Part shown: in pieces, positions 1-35,300 of the stretch | Numbering within the stretch: the first letter of the stretch is position 1 | Layout: the number at the start of each line of letters is the position of its first letter | Source: Nitrososphaerales archaeon | GTDB lineage: Archaea; Thermoproteota; Nitrososphaeria; Nitrososphaerales; CADDZS01 | Reading direction: 5' to 3' | Length of the DNA: 35,300 bases | NCBI GenBank assembly: GCA_030037995.1 | Contig: JASHPQ010000095.1 | Span: 1-35,300, forward strand | Translations under genes and position numbers: made by a program | The notes under the pieces: generated by a model | The model's input: the letters and a program-made list of their open reading frames with translations, nothing else | Told to the model about the DNA's origin: nothing | The model's database searches: none

Positions 1-846
1 GTCGCTCGCCCAGACCCCGATCCACTTTGCGGTGGGGACGGTGAGGTCGCGCAAGTGGGCAGCGTTCGCAGATCCGCTGATGATTACCATGGCTATGTGC
101 TCTCCATACACATCTCCGTCGGACATTACGTAAACTGGGAGATTCAGCTCCTTGTTGAGCCGTTTCAGCATGTACCGGGTGGACCTCGGCGCCTGTCCCG
201 AAGTGTCTATCAGGATCGCCTTGTACTTCTTCTCGACCTGTTCCTCCACGAACCTGGTAAAGATCCCTCCCTTTTCGACGGCGATGACCATCTCTGCTGA
301 AGTGTCTACAAATTCTGCAGTACTTAGCGACGGCCCTATCAAGTACCCGTCGGGGTGAGAAGAGAGATTTAGGCGCCTCCCCTCAAATCGCGGCACGGTG
401 TACTCGATGGTCAGGTCTCCAAAGATTGCGCTTCGTTCCTCTGGGTAGATCTTGAACTCTTCCCGGGCTCTCGAAAGCACCGTCTCAAGGTCCGTGATGA
501 TCTCATCTGACTCCGCTTGGTCGACAAACTCCATGGCGTCAGCTTGGGAAGAGTAGTAGGCATCCCTGAGCGTGGACGTTTTGCCTTGCTGCACCAGTCT
601 GTCAGCGAAATACGCCAGCCAGAGCATCTGGGTAAAGGGCCGGATATGCTTGATGTTTCCCGAGGATCTCTTCACGTTCACCTTGTCAAGGACGTACTGC
701 TTCAACTTGGGATCGTAGATGATGTTGCTGACCGACCTGCTCGGGAAGAGAAATTCGGGGAATCTTGACTGGTCGAGATCGTTGTAGGTCTTCTCGCCGA
801 GCTCCTTGAGCTCTTTGAGAAGCTGCTCCTTACGAGCCGTTGCCAA
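1..846 (-). CDS. top6A: Type II DNA topoisomerase VI subunit A, 5' part (3' end outside window)
   Basis: This is the catalytic DNA-cleaving subunit of topoisomerase VI, a Spo11 homologue that works with subunit B as an A2B2 enzyme to relax and decatenate DNA. The reading frame is open to the window edge, giving the first 282 residues of a family usually about 370-390 long. The 5Y-CAP part carries LRDAYYSSQ, whose second tyrosine (residue 98) matches the catalytic Tyr. The Toprim part follows, with VEKGGIFTRF supplying the acidic metal ligand and MSDGDVYGEHI supplying the DxD-like pair, then the family motif SGSANAAHLR. I place the start at a TTG that overlaps the end of top6B by 17 bases, which implies coupled translation. 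The identification is firm; the start is inferred from the overlap and from reading frame. Confidence 0.93.
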   Translation of the reverse strand, partial: MATARKEQLLKELKELGEKTYNDLDQSRFPEFLFPSRSVSNIIYDPKLKQYVLDKVNVKRSSGNIKHIRPFTQMLWLAYFADRLVQQGKTSTLRDAYYSSQADAMEFVDQAESDEIITDLETVLSRAREEFKIYPEERSAIFGDLTIEYTVPRFEGRRLNLSSHPDGYLIGPSLSTAEFVDTSAEMVIAVEKGGIFTRFVEEQVEKKYKAILIDTSGQAPRSTRYMLKRLNKELNLPVYVMSDGDVYGEHIAMVIISGSANAAHLRDLTVPTAKWIGVWASD

Positions 847-2503
847 ATTCCTCGAGGCTTTGCTGGGCATTCTCGCTCACTGTTTTCCCCTTTAATTTAG
901 CTGCTTGGTCTTTTTCCACGGCGTCTGTTACTTCCTTTGCGGTCTCCGCGCTTATGGCGTTGTCGGACTCCGAACCGGGCTCTATGGCCACATCGCTGCC
1001 GAGGAGCTTTTTGTAGCTGGGCAGTTTCCTCCTTCCAGAAAGATCCATTGAGAACTTTGCAATCAGCGGCAGGTACTTCCCGTAGATGTTCATCCTCTTT
1101 TTCTGGAATTCCATGGAGCCCTTTCTTGAGACGTAGGCGGCGAGTTTCCGAAGCACTTCTCTGGTGCCGTTTTTGAGTTCCCTTTCGAGCTCAGGCCTGT
1201 CCGCCAGGTACTCCTTCCCCACTGTCTTGAAGGGCACCTTGGTGGAGCAAACGTGGGTGATTATGGCGATCGGCGCATCCTGCGGGATCTTGTAGCGCTT
1301 CCAGTCGATCTCTTCATTGATGATCCTGAAGGCCACGTCGTTTCCCTCATCGTATAGAAGAGGGATTCTGTTTGCAAACCTGAGGAGCTTGATCCCAGGT
1401 GCGATCGAGCTGCCGCCGTACGCGAGTCCGACCTCCACTATGAAGGGAAAGCCGGAGTACGCCGAGGGCGGTCTGACGCACATTGCCACAAACTCCGGTG
1501 CTAGCTCTTTCATGATCCCGGCCTGCATGATCTGCTCCCCTAGTGGAGATAGACAGGAGGCATCAGGAGGGAGGAATTCTTCAAACTGCGGGAGAGAATT
1601 TACAAACTTTACAACGTCCTCGTTTCCGAGAGTCTTAGGTTTCCTAGCTTCCTCGAAACCAGAAAATGCTAGAAACTTTTGCGCAGTTTTCTCTCCGACC
1701 CTGTGAAAATTGGTTGTCATGAATTTTACGAGCGTAGCCTCGTTGGTCTGCTTCAAAAGTCGGCGCAGGGCTTCGACATCGATCCCGTACGGATGAGGTA
1801 GAGTCTCGCCGGGAGGAGGAGGGATCGCTGTCGTCCCCCTCATGTAAATTGTAGCCTTCGCCTCCGGATCGACCAGAGTAATGTTAGCATACGGTGTGAC
1901 TAGTGCCGTCTGCTTGAAGTAATCTTGGATCTTCTGCCCCGCTCGAAAGTAATCCCCCATCAGGGTGAGCTGCACAGAAGTTCCCGTGCTCTCCGAAGGC
2001 TCAGTATTGTGCTTTAGGATCACCGGTTTGTTTTCTTGAATGTCGATCAACATGTCCATCACATGGCTCGTTTTTCCGTCAAAGCAAGAAGAAATAGTGA
2101 CTGGCCTGTTCGTAGTAATCTGAGCGTAGAGGATCGCCATGGTCCCGCCCATGCCGAACATGCCTCGGGACTGCTTCAGCTTGTACTTCGAGCCGTAGAA
2201 AACCCTCCCGAAAGCGTTCGGAAGATGCTTTGCCTCGATCCCAGGGCCGTTGTCCTTGACGGTCAAAACATAAGCTACCTGATCGCCAGCCTTCGTCCCT
2301 TCCGGTGCGAGCCCTATGGTGACAGTGACCTCCGGGAGGATAGAAAATTGTTCACAGGCATCCAGGCTGTTCTCAACAAGCTCCCTGACCGACGTGTAGA
2401 GCGCCCTGGAAGGATTGCTAAAGCCTGCGAGATCTCGGTTACGGTAGAAAAATTCGCTCGGCGAAATCTCTGAGTACGTTACCTTCTGCTGGCTCGCGAC
2501 CAT
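830..2503 (-). CDS. top6B: Type II DNA topoisomerase VI subunit B
   Basis: This is the ATPase subunit of topoisomerase VI, which dimerises on ATP binding to gate DNA strand passage through subunit A. The 557 residues show the GHKL/Bergerat ATP site: ELVENSLDA (E41, N45), DNGPGI (84-89) and the glycine-rich lid around 114-120. A helix-two-turn-helix and transducer region should fill the rest. Length is normal for archaea. The start is an ATG and the N-terminus reads like the family. The gene runs directly into top6A. About 135 bases separate it from the upstream KH gene, so it may have its own promoter; a TAAAAT box on the minus strand near 2536-2541 is a candidate. Confidence 0.96.
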   Translation of the reverse strand: MVASQQKVTYSEISPSEFFYRNRDLAGFSNPSRALYTSVRELVENSLDACEQFSILPEVTVTIGLAPEGTKAGDQVAYVLTVKDNGPGIEAKHLPNAFGRVFYGSKYKLKQSRGMFGMGGTMAILYAQITTNRPVTISSCFDGKTSHVMDMLIDIQENKPVILKHNTEPSESTGTSVQLTLMGDYFRAGQKIQDYFKQTALVTPYANITLVDPEAKATIYMRGTTAIPPPPGETLPHPYGIDVEALRRLLKQTNEATLVKFMTTNFHRVGEKTAQKFLAFSGFEEARKPKTLGNEDVVKFVNSLPQFEEFLPPDASCLSPLGEQIMQAGIMKELAPEFVAMCVRPPSAYSGFPFIVEVGLAYGGSSIAPGIKLLRFANRIPLLYDEGNDVAFRIINEEIDWKRYKIPQDAPIAIITHVCSTKVPFKTVGKEYLADRPELERELKNGTREVLRKLAAYVSRKGSMEFQKKRMNIYGKYLPLIAKFSMDLSGRRKLPSYKKLLGSDVAIEPGSESDNAISAETAKEVTDAVEKDQAAKLKGKTVSENAQQSLEEFGNGS

Positions 2504-2638
2504 CCTATTCTGTCGGACTCCGGTACGCGAGATTCATTTTAGGGACTAGGGCAAAAAACAAGACGCAAGACGCTCAACATTTTGTGGCCTGCGATAAAAA
2601 TATTCCCGCTCTTGCCCGACGAAAAACGATTTCACCGA

Positions 2639-3220
2639 TCAGCTCTGCTCGGGAGGTCTTTGGGTTTCCCAGAGCTGCATCCTGTCGAGCTTCTTTTTGG
2701 TTCTGTATTTTTGCAGCAGTTCGTACGCCGACTTGTGGGTACCGCCCTTTGCGAGCTTGTCGATCGCCTCTTTCGCGATCTTCGATTCCTCCGGATCCCC
2801 GATTATGGCGACCGTGTGTCCGTAAATCGAAATCTCTGATTGGGTCAGCTCCTCTATAATCTTCCTGGCTTTCCCCTCGGTCCCGATCAGGCGGCTCTTA
2901 ATTCTGACCAGAGCGTTCTCGGACTTGCCCGCGTACTCCCTCAGATCGATTAAAGTCAAAATGCGCTCCTCCTGCAGCAGTGAGAATGCCCTCTGCGGCG
3001 AGAAACCCCTAGCGATCGCGGATACGATGTCATACGCCTTAAACGGATTTGCTTCCAGGAGCGCTTCTGGCTCATAACTGATCCTCGTCTCCCCAGTTTT
3101 GCCGTCAATTTCCAGAGTGACCCCGCACCTCCTTTCGATTTCGGTTTTGACGACTCCCTCCTTTCCCACCAGCGCCCCTATCCGCTCCAGAGGCACCCTA
3201 ACAATTTGTTCAGAACTCAA
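2639..3220 (-). CDS. pno1: Pno1/Dim2-type KH-domain RNA-binding protein
   Basis: This is a 193-residue protein with two KH modules, each with a visible GxxG loop (GKEG at 19-22 and GTEG at 113-116). It matches the archaeal Pno1/Dim2 family, whose eukaryotic members bind the 3' end region of small-subunit rRNA during 40S maturation. The lysine-rich C-terminus fits RNA binding. It starts with TTG only 6 bases after the stop of the Rio1 gene. Rio kinases and Pno1 act on the same pre-40S particle in eukaryotes, so the pairing supports a role in small-subunit maturation here. The family call is from motifs and context; the exact function in archaea is inference. Confidence 0.87.
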   Translation of the reverse strand: MSSEQIVRVPLERIGALVGKEGVVKTEIERRCGVTLEIDGKTGETRISYEPEALLEANPFKAYDIVSAIARGFSPQRAFSLLQEERILTLIDLREYAGKSENALVRIKSRLIGTEGKARKIIEELTQSEISIYGHTVAIIGDPEESKIAKEAIDKLAKGGTHKSAYELLQKYRTKKKLDRMQLWETQRPPEQS

Positions 3221-3226
3221 AAAACT

Positions 3227-4084
3227 CTAGGCTCCCACTTCTCTCGTTTGGTTCTCTTCGTTCTCATCCTCGCTCTTAGACTTTCTTCCCCGGATCCTCG
3301 TCAGCAATTTCTCCTCGTCCTCCTCCGTTCGTATGCCTCTTTTCTGGAAAAACTTGTTGATGTTGGAAATGTCCCTTCTGAGGAACTCTTCGGAAGCGGG
3401 GTGTTCTGTGGAAACCGCTGAGCCGAAATCAAAAAAGATCAGACTACCTTCGAGCTTCATAATATTGTATTCGGAGAGATCGGAGTGCACCAGGCCTGCC
3501 TTCTGGTAGATCAGACGCATCGCTTTGATTACTTCAATATAGTCAGACCTCGTAGCTTTTACATCGATCAACCGCGGCGCAGGAATTCCGTCTTTGCCTA
3601 TGAACTGCATCACGACCACATTCCCCTGAAAGGCGAAAGGCTCGGGCACCGGGACCCCTGCAGAGAAGGCGGCCTTCAAGTTGATGAACTCCTTCCTTGC
3701 CCAAAGCTCAGCGATTCCGCGACTGTCTCTACGGATCTTGTCAAACCGCGGATCTCCCACGATGTACTGTAGCCGCTTTTTGTAATCCGAAGAGGCAACG
3801 AGGTAAATTTTCACGGCTACGTCAGTCCTGTCCGTCTTCACTCCCCAGTAAACCCGTGCCTCTTTTCCAGAACTGATGACGCCGTTCAGGTAAGAAAAGA
3901 CGTCCGCGTTCGAGAGATCGTAAAGGATCATTAGAGTTTTGCGGTCGAAGACCTCCTCGAATACGGACCTTTCTTCCTCGTTCTTGAGGATGACACGATC
4001 CCGCTTGTCGATCCGCTCTGCTTCCCGATGAAATTTTTGGGTGCTTTCTTCTCCACTCTCGTCTCTTTCGCGAACGTACTTCAA
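3227..4084 (-). CDS. rio1: RIO-type atypical protein kinase (Rio1)
   Basis: This is an atypical serine kinase/ATPase linked to late maturation of the small ribosomal subunit. The 285 residues show the RIO P-loop-like SSGKEARVYW (71-80), the ATP lysine in AVKIY (K92), the catalytic loop HSDLSEYN (D202, N207) and the metal-binding aspartate in FFDFGSA (D219). The C-terminal 35 residues are acidic and basic low-complexity sequence. The start is TTG at 4082-4084. An in-frame TAG lies 18 bases upstream with no other start between, so the choice is tight. Downstream are pno1 and the topoisomerase VI genes. The GSA after the metal aspartate differs a little from the more common GQA. Confidence 0.93.
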   Translation of the reverse strand: MKYVRERDESGEESTQKFHREAERIDKRDRVILKNEEERSVFEEVFDRKTLMILYDLSNADVFSYLNGVISSGKEARVYWGVKTDRTDVAVKIYLVASSDYKKRLQYIVGDPRFDKIRRDSRGIAELWARKEFINLKAAFSAGVPVPEPFAFQGNVVVMQFIGKDGIPAPRLIDVKATRSDYIEVIKAMRLIYQKAGLVHSDLSEYNIMKLEGSLIFFDFGSAVSTEHPASEEFLRRDISNINKFFQKRGIRTEEDEEKLLTRIRGRKSKSEDENEENQTREVGA

Positions 4085-4615
4085 GTTGGCTGCTTTAGCG
4101 TCCTAGTAAAACTGTTTGCGATCCATGGGAAAAAGTCTTGCGCCACAGAACCGAGTGATCTTTTGAGTAAAACTACACGTTATTTCAAAAGTAGAAACAT
4201 GAGAGGTCTGGAATATCTGCCCCATTGCCTGCTCTCCTAAAGACAACGGGATCCGAAAGTACTTTCCCTTATAGAGCTATGAAGAACAACAAACAATAAC
4301 CAATGAAGTTCAATTGGATCCATCAAATTACCTTTTGCTCGCCCGCGCACGTGAGCTAACCTAGGGGGCCTCTCCACCCTTAATCTTGAGAAAATTTTCC
4401 AGATTAGTCTTATCTAAGGCAATCTGAGCCCAGAAACGCCCTAATCATGAGGGACCGCAACTTAAAACAATGAGTTTTTTGGGACATCAGAGGTTGATAC
4501 AATTCTCAACTCTTTATCCGCATAAAGGCGTAATCCAGATTGAAAGGTTCCCCCGTTGATCATCAGAAGTGCTTTTTCAAGCATCGGCCCCTTCTCTTTT
4601 TAGCAGCGTGTCCTG
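4085..4615. other. Long divergent intergenic region without a convincing gene
   Basis: This 531-base stretch separates the minus-strand Rio1 gene from the plus-strand SPOUT methyltransferase. Open frames here are short and look unlike any protein. It contains an imperfect inverted repeat at 4381-4406 (TAATCT arm, central GAAAATTTTC, AGATTA arm) and a short hairpin CTTTAT-CCGC-ATAAAG around 4512-4527. A TATA-like minus-strand box near 4103-4112 sits at leaderless distance from the Rio1 start. I found no tRNA and no clear box C/D or H/ACA RNA. Confidence 0.6.
4381..4406. repeat. Imperfect inverted repeat in divergent intergenic region
   Basis: The arms TAATCT and AGATTA flank a self-complementary GAAAATTTTC. 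The element could be a protein-binding operator or part of a hairpin in an untranslated RNA. Nothing else indicates a function. Confidence 0.4.
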
Positions 4616-5464
4616 ATGTATGCTTCAGAAAGAGAGGTTCTCCCAAATTTGATTTCGATTGCCATCCCGGACTCCATGTTTCTCGAAGATGACACCCTTC
4701 GCGAGAAGACAGTAAAGGTTGGGTTGATCGCTCGTTCTGCTGCGATTTTTGGAATCGAGCGAATCTACATCTACAGAGAACCGAGCAGGAACGGGGAAGC
4801 CGATTATGATACTGCAAAAGTGATTTTCGAATACGCTGAAACTCCGCAATATCTTCGAAAGCGACTGTTCGGGAGGCGCAAGGAATTGGAGTTCGCAGGC
4901 TTGCTCCATCCACTGAGGATTCCCTCCCATCTCAGAGACTATGCTGTAGAAGCTAACGAGGTTCGCGAAGCCGTGGTGGTTCTTCAGAACGGAGAGCTGA
5001 TGGCGGACATCGGTGCAAGGCAGCTCGCCGCGGTGGAGGGGAGGGTTCAAGAGGGCCAGCGTCTGACTGTCAGGATCATTTCGATGACTCCTCTTATCGT
5101 TCGTGTAGAGGAAAGACCTTCAGTTGAGTACTGGGGCTATGAGATTCGCAGGGCCCCTTCGCTGGCACGTTTTCTGAAGAGCTCCAACTTTGAACTACTC
5201 TTGCTTACCTCTCGACTCGGGGTCGGCTTGGATACGATCTGGAAGGAATTCTGCGAAAAGTGCGCGTCTGCTCCAAGAATTTTAATCTGCTTCGGATCTC
5301 CGGACAAAGGGGTTGACCAGATTCTGAAACAGGAAAAAGCGAGAGTTACCGATTTTCCTTCCCTCTATATCAACACCTTGCCTCATCAAAACGTGGAAAC
5401 GGTCCGGCTGGAGGAAGCGATTCTCGGCACTCTTGCAATTGTAAACTTGGTAGCCCGTGTTTGA
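4616..5464 (+). CDS. SPOUT-fold RNA methyltransferase (COG2106 / SPOUT1-like)
   Basis: The 282 residues match the archaeal/eukaryotic COG2106 family of putative SAM-dependent RNA methyltransferases with a deep trefoil knot. The N-terminus, ISIAIPDSMF then LREKTVKVGLIARSAAIF, is the family hallmark. The middle (about residues 85-175) looks like the inserted OB-fold RNA-binding part. The C-terminal knot contains ILICFGSPDKG and INTLPHQNVETVRLEEAI, the expected cofactor-loop region. It starts with ATG and precedes the uL3 gene by 127 bases. This gene is often found just upstream of uL3 in archaea, which suggests rRNA as substrate, but the target base is unknown. Confidence 0.85.
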   Translation: MYASEREVLPNLISIAIPDSMFLEDDTLREKTVKVGLIARSAAIFGIERIYIYREPSRNGEADYDTAKVIFEYAETPQYLRKRLFGRRKELEFAGLLHPLRIPSHLRDYAVEANEVREAVVVLQNGELMADIGARQLAAVEGRVQEGQRLTVRIISMTPLIVRVEERPSVEYWGYEIRRAPSLARFLKSSNFELLLLTSRLGVGLDTIWKEFCEKCASAPRILICFGSPDKGVDQILKQEKARVTDFPSLYINTLPHQNVETVRLEEAILGTLAIVNLVARV

Positions 5465-5484
5465 CTTTCCATTTTTCAAAACTA

Positions 5485-5507
5485 CTCCGGTTAGCTTCGG
5501 CCGGGAG
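5485..5507. terminator. Possible hairpin terminator between SPOUT gene and rpl3
   Basis: CTCCGG and CCGGGAG form a six-pair stem with one bulged G and a ten-base loop, followed by a T-rich run near 5514. It lies just after the SPOUT methyltransferase stop. Archaeal termination depends mainly on T tracts, so the role is uncertain. Confidence 0.35.
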
Positions 5508-5546
5508 TCTCAAATTTTCAGAAATCTGTATTCCATCGCTAAACGC

Positions 5547-5553
5547 TTAAAAA
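5547..5553 (+). promoter_or_regulatory. TATA-like box of the ribosomal protein operon
   Basis: TTAAAAA, preceded by AACGC as a possible BRE, lies 39-45 bases before the TTG start of uL3. Initiation about 26 bases downstream would leave a leader of roughly 15 bases. It is the best promoter candidate for the whole S10-like block. Confidence 0.5.
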
Positions 5554-5591
5554 CAATATTCGTCGAACTCGATTAATACGGCGTTTTTCTG

Positions 5592-6644
5592 TTGGGCCAT
5601 CGTAAGCATAGCACACCTAGGCGAGGCTCTCTCGCATTTTCGCCCAGAGCTCGTCATCAGGTGCTTGTTCCCAGGATAAGGAACTGGACAACCAGAGGAA
5701 TAGACAAGCCGACTTTAGGGGGATTCCCCCTTTTCAAAGTGGGTATGGTTCAAATTGTTACTCTGGATGATAGAGAAAAGACTCCTAATTTCGGAAAGCC
5801 GATGTTCAATCCGGCAACGGTCCTGTCCGCTCCCTCTGTTACCGTTTATGGGTTTAGAGGCTACGGCAGGAAGAATGGAATTGATTTTGCCCTCGTAGAT
5901 GTTTTTGCCAATAATCTTCCAGAGGAGATTCAGGAGAGGATTTCCTTCGTCCGGAATTCGAAAGACTCGGAGTCCTTCGATGCCTCGTTAAAAAAAGCAG
6001 AAAGCATGCTTGGACAGATTGTGAATTTTGCAGCAGTCGTGGGCGTGACGCCGAACGAGGCGGGTTTAGCCAACGGCAATCCCCAGATTCAAGAGGTTGG
6101 GATTGTGGGAGGTAATCCGAAATCGCAATTTGAATATGTAAAGGAAATCGTAGGAAACACGATAAAGGCTTCGGATTACTTCAAGCCTGGTGCCTACGTA
6201 GACACCATTGCTATAACAAAGGGCAAAGGGTTCGAGGGCGTCATTACCAGGTTTGGCGTAAAGCGGAAGCAGCACAAGTCGCGCAAGACCGTCAGGGAAG
6301 TGGGAGTGATCAGTCCTTGGCATCCGGCGACGGTAATGTACACTGTTCCAAGAGCTGGACAGATGGGCTTTCACCAGCGAGCAGACAAAAACAAGCGAAT
6401 CCTCGCAGTCTCCAATGCCCAGCAAAACCCCATTACGCCGAGTGGTGGGTTTCCTCATTTTGGAGATGTCAGAGGCGATTATGTGATCGTCCGAGGTTCG
6501 GTGCCCGGGCCGATAAAGAGACTTGTTGACACAAGGTTGCCCCTTTATCCCCGGAGGCAGAAGGTGCAACCCCCTCGTGTTGTAGAGGTCAACATCGCGG
6601 GCAAAGCCATGCCCTTGATTTCAGCTCCAGCGCCTTCAAAGTAA
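5592..6644 (+). CDS. rpl3: Large-subunit ribosomal protein uL3
   Basis: uL3 binds 23S rRNA near the peptidyl transferase centre and starts the archaeal S10-type operon. The 350 residues begin GHRKHSTPRRGSLAFSPR, the archaeal/eukaryotic form. The conserved core includes KGKGFEGVITRFGVKRKQHK and HPATVMYTVPRAGQMGFHQR, which contact rRNA. Length is normal for archaea. The start is TTG; no ATG or GTG lies in frame between it and the upstream stop that would keep this N-terminus. It is followed after 16 bases by uL4. Confidence 0.97.
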   Translation: MGHRKHSTPRRGSLAFSPRARHQVLVPRIRNWTTRGIDKPTLGGFPLFKVGMVQIVTLDDREKTPNFGKPMFNPATVLSAPSVTVYGFRGYGRKNGIDFALVDVFANNLPEEIQERISFVRNSKDSESFDASLKKAESMLGQIVNFAAVVGVTPNEAGLANGNPQIQEVGIVGGNPKSQFEYVKEIVGNTIKASDYFKPGAYVDTIAITKGKGFEGVITRFGVKRKQHKSRKTVREVGVISPWHPATVMYTVPRAGQMGFHQRADKNKRILAVSNAQQNPITPSGGFPHFGDVRGDYVIVRGSVPGPIKRLVDTRLPLYPRRQKVQPPRVVEVNIAGKAMPLISAPAPSK

Positions 6645-6660
6645 AAAGTGGTTTTAGCTG

Positions 6661-7446
6661 ATGCAAGCGAAAATTTTGGATCTGGAAGGGAAAGAAGGAG
6701 ATCCTCTGGATCTTCCAACGGTGTTCAGCACTCCGATCAGGGATGACGTAATCAATAGGGTCTATGTTGCGCTAGCTTCTCATAAAATGCAACCACAGGG
6801 GAGAGATCCTTTGGCGGGTGAAAGAACCAGTGCCGAGTCTGGGCATCCACCCACAGGCCGAGGGATCTCTAGGATTCCCCGAGTGAAGGGTGAGCGGTAT
6901 TCCAAGTCAGGAATGGCGGGAGCAGTTGCAAGCACCGTGCACGGCAGACTGCCGCATCCTCCCAGGTCTGAGAAAGTTATCCGAAAGGAGATCAACGAAA
7001 AGGAAAAATACCTCGCTACTGCATCGGCGATCGCCGCGACTGCGGATCACACTCTGGTCCAAAAGAGAGGCCACAAATTTTCTTCGAAACTCCCAATTAT
7101 AGTGTCCAACGACTTGGAGAACATTACAAAAGCACGGGACTTGAAGAAATTCTTTGCCGCTGTTGGAGTCGACAAGGATATTAAAAGAGCTGCTAACAGA
7201 AAGAAGAAGGTCACGAGCGCACTCTCGAAAAGGATCAGACCGAGCGTCGGTCCACTCATCGTTGTTTCGAAGCCTTCAAAGTTGAGGGAGGCTTCAGGAT
7301 CATTTGAAGGACTGAGCGTCGCTACAAGCTCGGGCCTATCTGTTCTCGATCTCGCTCCCGGATCCATTCCTGGGCGGCTGACCATCTGGACCAAGGATTC
7401 TCTTTCTGGAATCTCAAAAAACGTCCTGAATGTTGGAGGTAACTGA
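6661..7446 (+). CDS. rpl4: Large-subunit ribosomal protein uL4
   Basis: uL4 lines part of the peptide exit tunnel through an extended loop. The 261-residue protein has the archaeal form. The long basic loop between about residues 50 and 100 contains GRGISRIPRVKGERY and VHGRLPHPPRSEK, typical of the tunnel loop. The C-terminal globular part contains KARDLKKFFAAVG and the usual terminal region. It starts with ATG and sits between uL3 and uL23, leaving only 3 bases to uL23, so the three are co-transcribed. Confidence 0.96.
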   Translation: MQAKILDLEGKEGDPLDLPTVFSTPIRDDVINRVYVALASHKMQPQGRDPLAGERTSAESGHPPTGRGISRIPRVKGERYSKSGMAGAVASTVHGRLPHPPRSEKVIRKEINEKEKYLATASAIAATADHTLVQKRGHKFSSKLPIIVSNDLENITKARDLKKFFAAVGVDKDIKRAANRKKKVTSALSKRIRPSVGPLIVVSKPSKLREASGSFEGLSVATSSGLSVLDLAPGSIPGRLTIWTKDSLSGISKNVLNVGGN

Positions 7447-7449
7447 TAG

Positions 7450-7716
7450 TTGAACCCTGAAGATGCCCTAAAGGTCGTAATCAGGCCTTACGTGACGGAA
7501 AAGACCTTTGATCTCATCGAGCGACAAAATAAGTTGTGCTTCCTCGTTGACATCAAGGCCTCCAAGAAGAAAATCAAGAGTGCCATCGAGACGTTGTATC
7601 AGGTGCGAGTCGCGAGTGTGAACACTGCGATCACCATAATTGGGAAGAAGGCGTTCGTTCGATTTGCTCCGGAAAGTTCGGCAACGGATCTTGCTTCAAA
7701 ACTAGGACTGGTGTAG
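7450..7716 (+). CDS. rpl23: Large-subunit ribosomal protein uL23
   Basis: uL23 sits at the tunnel exit and is a docking site for SRP and other nascent-chain factors. The 88 residues match archaeal uL23 in size. VIRPYVTEKT near the N-terminus, LCFLVDIKASKKKIKSAIE in the middle and the late KKAFVRFAP strand are the recognisable parts. The start is TTG, 3 bases after the uL4 stop, and uL2 follows 3 bases after its own stop. Confidence 0.96.
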   Translation: MNPEDALKVVIRPYVTEKTFDLIERQNKLCFLVDIKASKKKIKSAIETLYQVRVASVNTAITIIGKKAFVRFAPESSATDLASKLGLV

Positions 7717-7719
7717 CAT

Positions 7720-8457
7720 TTGGGTAAGAGGATCTTACAGCGCCACAGGGGCAAGGGAGGTCTTCAGTATCGGGCACCCCAGATTGGCAAATTTGCAAAG
7801 GTACGCTATCCATTTGTCCCCGAGGGGCAGACTGCCGAAATGAAAGTACTTGACGTAGTCCACGAAAGGGGAAGGGCCTATCCTTTAGCGGAGCTGGACT
7901 ACTCCGGAAAGAGATTCTACATCCCAGCGGTCGCTGGAACTACCGTCGGAACGCAGATTCAGATTGGTCCCCAAGCTTCACTGACTTCGGGGAACATTTT
8001 GCCACTCTCTAGTATCCCAGAAGGTACGGCGATTTGCAACATCGAGCGGTATCTCGGAGATGGTGGGCGTCTTGTGAGACAAGCGGGTGAATCTGCAATT
8101 CTTTTCGCGAACACCGCCCAGGGCTCGACCATCAGGATGCCTTCTGGTCGCACGGCTTTCCTTTCTCCGAGGTGCCGCGCCTCAATTGGTATAGTCAGTG
8201 GAGGAGGAAGAGTGGAAAAGCCGTTTCTCCGGGCAGGAGCCAAATATCATTTGATGAAGTCAAAGGGCAAGGCATATCCTCGCATGCGTGGGATTGCGAT
8301 GGCGGTCGTTTACCATCCATTCGGAGGTGGCAGGCATCAGCATCCTGGCAAGTCGACTTCCACCTCTCGCAATGCGCCTCCAGGTAGGAAAGTAGGAAAC
8401 ATTGCTCCGAGGAAGACCGGCCGAAAGAGAATAGTTAGGCCTGAGGACAAATTATAG
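7720..8457 (+). CDS. rpl2: Large-subunit ribosomal protein uL2
   Basis: uL2 is a core rRNA-binding protein needed for subunit association and peptidyl transfer. The 245 residues begin GKRILQRHRGKGGLQYRAP, the archaeal/eukaryotic N-terminus. The C-terminal part holds the conserved RGIAMAVVYHPFGGGRHQH, including the histidine region near the peptidyl transferase centre. The start is TTG and the strong N-terminal match supports it. uS19 follows after 19 bases. Confidence 0.97.
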   Translation: MGKRILQRHRGKGGLQYRAPQIGKFAKVRYPFVPEGQTAEMKVLDVVHERGRAYPLAELDYSGKRFYIPAVAGTTVGTQIQIGPQASLTSGNILPLSSIPEGTAICNIERYLGDGGRLVRQAGESAILFANTAQGSTIRMPSGRTAFLSPRCRASIGIVSGGGRVEKPFLRAGAKYHLMKSKGKAYPRMRGIAMAVVYHPFGGGRHQHPGKSTSTSRNAPPGRKVGNIAPRKTGRKRIVRPEDKL

Positions 8458-8476
8458 TAAGAGAGTAAGGTAAAAG

Positions 8477-8872
8477 ATGCCGAGAGAGTTCAAGTACCGA
8501 GGTTATTCTTTAGAGCAACTTCAGGGAATGTCCTTCGAGTCCTTTTTGGGACTGTTGCCTTCGAGGCAGAGACGATCTTTGAATCGGGGGATTTCGGATG
8601 AGAAGAAAAAGTTGATCGAAGAGAGCAGGCTTGCGAAGGACGGAAAGACCAAAAACCCCATCAAAACTCACGCGAGAGACATGGTCATCCTGCCCTACAT
8701 GGTGGGCTTGAATATACAGGTTCACTCTGGCCGCGAATTCGTGCCCCTTGAGATCAAACCGGAGATGGTGGGCCGATACATTGGGGAGTTTGTAATAACG
8801 AACAAGAAAGTAGTGCACGGTACACCAGGAATCGGCGCGTCCAGATCAAGTCTGTACGTCCCGCTAAAGTAA
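8477..8872 (+). CDS. rps19: Small-subunit ribosomal protein uS19
   Basis: uS19 lies in the head of the small subunit and contacts uS13 and 16S rRNA. The 131 residues carry an archaeal N-terminal extension ([26 protein letters not shown]) followed by the conserved core with [35 protein letters not shown] and [20 protein letters not shown]. The start is ATG. It ends 118 bases before uL22, the longest gap inside the block and one that contains a candidate internal promoter. Confidence 0.97.
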
Positions 8873-8936
8873 ATCGCGAAAAAGTATCATCTCAAAATTC
8901 TGTGGTTTCTAAATCACTCAGAGCATTACAGTAAGG

Positions 8937-8943
8937 TATTTAT
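8937..8943 (+). promoter_or_regulatory. Candidate internal TATA box before rpl22
   Basis: TATTTAT lies in the 118-base gap between uS19 and uL22, 48-54 bases before the uL22 TTG. Start of transcription about 27 bases downstream would leave a leader of about 24 bases. It may give the uL22-onward genes a promoter of their own. Confidence 0.4.
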
Positions 8944-8990
8944 CACCTCGAAGAAGGAAGGCCTCTCTCTACCATAGTGTTACACGACAG

Positions 8991-9452
8991 TTGCCGCTTT
9001 TCAGGTACTCTTTTCAGAATTATGACCCTCTTCTTCACATCAGAGCAGCGGGAAGGGAGGTGGATGTGTCTCCAAAGACCGCCAGAGAAGTGTGCAAATC
9101 AATTAAAGGGATGTTTTTGCATGACGCAAAAGATTACCTTGAGGCTGTCACCGAAAAGAAAGCAGCCGTACCCTTCAGACGGTTCAAAAGAGGGGGCGCT
9201 CACCGTTCAGAGATCAACGGCTTCCATGCGGGCGGATACCCGGTAAAAGCTGCCGCTAAAGTACTAGAAGTTCTCAATAACTTGGAAGCAAACTCGGAAT
9301 TTAAAGGCAGAGATTTGGATCGGATGAAAATCATTCACGCCAGCGCTGCGAGAGGGAGAATAATCAAGGCCTATACCCCAAGGGCGCAGGGAAGATCTTC
9401 GCCGTCGTTCAATACCCTGGTCCACATAGAACTTGTGGCAACAGAGGCGTAG
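8991..9452 (+). CDS. rpl22: Large-subunit ribosomal protein uL22
   Basis: uL22 reaches into the peptide tunnel with a long hairpin. The 153 residues show the archaeal pattern: VSPKTAREVCKSIKGMFLHDAKDYLEAV near the start, then VPFRRFKRGGAHR, GGYPVKAAAKVLEVLNNLEAN and the late RGRIIKAYTPRAQGRSSP tunnel hairpin. The predicted start is TTG; the first 15 residues are less conserved, so a slightly different start is possible. It is followed by uS3 after 8 bases. Confidence 0.94.
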   Translation: MPLFRYSFQNYDPLLHIRAAGREVDVSPKTAREVCKSIKGMFLHDAKDYLEAVTEKKAAVPFRRFKRGGAHRSEINGFHAGGYPVKAAAKVLEVLNNLEANSEFKGRDLDRMKIIHASAARGRIIKAYTPRAQGRSSPSFNTLVHIELVATEA

Positions 9453-9460
9453 ATCTTTCT

Positions 9461-10249
9461 TTGGCAACCACCACAATCACAACCACTAAGAAAGTCCTAA
9501 ACAAGTTTGAAAGGAACGCGGAAATCGACGAATTCCTAGAAAAGTCGCTGACCGAAGCTGGTTATGGTGGAGTTGACATCACAACTTCCCCAGTGGGAAC
9601 TAGAATCACTTTGTTCGTTCAAAGACCCGGTCTCGTTATTGGCCGCAGAGGAATGGGAATCAGGGATCTCACTGAAAAACTCGAAAAGAAATTCGGGCTA
9701 CCGAATCCCCAGATTTCCGTGGTTGAAGAAGAAGTCCCGGAGCTGAATCCCCGGATAATGTGCTCGCGAATAGCTCAGACTGTCGTGCGTGGAACTGCAT
9801 TTAGGCGCGCCGCGCTCTGGGCGATGAATTCCATGATGAACGCGGGAGCTCTGGGCGTTGAAATTACAATCTCTGGAAAGTTGAGGAGCGAAAGGGCTCA
9901 CTTTGAAAAGTATGTTTCTGGTGTCGTCCCAAAAAGTGGTGAAACTGCGGACAGAATTGTGCGCAGAGCCACGACAGATGTTCTCTTGAAGATGGGACTG
10001 TATGGAGTAAAAGTGAGTATTGCGATAAAGAACTCGATTGCTCCTGATGTAGAATTGATTGACCTCACCGGTGGGACTACTGAAGCCGGCAGTGAACATC
10101 AGAGTACGGCGGAGCAGCAGCAACAACAGCCGACGCCCGCTCAACAGGAGCAACCTCGCCCTAAGGAAGGTCAGGCCCCTAGATCCTCTCGACGAAGTTC
10201 GACGAGCAAAAAGGAGTCAGTGAAAGAAGTTGAAACGACTCAAAACTGA
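9461..10249 (+). CDS. rps3: Small-subunit ribosomal protein uS3
   Basis: uS3 lies at the mRNA entry channel and has helicase-like and mRNA-binding roles. Its 262 residues include an N-terminal KH domain (GLVIGRRGMGIRDLTEKLE, GxxG at about 61-64) and the C-terminal uS3 fold with ARGTAFRRAALW-like and GVEITISGKLRSERA motifs. From about residue 205 the chain is a low-complexity tail rich in Gln, Pro, Glu, Ser and Lys, including a run of five Gln. The start is TTG. The 3' end overlaps uL29 by 20 bases. Confidence 0.96.
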   Translation: MATTTITTTKKVLNKFERNAEIDEFLEKSLTEAGYGGVDITTSPVGTRITLFVQRPGLVIGRRGMGIRDLTEKLEKKFGLPNPQISVVEEEVPELNPRIMCSRIAQTVVRGTAFRRAALWAMNSMMNAGALGVEITISGKLRSERAHFEKYVSGVVPKSGETADRIVRRATTDVLLKMGLYGVKVSIAIKNSIAPDVELIDLTGGTTEAGSEHQSTAEQQQQQPTPAQQEQPRPKEGQAPRSSRRSSTSKKESVKEVETTQN

Positions 10250-10508
10250 TGAGCTATCCAGTTTATCGGATCAGGATCTGGTAAAACGGCTGAATGATCT
10301 TCGATCCGAACTCTCTCGACTGAGATCTAGTGCTGCTCGCGGCACTTTGAAAAAGGAACTTGGGGAAATCAAAACGGTGCGTCGAAATATTGCTAGAATC
10401 CTCACTACCATAAACGCAAAGAAGGTAGAAGCACCGGTTAAGCAAACGAAAGCACCAGAGCCTGAGGCCGTCGCAGCTGAGACAAGTACCGCATCCATGG
10501 AAAAGTGA
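10230..10508 (+). CDS. rpl29: Large-subunit ribosomal protein uL29
   Basis: uL29 is a small helical hairpin protein beside the tunnel exit. The 92 residues start KRLKTDELSSLSDQDLVKRLNDL, followed by LRSELSRLR and the family's IKTVRRNIARILTTIN near residue 50. The C-terminal 25 residues form an Ala/Glu/Lys/Pro-rich tail beyond the usual 65-70-residue length. The TTG start lies inside the end of uS3, a 20-base overlap that suggests coupled translation. Confidence 0.93.
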   Translation: MKRLKTDELSSLSDQDLVKRLNDLRSELSRLRSSAARGTLKKELGEIKTVRRNIARILTTINAKKVEAPVKQTKAPEPEAVAAETSTASMEK

Positions 10509-10515
10509 GCCGCAT

Positions 10516-10770
10516 TTGTATTCAGGAATGTTGATAGGTCGGGAAATCGAAGTACTGGCTTCTCGCGATAAATCGATGCTAAATCTCAAAGGTCTGGTCA
10601 TAGACGAAACGAAGAACATGCTCGTAGTCGTTACTCCGTTGGAGAGACAGGTAAAGATTCCAAAGTCAATAATCACGCTGAGCGTTTCTAACAGGAGGAG
10701 AAATGAGAAAGCATTGATCATCGAAGGTTCAAAATTGATAGGCACTCCGGCTGAGAGAATAAAAGGGTAG
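10516..10770 (+). CDS. rnp1: RNase P protein component 1 (Rpp29/Pop4)
   Basis: Rpp29 is a protein subunit of archaeal RNase P, which cuts the 5' leader from pre-tRNA. The 84 residues fold as a single Sm-like barrel: MLIGREIEVLASRDKSMLNLKGLVIDETKNML and the strand-rich VKIPKSIITLSV follow the family. Its place between uL29 and uS17 is the usual archaeal position. The start is shown at TTG, 7 bases after the uL29 stop; an in-frame ATG at 10528 would remove four residues and is a reasonable alternative. Many archaea have the eIF1 gene beside it, which is absent here. Confidence 0.9.
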   Translation: MYSGMLIGREIEVLASRDKSMLNLKGLVIDETKNMLVVVTPLERQVKIPKSIITLSVSNRRRNEKALIIEGSKLIGTPAERIKG

Positions 10771-10779
10771 AACAAAAAT

Positions 10780-11139
10780 ATGTCGCAAGCGAGAAGCATC
10801 GGACTGGACGTAAAACCTCCTTCAAGACAGTGCGAGGATCCAAACTGTCCGTTTCACGGTTCTCTGAAGATCAGGGGCAAGCTGCTGACCGGAAAGGTCG
10901 TAAGTGTGTCCGCGAAGAACATGGCGGTTATCCAGAGGGAATCTACCCAGTTCAACAAGAAGTACATTCGGTATTTGAAAAAAAGGCATAAACTTCACGC
11001 TCATCTATCTCCTTGCTTTGAACTTAAGATTGGGGATGTTGCTACCGTGGCCGAGTGCAGGCCGATCTGCAAGAGCGTCTCGTTCGTTGTCGTGGATCGT
11101 GTGAGGGCGGGTATTCCTGCGGCTCCCGGGGCAAAGTAA
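10780..11139 (+). CDS. rps17: Small-subunit ribosomal protein uS17
   Basis: uS17 is an OB-fold protein of the small-subunit body. The 119 residues carry the archaeal N-terminal extension with CEDPNCPFHGSLKIRGKLLTG, then MAVIQRES, KYIRYLKKRHKLHAHLSPC and IGDVATVAECRPICKSVSFVVV. The start is ATG, 9 bases after the Rpp29 stop. The cysteines in the extension are typical of archaeal and eukaryotic family members. Confidence 0.96.
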   Translation: MSQARSIGLDVKPPSRQCEDPNCPFHGSLKIRGKLLTGKVVSVSAKNMAVIQRESTQFNKKYIRYLKKRHKLHAHLSPCFELKIGDVATVAECRPICKSVSFVVVDRVRAGIPAAPGAK

Positions 11140-11160
11140 CAAAGGATATCTTGATGGGCA

Positions 11161-11595
11161 TTGTCGACAAAGTCGAGGGCCGTTTCTGCAAAAGGAGTGT
11201 CAGAGTTCAAGCTCTACATCACGCGGGCTGTTCCGGTCAACGCGATCATTACATGCGCAGATAATACTGGAGCCAAAACTCTTCGCGTCGTAAATGTGAC
11301 GCGTTATCATGGAAGGTTGAAGCGAGTCCCGGCAGCATCGGTCGGCGATCATATTACTGTGGTCGTAAAACGAGGCCCGCCTGAACTGCGGAAGCAGACT
11401 TTCGGTGCGGTAATAATTAGGCAGAAGTATCCAGTTAGGAGAGTCAGCGGTCAGAGGATCATGTTTGAAGATAACGCCGCCGTTATAATAACTCCAGAGG
11501 GGGATCTAAAGGGGACTGATATCAAGGGCCCTGTTGCTGCCGAGGCTGCCGAGCGCTGGCCGAGGATCGCGAATCTCGCCACCATGATCGTATAG
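11161..11595 (+). CDS. rpl14: Large-subunit ribosomal protein uL14
   Basis: uL14 is on the intersubunit face and is the binding site of anti-association factors. The 144 residues include TCADNTGAKTLRVVNV, GDHITVVVKRGPPELRKQ, VIIRQKYPVRR and FEDNAAVIITPEGDLKGTDIKGPVAAE, all diagnostic. The start is TTG. The first 20 residues are a short extension of low conservation. uL24 follows 18 bases after the stop. Confidence 0.97.
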   Translation: MSTKSRAVSAKGVSEFKLYITRAVPVNAIITCADNTGAKTLRVVNVTRYHGRLKRVPAASVGDHITVVVKRGPPELRKQTFGAVIIRQKYPVRRVSGQRIMFEDNAAVIITPEGDLKGTDIKGPVAAEAAERWPRIANLATMIV

Positions 11596-11613
11596 CCTGG
11601 AGATTGAATTTCT

Positions 11614-11985
11614 TTGAAGGCGTCTACTAGTTCATCAAAGCCAGTAAAGGTCAGGAAGGATCTTGCAAACAGCCCCATTAGGGAAAAAGGCCTCGAACTC
11701 GCCAGAGCAATGCTCTCTACTGACTTGAAGGCGAAGTACGCGACCAACTCAGTCAGAGTGAGACCGGGTGATAACGTGAAACTAGTCAGAGGCGAATACG
11801 CCGGAGTCGAGGGAAAAATTCAGAAGGTCTTTCCTCAGGAAGGGAGAATTACCGTGGAAGGCGTGACCCGTGAGAAGATCGCAGGTGGGACTACGCCGCT
11901 CAGGATTCACACATCCAATGTCGTTGTTACCGGTCTGAACCTGGATGACAAGTTTCGCCGGAAGAAATTGGAAGGAACTGCTTGA
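11614..11985 (+). CDS. rpl24: Large-subunit ribosomal protein uL24
   Basis: uL24 is an assembly-initiating protein with a KOW motif. The 123 residues include the archaeal N-terminal region with LANSPIREKG and the KOW part VRPGDNVKLVRGEYAGVEGK, then KVFPQEGRITVEGVTREKI and the C-terminal helix HTSNVVVTGLNLDDKFRRKKL. The start is TTG. eS4 follows after 36 bases. Confidence 0.96.
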   Translation: MKASTSSSKPVKVRKDLANSPIREKGLELARAMLSTDLKAKYATNSVRVRPGDNVKLVRGEYAGVEGKIQKVFPQEGRITVEGVTREKIAGGTTPLRIHTSNVVVTGLNLDDKFRRKKLEGTA

Positions 11986-12021
11986 TTTTTCTGCTGATAA
12001 AGGGAGAGTGCGTAGTTATAA

Positions 12022-12759
12022 ATGGCTAAGAAGAGCGGTAGTCTCAAAGCAAAAAGATCCGCAACTCCGGCGTTTTGGCAGATTTCGAGGAAGGATAAGC
12101 GCTTTGTTGTCCGGACTTCTCCCGGCCCCCATCTCAAGAGCTACAGCTACCCTCTGCTGGTAGTGCTGAGAGACGTTCTCGGGCTGGTGAAGACAAGGCG
12201 GGAAGCCCTTTCGGTCCTCAACGAAGGGAAGGTCAGTATTGATGGAAAGATCGTAAAGGCGGAGTCATTTCCCATCGGTTTGATGGACGTAATCGACTTT
12301 CCGAACATGGGCCGATCTTTCAGAATGGTTCCTCACTACGGTCGACTGGTCCCGGTCGAAATCGGAGCTAACGAAAAAGGATTGAAGCTTTGCCATGTAA
12401 AGTCGAAGAAGACCGGACGGGGGTCCAAGATAAGTTACGGCTTGCACGATGGTCGAGTGATATTCCCCGAGGCTGAAGTCGACATAAAGCCCGGCGATGC
12501 TTGCATTATAAAAATTCCCACTCAAGAATTCCAGGCGAGTTTCAAGCTCGGAAAAGAGACCCTAGCTCTTTTGATTCGCGGCGAGAGGTCGGGCGAGATC
12601 ACAACTGTGGAGGACGTGAAGCCTGGCACCTACTCCAGAGGATCTATTGCCACAGTAAGATTTGCTGACGGTACATCCTCCGAATTGCCGACTAGCGTAC
12701 TGCTGCCGCTGGGAAAGCAGGTTCCTGAGATTACTCTGACGAAGTCGGCGGCTTCGTAA
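12022..12759 (+). CDS. rps4e: Small-subunit ribosomal protein eS4
   Basis: eS4 is an archaeal/eukaryotic small-subunit protein. The 245 residues combine an N-terminal S4-like RNA-binding region (SYPLLVVLRDVLGLVKTRREAL, VLNEGKVSIDGKIVKAESFPIGLMDVI), the central domain and a C-terminal KOW-like part. The start is ATG. Residues 1-45 contain the usual basic arm, including FWQISRKDKRFVVRTSPGPH. It lies between uL24 and uL5 as in other archaea. Confidence 0.97.
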   Translation: MAKKSGSLKAKRSATPAFWQISRKDKRFVVRTSPGPHLKSYSYPLLVVLRDVLGLVKTRREALSVLNEGKVSIDGKIVKAESFPIGLMDVIDFPNMGRSFRMVPHYGRLVPVEIGANEKGLKLCHVKSKKTGRGSKISYGLHDGRVIFPEAEVDIKPGDACIIKIPTQEFQASFKLGKETLALLIRGERSGEITTVEDVKPGTYSRGSIATVRFADGTSSELPTSVLLPLGKQVPEITLTKSAAS

Positions 12760-12782
12760 ATTCATAGAGGGAGATTCTCACT

Positions 12783-13328
12783 TTGAGCACCACAACCGTT
12801 CAAGAGCAAAAAGAGGACCGCACCGAAGACCCGAGGACCGTCAGGATCGGCAAGGTCGTGATAAACATCGGGGTGGGTCGATCTGGGGAGGCAATCGAGC
12901 GTGCGAGACGGGTCATCGAAGACCTTGTCCATCAAAAGGCGAGCTCCAGGAAAGCGAAGAAGTCCATTCGAGACTTTGGAATTCACAAGGGGGAACCCAT
13001 CGGTATGATGGTTACTATCAGAGGCAAGAGAGCCGGCGAGGTTCTGAAGCTGTTACTTCAGGGGAGAGAAAACAGAATTCCTGCTTCGGCGTTTGACGAT
13101 TTCGGTAACTGTTCGTTCGGGATAAAGGAACACATCGAAATTCCAGGAGTCAGATACAGTCCAGATATCGGAATTTTTGGGATGAACGTGTCCGCCGTCC
13201 TGGAGAGGGCAGGCTACAGGGTATCGCGGCGTAACAGGTCTTCAAGCAAGGTGGGAAGGAATCATCGTGTGGGACGGGCAGAAGCTGAAGAATTTTTCAA
13301 ACGAAACTTTGGAGTGGAAATTGCATAG
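12783..13328 (+). CDS. rpl5: Large-subunit ribosomal protein uL5
   Basis: uL5 binds 5S rRNA and forms part of the central protuberance. The 181 residues include VRIGKVVINIGVGRSGEAIE, KAKKSIRDFGIHKGEPIG, VTIRGKRAGEVLKLLL and FDDFGNCSFGIKEHIEIPGV. The start is TTG, with GAGGGAG about 8 bases upstream that could pair with 16S rRNA. The uS14 start codon follows the stop directly. Confidence 0.96.
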   Translation: MSTTTVQEQKEDRTEDPRTVRIGKVVINIGVGRSGEAIERARRVIEDLVHQKASSRKAKKSIRDFGIHKGEPIGMMVTIRGKRAGEVLKLLLQGRENRIPASAFDDFGNCSFGIKEHIEIPGVRYSPDIGIFGMNVSAVLERAGYRVSRRNRSSSKVGRNHRVGRAEAEEFFKRNFGVEIA

Positions 13329-13493
13329 TTGCCTAAAGAACGTCACGGAAAACCGAGAAAATTCGGCAAAGGAGCAAGGTACTGCAGGCGCTGTGGGCAG
13401 TACGGAGCACTAATTCAGAAATACGATCTGATGCTCTGTCGTCAGTGCTTTAGAGAAGTTGCCCCGAAATTGGGATTCAAGAAATTCGAGTGA
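13329..13493 (+). CDS. rps14: Small-subunit ribosomal protein uS14, zinc-binding type
   Basis: uS14 is a small head protein of the 30S subunit. The 54-residue product begins [15 protein letters not shown] and has two CxxC pairs (CRRCG and CRQCF) that should bind one zinc, with [26 protein letters not shown] at the C-terminus in family order. The TTG start follows the uL5 stop with no gap and its own TGA is at 13491-13493. It is too short for many gene finders but fits the uL5-uS14-uS8 order exactly. Confidence 0.96.
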
Positions 13494-13511
13494 GTGAAGG
13501 AGGAGAAATAT

Positions 13512-13904
13512 TTGGCGGCGAACAACGTGATGGGAAATCTTTTCGCGACAATATACAATAACGAGATCAGGAACAAGAAGGAGTGTTTGGTCATTCCGGC
13601 GTCGAAGCTCGCCACAGCCGTTCTGAGATCAATGTCGAAGAACAAGTACATCGGTGAGTTTGAGTTAATCGACGACGGAATCGCCGGCAAATTCAAAATT
13701 CAGCTTCTCGGCAGAATCAACAGATGCGGATCTATCTCACCGAGGTACAGCGTTCCGAGGAGTGGGTATACTCCCTGGGAGAGGCAGTTCCTCCCCGCGG
13801 TAGGCGTTGGCATTCTTATCGTTTCTACACCTCAAGGAGTAATGTCGCACAACGAAGCTCAGGAAAAGGGTTTGGGCGGGAGATTGATTGGTTATGTCTA
13901 CTAG
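13512..13904 (+). CDS. rps8: Small-subunit ribosomal protein uS8
   Basis: uS8 binds the central domain of 16S rRNA. The protein is 130 residues. I choose the TTG at 13512 rather than the in-frame GTG at 13494: it is preceded by AAGGAGGAG at a suitable distance and gives the family-like N-terminus AANNVMGNLFATIYNNE. The C-terminal signature ISPRYSVPRSGYTPWERQFLP and GVGILIVSTPQGVMSHNEAQ is clear. The stop overlaps the uL6 start region. Confidence 0.95.
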   Translation: MAANNVMGNLFATIYNNEIRNKKECLVIPASKLATAVLRSMSKNKYIGEFELIDDGIAGKFKIQLLGRINRCGSISPRYSVPRSGYTPWERQFLPAVGVGILIVSTPQGVMSHNEAQEKGLGGRLIGYVY

Positions 13905-14466
13905 CTCCGAGCAAAAGGCAAGTTCCAAAAAGTCCCAGAACCTTAACACCGCAGTGGAACTGCCGGAGGGGGTGAGCGCCAAGTTCAAGGATGGCCAAGT
14001 TACCGTTACCGGACCTCTTGGAAAAGTCTCGCAGGATTTTTCGAAGATTCCGGTGGATCTTGAAATTACTGGAAGCTCGGTCAAGCTTGTGACTCATGGA
14101 GCTAGAAGGAAAAACAGATCTATAATCAACACGGCGAGATCTCTGATCTCAAACGCAGTTCTGGGCGTGACTAAGGGATACGAATACAAGCTGAAGGTGA
14201 TCTATGCCCACTTTCCGGTCACAGTCAAAGTTCAGGGAAAGAAGGTTCTTGTGGAGAATTTTTACGGAGAGAGGTCTCCCAGAGTGGCAGAGATTGTTGG
14301 GGATACAAAGGCCGAGGTGCAAGGGGAGGATGTAATACTTAATGGCGTTTCCATTCAAGATGTCGGCCAGACCGCAGCAAATTTAGAGCAAGCCACTACT
14401 GTAAAACGAAAGGATCAGAGAGTATTCTTAGACGGTGTATATGTGTATGAGCGGATCAGAAAGTAG
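13894..14466 (+). CDS. rpl6: Large-subunit ribosomal protein uL6
   Basis: uL6 sits near the factor-binding site and sarcin-ricin loop. The 190-residue protein has two duplicated uL6 folds: VELPEGVSAKFKDGQVTVTG in the first and GYEYKLKVIYAHFPVTVKVQ to NFYGERSPRV in the second. The start is given as the ATG at 13894, overlapping uS8 by 11 bases; a TTG six bases upstream is in frame. The first 25 residues are a Ser/Lys-rich extension. The 3' end overlaps eL32. Confidence 0.95.
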   Translation: MSTSSEQKASSKKSQNLNTAVELPEGVSAKFKDGQVTVTGPLGKVSQDFSKIPVDLEITGSSVKLVTHGARRKNRSIINTARSLISNAVLGVTKGYEYKLKVIYAHFPVTVKVQGKKVLVENFYGERSPRVAEIVGDTKAEVQGEDVILNGVSIQDVGQTAANLEQATTVKRKDQRVFLDGVYVYERIRK

Positions 14467-14962
14467 TTCGACGGCTACGCAACCTGCGAGGAGACAGGAT
14501 CTTGAAAAGATGCTGGAGCTTCGGAGTAAAATCAAATCGAGGACTCCGTACTTCAGGCGGTTTGAATCATGGCGTTTTGTCAGACTGGAGGAGCCTTGGA
14601 GAAAACCAAAAGGAGTCGATAACCATCAGCGTCTGTCCGTGAAGGGATGGCCTCATCTCGTGAAAATTGGTTATCGGGTACCAAAAGAAGTGAGGTACCT
14701 GCACCCTTCTGGTTACCGAGACATTCTGGTCCACAATATGAAGGAGCTGGAGGCCCTGTCCGCGGACACGGACGCCGCGAGAATAGCCGCCGGAGTCGGC
14801 AGAAGAAAGCGCATCGAGCTCGCGACCAGGGCAAGGGAGTTGGGGATCAGGGTGCTCAACGGTCGGAATCTCCTCTCTGTTACGAAAAGGGAAGGGGAAG
14901 AGGAATCCGATGACAGCAAGAAGAAAAAGGACGAATCGAAGGACAAGAAGAAGAAAAAGTAG
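14447..14962 (+). CDS. rpl32e: Large-subunit ribosomal protein eL32
   Basis: eL32 is an archaeal/eukaryotic large-subunit protein. The core PYFRRFESWRFVRLEE, WRKPKGVDNHQRLSVKGWP and KIGYRVPKEVRYLHPSGYRD is diagnostic. The C-terminal 30 residues are an acidic and lysine-rich tail. Three in-frame starts exist (GTG 14435, ATG 14441, ATG 14447); I use the last, giving 171 residues and a 20-base overlap with uL6. The start is not certain. eL19 follows 15 bases later. Confidence 0.93.
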   Translation: MSGSESSSTATQPARRQDLEKMLELRSKIKSRTPYFRRFESWRFVRLEEPWRKPKGVDNHQRLSVKGWPHLVKIGYRVPKEVRYLHPSGYRDILVHNMKELEALSADTDAARIAAGVGRRKRIELATRARELGIRVLNGRNLLSVTKREGEEESDDSKKKKDESKDKKKKK

Positions 14963-14977
14963 GAAAGTGAACGGACG

Positions 14978-15421
14978 ATGGCAGACCTTAGCAGCAAGAA
15001 GCGCATGGCATCCGAGCTCTTGGGTGTCGGCAAGTCTCGAGTAAGACTAGATCCAGACATCACGGAGCAACTCCAAGACTCGATCACCAGAGAAAGTATT
15101 CGTGGCTGGCTTTCAGCAGGTGTGATCTGGGTCGTGCCCAAGAAAGGAAACTCCCGCGGCAGATTTCGCGTTCGCCACCTGAAACGAAAGAAGCGCGGGT
15201 TGGGTCAGGGCTCAAAGAAGGGTGCGCAGGGCGCCAGAGTGGGCAAAAAGAGCCTCTGGGTCGCCAGAGTCAGGATGCTTCGGCACGTCCTCAAAACGAA
15301 AAGGGATCGTGGGGAGATTACCAATCAGGACTTCAAGTCGCTTTACCTTCAGATAAAGGGAGCTCAGATAAGGACTCGCAAGAGGCTTGACGAAGAGCTA
15401 GCCAAGGTGCAGAGGCGATAG
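14978..15421 (+). CDS. rpl19e: Large-subunit ribosomal protein eL19
   Basis: eL19 forms an intersubunit bridge in archaea and eukaryotes. The 147 residues include SSKKRMASELLGVGKSRVRLDP at the N-terminus, the basic RVRHLKRKKRGLGQGSKKG segment, and the long C-terminal helix with LWVARVRMLRHVLKTKRDRG. The start is ATG. It is in the standard position between eL32 and uL18, 7 bases before uL18. Confidence 0.97.
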   Translation: MADLSSKKRMASELLGVGKSRVRLDPDITEQLQDSITRESIRGWLSAGVIWVVPKKGNSRGRFRVRHLKRKKRGLGQGSKKGAQGARVGKKSLWVARVRMLRHVLKTKRDRGEITNQDFKSLYLQIKGAQIRTRKRLDEELAKVQRR

Positions 15422-15428
15422 AGCAAGC

Positions 15429-16022
15429 TTGACTTCGAGTCACTACGTTCACTTATTCCGTCGGAGGCGGGAAGGTAAAACCGACTACCGAAAGAGGAAG
15501 GGGGTCATCTTGGGAAAATCCCCTTTCGTCTCGGTGCACGTATCGGGAAGATACATTTATTCTCAGCTCCTGAAGCCTGCACCTGCTGGCGACCTGACGA
15601 TTGTGTCCGCTTCGTCGCGGGACCTTGTGAAGAAATTTGGATGGAAGGGGTCAACGAAGAATCTGCCCGGCGCGTACCTCACGGGGTATTATTTGGGGCA
15701 ATTGGCTGGGAAGCAGAACATTAAGAAAGCCATCGTCTACTCGGGCGTTGGCCGGTTTATTCACGGTTCCAGGATCGCCTCTCTGATCAACGGTGCAAAA
15801 GATGCCGGATTGGAGATTCATGTAGATGACGAAAGCCTTCCAGACGAAGACCGAATTTCGGGAAAACACATAGCGGAGTATTCACAGAAACTGGAGAAGG
15901 AACACAAAGACAAACATGGCCAAATTTTCTCAAGACTCGTCTCGTTGGGACTAAATCCTTCTGACTATCCCTCCCATTTTGAGAGCGTAAAGGGCAAGAT
16001 CGGATCGAACGACCAGAGTTAA
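15429..16022 (+). CDS. rpl18: Large-subunit ribosomal protein uL18
   Basis: uL18 binds 5S rRNA with uL5. The 197-residue protein is the long archaeal/eukaryotic type. It contains FRRRREGKTDYRKRKGVI, SVHVSGRYIYSQLLKPAPAGD, NLPGAYLTGYYLGQLAGK and a C-terminal extension that includes DRISGKHIAEY. The start is TTG, 7 bases after the eL19 stop. uS5 follows after 27 bases. Confidence 0.96.
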   Translation: MTSSHYVHLFRRRREGKTDYRKRKGVILGKSPFVSVHVSGRYIYSQLLKPAPAGDLTIVSASSRDLVKKFGWKGSTKNLPGAYLTGYYLGQLAGKQNIKKAIVYSGVGRFIHGSRIASLINGAKDAGLEIHVDDESLPDEDRISGKHIAEYSQKLEKEHKDKHGQIFSRLVSLGLNPSDYPSHFESVKGKIGSNDQS

Positions 16023-16049
16023 ATCGGATATTAGCGTGGTTACGAGTAT

Positions 16050-16751
16050 ATGTCGCAAAATTCAGTAAGTAGTCCTGCACCCCCTCCGATGGAGAGCCCC
16101 TCTGCTCCGAGGCCCCCACCGCAGAGGGAGGAGAGGAGACGGGAGCGCGAGCAGGCGCCTTGGGTGCCGAAAACGCGCCTTGGCGAGCTCGTCGCCACCG
16201 GTAAGATAACCTCACTTGAAGAAATTTTCGAGAGCGGCCAGCGAGTAAAGGAGGCCGAGATCGTGAAAAAACTTCTCCCCGACATAAAATCGAATGTGGT
16301 TAGCGTTGGCATTGTGCAAAAGCAGACAGACGCTGGAGAAATCACGAAGTTTGCAGCAGTGGTTGCCGTGGGCAACGAAGCTGGATGGTTTGGTGTGGGT
16401 AGAGGAAAGGCGGTTCAGATGCGGAGCGCTATAGACAAGGCTACCACTGATGCGTATCTCAACATAATCCCCGTGAAGCTCGGATGCGGAAGCTGGGAGT
16501 GTCGAGACGGAAGACCCCATTCTGTTCCCTTCAGAATTACGGGAAAAGGTGGTAGTGTTCGCGTGGAAATCATACCTGCTCCCAGAGGGTTGGGTCTAGT
16601 CGCTGGAGAAACCGTAAGGAACCTGCTCGGTCTTGCAGGTGTCAAAGATGCTTGGACTAGAACGTACGGGTCTACGAATACAATGTCTTCAATCGCAAAC
16701 GCAGTCTATGACGCATTGAAGAAGATCCACGGAATAAGCGTTATCAAATAG
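16050..16751 (+). CDS. rps5: Small-subunit ribosomal protein uS5
   Basis: uS5 helps decoding accuracy and lines the mRNA entry site. The 233 residues have an archaeal form. After a proline, serine and arginine-rich N-terminal arm of about 45 residues comes WVPKTRLGELVATGKITSLEEIF, the double-stranded RNA-binding fold with FAAVVAVGNEAGWFGVGRGKA, and the C-terminal fold with IIPAPRGLGLVAGETVRNLLGLAGV. The start is ATG. Confidence 0.96.
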   Translation: MSQNSVSSPAPPPMESPSAPRPPPQREERRREREQAPWVPKTRLGELVATGKITSLEEIFESGQRVKEAEIVKKLLPDIKSNVVSVGIVQKQTDAGEITKFAAVVAVGNEAGWFGVGRGKAVQMRSAIDKATTDAYLNIIPVKLGCGSWECRDGRPHSVPFRITGKGGSVRVEIIPAPRGLGLVAGETVRNLLGLAGVKDAWTRTYGSTNTMSSIANAVYDALKKIHGISVIK

Positions 16752-16773
16752 GAGACACGGAGGTTCGCATTTC

Positions 16774-17280
16774 TTGAGTTCGACTACGGCTTCAAAGCAA
16801 GCAGAAAGCCATCTACAGAACGGGAGTCTCTTGGTGGTGAATCTGCGGGGAATGGTAAATACCCGGGTGCCCGTCAGGACCACTCTCGATCAGCTAAGAG
16901 TTGCTAGAAGGTTCAACGCCACGATAGTTCCGAACGACGATGTGCATTTGGGGATGTTGAATTTAGCAAAGGAACATCTTGCATGGTGCAAGCTGAATGC
17001 TGATATCGCGGAGAAATTGCTGAAAGCCAGGTCGGAAAAGTCCTCTGGCACGAAGGTTGCAGAATCGGATCTCTCGAAGGAGCACAAATCTTTTCGCGAC
17101 ATCGCTTCCCAGCTCGAATCCGGGAATATCAAACTTAATTCGGTCAACGAGATTAGGCCCTTTTTCCGTCTGAGTCCGCCTAGGGGTGGCTTCAAGCGTT
17201 CTATCCGAAGGCAGCACAGAGACGGTGGAATATTGGGACCAAATGAGGAACTGCCAAACTTGGTAGAAAAAATGCTCTAG
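16774..17280 (+). CDS. rpl30: Large-subunit ribosomal protein uL30
   Basis: uL30 is a ferredoxin-like fold protein of the large subunit. The 168 residues are the longer archaeal/eukaryotic L7-type. The core is LLVVNLRGMVNTRVPVRTTL and LRVARRFNATIVPNDDVHLGM; the C-terminal part has FRLSPPRGGFKRSIRRQHRDGG. The start is TTG, 22 bases after the uS5 stop. Its place between uS5 and uL15 is conserved across life. Confidence 0.95.
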   Translation: MSSTTASKQAESHLQNGSLLVVNLRGMVNTRVPVRTTLDQLRVARRFNATIVPNDDVHLGMLNLAKEHLAWCKLNADIAEKLLKARSEKSSGTKVAESDLSKEHKSFRDIASQLESGNIKLNSVNEIRPFFRLSPPRGGFKRSIRRQHRDGGILGPNEELPNLVEKML

Positions 17281-17319
17281 CACTTCCGATAAAAATAATG
17301 GGTAAGTGAAACCAGAAGA

Positions 17320-17814
17320 ATGGCATCGAGACTGAGAAAAGTTCGGCGGTTGAGAGGTTCAAGGACTCACGGCTGGGGTCAAATTGCACAGCACCGGAGA
17401 ACCGGTGCGAAAGGGGGATCGGGAATGGCGGGGTTGCACAAACACAAGTGGAGCTACACCGTAAAGTACGCTCCAGATCATTTCGGCTCGAACAAGTGGC
17501 ATCCCCCGAATCAGGTCGAGATTAACCGGTGGATCAACCTTTACCAGCTGGAATCTCTCAGCTTCAATGGAGGCGAAATCGATCTCGTCTCAATGGGGTA
17601 CGACAAATTGCTCGGACAGGGAGCGGTTCGCGCTGCTTTGAAAGTCAAAGCTCGTCGTGCCTCAGAATCAGCCATTAAGAAGATCAAAGCCGCTGGCGGA
17701 AGCATTGAAGTGCTCGAGGTCGCCGAGAAAGAGGAAGAGAAACCCGCCCCTGCGAAGGGAAACCAACCGCCTCAAAAGGGGAAAGAGGCACCTAAAAAGA
17801 CGGTTCAGAAATAA
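17320..17814 (+). CDS. rpl15: Large-subunit ribosomal protein uL15
   Basis: uL15 is a late assembly protein of the large subunit. The 164 residues begin with the glycine and arginine-rich arm (RKVRRLRGSRTHGWGQIAQHR, then GGSGMAGLHKHKWSYTVKYAP), followed by the globular domain with GYDKLLGQGAVRAALKVKARRASESAIKKIKAAGG. A lysine, proline and glutamate-rich tail of about 28 residues ends the chain. The start is ATG. A T-rich stretch follows the stop, before secY. Confidence 0.96.
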   Translation: MASRLRKVRRLRGSRTHGWGQIAQHRRTGAKGGSGMAGLHKHKWSYTVKYAPDHFGSNKWHPPNQVEINRWINLYQLESLSFNGGEIDLVSMGYDKLLGQGAVRAALKVKARRASESAIKKIKAAGGSIEVLEVAEKEEEKPAPAKGNQPPQKGKEAPKKTVQK

Positions 17815-17901
17815 TAAATCATTCTTTTTTCAAACTACGGACGCTCTGGCGCGATCAAAATAAAACAACCTGCGGAAAATTAGAATCGATGGTCGAATAG
17901 T

Positions 17902-19362
17902 TTGGGAGCAGTCAAGGATTTCGTGAAGGGTGCCGCGACTGTACTCCCTGAAATTCGCAAACCCGTGAGGAAGCCTTCACTGAACGAGAAACTGATGTGG
18001 ACCGCAATCGCCCTCATAGTCTACATGGTGATGGCGGTGACTCCGCTAACTGGGGTTCCAATCGGCGCTTCGAACCCCAACTCCTACTCCAGTATCATAT
18101 TTGCATCCCAGCAAGGAACTCTGATGACTTTGGGGATTGGGCCTATTGTTACCGCTGGGTTAATTTTACAGCTCCTTGCAGGTTCAGAGATCATTAAAGT
18201 AGATTTCCAGAACCCTGACGACAGAGCAATTTTCACTTCCGCGACCAAGCTTCTGACGATGATCGTGATTGTCGTCGAGGCGTCCGCCTATCTGATTGGA
18301 GGTCTGTTCGGGTCGATCGCGCCTGCTGCTGCGATTGCGATTTTCTTTGAGCTTTTCGCTGCTTCCGTGATCGTCATGCTTCTCGATGAGATGATTCAGA
18401 AAGGCTGGGGGATAGGCAGCGGAGTCAGTTTGTTCATTCTAGCAGGGGTGGCTCAGAGGGCAATGTGGGACATTTTCAGTCCCATAACGGTCTCCGTCAG
18501 TGCAGGAGTCTACCAGTATTATGGAGTGGTGCCCGCAACAATTGCAGCAATCTTCAACGGAACTGCCTGGTCCATGTTTTTCAGGGTAGATGCTCCCCAA
18601 TTTCCCTCGATATTTGGGGGTATTCTAACGGCCGCGGCTATTCTGGTCGTCGTCTACGTGGAAGGAATGAGAATCGAAATTCCGATCACGTCGACAAAGT
18701 ACAGGGGGTTTGCCGGAGTGTATCCGATAAAACTCCTATACGTGTCCAACATTCCGGTCATTCTCTTTTCCGCCCTAACTTCGAACATTCAGTTCTTTGC
18801 GTCTTACCTGTGGAGGGCGTACGATCCGCTCAATAACAATGCTTACTTCAACTGGTTTGCTCAGTTCAATGCGACCCAGATAGCCCAAAACCCCGGCGCT
18901 TCCCCTCTGACGTATCAGCCGCTTCGTGGGAACTTGATCTACTACATGACCTCCCCCAATTCGATCTTCGTAGCACATCCGGATTACATCAGGGCATTGA
19001 CATACGTCGGCTTTGCTGTCTGTTTCTCGGTAATGTTTGCGAGGATTTGGGTGGAGATCGGAGGTTTGTCGCCAAAGGCTGCTGCAAAGAACCTCATTGG
19101 AGCGGATGTAATGGTACCCGGGTTCAGACGGAGTGGCAGTTCGGTGGAAGCGATCCTTCAGAAGTACATACCGACAATTACGATCATAGGAGGAATTTTC
19201 ATCGGTCTGCTCGCGTCCCTCGCTAACATTCTGGGAGTCTACGGAACGGGGGTCGGCCTCCTCCTGATGGTGGACATCATTATCCAGTATTACCAGATGC
19301 TCGTCAAGGAACAGCTCGAGTCGATGATGCCAAGGCTGGGTGCGTTGCTTGGACGGACCTAA
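17902..19362 (+). CDS. secY: Preprotein translocase subunit SecY
   Basis: SecY is the membrane channel for protein secretion and insertion. The 486-residue protein shows about ten hydrophobic segments. TM1 is near residues 31-50 (LMWTAIALIVYMVMAVTPL), followed by the plug and TM2b region GIGPIVTAGLILQLLAGS (78-95). The cytosolic loop STKYRGFAGVYPIKLLYVSNIPVIL is the family motif before TM7, and the C-terminal loop includes IWVEIGGLSPKAAAKNL. The start is TTG. It lies 87 bases after uL15 and is followed by adenylate kinase, as usual in archaea. Confidence 0.97.
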   Translation: MGAVKDFVKGAATVLPEIRKPVRKPSLNEKLMWTAIALIVYMVMAVTPLTGVPIGASNPNSYSSIIFASQQGTLMTLGIGPIVTAGLILQLLAGSEIIKVDFQNPDDRAIFTSATKLLTMIVIVVEASAYLIGGLFGSIAPAAAIAIFFELFAASVIVMLLDEMIQKGWGIGSGVSLFILAGVAQRAMWDIFSPITVSVSAGVYQYYGVVPATIAAIFNGTAWSMFFRVDAPQFPSIFGGILTAAAILVVVYVEGMRIEIPITSTKYRGFAGVYPIKLLYVSNIPVILFSALTSNIQFFASYLWRAYDPLNNNAYFNWFAQFNATQIAQNPGASPLTYQPLRGNLIYYMTSPNSIFVAHPDYIRALTYVGFAVCFSVMFARIWVEIGGLSPKAAAKNLIGADVMVPGFRRSGSSVEAILQKYIPTITIIGGIFIGLLASLANILGVYGTGVGLLLMVDIIIQYYQMLVKEQLESMMPRLGALLGRT

Positions 19363-19405
19363 GACCTCCATTGACACAGACAGCGAATCCAGAATCTTAG
19401 AATCG

Positions 19406-20038
19406 ATGCAGTTTGGCGGGAGTTCTGGAAACGTTTTACTCCGTTCTGATCATGAAATTGATCGTCGCAGGATAATTATCGTAGGAATCCCCGGTGTAGG
19501 CAAGACCACCATTGTAGACAAAGTGGTGGAGATACTAAAGGAGCGCCATGTGTCCATCGGTCTCGTGAACTATGGTTCGAAGATGATGGAGGAGGCAACG
19601 CAGAGGCACGGTCTGAAGTCAAGAGATGAGATGCGCAAGTTGCCGGTGGAACTACAAAAATCGCTTCAGATCTACGCGGCGGAAAGAATTTCTGCAATGG
19701 AAGATAAGTACGTCATCGTAGACACTCACCTCTTTATTGCCACGAAAGAGGGGTTCTGGCCGGGGATGCCTCTCGATGTCCTTAGAGCACTAAAGCCGAC
19801 GCATCTAGTCCTAGTGTCTGCATCCCTCGAAGAAATCAAGTCGCGGAGGGAGAGCGACTCTACCAGAAGTAGAGATAAATCCACCATTGAATCGTTAGAT
19901 TTGGAGATGGAAGCTGCGAAATCTCTCCTGTTCGCCTCCAGTTTGGTCTGCGGGTGCCCCGCTCTGATTGTAACAAATCCGACCGGTCAGGCCGATGATG
20001 CAGCCAAAAAGATAATCAATTCGGTCTTTTCCAATTAA
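19406..20038 (+). CDS. adkA: Archaeal-type adenylate kinase
   Basis: This enzyme interconverts ATP plus AMP with two ADP. The P-loop GIPGVGKTT begins at about residue 27, and the rest follows the short archaeal AdkA family, with VNYGSKMMEEA, DTHLFIATKEGFWPGMP and SASLEEIKSRRESD. From the ATG at 19406 the protein is 210 residues, leaving about 20 residues before the first strand, more than the family usually has. GTG 19340 and TTG 19349 are in frame upstream but would overlap secY and lengthen this odd N-terminus. The start is therefore unsure; the function is not. Confidence 0.9.
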   Translation: MQFGGSSGNVLLRSDHEIDRRRIIIVGIPGVGKTTIVDKVVEILKERHVSIGLVNYGSKMMEEATQRHGLKSRDEMRKLPVELQKSLQIYAAERISAMEDKYVIVDTHLFIATKEGFWPGMPLDVLRALKPTHLVLVSASLEEIKSRRESDSTRSRDKSTIESLDLEMEAAKSLLFASSLVCGCPALIVTNPTGQADDAAKKIINSVFSN

Positions 20039-20041
20039 TAC

Positions 20042-20593
20042 ATGGTGAGTTCTATGGTGATCGCTAGCTTCCTGAGCGTGCTGTTCCCGAGTATTGTTGG
20101 GACATCGCTTCAGGTTCCGCCGGCTCCAATTATTTCGATTTCTCTAGAGCAAACCTTCCTAGTCGTTCTTGAAGCTCTAGGAGTGAACTGTCTCTACGCG
20201 GTCGGGAGGCGCAAGTTCACGGACATCGAAAAGATGAGACGGTACAATGCCGAGATGAAGGCCTTCCGTTCAGAGATGTCGGCGGCCCAGAAAGCAGGTG
20301 ACAAACAGAAACTTGAGAAGCTGAAGAAAAAACAGATTCAGATGCAAAAAATGCAGGCAGAAATGAGCATGGATAATCTAAAGCCGACGCTGCTCTTCAT
20401 GCTGCCCCTGCTCGGCGTCTATTATTTGGTGAGCAGCTTTATCAAAAATGCGACACTTGTCATCTCTCCGATTCCGTTTCAGCTTTTCAACTACGGTCCA
20501 CCTATAGAGGTACCGTTTTTCTGGTGGTACATGATCTGCTCCTTCACTTTTAGTGGAATGATCACTAGGCTCTTTGGTCTCTCTCTAGATTAA
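20042..20593 (+). CDS. EMC3/TMCO1/DUF106-family membrane protein (archaeal YidC-like insertase)
   Basis: The 183-residue membrane protein belongs to the DUF106 family, related to EMC3, TMCO1, Get1 and YidC, which insert proteins into membranes. The N-terminal hydrophobic part (about 28-52) is followed by a positively charged coiled coil (about 55-110, with MQKMQAEMSMDNLKP) and two later membrane segments (about 113-132 and 156-178). This is the expected three-helix topology with a cytosolic coiled coil. It follows adkA by 3 bases and SecY is two genes upstream, so it fits a co-translational insertion role. Start is ATG. Confidence 0.9.
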   Translation: MVSSMVIASFLSVLFPSIVGTSLQVPPAPIISISLEQTFLVVLEALGVNCLYAVGRRKFTDIEKMRRYNAEMKAFRSEMSAAQKAGDKQKLEKLKKKQIQMQKMQAEMSMDNLKPTLLFMLPLLGVYYLVSSFIKNATLVISPIPFQLFNYGPPIEVPFFWWYMICSFTFSGMITRLFGLSLD

Positions 20594-20654
20594 ATTCATC
20601 TCATCCGCCCTAAAGAAACCGCTCGGATCTCTGTAGTGTGACGATTATTTTTAA

Positions 20655-20672
20655 TGCTGAGCTAACTCAGCA
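20655..20672. repeat. Perfect inverted repeat upstream of cmk
   Basis: TGCTGAG and CTCAGCA flank CTAA as a seven-pair stem, directly after a TTATTTTTAAT run. It could be an operator overlapping a distal promoter or a small hairpin. There is no T tract after it that would mark a terminator. Confidence 0.45.
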
Positions 20673-20696
20673 ATTGACAAGGGCATTCCGTCTTCG

Positions 20697-20705
20697 ATTA
20701 ATATC
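20697..20705 (+). promoter_or_regulatory. Candidate TATA box of cmk
   Basis: ATTAATATC is centred about 31 bases before the TTG of cmk, implying a leader of only a few bases. A second AT run at 20645-20655 is a more distal alternative. Confidence 0.4.
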
Positions 20706-20731
20706 AATGAGACCACAGGTGAAACAAAAAG

Positions 20732-21346
20732 TTGGCAAAGAAAAACCTCCCTCGCAAGAATATCTCAGTCATCATCTCGGGAATGCCTTCCGTAGGGAAG
20801 ACGACCGCAGCTGATGCAATAGCAAAGAAATATCATCTGAAACACGTCGCGGGCGGAGATATGCTAAAAGAGATCGCTTACGAAAGGGGTTACAGGCCAT
20901 CAGGTTCGGATTGGTGGGACACGCCTGAGGGGATGAATTTTGTTTCTGAAAGAAAGGCAGACCCAGAGTTCGATAAAGAGGTGGATCGCAAACTAGCTGA
21001 GTGTATTCGTGAAGGCAACGTAGTGATTACTAGCTACTCGATGCCGTGGCTTGCTAAGAATGATGGATTGAAATTGTGGTTTGAAGCATCCCAGCGGACT
21101 CGAGCGGAACGACTGGCCGGGAGAGACTCTATCAACAAGAAGAAGGCTCTCGAGATAATAAGGAAAAGAGATCAGGAGAATAAGCTCCTTTACAGGAGGC
21201 TGTACGGGATCAAGTTTGGAGAAGATCTCACTCCGTTCAACTTCGTGATCGACACTAACAAAATGTCGGCCTCTGAAGTGGGGAAAGCGGCATCCAAAAT
21301 CGTTGGTGAGTATGCGAGCGCAATGAATGAAAGGCATGAGAAATGA
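20732..21346 (+). CDS. cmk: Cytidylate kinase
   Basis: This enzyme phosphorylates CMP and dCMP. The 204 residues have the P-loop GMPSVGKTT at 17-25, then KYHLKHVAGGDMLKEIAYERG and the archaeal Cmk segment with DKEVDRKLAE, NVVITSYSMPWLAK, RLAGRDSI and RLYGIKFGEDLTPFNFVIDT. The start is TTG, with CAGGTGA about 10 bases upstream. cbf5 follows with 9 bases between, an arrangement common in archaea. Confidence 0.93.
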   Translation: MAKKNLPRKNISVIISGMPSVGKTTAADAIAKKYHLKHVAGGDMLKEIAYERGYRPSGSDWWDTPEGMNFVSERKADPEFDKEVDRKLAECIREGNVVITSYSMPWLAKNDGLKLWFEASQRTRAERLAGRDSINKKKALEIIRKRDQENKLLYRRLYGIKFGEDLTPFNFVIDTNKMSASEVGKAASKIVGEYASAMNERHEK

Positions 21347-21355
21347 AATGAGATC

Positions 21356-22483
21356 ATGACCGATCTCCCTTACGGCCATCTGACACGCTTCACGAAAGAG
21401 GCTGCTCAAAGAAACGAGACTGATCTAGTCGTCTTATCGTCTGAAGAACAAACTGACCCCGCCTACGGTCAGAAGCCGGGGGAAAGGCTGATCAAAGAAT
21501 ACCTTTCACACGGTTTCGTCGTTCTCGACAAGCCCCAGGGTCCAACGAGCCACGAGGTCGTCGCATGGGTCAGAAAAATGCTCTCACAGGAGAGGGCGGG
21601 TCATTCCGGGACTCTAGATCCTATGGTTTCTGGATTATTGCCCATTGGCCTGGGAGAGGCCACAAAAGCTTTATCGGTCCTACTTCTTGGGCCCAAGGAG
21701 TACGTCTGCGTTGCCAGAATTCATGATTCGGTCCCCAGAGAAATCCTCTACGGCGCCATTAACCAGTTCAAGGGGCCGATTTTTCAAAAGCCTCCTCAGA
21801 GATCCTCAGTAAAGAGGGTGACTAGGACGAGGACGATTTACGAGCTCGAAATATTGGAGCAGGCGGGTAATCTCCTGCTACTCAGGATTCTTTGCGAAGC
21901 CGGGACGTACATCAGGAAACTCGTGTACGACATTGGCGAAGTCATCGGGGTTGGCGCGACGATGGTGGAGCTGCGCAGGACCCGTGTCTGCCACCTGGAC
22001 GAGAGCGATCTCGTGAGATTGCATGATCTTTACGAATCCAACGAAGTCTTCAAGGAATCCGGAAAGGAACAAAAGCTTCGAGAGATAGTTCGGCCTATTG
22101 AATACGCAGTCTCTTTCCTTAAACAGATCAAGATCCGGGACTCTGCGGTCGAATCCCTTTGCCAGGGCGCACAGCTGGCGATCCCGGGAATCGTCGCCAT
22201 TTCAAAAGGAATACTGAAGGGCGAAATTGTTCGGATCGTGACGATGAAAGGAGAGCTCGTCGCGATAGCGGAAGCGCAGCTGGGAGAAGAGCAGCTCCTC
22301 ACAGAGGAGCACGGCTTGGTCACAATCACTAAGCGCGTAATTATGAACCCAGGAGTCTATCCAAAAATGTGGAAATCTAGGAAAGAAGTTATCGTGGAAA
22401 GCGAAGGTGTTTCGGAAGCTTTGCTCAGAGAATCAATTCTAGACAGTCTCGAAAAGGAAGAAAGTGATCTGGAAGACCGGTAA
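21356..22483 (+). CDS. cbf5: tRNA/rRNA pseudouridine synthase Cbf5
   Basis: Cbf5 is the catalytic subunit of H/ACA ribonucleoproteins and also makes Psi55 in archaeal tRNA. The 375 residues show the TruB-type catalytic motif AGHSGTLDPMVSG with D88, GFVVLDKPQGPTSHEVVAWV before it, EAGTYIRKLVYDIG for the active-site region, and a C-terminal PUA domain (about residues 285-355) with GAQLAIPGIVAISKGILKGEIVRIV. The last 25 residues are acidic. The start is ATG. It ends the plus-strand operon before tRNA-Ser. Confidence 0.96.
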   Translation: MTDLPYGHLTRFTKEAAQRNETDLVVLSSEEQTDPAYGQKPGERLIKEYLSHGFVVLDKPQGPTSHEVVAWVRKMLSQERAGHSGTLDPMVSGLLPIGLGEATKALSVLLLGPKEYVCVARIHDSVPREILYGAINQFKGPIFQKPPQRSSVKRVTRTRTIYELEILEQAGNLLLLRILCEAGTYIRKLVYDIGEVIGVGATMVELRRTRVCHLDESDLVRLHDLYESNEVFKESGKEQKLREIVRPIEYAVSFLKQIKIRDSAVESLCQGAQLAIPGIVAISKGILKGEIVRIVTMKGELVAIAEAQLGEEQLLTEEHGLVTITKRVIMNPGVYPKMWKSRKEVIVESEGVSEALLRESILDSLEKEESDLEDR

Positions 22484-22530
22484 AAAAACATAGAAATATG
22501 CTTCGATTCGCAAATAGAAACCAGTGCAAG

Positions 22531-22538
22531 AATAAAGG
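22531..22538 (+). promoter_or_regulatory. Candidate TATA box for tRNA-Ser
   Basis: AATAAAGG lies about 27 bases before the mature 5' end of the tRNA gene, the expected distance for a short leader. No closer alternative is seen. Confidence 0.35.
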
Positions 22539-22575
22539 TAAAATGGCATGAACACCTTATGCCGGGGTCGCCTAG

Positions 22576-22624
22576 CGCCCGATGCAGCTTCCGAGAAAAA
22601 CTCAGAAGAAGGGAGGGCGGGAAT
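22576..22624 (+). other. tRNA intron 1, in the D-loop (49 nt)
   Basis: The intron is bounded by GCCC (22577-22580) pairing with GGGC (22615-22618). A three-pair central helix forms between exon CCT (22571-22573) and intron GGG (22619-22621). The cuts fall in the flanking bulges AG^C and AT^C. This is a relaxed bulge-helix-bulge. A shift by one base is possible because of the shared C. Confidence 0.75.
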
Positions 22625-22639
22625 CCTGGTAGGGCGCAG

Positions 22640-22693
22640 CTTCTAAACGAAGGTCGTTCGTAAGAGATGGAGACCTTCGAAGGATTTGCGTAC
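22640..22693 (+). other. tRNA intron 2, in the anticodon stem between 29 and 30 (54 nt)
   Basis: This intron fits a full bulge-helix-bulge. TAGG (22630-22633) pairs with CCTG (22695-22698), and GCGC (22634-22637) pairs with GCGT (22688-22691). The three-base bulges AGC and ACG carry the two cuts. Inside, CGAAGGTC and GACCTTCG form an eight-pair hairpin. Confidence 0.82.
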
Positions 22694-22701
22694 GCCTGGA
22701 A

Positions 22702-22759
22702 ACCAAGGCTTTTGATCAAGTCTGCCGTTCCCAACGGCATTCGCTTGTACCGTACGGAA
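22702..22759 (+). other. tRNA intron 3, canonical 37/38 position (58 nt)
   Basis: The exon anticodon stem CAGGC/GCCTG is the outer helix. The central helix is CTG (22696-22698) with CGG (22755-22757), and the cuts lie in AA^A on both sides. GGAAA is repeated at both ends, so the precise site rests on the canonical position. An internal GCCGTT/AACGGC hairpin is present. Confidence 0.78.
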
Positions 22760-22847
22760 AGCCTGTGACCGCATTGGTCTCGTGGGTTCAAATCCCACCC
22801 CCGGCGCTCTCTCATCTACTTTTCATAAGTGTTCTTTGATCAAAAGA

Positions 22848-23441
22848 TCAAATTTCTTCTTCTTCTCTAAAACAGACCAGTCCATAGTGATATGGGCCGG
22901 AATTTAGGGCGTAGAGTACCTTGAAGCCGTTGTCTTTGATGATATTACGTGATTGGGTTTCAGAGAGCCTTCTTTCTAACAGGGGCCCCAGACCATTCGT
23001 TTCCAATTTTTGCCAATCTATATCTACAATCTGCCCGTTAGCTTTCAGAATTCTTTTTACTTCGCTAAAGAAACTCTTTGCATCGGCAACATCGTGAAGT
23101 ATATTTGCAAAGAAGACGAGATTCGCAGATCGATCTGGTATCTCGCTGTGGCAAACGTCCGCCTCCATAATAACAACCGCAGCACGATCTTCCCCCTCCG
23201 GCCGATTGCCGAAATTGACAGTCAAGTGATGCAGCATCACCGGATCTGAATCCACGGCGTAAATCCTCCCTGATTTCCCAAGCTTTCTAGATAGCGGGAT
23301 CGTAAAAAATCCCGGACCACAGCCCAGATCTACCGCCGACGAGCCGATCGGGACCTTGATTTGATTTACTATTTCCTCGGAATTTTGCCACCTTTTTCGA
23401 TCCTCCGCCATCAACAACTTTGCAAACTCTTCGCTATCCAA
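22848..23441 (-). CDS. Class I SAM-dependent methyltransferase
   Basis: The 197-residue protein has the Rossmann-type methyltransferase motif I VDLGCGPGFFT (37-47), motif II YAVDSDPVML, and a later strand NLVFFANILHDVADA resembling motif IV with its post-motif. It resembles the UbiE/Methyltransf_11 group in general form. The substrate cannot be told from sequence. The start is TTG. The gene points toward the tRNA on the opposite strand and its neighbours give no functional clue. Confidence 0.85.
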   Translation of the reverse strand: MDSEEFAKLLMAEDRKRWQNSEEIVNQIKVPIGSSAVDLGCGPGFFTIPLSRKLGKSGRIYAVDSDPVMLHHLTVNFGNRPEGEDRAAVVIMEADVCHSEIPDRSANLVFFANILHDVADAKSFFSEVKRILKANGQIVDIDWQKLETNGLGPLLERRLSETQSRNIIKDNGFKVLYALNSGPYHYGLVCFREEEEI

Positions 23442-23485
23442 TCTTATGGCCCCCCTGAAGTTGAATTATGCACTAGCAATATTGT

Positions 23486-23492
23486 GATATAC
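23486..23492 (+). promoter_or_regulatory. TATA-like box of dcd
   Basis: GATATAC is 30-36 bases before the ATG of dcd but only 3-9 bases before the upstream TTG. This favours the ATG as the start, with a leader of about 9 bases. Confidence 0.45.
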
Positions 23493-23521
23493 TTTTGATC
23501 CAGCCAGTTTTTTCACGTGGG

Positions 23522-24049
23522 ATGACTGTCCTCGGAAAAAGCGAGCTAATAAAGCTCGTAGAGACGCAAAAGACGATTTACCCGTATGATTATGAGCTGT
23601 TCGACGGGGACGGATACGTTCTGACTGTGAGGGAAGAAGTGACTCTGAATTACCTGGAGCACAGAAACGTCATTTCACACGAAGTGATCTTTACCCCACC
23701 TGATCTTGTTGGGCATCTCACTGCCAAGAGCAAGTTCGGGCGCCTCGGATTGTCGTTTCTCAATTCGGTAAAGGTTCACAGCGGGTTCGTGGGAAGGCTC
23801 GCCTTGGAGCTCGTGAACCTGAACAACGAAAGAGCACCCATTACTATTCGACGAGGGGATCCTCTCATCCACATTGAATTCGACACGAGAGAAGGACTGC
23901 CCAGTCCCTATGCAGGGCAGTACATGTTTCAATATCTCAATGACGATGAATGTTCAATGTACTCGAAACTTTTGTCCGAAAAATATTACGATCTATTCGA
24001 GAAAGGGGACATCGAAAAGAAAATTAAGGCGAGAGTTAGAGTTGAATAG
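23522..24049 (+). CDS. dcd: dCTP deaminase / dUTPase-family protein
   Basis: The enzyme converts dCTP to dUTP, or to dUMP in bifunctional forms, on the route to dTMP. From the ATG at 23522 the protein has 175 residues. TAKSKFGRLGLSF matches the family's SSxxRxG region, HSGFVGRLALELVNLN carries the catalytic glutamate in its LEL part, and YAGQYMFQYLND is near the C-terminus. An in-frame TTG at 23495 would add nine residues but lies too close to the TATA-like box. Whether it is mono- or bifunctional, or a dUTPase, cannot be told here. Confidence 0.85.
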   Translation: MTVLGKSELIKLVETQKTIYPYDYELFDGDGYVLTVREEVTLNYLEHRNVISHEVIFTPPDLVGHLTAKSKFGRLGLSFLNSVKVHSGFVGRLALELVNLNNERAPITIRRGDPLIHIEFDTREGLPSPYAGQYMFQYLNDDECSMYSKLLSEKYYDLFEKGDIEKKIKARVRVE

Positions 24050-24070
24050 CTTTTCTAAATTGAGACAAAC

Positions 24071-24079
24071 TTTTAAAAT
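24071..24079 (+). promoter_or_regulatory. TATA box giving a leaderless transcript
   Basis: TTTTAAAAT is centred 26 bases before the TTG of the gene at 24101. This spacing predicts transcription starting at, or very near, the start codon. Confidence 0.5.
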
Positions 24080-24100
24080 CAAGGTTCAACCCCTAGCCGA

Positions 24101-24658
24101 TTGACTTTCAGAGCAAGCAAGAAGCATAAAGCTCAGGAATCGACAAAATCCGCAAAGAACGCTCTAAAACTTGTTTCTAGGTTTCAGCGTTTTCTCAATA
24201 CAGGGGTTGCTTCAAGAAAAGATCTGAGAGACATCGACGAGCGTTTTGCATCTCAGATCTCTCAGCAAGGGGACAGGATTTTGACACTGCTTGATCAGCT
24301 TAGAGAAGTAGCTCCGAAAAGCCACGGTCAAGACTTGCTCGATCGGACTTGCGAGGTCTGGGCAAAGTGGCTTTCTGACTCAGATTCGAAGGAAAATGTT
24401 GGCTACGGTAATCTGAAATTTTCCGAGGAAATCTCTGACGAAACTCAAAGGCTGTTACTGGAGGGAGTCGTTGACGCTGAAACTCACCTTTTCCAGACTC
24501 TTTTAGCATTCAAAGCCGCCCTATCTTACTTTCTGAAAAATCCAGAAACTATGGAGGTAAGAAACTCCGCGGAAATTATGGGCAGTGCTAAGGAGATAAT
24601 AGAAACATACCTATCAAGGCAGAGAATGCTGGCAAAAATTGCGGGCTCTAGGCGTTAG
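24101..24658 (+). CDS. Helical protein of unknown function
   Basis: I do not recognise this 185-residue protein. It has no signal peptide or membrane segment. The first 20 residues are basic, and the rest reads as several amphipathic helices (for example RDIDERFASQISQQGDRIL and LLLEGVVDAETHLFQTLLAF). Trp occurs once or twice in a WAKWL element. The frame is open from a TTG with a well-placed TATA-like box. It lies between dcd and a small gene of unknown function. It could be a lineage-specific protein; no enzymatic motif is visible. Confidence 0.7.
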   Translation: MTFRASKKHKAQESTKSAKNALKLVSRFQRFLNTGVASRKDLRDIDERFASQISQQGDRILTLLDQLREVAPKSHGQDLLDRTCEVWAKWLSDSDSKENVGYGNLKFSEEISDETQRLLLEGVVDAETHLFQTLLAFKAALSYFLKNPETMEVRNSAEIMGSAKEIIETYLSRQRMLAKIAGSRR

Positions 24659-24786
24659 AAAAACTACTTCGCTCTGCTGATCGTATAGCTCGGCGGCCTT
24701 TCCAAATTCGTGGATGGGCCAAAACGAAAAGATCTTTCTGAGGATTTCTATCAATTTTTTTCATTCGTCCAACTAAGCAGAGCTGC

Positions 24787-24809
24787 CCACACGTCCACAG
24801 TGGATGTGG
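24787..24809. repeat. Inverted repeat in the gap before the small gene at 24862
   Basis: CCACA, CG, TCCAC is matched by GTGGATGTGG around a short centre. It ends 19 bases before the TATA-like box of the next gene. It might be an operator or a transcript end. Confidence 0.35.
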
Positions 24810-24827
24810 CAAAACGTCGGCAATCAC

Positions 24828-24836
24828 TTTTTATTG
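24828..24836 (+). promoter_or_regulatory. TATA box giving a leaderless transcript
   Basis: TTTTTATTG is centred about 30 bases before the ATG at 24862. It supports this short frame as a real gene. Confidence 0.45.
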
Positions 24837-24861
24837 AAAATACTGAGTCTCTTCTTTCTCA

Positions 24862-25068
24862 ATGATCTATCGCTTTTCTGATAATCTCACTGAAAAACAG
24901 GTGCAGGAGCTTACTTCCCGTCTTGAGAACAGAAGGATAACCAGATTTGAGTATGAACTCCAGGGGACAGACAACTATTTCGTTCTCGGATTCGACGATG
25001 AAACAAAGCTTACAATATTCTTCGAGTCGGGAAAGGGCAGTCTTGTACTGGGAGAGGGCTTCCCCTAG
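24862..25068 (+). CDS. Small protein of unknown function (68 aa)
   Basis: The 68-residue protein has an ATG start and a TATA-like box at leaderless distance. Its sequence alternates a helical segment (LTEKQVQELTSRLENRR) with strands (RFEYELQG, YFVLGFDD, KLTIFFES), a plausible compact alpha-beta fold. No metal site or known motif is seen. Its stop shares CTAG with the stop of the convergent CBS gene. I do not recognise the family. Confidence 0.65.
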   Translation: MIYRFSDNLTEKQVQELTSRLENRRITRFEYELQGTDNYFVLGFDDETKLTIFFESGKGSLVLGEGFP

Positions 25069-25580
25069 GCCGGAGTGGGCCTCAACTCCTCTGTCGTAAA
25101 GAGATCGTACTCGTTCACCATCCCCGCCGCCTCTCCGTCGCGGGTTATCAAAAGTCGTCTGAAGTCGTGTTTCCGCATTAGCTCGATCGCCTTTTTGACC
25201 GAGGTGTCCTCCTCCACAGAGACGAGCGGCGAAGACATAATTTTTCTCAATAGAACGTGAGCAGCGGGGAGATCGTCGGCCACGATCTTGTAAAGCATGT
25301 CCCGCTCGGTGACGATCCCCACGGGCTTACCGCCTTGCGTCACGAACACGCTCCCCGTCTTTTTTTCCCTCATGAGTCTCGCCGCATCCCACGCGCTGGA
25401 GTTGATATCTATCGTAAGAAGATCGCGGGACATGAACTTGCTGACTGGGTCGTCCAGTGGACTTTTTGCATCTGTCCAGTCAATCCAGAAAGAAACATTT
25501 GCATTGCAGGCGCTGCAGCTGTCAGGAGGGAGATCCTGATCGTAAACCTCCCCGCAACGATAGCACTTCCATTTCGGCAA
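25065..25580 (-). CDS. Zinc-ribbon plus two CBS domains, regulatory protein
   Basis: The 171 residues combine an N-terminal zinc ribbon (Cys 6, 9, 22 and 25, in CYRCG and CSACN) with a tandem pair of CBS motifs. The first is from about 47 (FMSRDLLTIDINSSAWDAARLM to GIVTERDMLYKIV) and the second from about 113 (KIMSSPLVSVEEDTSVKKAIELM to GMVNEYDLF). CBS pairs often bind adenine nucleotides and regulate other proteins; the ligand and partner are unknown. The start is TTG. It converges on the small gene to its right and shares the CTAG of the stop codons. Confidence 0.85.
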   Translation of the reverse strand: MPKWKCYRCGEVYDQDLPPDSCSACNANVSFWIDWTDAKSPLDDPVSKFMSRDLLTIDINSSAWDAARLMREKKTGSVFVTQGGKPVGIVTERDMLYKIVADDLPAAHVLLRKIMSSPLVSVEEDTSVKKAIELMRKHDFRRLLITRDGEAAGMVNEYDLFTTEELRPTPA

Positions 25581-25643
25581 TACGTAGGAATAAGTTGCCG
25601 ACTTGATGATAACGTTTACTGTGGTAGTGAATCGCGGTACAGC

Positions 25644-25994
25644 CTAGATCTTACCTAGTCCACCGACATCTTCCTGACTTTCGGGCTTTATGCTGTCGTA
25701 CTCTACGACCATTTCATTATTCAGGAGACGCCTCTGAACCTCGGATATTAGATCGTCTATCTCTTGGTCATTTGCGACTCCTGTTTTGGTAATTATAGTC
25801 CGTCTTTCTTCCTCTGATATGCTCACGTTGACGTTATGTCCTCCGTAATTACCCCCGAAAGCGACGCCATCAAAGGAGATTTTCAAAGAACCCTGCGATT
25901 TCAAATCTAATGTAAAGTACCCTCTCATTCGATATGACGAGCCTAATCCCTCCAGAGAAGTAATGTAGACTTGGTCGAGGCTGTCTATGAGCAT
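25644..25994 (-). CDS. Small protein of unknown function (116 aa)
   Basis: I do not recognise this protein. It has an ATG start with a TATA-like box at leaderless distance upstream. The first two thirds are strand-rich (YRMRGYFTLDL, GSLKISFDGVAFGGNYGG) and the rest is helical, with RRTIITKTGVANDQEIDDLISEVQRRL. No transmembrane segment or catalytic motif is seen. It lies 63 bases upstream of the CBS gene on the same strand, so the two might be co-transcribed. Confidence 0.65.
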   Translation of the reverse strand: MLIDSLDQVYITSLEGLGSSYRMRGYFTLDLKSQGSLKISFDGVAFGGNYGGHNVNVSISEEERRTIITKTGVANDQEIDDLISEVQRRLLNNEMVVEYDSIKPESQEDVGGLGKI

Positions 25995-26017
25995 AGTTCG
26001 GATGCCTGGTCGTTTTG

Positions 26018-26027
26018 TTATTTAGAT
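26018..26027 (-). promoter_or_regulatory. TATA box of the 116-residue protein gene
   Basis: On the minus strand TCTAAATAA is centred about 28 bases before the ATG at 25994, the distance for a leaderless transcript. Confidence 0.4.
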
Positions 26028-26212
26028 ACGGAACGGAGTTTTATGAATTCTTCCTTCAAAAAATAAAGAAGCACCAAGTTTCTTCTCAAACAGGATTTTT
26101 GATTTTTTTCTCATGCAGCATTCATCGAGAAATGGGGCAGATTGAGTGAATCATCGTTATCATCGACCTACCCAAAGCCTTAATGCAATCACACAGAAAA
26201 AATTGGCAGCTC

Positions 26213-26220
26213 GATAAAAC
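26213..26220 (+). promoter_or_regulatory. TATA box of the isocitrate/isopropylmalate dehydrogenase gene
   Basis: GATAAAAC is centred 28 bases before the TTG at 26245. It predicts a leaderless or nearly leaderless transcript. Confidence 0.45.
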
Positions 26221-26244
26221 GCTAAATTGATGGCTGAGTAGTCC

Positions 26245-27273
26245 TTGGGAAAACGAGTCGCTCTGATTTTAGGGGACGGTACGGGGCCCGAGCTGGTCGA
26301 AGCCATGCTGATGGTTCTGAGAGCCGCGGGGACGGGAGCTGAATTCGTTAGATGCGACGCCGGTCTGGACTGGTGGGAAAAGCATGGAGGACCATCGCTT
26401 GTCCCTGATGAAACTTGGAAGATTCTTGATTCCTGCAGCGCGTGTTTCAAAGGCCCGACGACAACACCCTGGACTCCGGGTTCTCCGCGAAGCGTCGCTG
26501 TCAGCATCAGACAAAAGTACAACCTTTATGCAAATGTCAGACCGATTAAATCGTACAAGGGGCACGTTTCCGTACTGGGCGAAGTTGATTTTGTTTGCGT
26601 TAGGGAAGCAACTGAGGGGATGTACAGCGGATTGGAGCATCGGCTTTCCAATGACGTTGCGATTGGCATTCGAAAAATAACGCGGGAAGCTAGCAGACGC
26701 GTCACGGAATATGCCTTCAAAGAAGCGGAGCGGCGAACTTGGTCTACTGTATACGCAATCAGCAAAGCAAACATACTCAAGGAAACCGATGGCCTTTTCC
26801 TTGAAGCGGTACGCAATGTCGCTTCAAAACACCCTAGCATCAAACTCGAGGAAGCTTTCATTGACAATTTTTCACAGCAGCTGGTTAAGAATCCGCAGCT
26901 CTTCAATCAGTGCGTGATCTTGAGTACGAACTTGTTCATGGACATCTTGTCGGAGGAGGCTTCGGGCTTGGTCGGGAGTATCGGAACTGTTTGCTCTGCG
27001 AATATCGGGGATAAGTACGCTATGTTTGAACCGGCTCATGGGAGCTCTCCAAAATACAAAGGCCTTGACAAGGTCGACCCTGTGGCTACGATACTCTCTG
27101 GAGCTTGGCTCTTGAGTTACATTGGCGAAGAAGCGCAAGCCAAAGCTATTTTCGACGCCACTAGCAGCGTGATCGAGGAAAACAAAGTGGTGACCTACGA
27201 TCTGGGGGGCAGTGCCAAAACTTCGGAAATGGCTACGGCTATAGCGAGTAAAGTCTCGAAAGCTCTCAAATGA
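26245..27273 (+). CDS. Isocitrate/isopropylmalate dehydrogenase family enzyme (probably isocitrate dehydrogenase)
   Basis: This is a beta-decarboxylating dehydrogenase that oxidises a 2-hydroxy-tricarboxylate or related acid. The 342 residues start GKRVALILGDGTGPE. Substrate-binding arginines lie in SIRQKYNLYANVRPIKSY (89 onwards), followed by VREATEGMYSGLEH (119 onwards), the active-site Lys in ISKANILK (K174), and the acidic set FIDN (D207), NLFMDILSEEA (D233, E237). The cofactor part is FEPAHGSSPKY. The family is certain. Substrate is not, since isocitrate and isopropylmalate enzymes differ by few residues and no leucine genes adjoin. Start is TTG. Its 3' end overlaps the mptE gene by 8 bases. 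Confidence 0.88.
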   Translation: MGKRVALILGDGTGPELVEAMLMVLRAAGTGAEFVRCDAGLDWWEKHGGPSLVPDETWKILDSCSACFKGPTTTPWTPGSPRSVAVSIRQKYNLYANVRPIKSYKGHVSVLGEVDFVCVREATEGMYSGLEHRLSNDVAIGIRKITREASRRVTEYAFKEAERRTWSTVYAISKANILKETDGLFLEAVRNVASKHPSIKLEEAFIDNFSQQLVKNPQLFNQCVILSTNLFMDILSEEASGLVGSIGTVCSANIGDKYAMFEPAHGSSPKYKGLDKVDPVATILSGAWLLSYIGEEAQAKAIFDATSSVIEENKVVTYDLGGSAKTSEMATAIASKVSKALK

Positions 27274-28075
27274 GCTCCTCGTAAGCGATTTTCGGAATTC
27301 CCCTTATTTCCACTCCGTTCTTTGTAACATTCTGAAATCTGACTGCGGGGCAATTTTGTATCAGGAACTCGAGGGATCTTTTTCCCCATTCGAGTTTCAA
27401 TGGTCTTTTAGGGTTCCTTGCGGCACCATACCTGTTGAGAGAGTACCTACCCTCTTTTTCCCCAAAGTCCATTCCGGCTATCACGATCAGAGAAGGTTCG
27501 AAGAAAGAAGCAATGAAGCACGCTCGGTCCCCGTCGGTGAAGCCTCCGAAATTGCGAACCGGTTCTCTGGTCGCGACTTGGGTGGTGCCGAGCTTGTTTG
27601 ATGGAAGCTGCGGGAGGATCGTCCTGACTAGCTCGGAGTTGTCTCCATGTCCATGGGCAAATACAAAGCCCTTTTGACTGCATTGCTGCAAGGTTTCAAC
27701 CGAACAGCTGTCTAGGTCTGAAACGGTGAGATTTGCAATAAATCCGGCTTCGCTTAACGCTTCGGCTGCCCCATCAGCTGCAATGACGAATGGATGCTTT
27801 CTTGAAATGTATTCTTCCAGACCTTCAATGTCTTCATCCAGCGAGGGCCCTGCACCGAATACGATCGCGGGTTTTCCCCGAAGCCCTGCCGAGATTATAG
27901 TCAGAGCTTTCTGATTTTTAGTATTTTTAAGTTGTGAGTACATCAGATCGCGGCAAGCGATGTCCATTCTCTCGTCTAAACCGAGAGCATCGCGAATGGA
28001 CGAGTATAAGAGTGCCCGCCATAGCTCTCCTACCTTAGGGGACGAAGTTAGGTCCAAATCTTTGCTATAACTCAT
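27266..28075 (-). CDS. mptE: 6-hydroxymethylpterin diphosphokinase (MptE-type, DUF115)
   Basis: MptE activates 6-hydroxymethyl-7,8-dihydropterin with ATP for pterin cofactor synthesis (tetrahydrofolate or tetrahydromethanopterin). The 269 residues show the DUF115 signature: AIVFGAGPSLDEDIEGLEE, FVIAADGAAEALSEAGF and LTVSDLDS near residues 75-140, then HGHGDNSELV, FGGFTDGDRA and IAGMDFGEKEGRYS. The start is ATG, 10 bases from the divergent start of the dihydropteroate synthase gene, the next step in the pathway. Function is inferred from family and neighbour. Confidence 0.87.
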   Translation of the reverse strand: MSYSKDLDLTSSPKVGELWRALLYSSIRDALGLDERMDIACRDLMYSQLKNTKNQKALTIISAGLRGKPAIVFGAGPSLDEDIEGLEEYISRKHPFVIAADGAAEALSEAGFIANLTVSDLDSCSVETLQQCSQKGFVFAHGHGDNSELVRTILPQLPSNKLGTTQVATREPVRNFGGFTDGDRACFIASFFEPSLIVIAGMDFGEKEGRYSLNRYGAARNPKRPLKLEWGKRSLEFLIQNCPAVRFQNVTKNGVEIRGIPKIAYEELI

Positions 28076-28085
28076 TTAACCTGTT

Positions 28086-29081
28086 ATGAAAAAAAGGGAT
28101 CCGTTCGAATTATTGGTCGTTTGCAAGGGAATCGAAGGAAGAATAGGAAAGCTGAGAGTCGGGGACTCGTATCCTGTAAGAATCATGGGCGTTATCAACC
28201 TGACTAGCGACTCGTTCTATTCTGGTTCAATTCGGAAAACCTCAGATGAGGTAAAGGCTGAGGCGCTACGCATGCAGCAGGAAGGAGCCGACATCATAGA
28301 CTTGGGAGCGAGATCCACCGCCCCTTACAAAAAGTTCGAGATTCCTGTCTCAGTTGAAAAGAAAGTTCTGGCAGAAGCTGTGAAGATAGTTTGCCGCTTT
28401 GTTGACATCCCCGTCTCTGCGGACACAACACGATTTGAACCCGCAAAAACCGCCCTAGAGGCAGGGGCTACGGCGTTGAATGAAGTTTATGGGTTAACGG
28501 GAAAAGACGCCGGAAAGATGGCCGGGCTCGTTGCCTCGAAAGAGTGCGCTTTGATGCTCACGGCTCACGAGTCGAAACCGCTAAGAGCCCGAGGTGAAAC
28601 CCCGATTGAACGAGTGGTCGCTGCTCTGTCGAGGAGCTTGGGATTCTGCGGTGATCGGGGGATTTCTCGAAAGAACATAATAGTCGATCCGGGAATAGGC
28701 TTTTTCAAAGATGAAGATATTTCCAACATAGAATGGAATTGCAGTGTAATAGAAGACCTCGAAATGCTCCGTACATTGGGGCAGTCCATCTGCGTTGGCG
28801 TCTCCAGAAAGCGGTTTCTCGGGCAGCTTGTCGGGGACAAACCGCCGGAAGCGCGATTGAATGCCTCGCTCGCTGCAAGCGCCATCTCGATCTACAATGG
28901 GGCACACATGATCAGGACGCATGACGTAAGGGAGACTCTCGAAGTGGCGACAGTCGCAAAGGCCCTCCAAGAAAAAAGGATTTATTCAATGAGGCCGCAA
29001 ACGGAAATAGCCGAGATATTCAATGCCGAAGAGCGATTCTCCGAACGAAGAAGAGATAAAAAAGGCCGCAGAGATGCGTGA
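28086..29081 (+). CDS. folP: Dihydropteroate synthase-like enzyme
   Basis: The enzyme joins a pterin diphosphate to an aminobenzoate-type acceptor. The 331 residues show the pterin-binding TIM-barrel pattern: IMGVINLTSDSFYSGS, ADIIDLGARSTAPY, PVSADTTRFEPAKTALEAG, IIVDPGIGFFKDED and CVGVSRKRFLGQL. The first 35 residues are an N-terminal extension. The STAP motif and loop layout resemble archaeal homologues rather than bacterial FolP. Adjacent MptE supports a role in methanopterin or folate synthesis. Start is ATG, and the last 59 bases overlap the next gene if that gene uses its first ATG. Confidence 0.88.
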   Translation: MKKRDPFELLVVCKGIEGRIGKLRVGDSYPVRIMGVINLTSDSFYSGSIRKTSDEVKAEALRMQQEGADIIDLGARSTAPYKKFEIPVSVEKKVLAEAVKIVCRFVDIPVSADTTRFEPAKTALEAGATALNEVYGLTGKDAGKMAGLVASKECALMLTAHESKPLRARGETPIERVVAALSRSLGFCGDRGISRKNIIVDPGIGFFKDEDISNIEWNCSVIEDLEMLRTLGQSICVGVSRKRFLGQLVGDKPPEARLNASLAASAISIYNGAHMIRTHDVRETLEVATVAKALQEKRIYSMRPQTEIAEIFNAEERFSERRRDKKGRRDA

Positions 29082-29649
29082 ATGGCTTGAGGAGAGAATC
29101 GCAGAGACCGAGATCGAGCTTTCTCGGCTGAGGGATGTGCAGTCGATAGTCGATTCCGTCCTTCGAAGGACTAGTTTCGTTCCCGCTACTGAGCTTCGTT
29201 CCTATAATTCACCATCCGCTAAGAGCCAAGCTCCTGAAAGGACAGGAACGCAGGTAAAGTCAGAATTGCAAGCACCGGTTCCAAAGAGCTCCTCCTCTGA
29301 GGAATCAAGAGAACTCCGGCGAGCAAAAGATGGAAAGCTGATAGCAGCTGCACTCGTTACTCCTGAAAAGATAGTAGTCGTACCAAGCGAGGATGTACGA
29401 GTGTCGCAGACCATTCCTCCCTTTCAGAATTTTTTCATAAACAGAATAGTAAAGGGATACGAATTGAAAGATCAAGAACTTGTCTCCGCAGGAAAGCTGG
29501 ATGCGCGTCAGGTTCTAAAATTTGGAGTGGAAGAATCGGAAGGAAGCATCGTCAAGGTCACTATTGAAAATTACAGAGAAAAAGCTAGGCTGAACGAGAT
29601 CTTGAATACGATCAATTGGGCGTTCATGAAGATGCTCGAAAAGAAATGA
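29023..29649 (+). CDS. Conserved-looking protein of unknown function, coiled coil plus C-terminal domain
   Basis: I do not recognise this protein. The 208 residues begin with a coiled-coil-like helix (EEEIKKAAEMREWLEERIAE and further to about 45), then a Ser/Pro/Lys/Glu-rich linker (60-105), then a strand- and helix-rich C-terminal domain with GKLIAAALVTPEKIVVVPSE and IPPFQNFFINRIVKGYELKD. The ATG at 29023 gives a 59-base overlap with folP. The in-frame ATG at 29074 gives an 8-base overlap (M18) and is a good alternative start. Position suggests co-transcription with folP, but no pterin link is visible. Confidence 0.7.
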   Translation: MPKSDSPNEEEIKKAAEMREWLEERIAETEIELSRLRDVQSIVDSVLRRTSFVPATELRSYNSPSAKSQAPERTGTQVKSELQAPVPKSSSSEESRELRRAKDGKLIAAALVTPEKIVVVPSEDVRVSQTIPPFQNFFINRIVKGYELKDQELVSAGKLDARQVLKFGVEESEGSIVKVTIENYREKARLNEILNTINWAFMKMLEKK

Positions 29650-29699
29650 TCTTTTTTCCAAGAAATGCACACCCAAAGAATCCTTCCCGATCATAAACG

Positions 29700-29707
29700 T
29701 TTATAGC
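29700..29707 (+). promoter_or_regulatory. TATA-like box of guaB-guaA
   Basis: TTTATAGC is about 50 bases before the TTG of guaB. Transcription about 26 bases downstream would leave a leader of about 25 bases containing GGGAG, which could act as a ribosome-binding site. Confidence 0.45.
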
Positions 29708-29753
29708 GTTCTTTCGATGGTTTAGCTTCGGCAAGGGAGTAATTGAGAGTCCT

Positions 29754-31211
29754 TTGCCTGTCGATTTTTATTCGAAGCTAGTAAACGCCCGGGGAGTTTA
29801 TACTTTCCGGGACTTTGTCCTAATACCCGGAAGGAGCGATATTGAGCCGTCAAACGTCGATCTTTCGGTTAACCTCACTTCCAAAATAAAACTGAAGCTT
29901 CCGCTCGTCTCATCTCCGATGGACACTGTGACGGAAGCGGATATGGCAATCGCTCTTGCAAGGCAGGGTGGCATCGGCATCATACACCGAAACATGTCTG
30001 TGGAAGAACAGGTGGAAAATGCGAAGAAGGTAAAGAGGGCTGAATCTTTCATCATCAGAGACGTAGTCACAATTCGTTCGTACCAGAGTGTCTCCGAGGC
30101 ACTCGACCTAATGCAAAAAAACAGTATATCTGGTCTTCCTGTTGTGGAAGCCGGAGACCGGCTGGTCGGCATTCTAACGCGCAGAGATGTGAATTTTGCA
30201 GACAAAAAGGATGACGTGAAATCGGTGATGACGAGCGACGTAACGTTCGCCGGACCCAATGTGACAATTGATGAAGCAAAGAAGATAATGCACCAGCACC
30301 GCGTCGAGAAACTTCCAGTGGTGGATGCCGAAAAGAAGCTTCTAGGTTTGATAACGATCAAGGACGTTTATTCTAGGGAACGAAACTCGCTCGCTTCAAG
30401 GGACTCCGAAGGCCGGCTACTCGTGGGGGCGGCAGTTTCACCCCATGACTTGGAGAGAGCCAAGGCTCTAGAGAGATATGTAGACATTCTCGTTTCAGAT
30501 GTGGCTCACTTTCACAATGTAAACATCATCGAAGCAGCCAAAAAGCTGACCAAGCAGGTCTCGACCGAGTTCATAGTGGGCAACATCGGCACCGAGGAAG
30601 CAACTCGCGACGTCGTCGATGCGCTTGGGGACAAGATAGCGGCCATTCGCGCTGGCGTGGGATCTGGTTCCATCTGTGTCACTTCGGAAGTCACAAAGGC
30701 TGGTGCGCCGACTCTGTTTGCCGTAGCGCAAATCGGGCAGACATTGCATGACCTCGGACTACACATTCCAATAATCGCTGACGGCGGAATCAGGGCGGCC
30801 GGTGATGCGGCGCTCGCGCTCGCCGCTGGAGCGTCGGCGGTGATGATGGGAAATGTTTTCGCCGGGTGCGCCGAATCTCCGGGAGGTCTCATTAAGATCG
30901 GAGGCGAGTACTACAAACCATACCGCGGGATGGGAAGCATTTCGTCTAGGCAGAAGAGATTTGCCCTAGATCGCTATAGTCAGCCTTCGAAGGGAATTGC
31001 AGAGGGGGTTGAAGGTGTAGTGCCTTACAGGGGAGAGGTTCAGACGGTAGTAGAGGAGTTCAGTGCCGGTCTCAGAGCTTCGTTTGGCTATGCAGGAGCT
31101 ATTTCCATTACGGATCTCCAGAGTAAGGCCAACTTCGGGGTAGTCAGTGCTGCTGGTGTGGATGAGCTGAGGCCCCACAATATAATTCTTCCGGGCGAAG
31201 AGAAGATTTAG
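29754..31211 (+). CDS. guaB: Inosine-5'-monophosphate dehydrogenase
   Basis: IMPDH oxidises IMP to XMP, the first step of GMP synthesis. The 485 residues have the usual TIM barrel with two inserted CBS domains (about 102-210, for example IIRDVVTIRSYQSVSEALDLM). The catalytic loop is VGSGSICVTSEV with Cys308, followed by PIIADGGIRAAGDAALALAAGA and the flap with GMGSISSRQKRFALDRYSQ and GVEGVVPYRGEV. The Cys loop reads more like the eukaryotic form (GSGSIC-T-EV) than the common GPGSICTTR. The start is TTG. guaA follows after 7 bases. Confidence 0.94.
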   Translation: MPVDFYSKLVNARGVYTFRDFVLIPGRSDIEPSNVDLSVNLTSKIKLKLPLVSSPMDTVTEADMAIALARQGGIGIIHRNMSVEEQVENAKKVKRAESFIIRDVVTIRSYQSVSEALDLMQKNSISGLPVVEAGDRLVGILTRRDVNFADKKDDVKSVMTSDVTFAGPNVTIDEAKKIMHQHRVEKLPVVDAEKKLLGLITIKDVYSRERNSLASRDSEGRLLVGAAVSPHDLERAKALERYVDILVSDVAHFHNVNIIEAAKKLTKQVSTEFIVGNIGTEEATRDVVDALGDKIAAIRAGVGSGSICVTSEVTKAGAPTLFAVAQIGQTLHDLGLHIPIIADGGIRAAGDAALALAAGASAVMMGNVFAGCAESPGGLIKIGGEYYKPYRGMGSISSRQKRFALDRYSQPSKGIAEGVEGVVPYRGEVQTVVEEFSAGLRASFGYAGAISITDLQSKANFGVVSAAGVDELRPHNIILPGEEKI

Positions 31212-31218
31212 GCAGTCT

Positions 31219-32772
31219 TTGCGTCCCAGTGACTCTCTGAATAAAGTCCTCGTACTGGATTTCGGGGCGCAGTACGCCCACCTAATATGCAGACGAATAC
31301 GGGAACTAGGAGTGTATGCAGAGCTAGTCCCATTCGATATTGAGCCGGAGGAGATACTGCAAAAGAATGCGAAGGGCCTAGTCTTCTCTGGAGGCCCCAG
31401 GAGCGTTTACTCGAAAGGTGCTCCTCTGCCTCGGAAATCGATCTACGATCTGGGTCTCCCCATCTTGGGGATCTGTTATGGCCTCCAGGCACTGGTGCAT
31501 CAAAATGGAGGACGCGTAGGCAGAGCTACAAAGAAGGAGTTTGGAAAGGCTTTTGTCAAGGTGGATCGCAGCTCACCGCTTTTTGCTGGCCTTAGCGAAG
31601 AGTCCACCATTTGCTGGATGAGCCACGGGGATGCCGCAGAAGTTCTCCCGAGCGGGTACTCCTCCGTAGGAACGAGTGACAACTCCCCTTTCGCCGCGAT
31701 CGCTTCGGGAAATCAGTTCGCAGTCCAGTTTCATCCCGAGGTAACGCAGACCGAGAAGGGGATGCAGATCCTCGCGAATTTTGTCTTTGGTGTTTGCCGA
31801 TGCGAAAGGAATTGGACCCCGAAGATCATGATTGAAGACGCGCTGGAAGAGTTGGCGAAGAAGATAGGTTCTTCGGAGAGAGTGATCTGCGCCCTAAGTG
31901 GAGGGATCGATTCGGCGACCACCGCAGAGCTCCTGAGGAGAGTGATCGGTGATAGATTGTACTGCGTGTTTGTGGATCACGGTCTACTCCGAAAGGGAGA
32001 ACGTATTAAAATCGGTTCGGTCTTCGGAGAAAAAATGGGATCCAACCTTGTTGTTCTGGATGACTCTAGGGTTTTCCTTTCCAAGCTCAAGGGGGTTAGA
32101 GATCCGGAAAAGAAAAGACAAATCATCGGCAGTCAGTTCATCCAGTCCTTTGCAAAAGTGAGTAAGAAAATCGGCGGAATAAAATGGCTCGCTCAGGGAA
32201 CCCTGTACACCGATATCATAGAGAGCGCAAAGGGTGCTTCCAAACACGAATCCAAAATCAAGTCGCATCACAATGTTGCAGGGCTCCCGAAGAAGCTGGG
32301 TTTCCGCTTGATAGAACCGTTGAAAGACCTGTACAAAGACGAAGTACGAGCTGTCGCATCCGAGCTCGGTCTGCCTGACGCCCTGATAAAGACGCATCCT
32401 TTTCCGGGACCAGGCCTGGCTGTTCGCATCATTGGCGAAGTGACCAAGGTGAAACTGGAGATCTGCAGAGAGGCGAGCGCCATCGTCGAAGAAGAACTGT
32501 CAAAATCGGGCCTCTACGACAATGTATGGCAAGCGTACGCGGCAGTTGGCGACGACCTAGCTACCGGCGTCCTGGGAGATGAGAGAAGGGTGGGCCATGT
32601 CGTGATTGTGAGAATTGTGGAATCAAAGGAGGCCATGACTGCCGATTGGAGCCGCGTCCCGTACTCTCTGCTAGAATCGATAAGTTCTCGAATTACGAAC
32701 GAGGTGCAGCATGTTACTTGGGTGACTTATGCGATCAGCAGCAAGCCCCCTGCGACCATAGAGCCGCAATGA
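31219..32772 (+). CDS. guaA: GMP synthase (glutamine-hydrolysing), single chain
   Basis: This enzyme turns XMP into GMP with ATP and glutamine. The 517 residues fuse a glutaminase and a synthetase. The class I glutamine amidotransferase part has ILGICYGLQ with the nucleophile Cys near residue 90 and QFHPEV with the catalytic His. The ATP-pyrophosphatase part has CALSGGIDS near 215-223, then LRKGERIKIGSVF and the dimerisation domain ending HPFPGPGLAVRIIGEV to VTYAISSKPPATIE. Many archaea encode the two halves separately; here they are one chain. TTG start, 7 bases after guaB. Confidence 0.96.
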   Translation: MRPSDSLNKVLVLDFGAQYAHLICRRIRELGVYAELVPFDIEPEEILQKNAKGLVFSGGPRSVYSKGAPLPRKSIYDLGLPILGICYGLQALVHQNGGRVGRATKKEFGKAFVKVDRSSPLFAGLSEESTICWMSHGDAAEVLPSGYSSVGTSDNSPFAAIASGNQFAVQFHPEVTQTEKGMQILANFVFGVCRCERNWTPKIMIEDALEELAKKIGSSERVICALSGGIDSATTAELLRRVIGDRLYCVFVDHGLLRKGERIKIGSVFGEKMGSNLVVLDDSRVFLSKLKGVRDPEKKRQIIGSQFIQSFAKVSKKIGGIKWLAQGTLYTDIIESAKGASKHESKIKSHHNVAGLPKKLGFRLIEPLKDLYKDEVRAVASELGLPDALIKTHPFPGPGLAVRIIGEVTKVKLEICREASAIVEEELSKSGLYDNVWQAYAAVGDDLATGVLGDERRVGHVVIVRIVESKEAMTADWSRVPYSLLESISSRITNEVQHVTWVTYAISSKPPATIEPQ

Positions 32773-33924
32773 TCACCGGACGTAATTGTTCCAAAGGAAT
32801 TCGACCACTTCGGGCCCAGTTGGAGGGATTGCCTCCTCCCTGGACACGTAAAGACCGGCGGCGGCGTTGGCCAGAGCAAGGCGTTCTTCGTCATCCAGTC
32901 CCGTCCTGTAGCCGATAAGGTCGGCCGCGTCCCACACGTCACCGGCGCCCGTGATCGTTTTCTGATCGAGCTTGTGACACTGCACAACAGTAGTGTCCTT
33001 GTGCTGACAGGACATACTGAAGCGATGTGTGTGGATGTCCACTCTTTCTCCCGTCAGGTCCGCTATGACTCTGATCGTTTTTTGTAAATCGTCAACGGAG
33101 AAATCCTGAGAAAGTTTGTGCCCAGCCAGAACCATGGACATTATTCTCGCTTCGTTGTCGTTCATGCTGAAGTACTTAATCAAGCCTCTGTCAAGCACGC
33201 GCTTTTTAAGATCTGGAAGATCGTCGGCCTTTTCTGAGACATCCGCGGGATCGAAGAACGTCTCAACTCCCTTTTCTTTGGCAAAAGTGAAAACACTTTC
33301 AGTGAGATCGGTCGCGTTCCTGATCGCACTCCAATTTACAAGACAAACGAGCCTCGATTTAGAAATGTCCTCCCAATGTTTTTCTTTCAGCTGCTTTTGA
33401 TCAAAGTTTTTGAGGTCTCCGGCATCACTAACCATCACGTTTACAATTCTTTGGTTTCTCTTGAATTCAAAAGCTACCGTAAATCCAGGGTCGCCGTCAA
33501 TGATTTCCAGATTAACATTAGGAAGTTTTCGGAAGGTAGATCTGAGCATCTCCGCGGGGAGTGAATTGGCGATCGCGATGAGATTTGATTTTGCTCCGAG
33601 GGATCCTAGGGCATACGCAAGATTAACCGCGTTTCCCCCCTTGACTTCTGATTGTCGGACTCCACGGATGCTCCCTCCACCGCCTTCGTCTCCCTTCAGT
33701 TTAATATCCCTAGCCAGTTTGTCGAAATCCTCGATCCGCATGAATCGGTCCACGAAGTAATCCGGCAAAACTGTGACAAGTCCGAGATCCGGCGCTTTCG
33801 ATAGGGCCTCTTCCATCCTCCGGATCTTTGATTGTCTGAATTCCTCGTCCGTCTGAGGTCCGTTGGCCTGCAAAATCCGATTCTTCTCGTCGTAAAAGAA
33901 TCCTAACAAATCACTTTTTAGCAT
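32773..33924 (-). CDS. PfkB/ribokinase-family sugar or nucleoside kinase
   Basis: The 383 residues contain both PfkB signatures: GGNAVNLAYALGSLGAK (around 115-131) and, near the C-terminus, ITGAGDVWDAADLIGYRTG with the catalytic Asp of GAGD. It lacks features that would fix the substrate. It is longer than typical ribokinases (about 300), with roughly 55 extra N-terminal residues before PDYFVDRF. The start is ATG. It converges on guaA, and the stop codons abut in TGATCA. It also faces away from the PRC-barrel gene, with 41 bases between starts. Confidence 0.85.
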   Translation of the reverse strand: MLKSDLLGFFYDEKNRILQANGPQTDEEFRQSKIRRMEEALSKAPDLGLVTVLPDYFVDRFMRIEDFDKLARDIKLKGDEGGGGSIRGVRQSEVKGGNAVNLAYALGSLGAKSNLIAIANSLPAEMLRSTFRKLPNVNLEIIDGDPGFTVAFEFKRNQRIVNVMVSDAGDLKNFDQKQLKEKHWEDISKSRLVCLVNWSAIRNATDLTESVFTFAKEKGVETFFDPADVSEKADDLPDLKKRVLDRGLIKYFSMNDNEARIMSMVLAGHKLSQDFSVDDLQKTIRVIADLTGERVDIHTHRFSMSCQHKDTTVVQCHKLDQKTITGAGDVWDAADLIGYRTGLDDEERLALANAAAGLYVSREEAIPPTGPEVVEFLWNNYVR

Positions 33925-33965
33925 AAAAGGGCTGTGTTTGAAATCTGGCGGCTGTTACAACCAAA

Positions 33966-34394
33966 ATGTCTTCATCTGGATACATGAAACGCGAAGCTCT
34001 GATCGGCAAGTCCGTAGTTTCCAAGAACGCAGAAATTATAGGCACGGTCTCAGATCTAGCTGTTTCCTCTGACGGACGCGTCGCGCTTCAGGTTCAAAAG
34101 AAAACGCAATCACTGGAGGACCAATCCGAGGATCTCTTCATTGGTCAGGAGGAGATACAAGCAATGGGGGACGTGATCTTGCTAAGGACCCCCTCAGACA
34201 TGGTGGGCAAACCCTCGGCCGTACCTGCCAGCTCCACGGGCACTTCAGCCCCTCCGGTCTCATCCGCGCCCAACAGCCTCACACCCCCTCCGCCACCCAC
34301 TATGTACACCCAGAGCAAGACGTGTCAAAAGTGCGGGTACGTAAATGCTACAAACGCAAAATTCTGTATAAAGTGCGGAGCTACACTAACGTAA
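33966..34394 (+). CDS. PRC-barrel protein with a C-terminal zinc ribbon
   Basis: The 142-residue protein has a PRC-barrel-like N-terminal domain (ALIGKSVVSKNAEIIGTVSDLAV, later FIGQEEIQAMGDVILL, residues about 10-75). A low-complexity Ser/Ala/Pro/Thr linker follows (about 80-112), then a zinc ribbon with CQKCG and CIKCG as two CxxC pairs. PRC barrels occur in RNA-processing and photosynthetic proteins; here the function is unknown. The domain mix suggests a scaffold or nucleic-acid role. Start is ATG at 33966; an in-frame Met seven residues in is an alternative. Confidence 0.8.
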   Translation: MSSSGYMKREALIGKSVVSKNAEIIGTVSDLAVSSDGRVALQVQKKTQSLEDQSEDLFIGQEEIQAMGDVILLRTPSDMVGKPSAVPASSTGTSAPPVSSAPNSLTPPPPPTMYTQSKTCQKCGYVNATNAKFCIKCGATLT

Positions 34395-34408
34395 CATAAA
34401 GTCCGATT

Positions 34409-35300
34409 TCAGCTGTCGATGGTAAATTTTGTCGAAGAGCTAAATTCTTGGACTAGTCGGTGCACTCCCACCTTTAGCTCTTCTTTTGTTCTTTTTTGGG
34501 AGAGGATATCGGCCAAGAGTTCCCCTATCAGCTCCATTTCACTTTCCTTCATTCCGCGTCTTGTCACCTCCGAAGTGCCTAATCTTATGCCGGTGTCTGC
34601 AATTACGTCGTGGTCTTCCAAGAGATCTGCGATCCTCGCGGCATCTTTTTCACCGTAGCCCAGTAGAACTTGGTGAGACTTTGTATATCCAATCGACCGG
34701 CATTTCACCGGGATACCAAGCTCATCCAGCGTTCTCGCGAGTGCTTGGGAGTTCCTGACAACCTGTGTAGAATAATCCCGGCCGAATTTGAGAAGCTCGA
34801 TTAGGGCGTAGCAGAGGCACGCAACACGATTAAGGTGGATGTTATCGACAATCCCCGGAAAGATCTTTGAGTCTATTGTGGAGAACACTTCATCGTCATT
34901 CGAAAGTATGATACCGCCCTGCGGACCGAAGAACGTTTTGTGAGTCGAGCCCATGAGAATCTTGCAACCTTCTGCAAGGGGCGACTGGAACTGTCCCCCA
35001 GCGATCAGTCCCATCACATGCGAGCCATCGTAAGCGGTCACTCCCTGGAAAGCTTGAGGCAGTGCCGAACTGATGTCGTAAGGGAAAGGTATGAAGCTCG
35101 AACCAAATACTACTAGGGAGGGAGACTCAGAAGTGATGAATTTTCTGGATTCGGCTGCGACGATGTTCATGACCTCTGGGTCGTAGGGAAAGTAGAGATT
35201 TTTCAGCCTCAACAGCGGTCCCAACCCCTCCTCCGAGGAGCCTGGGTACCCTCCGTACTTTGGAGGACAGGTAATGACCTTGTCCCCCGAGCTTAGCAGC
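34409..35300 (-). CDS. glyA: Serine (glycine) hydroxymethyltransferase, 3' part (5' end outside window)
   Basis: This PLP enzyme interconverts serine and glycine using a folate or methanopterin C1 carrier. The frame is open to the window edge, giving 296 codons of the C-terminal part. The PLP lysine lies in GSTHKTFFGPQGGIIL, with YDGSHVMGLIAGGQFQSPL before it; the aspartate in this region is usual. The C-terminal domain holds RLGTSEVTRRGM near the end. The N-terminal region visible at the edge, GDKVITCPPKYGGYPG, fits SHMT but differs from the common GGHLTHG. The archaeal form is likely from its divergence. Confidence 0.85.
   Translation of the reverse strand, partial: LLSSGDKVITCPPKYGGYPGSSEEGLGPLLRLKNLYFPYDPEVMNIVAAESRKFITSESPSLVVFGSSFIPFPYDISSALPQAFQGVTAYDGSHVMGLIAGGQFQSPLAEGCKILMGSTHKTFFGPQGGIILSNDDEVFSTIDSKIFPGIVDNIHLNRVACLCYALIELLKFGRDYSTQVVRNSQALARTLDELGIPVKCRSIGYTKSHQVLLGYGEKDAARIADLLEDHDVIADTGIRLGTSEVTRRGMKESEMELIGELLADILSQKRTKEELKVGVHRLVQEFSSSTKFTIDS

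Follow-up and report, generated by a model that had tools for sequence, protein, structure and literature searches.

The window, the whole stretch of 35,300 nucleotides that was analysed, belongs, as one contig, to a MAG of 3.31 Mb (87.7% complete, 5.2% contamination) from a thaumarchaeote; we refer to this genome as G000. Adjoining cbf5 in the window is a tRNA-Ser(GGA) gene of 246 nt (22561-22806, + strand, tRNA position 1 to 73) that is divided by three introns into four exons. The parts of the locus are as follows:

21356-22483, + strand: cbf5, the upstream neighbour, encoding a TruB/dyskerin-type pseudouridine synthase (Pfam TruB_N, TruB_C_2, DKCLD and PUA)
22561-22575, + strand: exon 1, tRNA positions 1-15, same sequence in close relatives
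22576-22624, + strand: intron 1, D-loop 15/16, 49 nt, relaxed HBh' motif with covariation in five sequences
22625-22639, + strand: exon 2, tRNA positions 16-29, same sequence in close relatives
22640-22693, + strand: intron 2, anticodon stem 29/30, 54 nt, hBH motif with covariation across families
22694-22701, + strand: exon 3, tRNA positions 30-37, with the anticodon GGA at 22698-22700
22702-22759, + strand: intron 3, canonical 37/38 site, 58 nt, relaxed motif at a site shared by homologues
22760-22806, + strand: exon 4, tRNA positions 38-73, with the long variable arm, the T arm, the acceptor 3' strand and G73

Removal of the introns of 49, 54 and 58 nt joins the exons into an 85-nt serine tRNA with the anticodon GGA and G73, in which all stems are paired, the acceptor, anticodon, variable and T stems among them, and the variable arm is long. 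A sequence-only reading of this DNA had described such a gene, and its coordinates, strand, intron lengths and mature product were all reproduced. Neither ARAGORN run without introns nor Rfam at gathering and relaxed thresholds matched a tRNA-Ser(GGA) at the locus, which is expected for a tRNA interrupted in the D-loop and the anticodon stem. A conserved box like ATAGAAATA was noted upstream of the gene at window positions 22489-22505, and in L249, L253, L255 and L256 a similar box precedes the tRNA by 46-70 nt; this box is possibly the promoter of the tRNA-Ser gene.

The homologous locus in relatives was located through its cbf5 neighbour, orthologues of which were found in 36 of the 41 genomes searched and which served as the synteny anchor. 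Several families of the order have the tRNA-Ser(GGA) gene downstream of cbf5, with which it is syntenic across the order. In these cbf5-linked homologues the exons are identical or near-identical, and the introns number one, two or three, range from 12 to 58 nt and diverge in length and sequence around the conserved exons. All three intron positions are common to both congeners (G001 and G002), to G004, which belongs to another genus of the family, and to L148 from a more distant thaumarchaeote, where the gene is split at all three places by much shorter inserts. The lengths of the D-loop, 29/30 and 37/38 introns are 49/54/58 nt in G000, 40/44/54 nt in G001, 20/13/33 nt in G002 and 40/56/52 nt in G004. 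The 37/38 intron is present in nearly all of the cbf5-linked homologues, the 29/30 intron in families f1, f2 and f4 but not in others, and the D-loop 15/16 intron in G001, G002, G004 and L148. G007 has its D-loop insert elsewhere (about 20/21), together with both other introns. Comparison with homologous tRNA-Ser genes, which had been suggested for this locus, showed that relatives from several families have the same gene next to cbf5, in some cases with one or two of the introns missing, and the insert positions are conserved or variably present as in an EndA-spliced multi-intron tRNA gene. One family member (G005) was observed to have an intronless, sequence-diverged tRNA-Ser(GGA) after cbf5 (L030), possibly a replacement gene.

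These comparisons bear on two other explanations of the locus. That standard tRNA finders miss it might point to a decayed tRNA pseudogene with insertions, its function having been taken over by another Ser(GGA) gene. However, the T-arm/acceptor pattern of this tRNA has a single match in the genome (MAG 88% complete), the exons are intact and the same as those of relatives while the introns diverge, and the inserts are at identical places in several species. Exon identity combined with variable introns at fixed sites is not explained by an insertion artefact or a pseudogene, and we give the pseudogene very little credence. We found no evidence that any of the inserts is a self-splicing intron of group I/II or a non-EndA intron of another kind. 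Introns of 49-58 nt are far below the size of self-splicing introns, as are those of 12-58 nt in the homologues; Rfam gave no group I/II match at the locus, no ribozyme core was found, and the junctions agree with relaxed bulge-helix-bulge geometry. We regard self-splicing or another non-EndA route as even more improbable than a pseudogene, and the three inserts are treated below as putative EndA introns.

At the splice site in the anticodon stem (29/30), the exon helix is formed by TAGG (22630-22633) and CCTG (22695-22698), 4 bp, and the centre by GCGC (22634-22637) and GCGT (22688-22691), also 4 bp, with the three-base bulges AGC and ACG. The sequence-only reading had listed these elements, and they are present, but its further description of a full bulge-helix-bulge does not hold for the window's genus: the intron-side helix beside the bulge has 1 of 4 pairs in G000, so that the motif there is hBH. 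The full hBHBh' form occurs in other relatives, with 3-4 of 4 intron-side pairs in G003, G006, G007, G009 and G025. In an alignment of eight distinct rows, assembled by hand at assumed splice sites, the central helix covaries between families, changing from C-G to G-C with an exon change and showing C/U on one side. Thermodynamic folding of the unspliced precursors of four genomes gave pairing probabilities of 0.77-1.00 for this central helix.

The D-loop motif is relaxed, its centre of GCCT (22570-22573) and GGGA (22619-22622) having three pairs, next to a 4-bp intron helix of GCCC (22577-22580) and GGGC (22615-22618). A strict or relaxed BHB is thus found at both the D-loop and the 29/30 junctions. 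The 49-nt D-loop intron can be read in the alternative registers 15/16 and 13/14; a cut at 16/17 gives the same product as one at 15/16. The same gene cut at 13/14 would place AUCCUGGUA (U15) in the mature D-loop, and in the window's own genome this register, with four central, four exon-side and two intron-side pairs, is better than 15/16. Cutting at 13/14 loses the conserved purine 15 that is present in relatives without a D-loop intron, and in G001 and G004 a hand check showed an internal C.A mismatch in its central helix. Helix covariation also favours 15/16: across five homologues (five distinct rows, again hand-assembled at assumed splice sites), 85% of cells are paired in that register, with four pairs showing double changes, in comparison to 27-46% paired in slid registers, and its covariation score was matched by 1 of 500 shuffles. 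We therefore consider the 13/14 cut unlikely; the sequences support 15/16 as the best placement, retaining G15, with 13/14 and 16/17 ranked lower.

At the canonical site, which is the weakest of the three, the centre is CTGG (22696-22699)/ACGG (22754-22757) with three pairs (four in G002), and the exon helix is the anticodon stem. Thermodynamic folding did not predict this motif, with the other introns present or removed (probability about 0), and its pairing score goes up once the 29/30 intron is removed. For random placements, the 95% quantile of the motif score is 2.3 and the 99% quantile is 3.8; the D-loop and 37/38 introns score 2.9 and 2.75, respectively, so that a few percent of such placements reach the score of either motif taken alone. 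All three intron positions that had been proposed (D-loop, after 29 and 37/38) agree with the homologues, and the three central pairs described for the D-loop and 37/38 motifs are present in G000.

Relaxed motifs had led to the expectation of an endonuclease able to cut them, and the genome encodes a fitting candidate. There are two EndA paralogues, L052 (184 aa; L052:1231-1785, + strand) and L053 (236 aa; L053:1462-2172, - strand). The first matches crenarchaeal alpha subunits (e.g., Aeropyrum pernix 3P1Z, 4.7e-37) and has the active-site Tyr, His and Lys (Y-H-K triad). Its lysine K40 aligns with K44 of the crenarchaea-specific loop (CSL), the residue needed for broad EndA specificity (PMC6379350). 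In L053 the catalytic His is missing, and the protein resembles a non-catalytic EndA beta subunit. RtcB is also encoded, so that a predicted EndA of the relaxed-motif type and a ligase occur in the same genome. The pair resembles the (alpha-beta)2 EndA of Aeropyrum pernix (3P1Z) in the Y-H-K triad, the K44-aligned lysine and the separate His-less subunit, but, unlike that enzyme, its assembly and activity are predictions from sequence.

Taken together, the locus is very probably, in a mesophilic thaumarchaeote from soil, a functional and apparently single-copy gene for tRNA-Ser(GGA), whose introns at 15/16, 29/30 and 37/38 would be removed by proteins, an EndA alpha/beta and RtcB. The exons and introns, their conservation, covariation at two of the sites and the enzyme genes are observed directly, and from them we infer cleavage, its order and ligation. 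In the mechanism we propose, all three introns would be cut by a heteromeric EndA that pairs a catalytic alpha subunit, bearing the CSL-type lysine, with a beta subunit that is itself non-catalytic. The D-loop motif takes up the 5' strand of the D-stem, and the 29/30 motif takes up its 3' strand along with some of the anticodon loop; both motifs are thus compatible with a precursor that has yet to form its D-stem. EndA may first cut these two introns while the D-stem is open; the D-stem and anticodon stem could then form, completing the 37/38 exon helix, after which the 37/38 intron would be cut and the exons sealed by RtcB. This order, with 37/38 last, is suggested by base-pair geometry, the folding of intermediates being without the 37/38 motif. 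The same dependence has been described for closely spaced introns with tRNAscan-SE 2.0 (PMC8450103).

The tRNA-Ser gene was found to be one of many interrupted tRNA genes in its genome. The Rfam tRNA model scored 7 tRNAs above its cut-off in G000; the corresponding counts were 5-23 for the remaining genomes of the family and 12-41 per genome for the rest of the order. G000 was sampled by means of T-arm patterns together with a covariance model of the T arm, which covers tRNAs with typical T arms on the contigs of the assembly. This gave 25 tRNA genes of different anticodon (L001-L021, L068, L085, L090, L240 and L245), about half of the expected set. Introns were counted with a structural parser, written because plain spliced alignment to the intron-poor tRNAs of a relative undercounted them; its output for a few genes (Ser-TGA, Glu-CTC, Pro-GGG and Cys) needs to be corrected by hand. 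All 25 genes contain introns, about 45 in total or about 1.8 per gene, and 15 have two or more. The intron sites are many, and some introns probably lie at 8/9 and in the variable region. Uninterrupted tRNAs would be the easiest for the Rfam model to detect, yet every tRNA found has an intron, which makes it unlikely that many intronless ones remain hidden. The 28 tRNAs detected in G004 (L265-L292; genome 94% complete) all have 92-307 nt between complementary acceptor strands. The tRNA-Phe of G004 (L286) has seeming introns at about 8/9, in the anticodon stem and in the variable region, and none at 37/38.

The tRNA-Gln(CTG) gene resolves into apparently four introns in two genomes, G004 (L297; G004:C77, match 11618-11639) and G008 (L293; G008:C181, match 7916-7937). 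They lie at 8/9, in the D-loop, at about 26/27 and at 37/38, with lengths of 38/19/45/44 nt and 40/17/37/41 nt, respectively, and their removal leaves a mature tRNA of 73 nt. The D-loop length, G10-U25 pair and variable region of the restored tRNA agree with the tRNA-Gln(TTG) of an intron-poor relative. The motif of the first intron (8/9) is weak, and the evidence for that intron is the restored tRNA together with a hairpin inside it. In both genomes a second copy of the 5' acceptor strand was observed 11 nt upstream. The published maximum is three introns per archaeal tRNA gene (PMC8450103), and among the papers listed by our literature search none dealt with a four-intron archaeal tRNA gene. 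We consider it somewhat more likely than not that the tRNA complement of this family is intron-saturated, none of the detected genes in G000 and G004 being uninterrupted.

The tRNA-Ser gene itself is, by all sequence criteria, real and functional and of a protein-spliced multi-intron archaeal type that is already known; what is new is the lineage, together with its apparent intron saturation. Two statements of the sequence-only reading need revision in this respect. It had called such a gene uncommon, which is wrong for this lineage: three introns occur genus-wide in the gene, and no intronless gene was detected in G000. It had also named Thermoproteales as the main home of multi-intron tRNAs, and non-canonical and multiple introns were already reported from Thaumarchaeota (PMC8450103). 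The likeness to Thermoproteales (Pyrobaculum and Thermofilum) is close, as their tRNA genes can likewise hold as many as three EndA introns, with non-canonical sites and both strict and relaxed motifs (PMC8450103, PMC3218864, PMC4033280). Introns per tRNA gene average 0.84 in Thermoproteales and 0.21 over archaea, and the published record is that of Pyrobaculum calidifontis with 71 introns in 46 tRNA genes (PMC8450103); the density in G000 is comparable to or above the latter. Unlike Thermoproteales, the present host belongs to the Thaumarchaeota and has a congener predicted to be mesophilic, SubAcS9-71 (G001 by sequence match), one of the heterotrophic terrestrial Thaumarchaeota of acidic subsoil with a predicted growth optimum of 33 C (PMC10640624). 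In the same phylum, the tRNAscan-SE 2.0 survey recorded 107 non-canonical BHB introns in the thaumarchaeal genomes surveyed (PMC8450103), whereas the G000 total, canonical and non-canonical, comes from 25 genes of one genome. Caldiarchaeum subterraneum, of a Thaumarchaeota-related lineage, likewise has multiple and non-canonical tRNA introns, but in 13 of 45 tRNA genes, with 3 multi-intron genes (PMC3293823).

On these figures, the extreme of tRNA intron density is no longer held by the hyperthermophilic Thermoproteales but by soil archaea that are apparently mesophilic. If intron saturation is true, massive gain of tRNA introns would be independent of hyperthermophily, and precursors may have an obligatory splicing order built in. 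Finders unaware of introns are expected to miss most tRNA genes in this family, and tRNA counts used to judge MAG quality would consequently be too low. The genus also offers natural variants of one pre-tRNA, with introns that range from 13 to 54 nt at a single site, for studies of splice-site recognition and order with a low-temperature EndA.

Thermoproteales have families of transposed introns (PMC4033280), in contrast to G000, where there was no significant similarity among 40 introns; the score of the best intron pair was reached in 6 of 60 shuffles, giving no support for transposition within this genome. We also noted a tRNA-Glu(UUC)-like sequence in G000 (L012:1501-1575; G000:C313:16508-16582) that ends after the T-loop, without a matching acceptor 3' end, and may be a truncated copy, the scar of an integration or a site that holds an additional intron.
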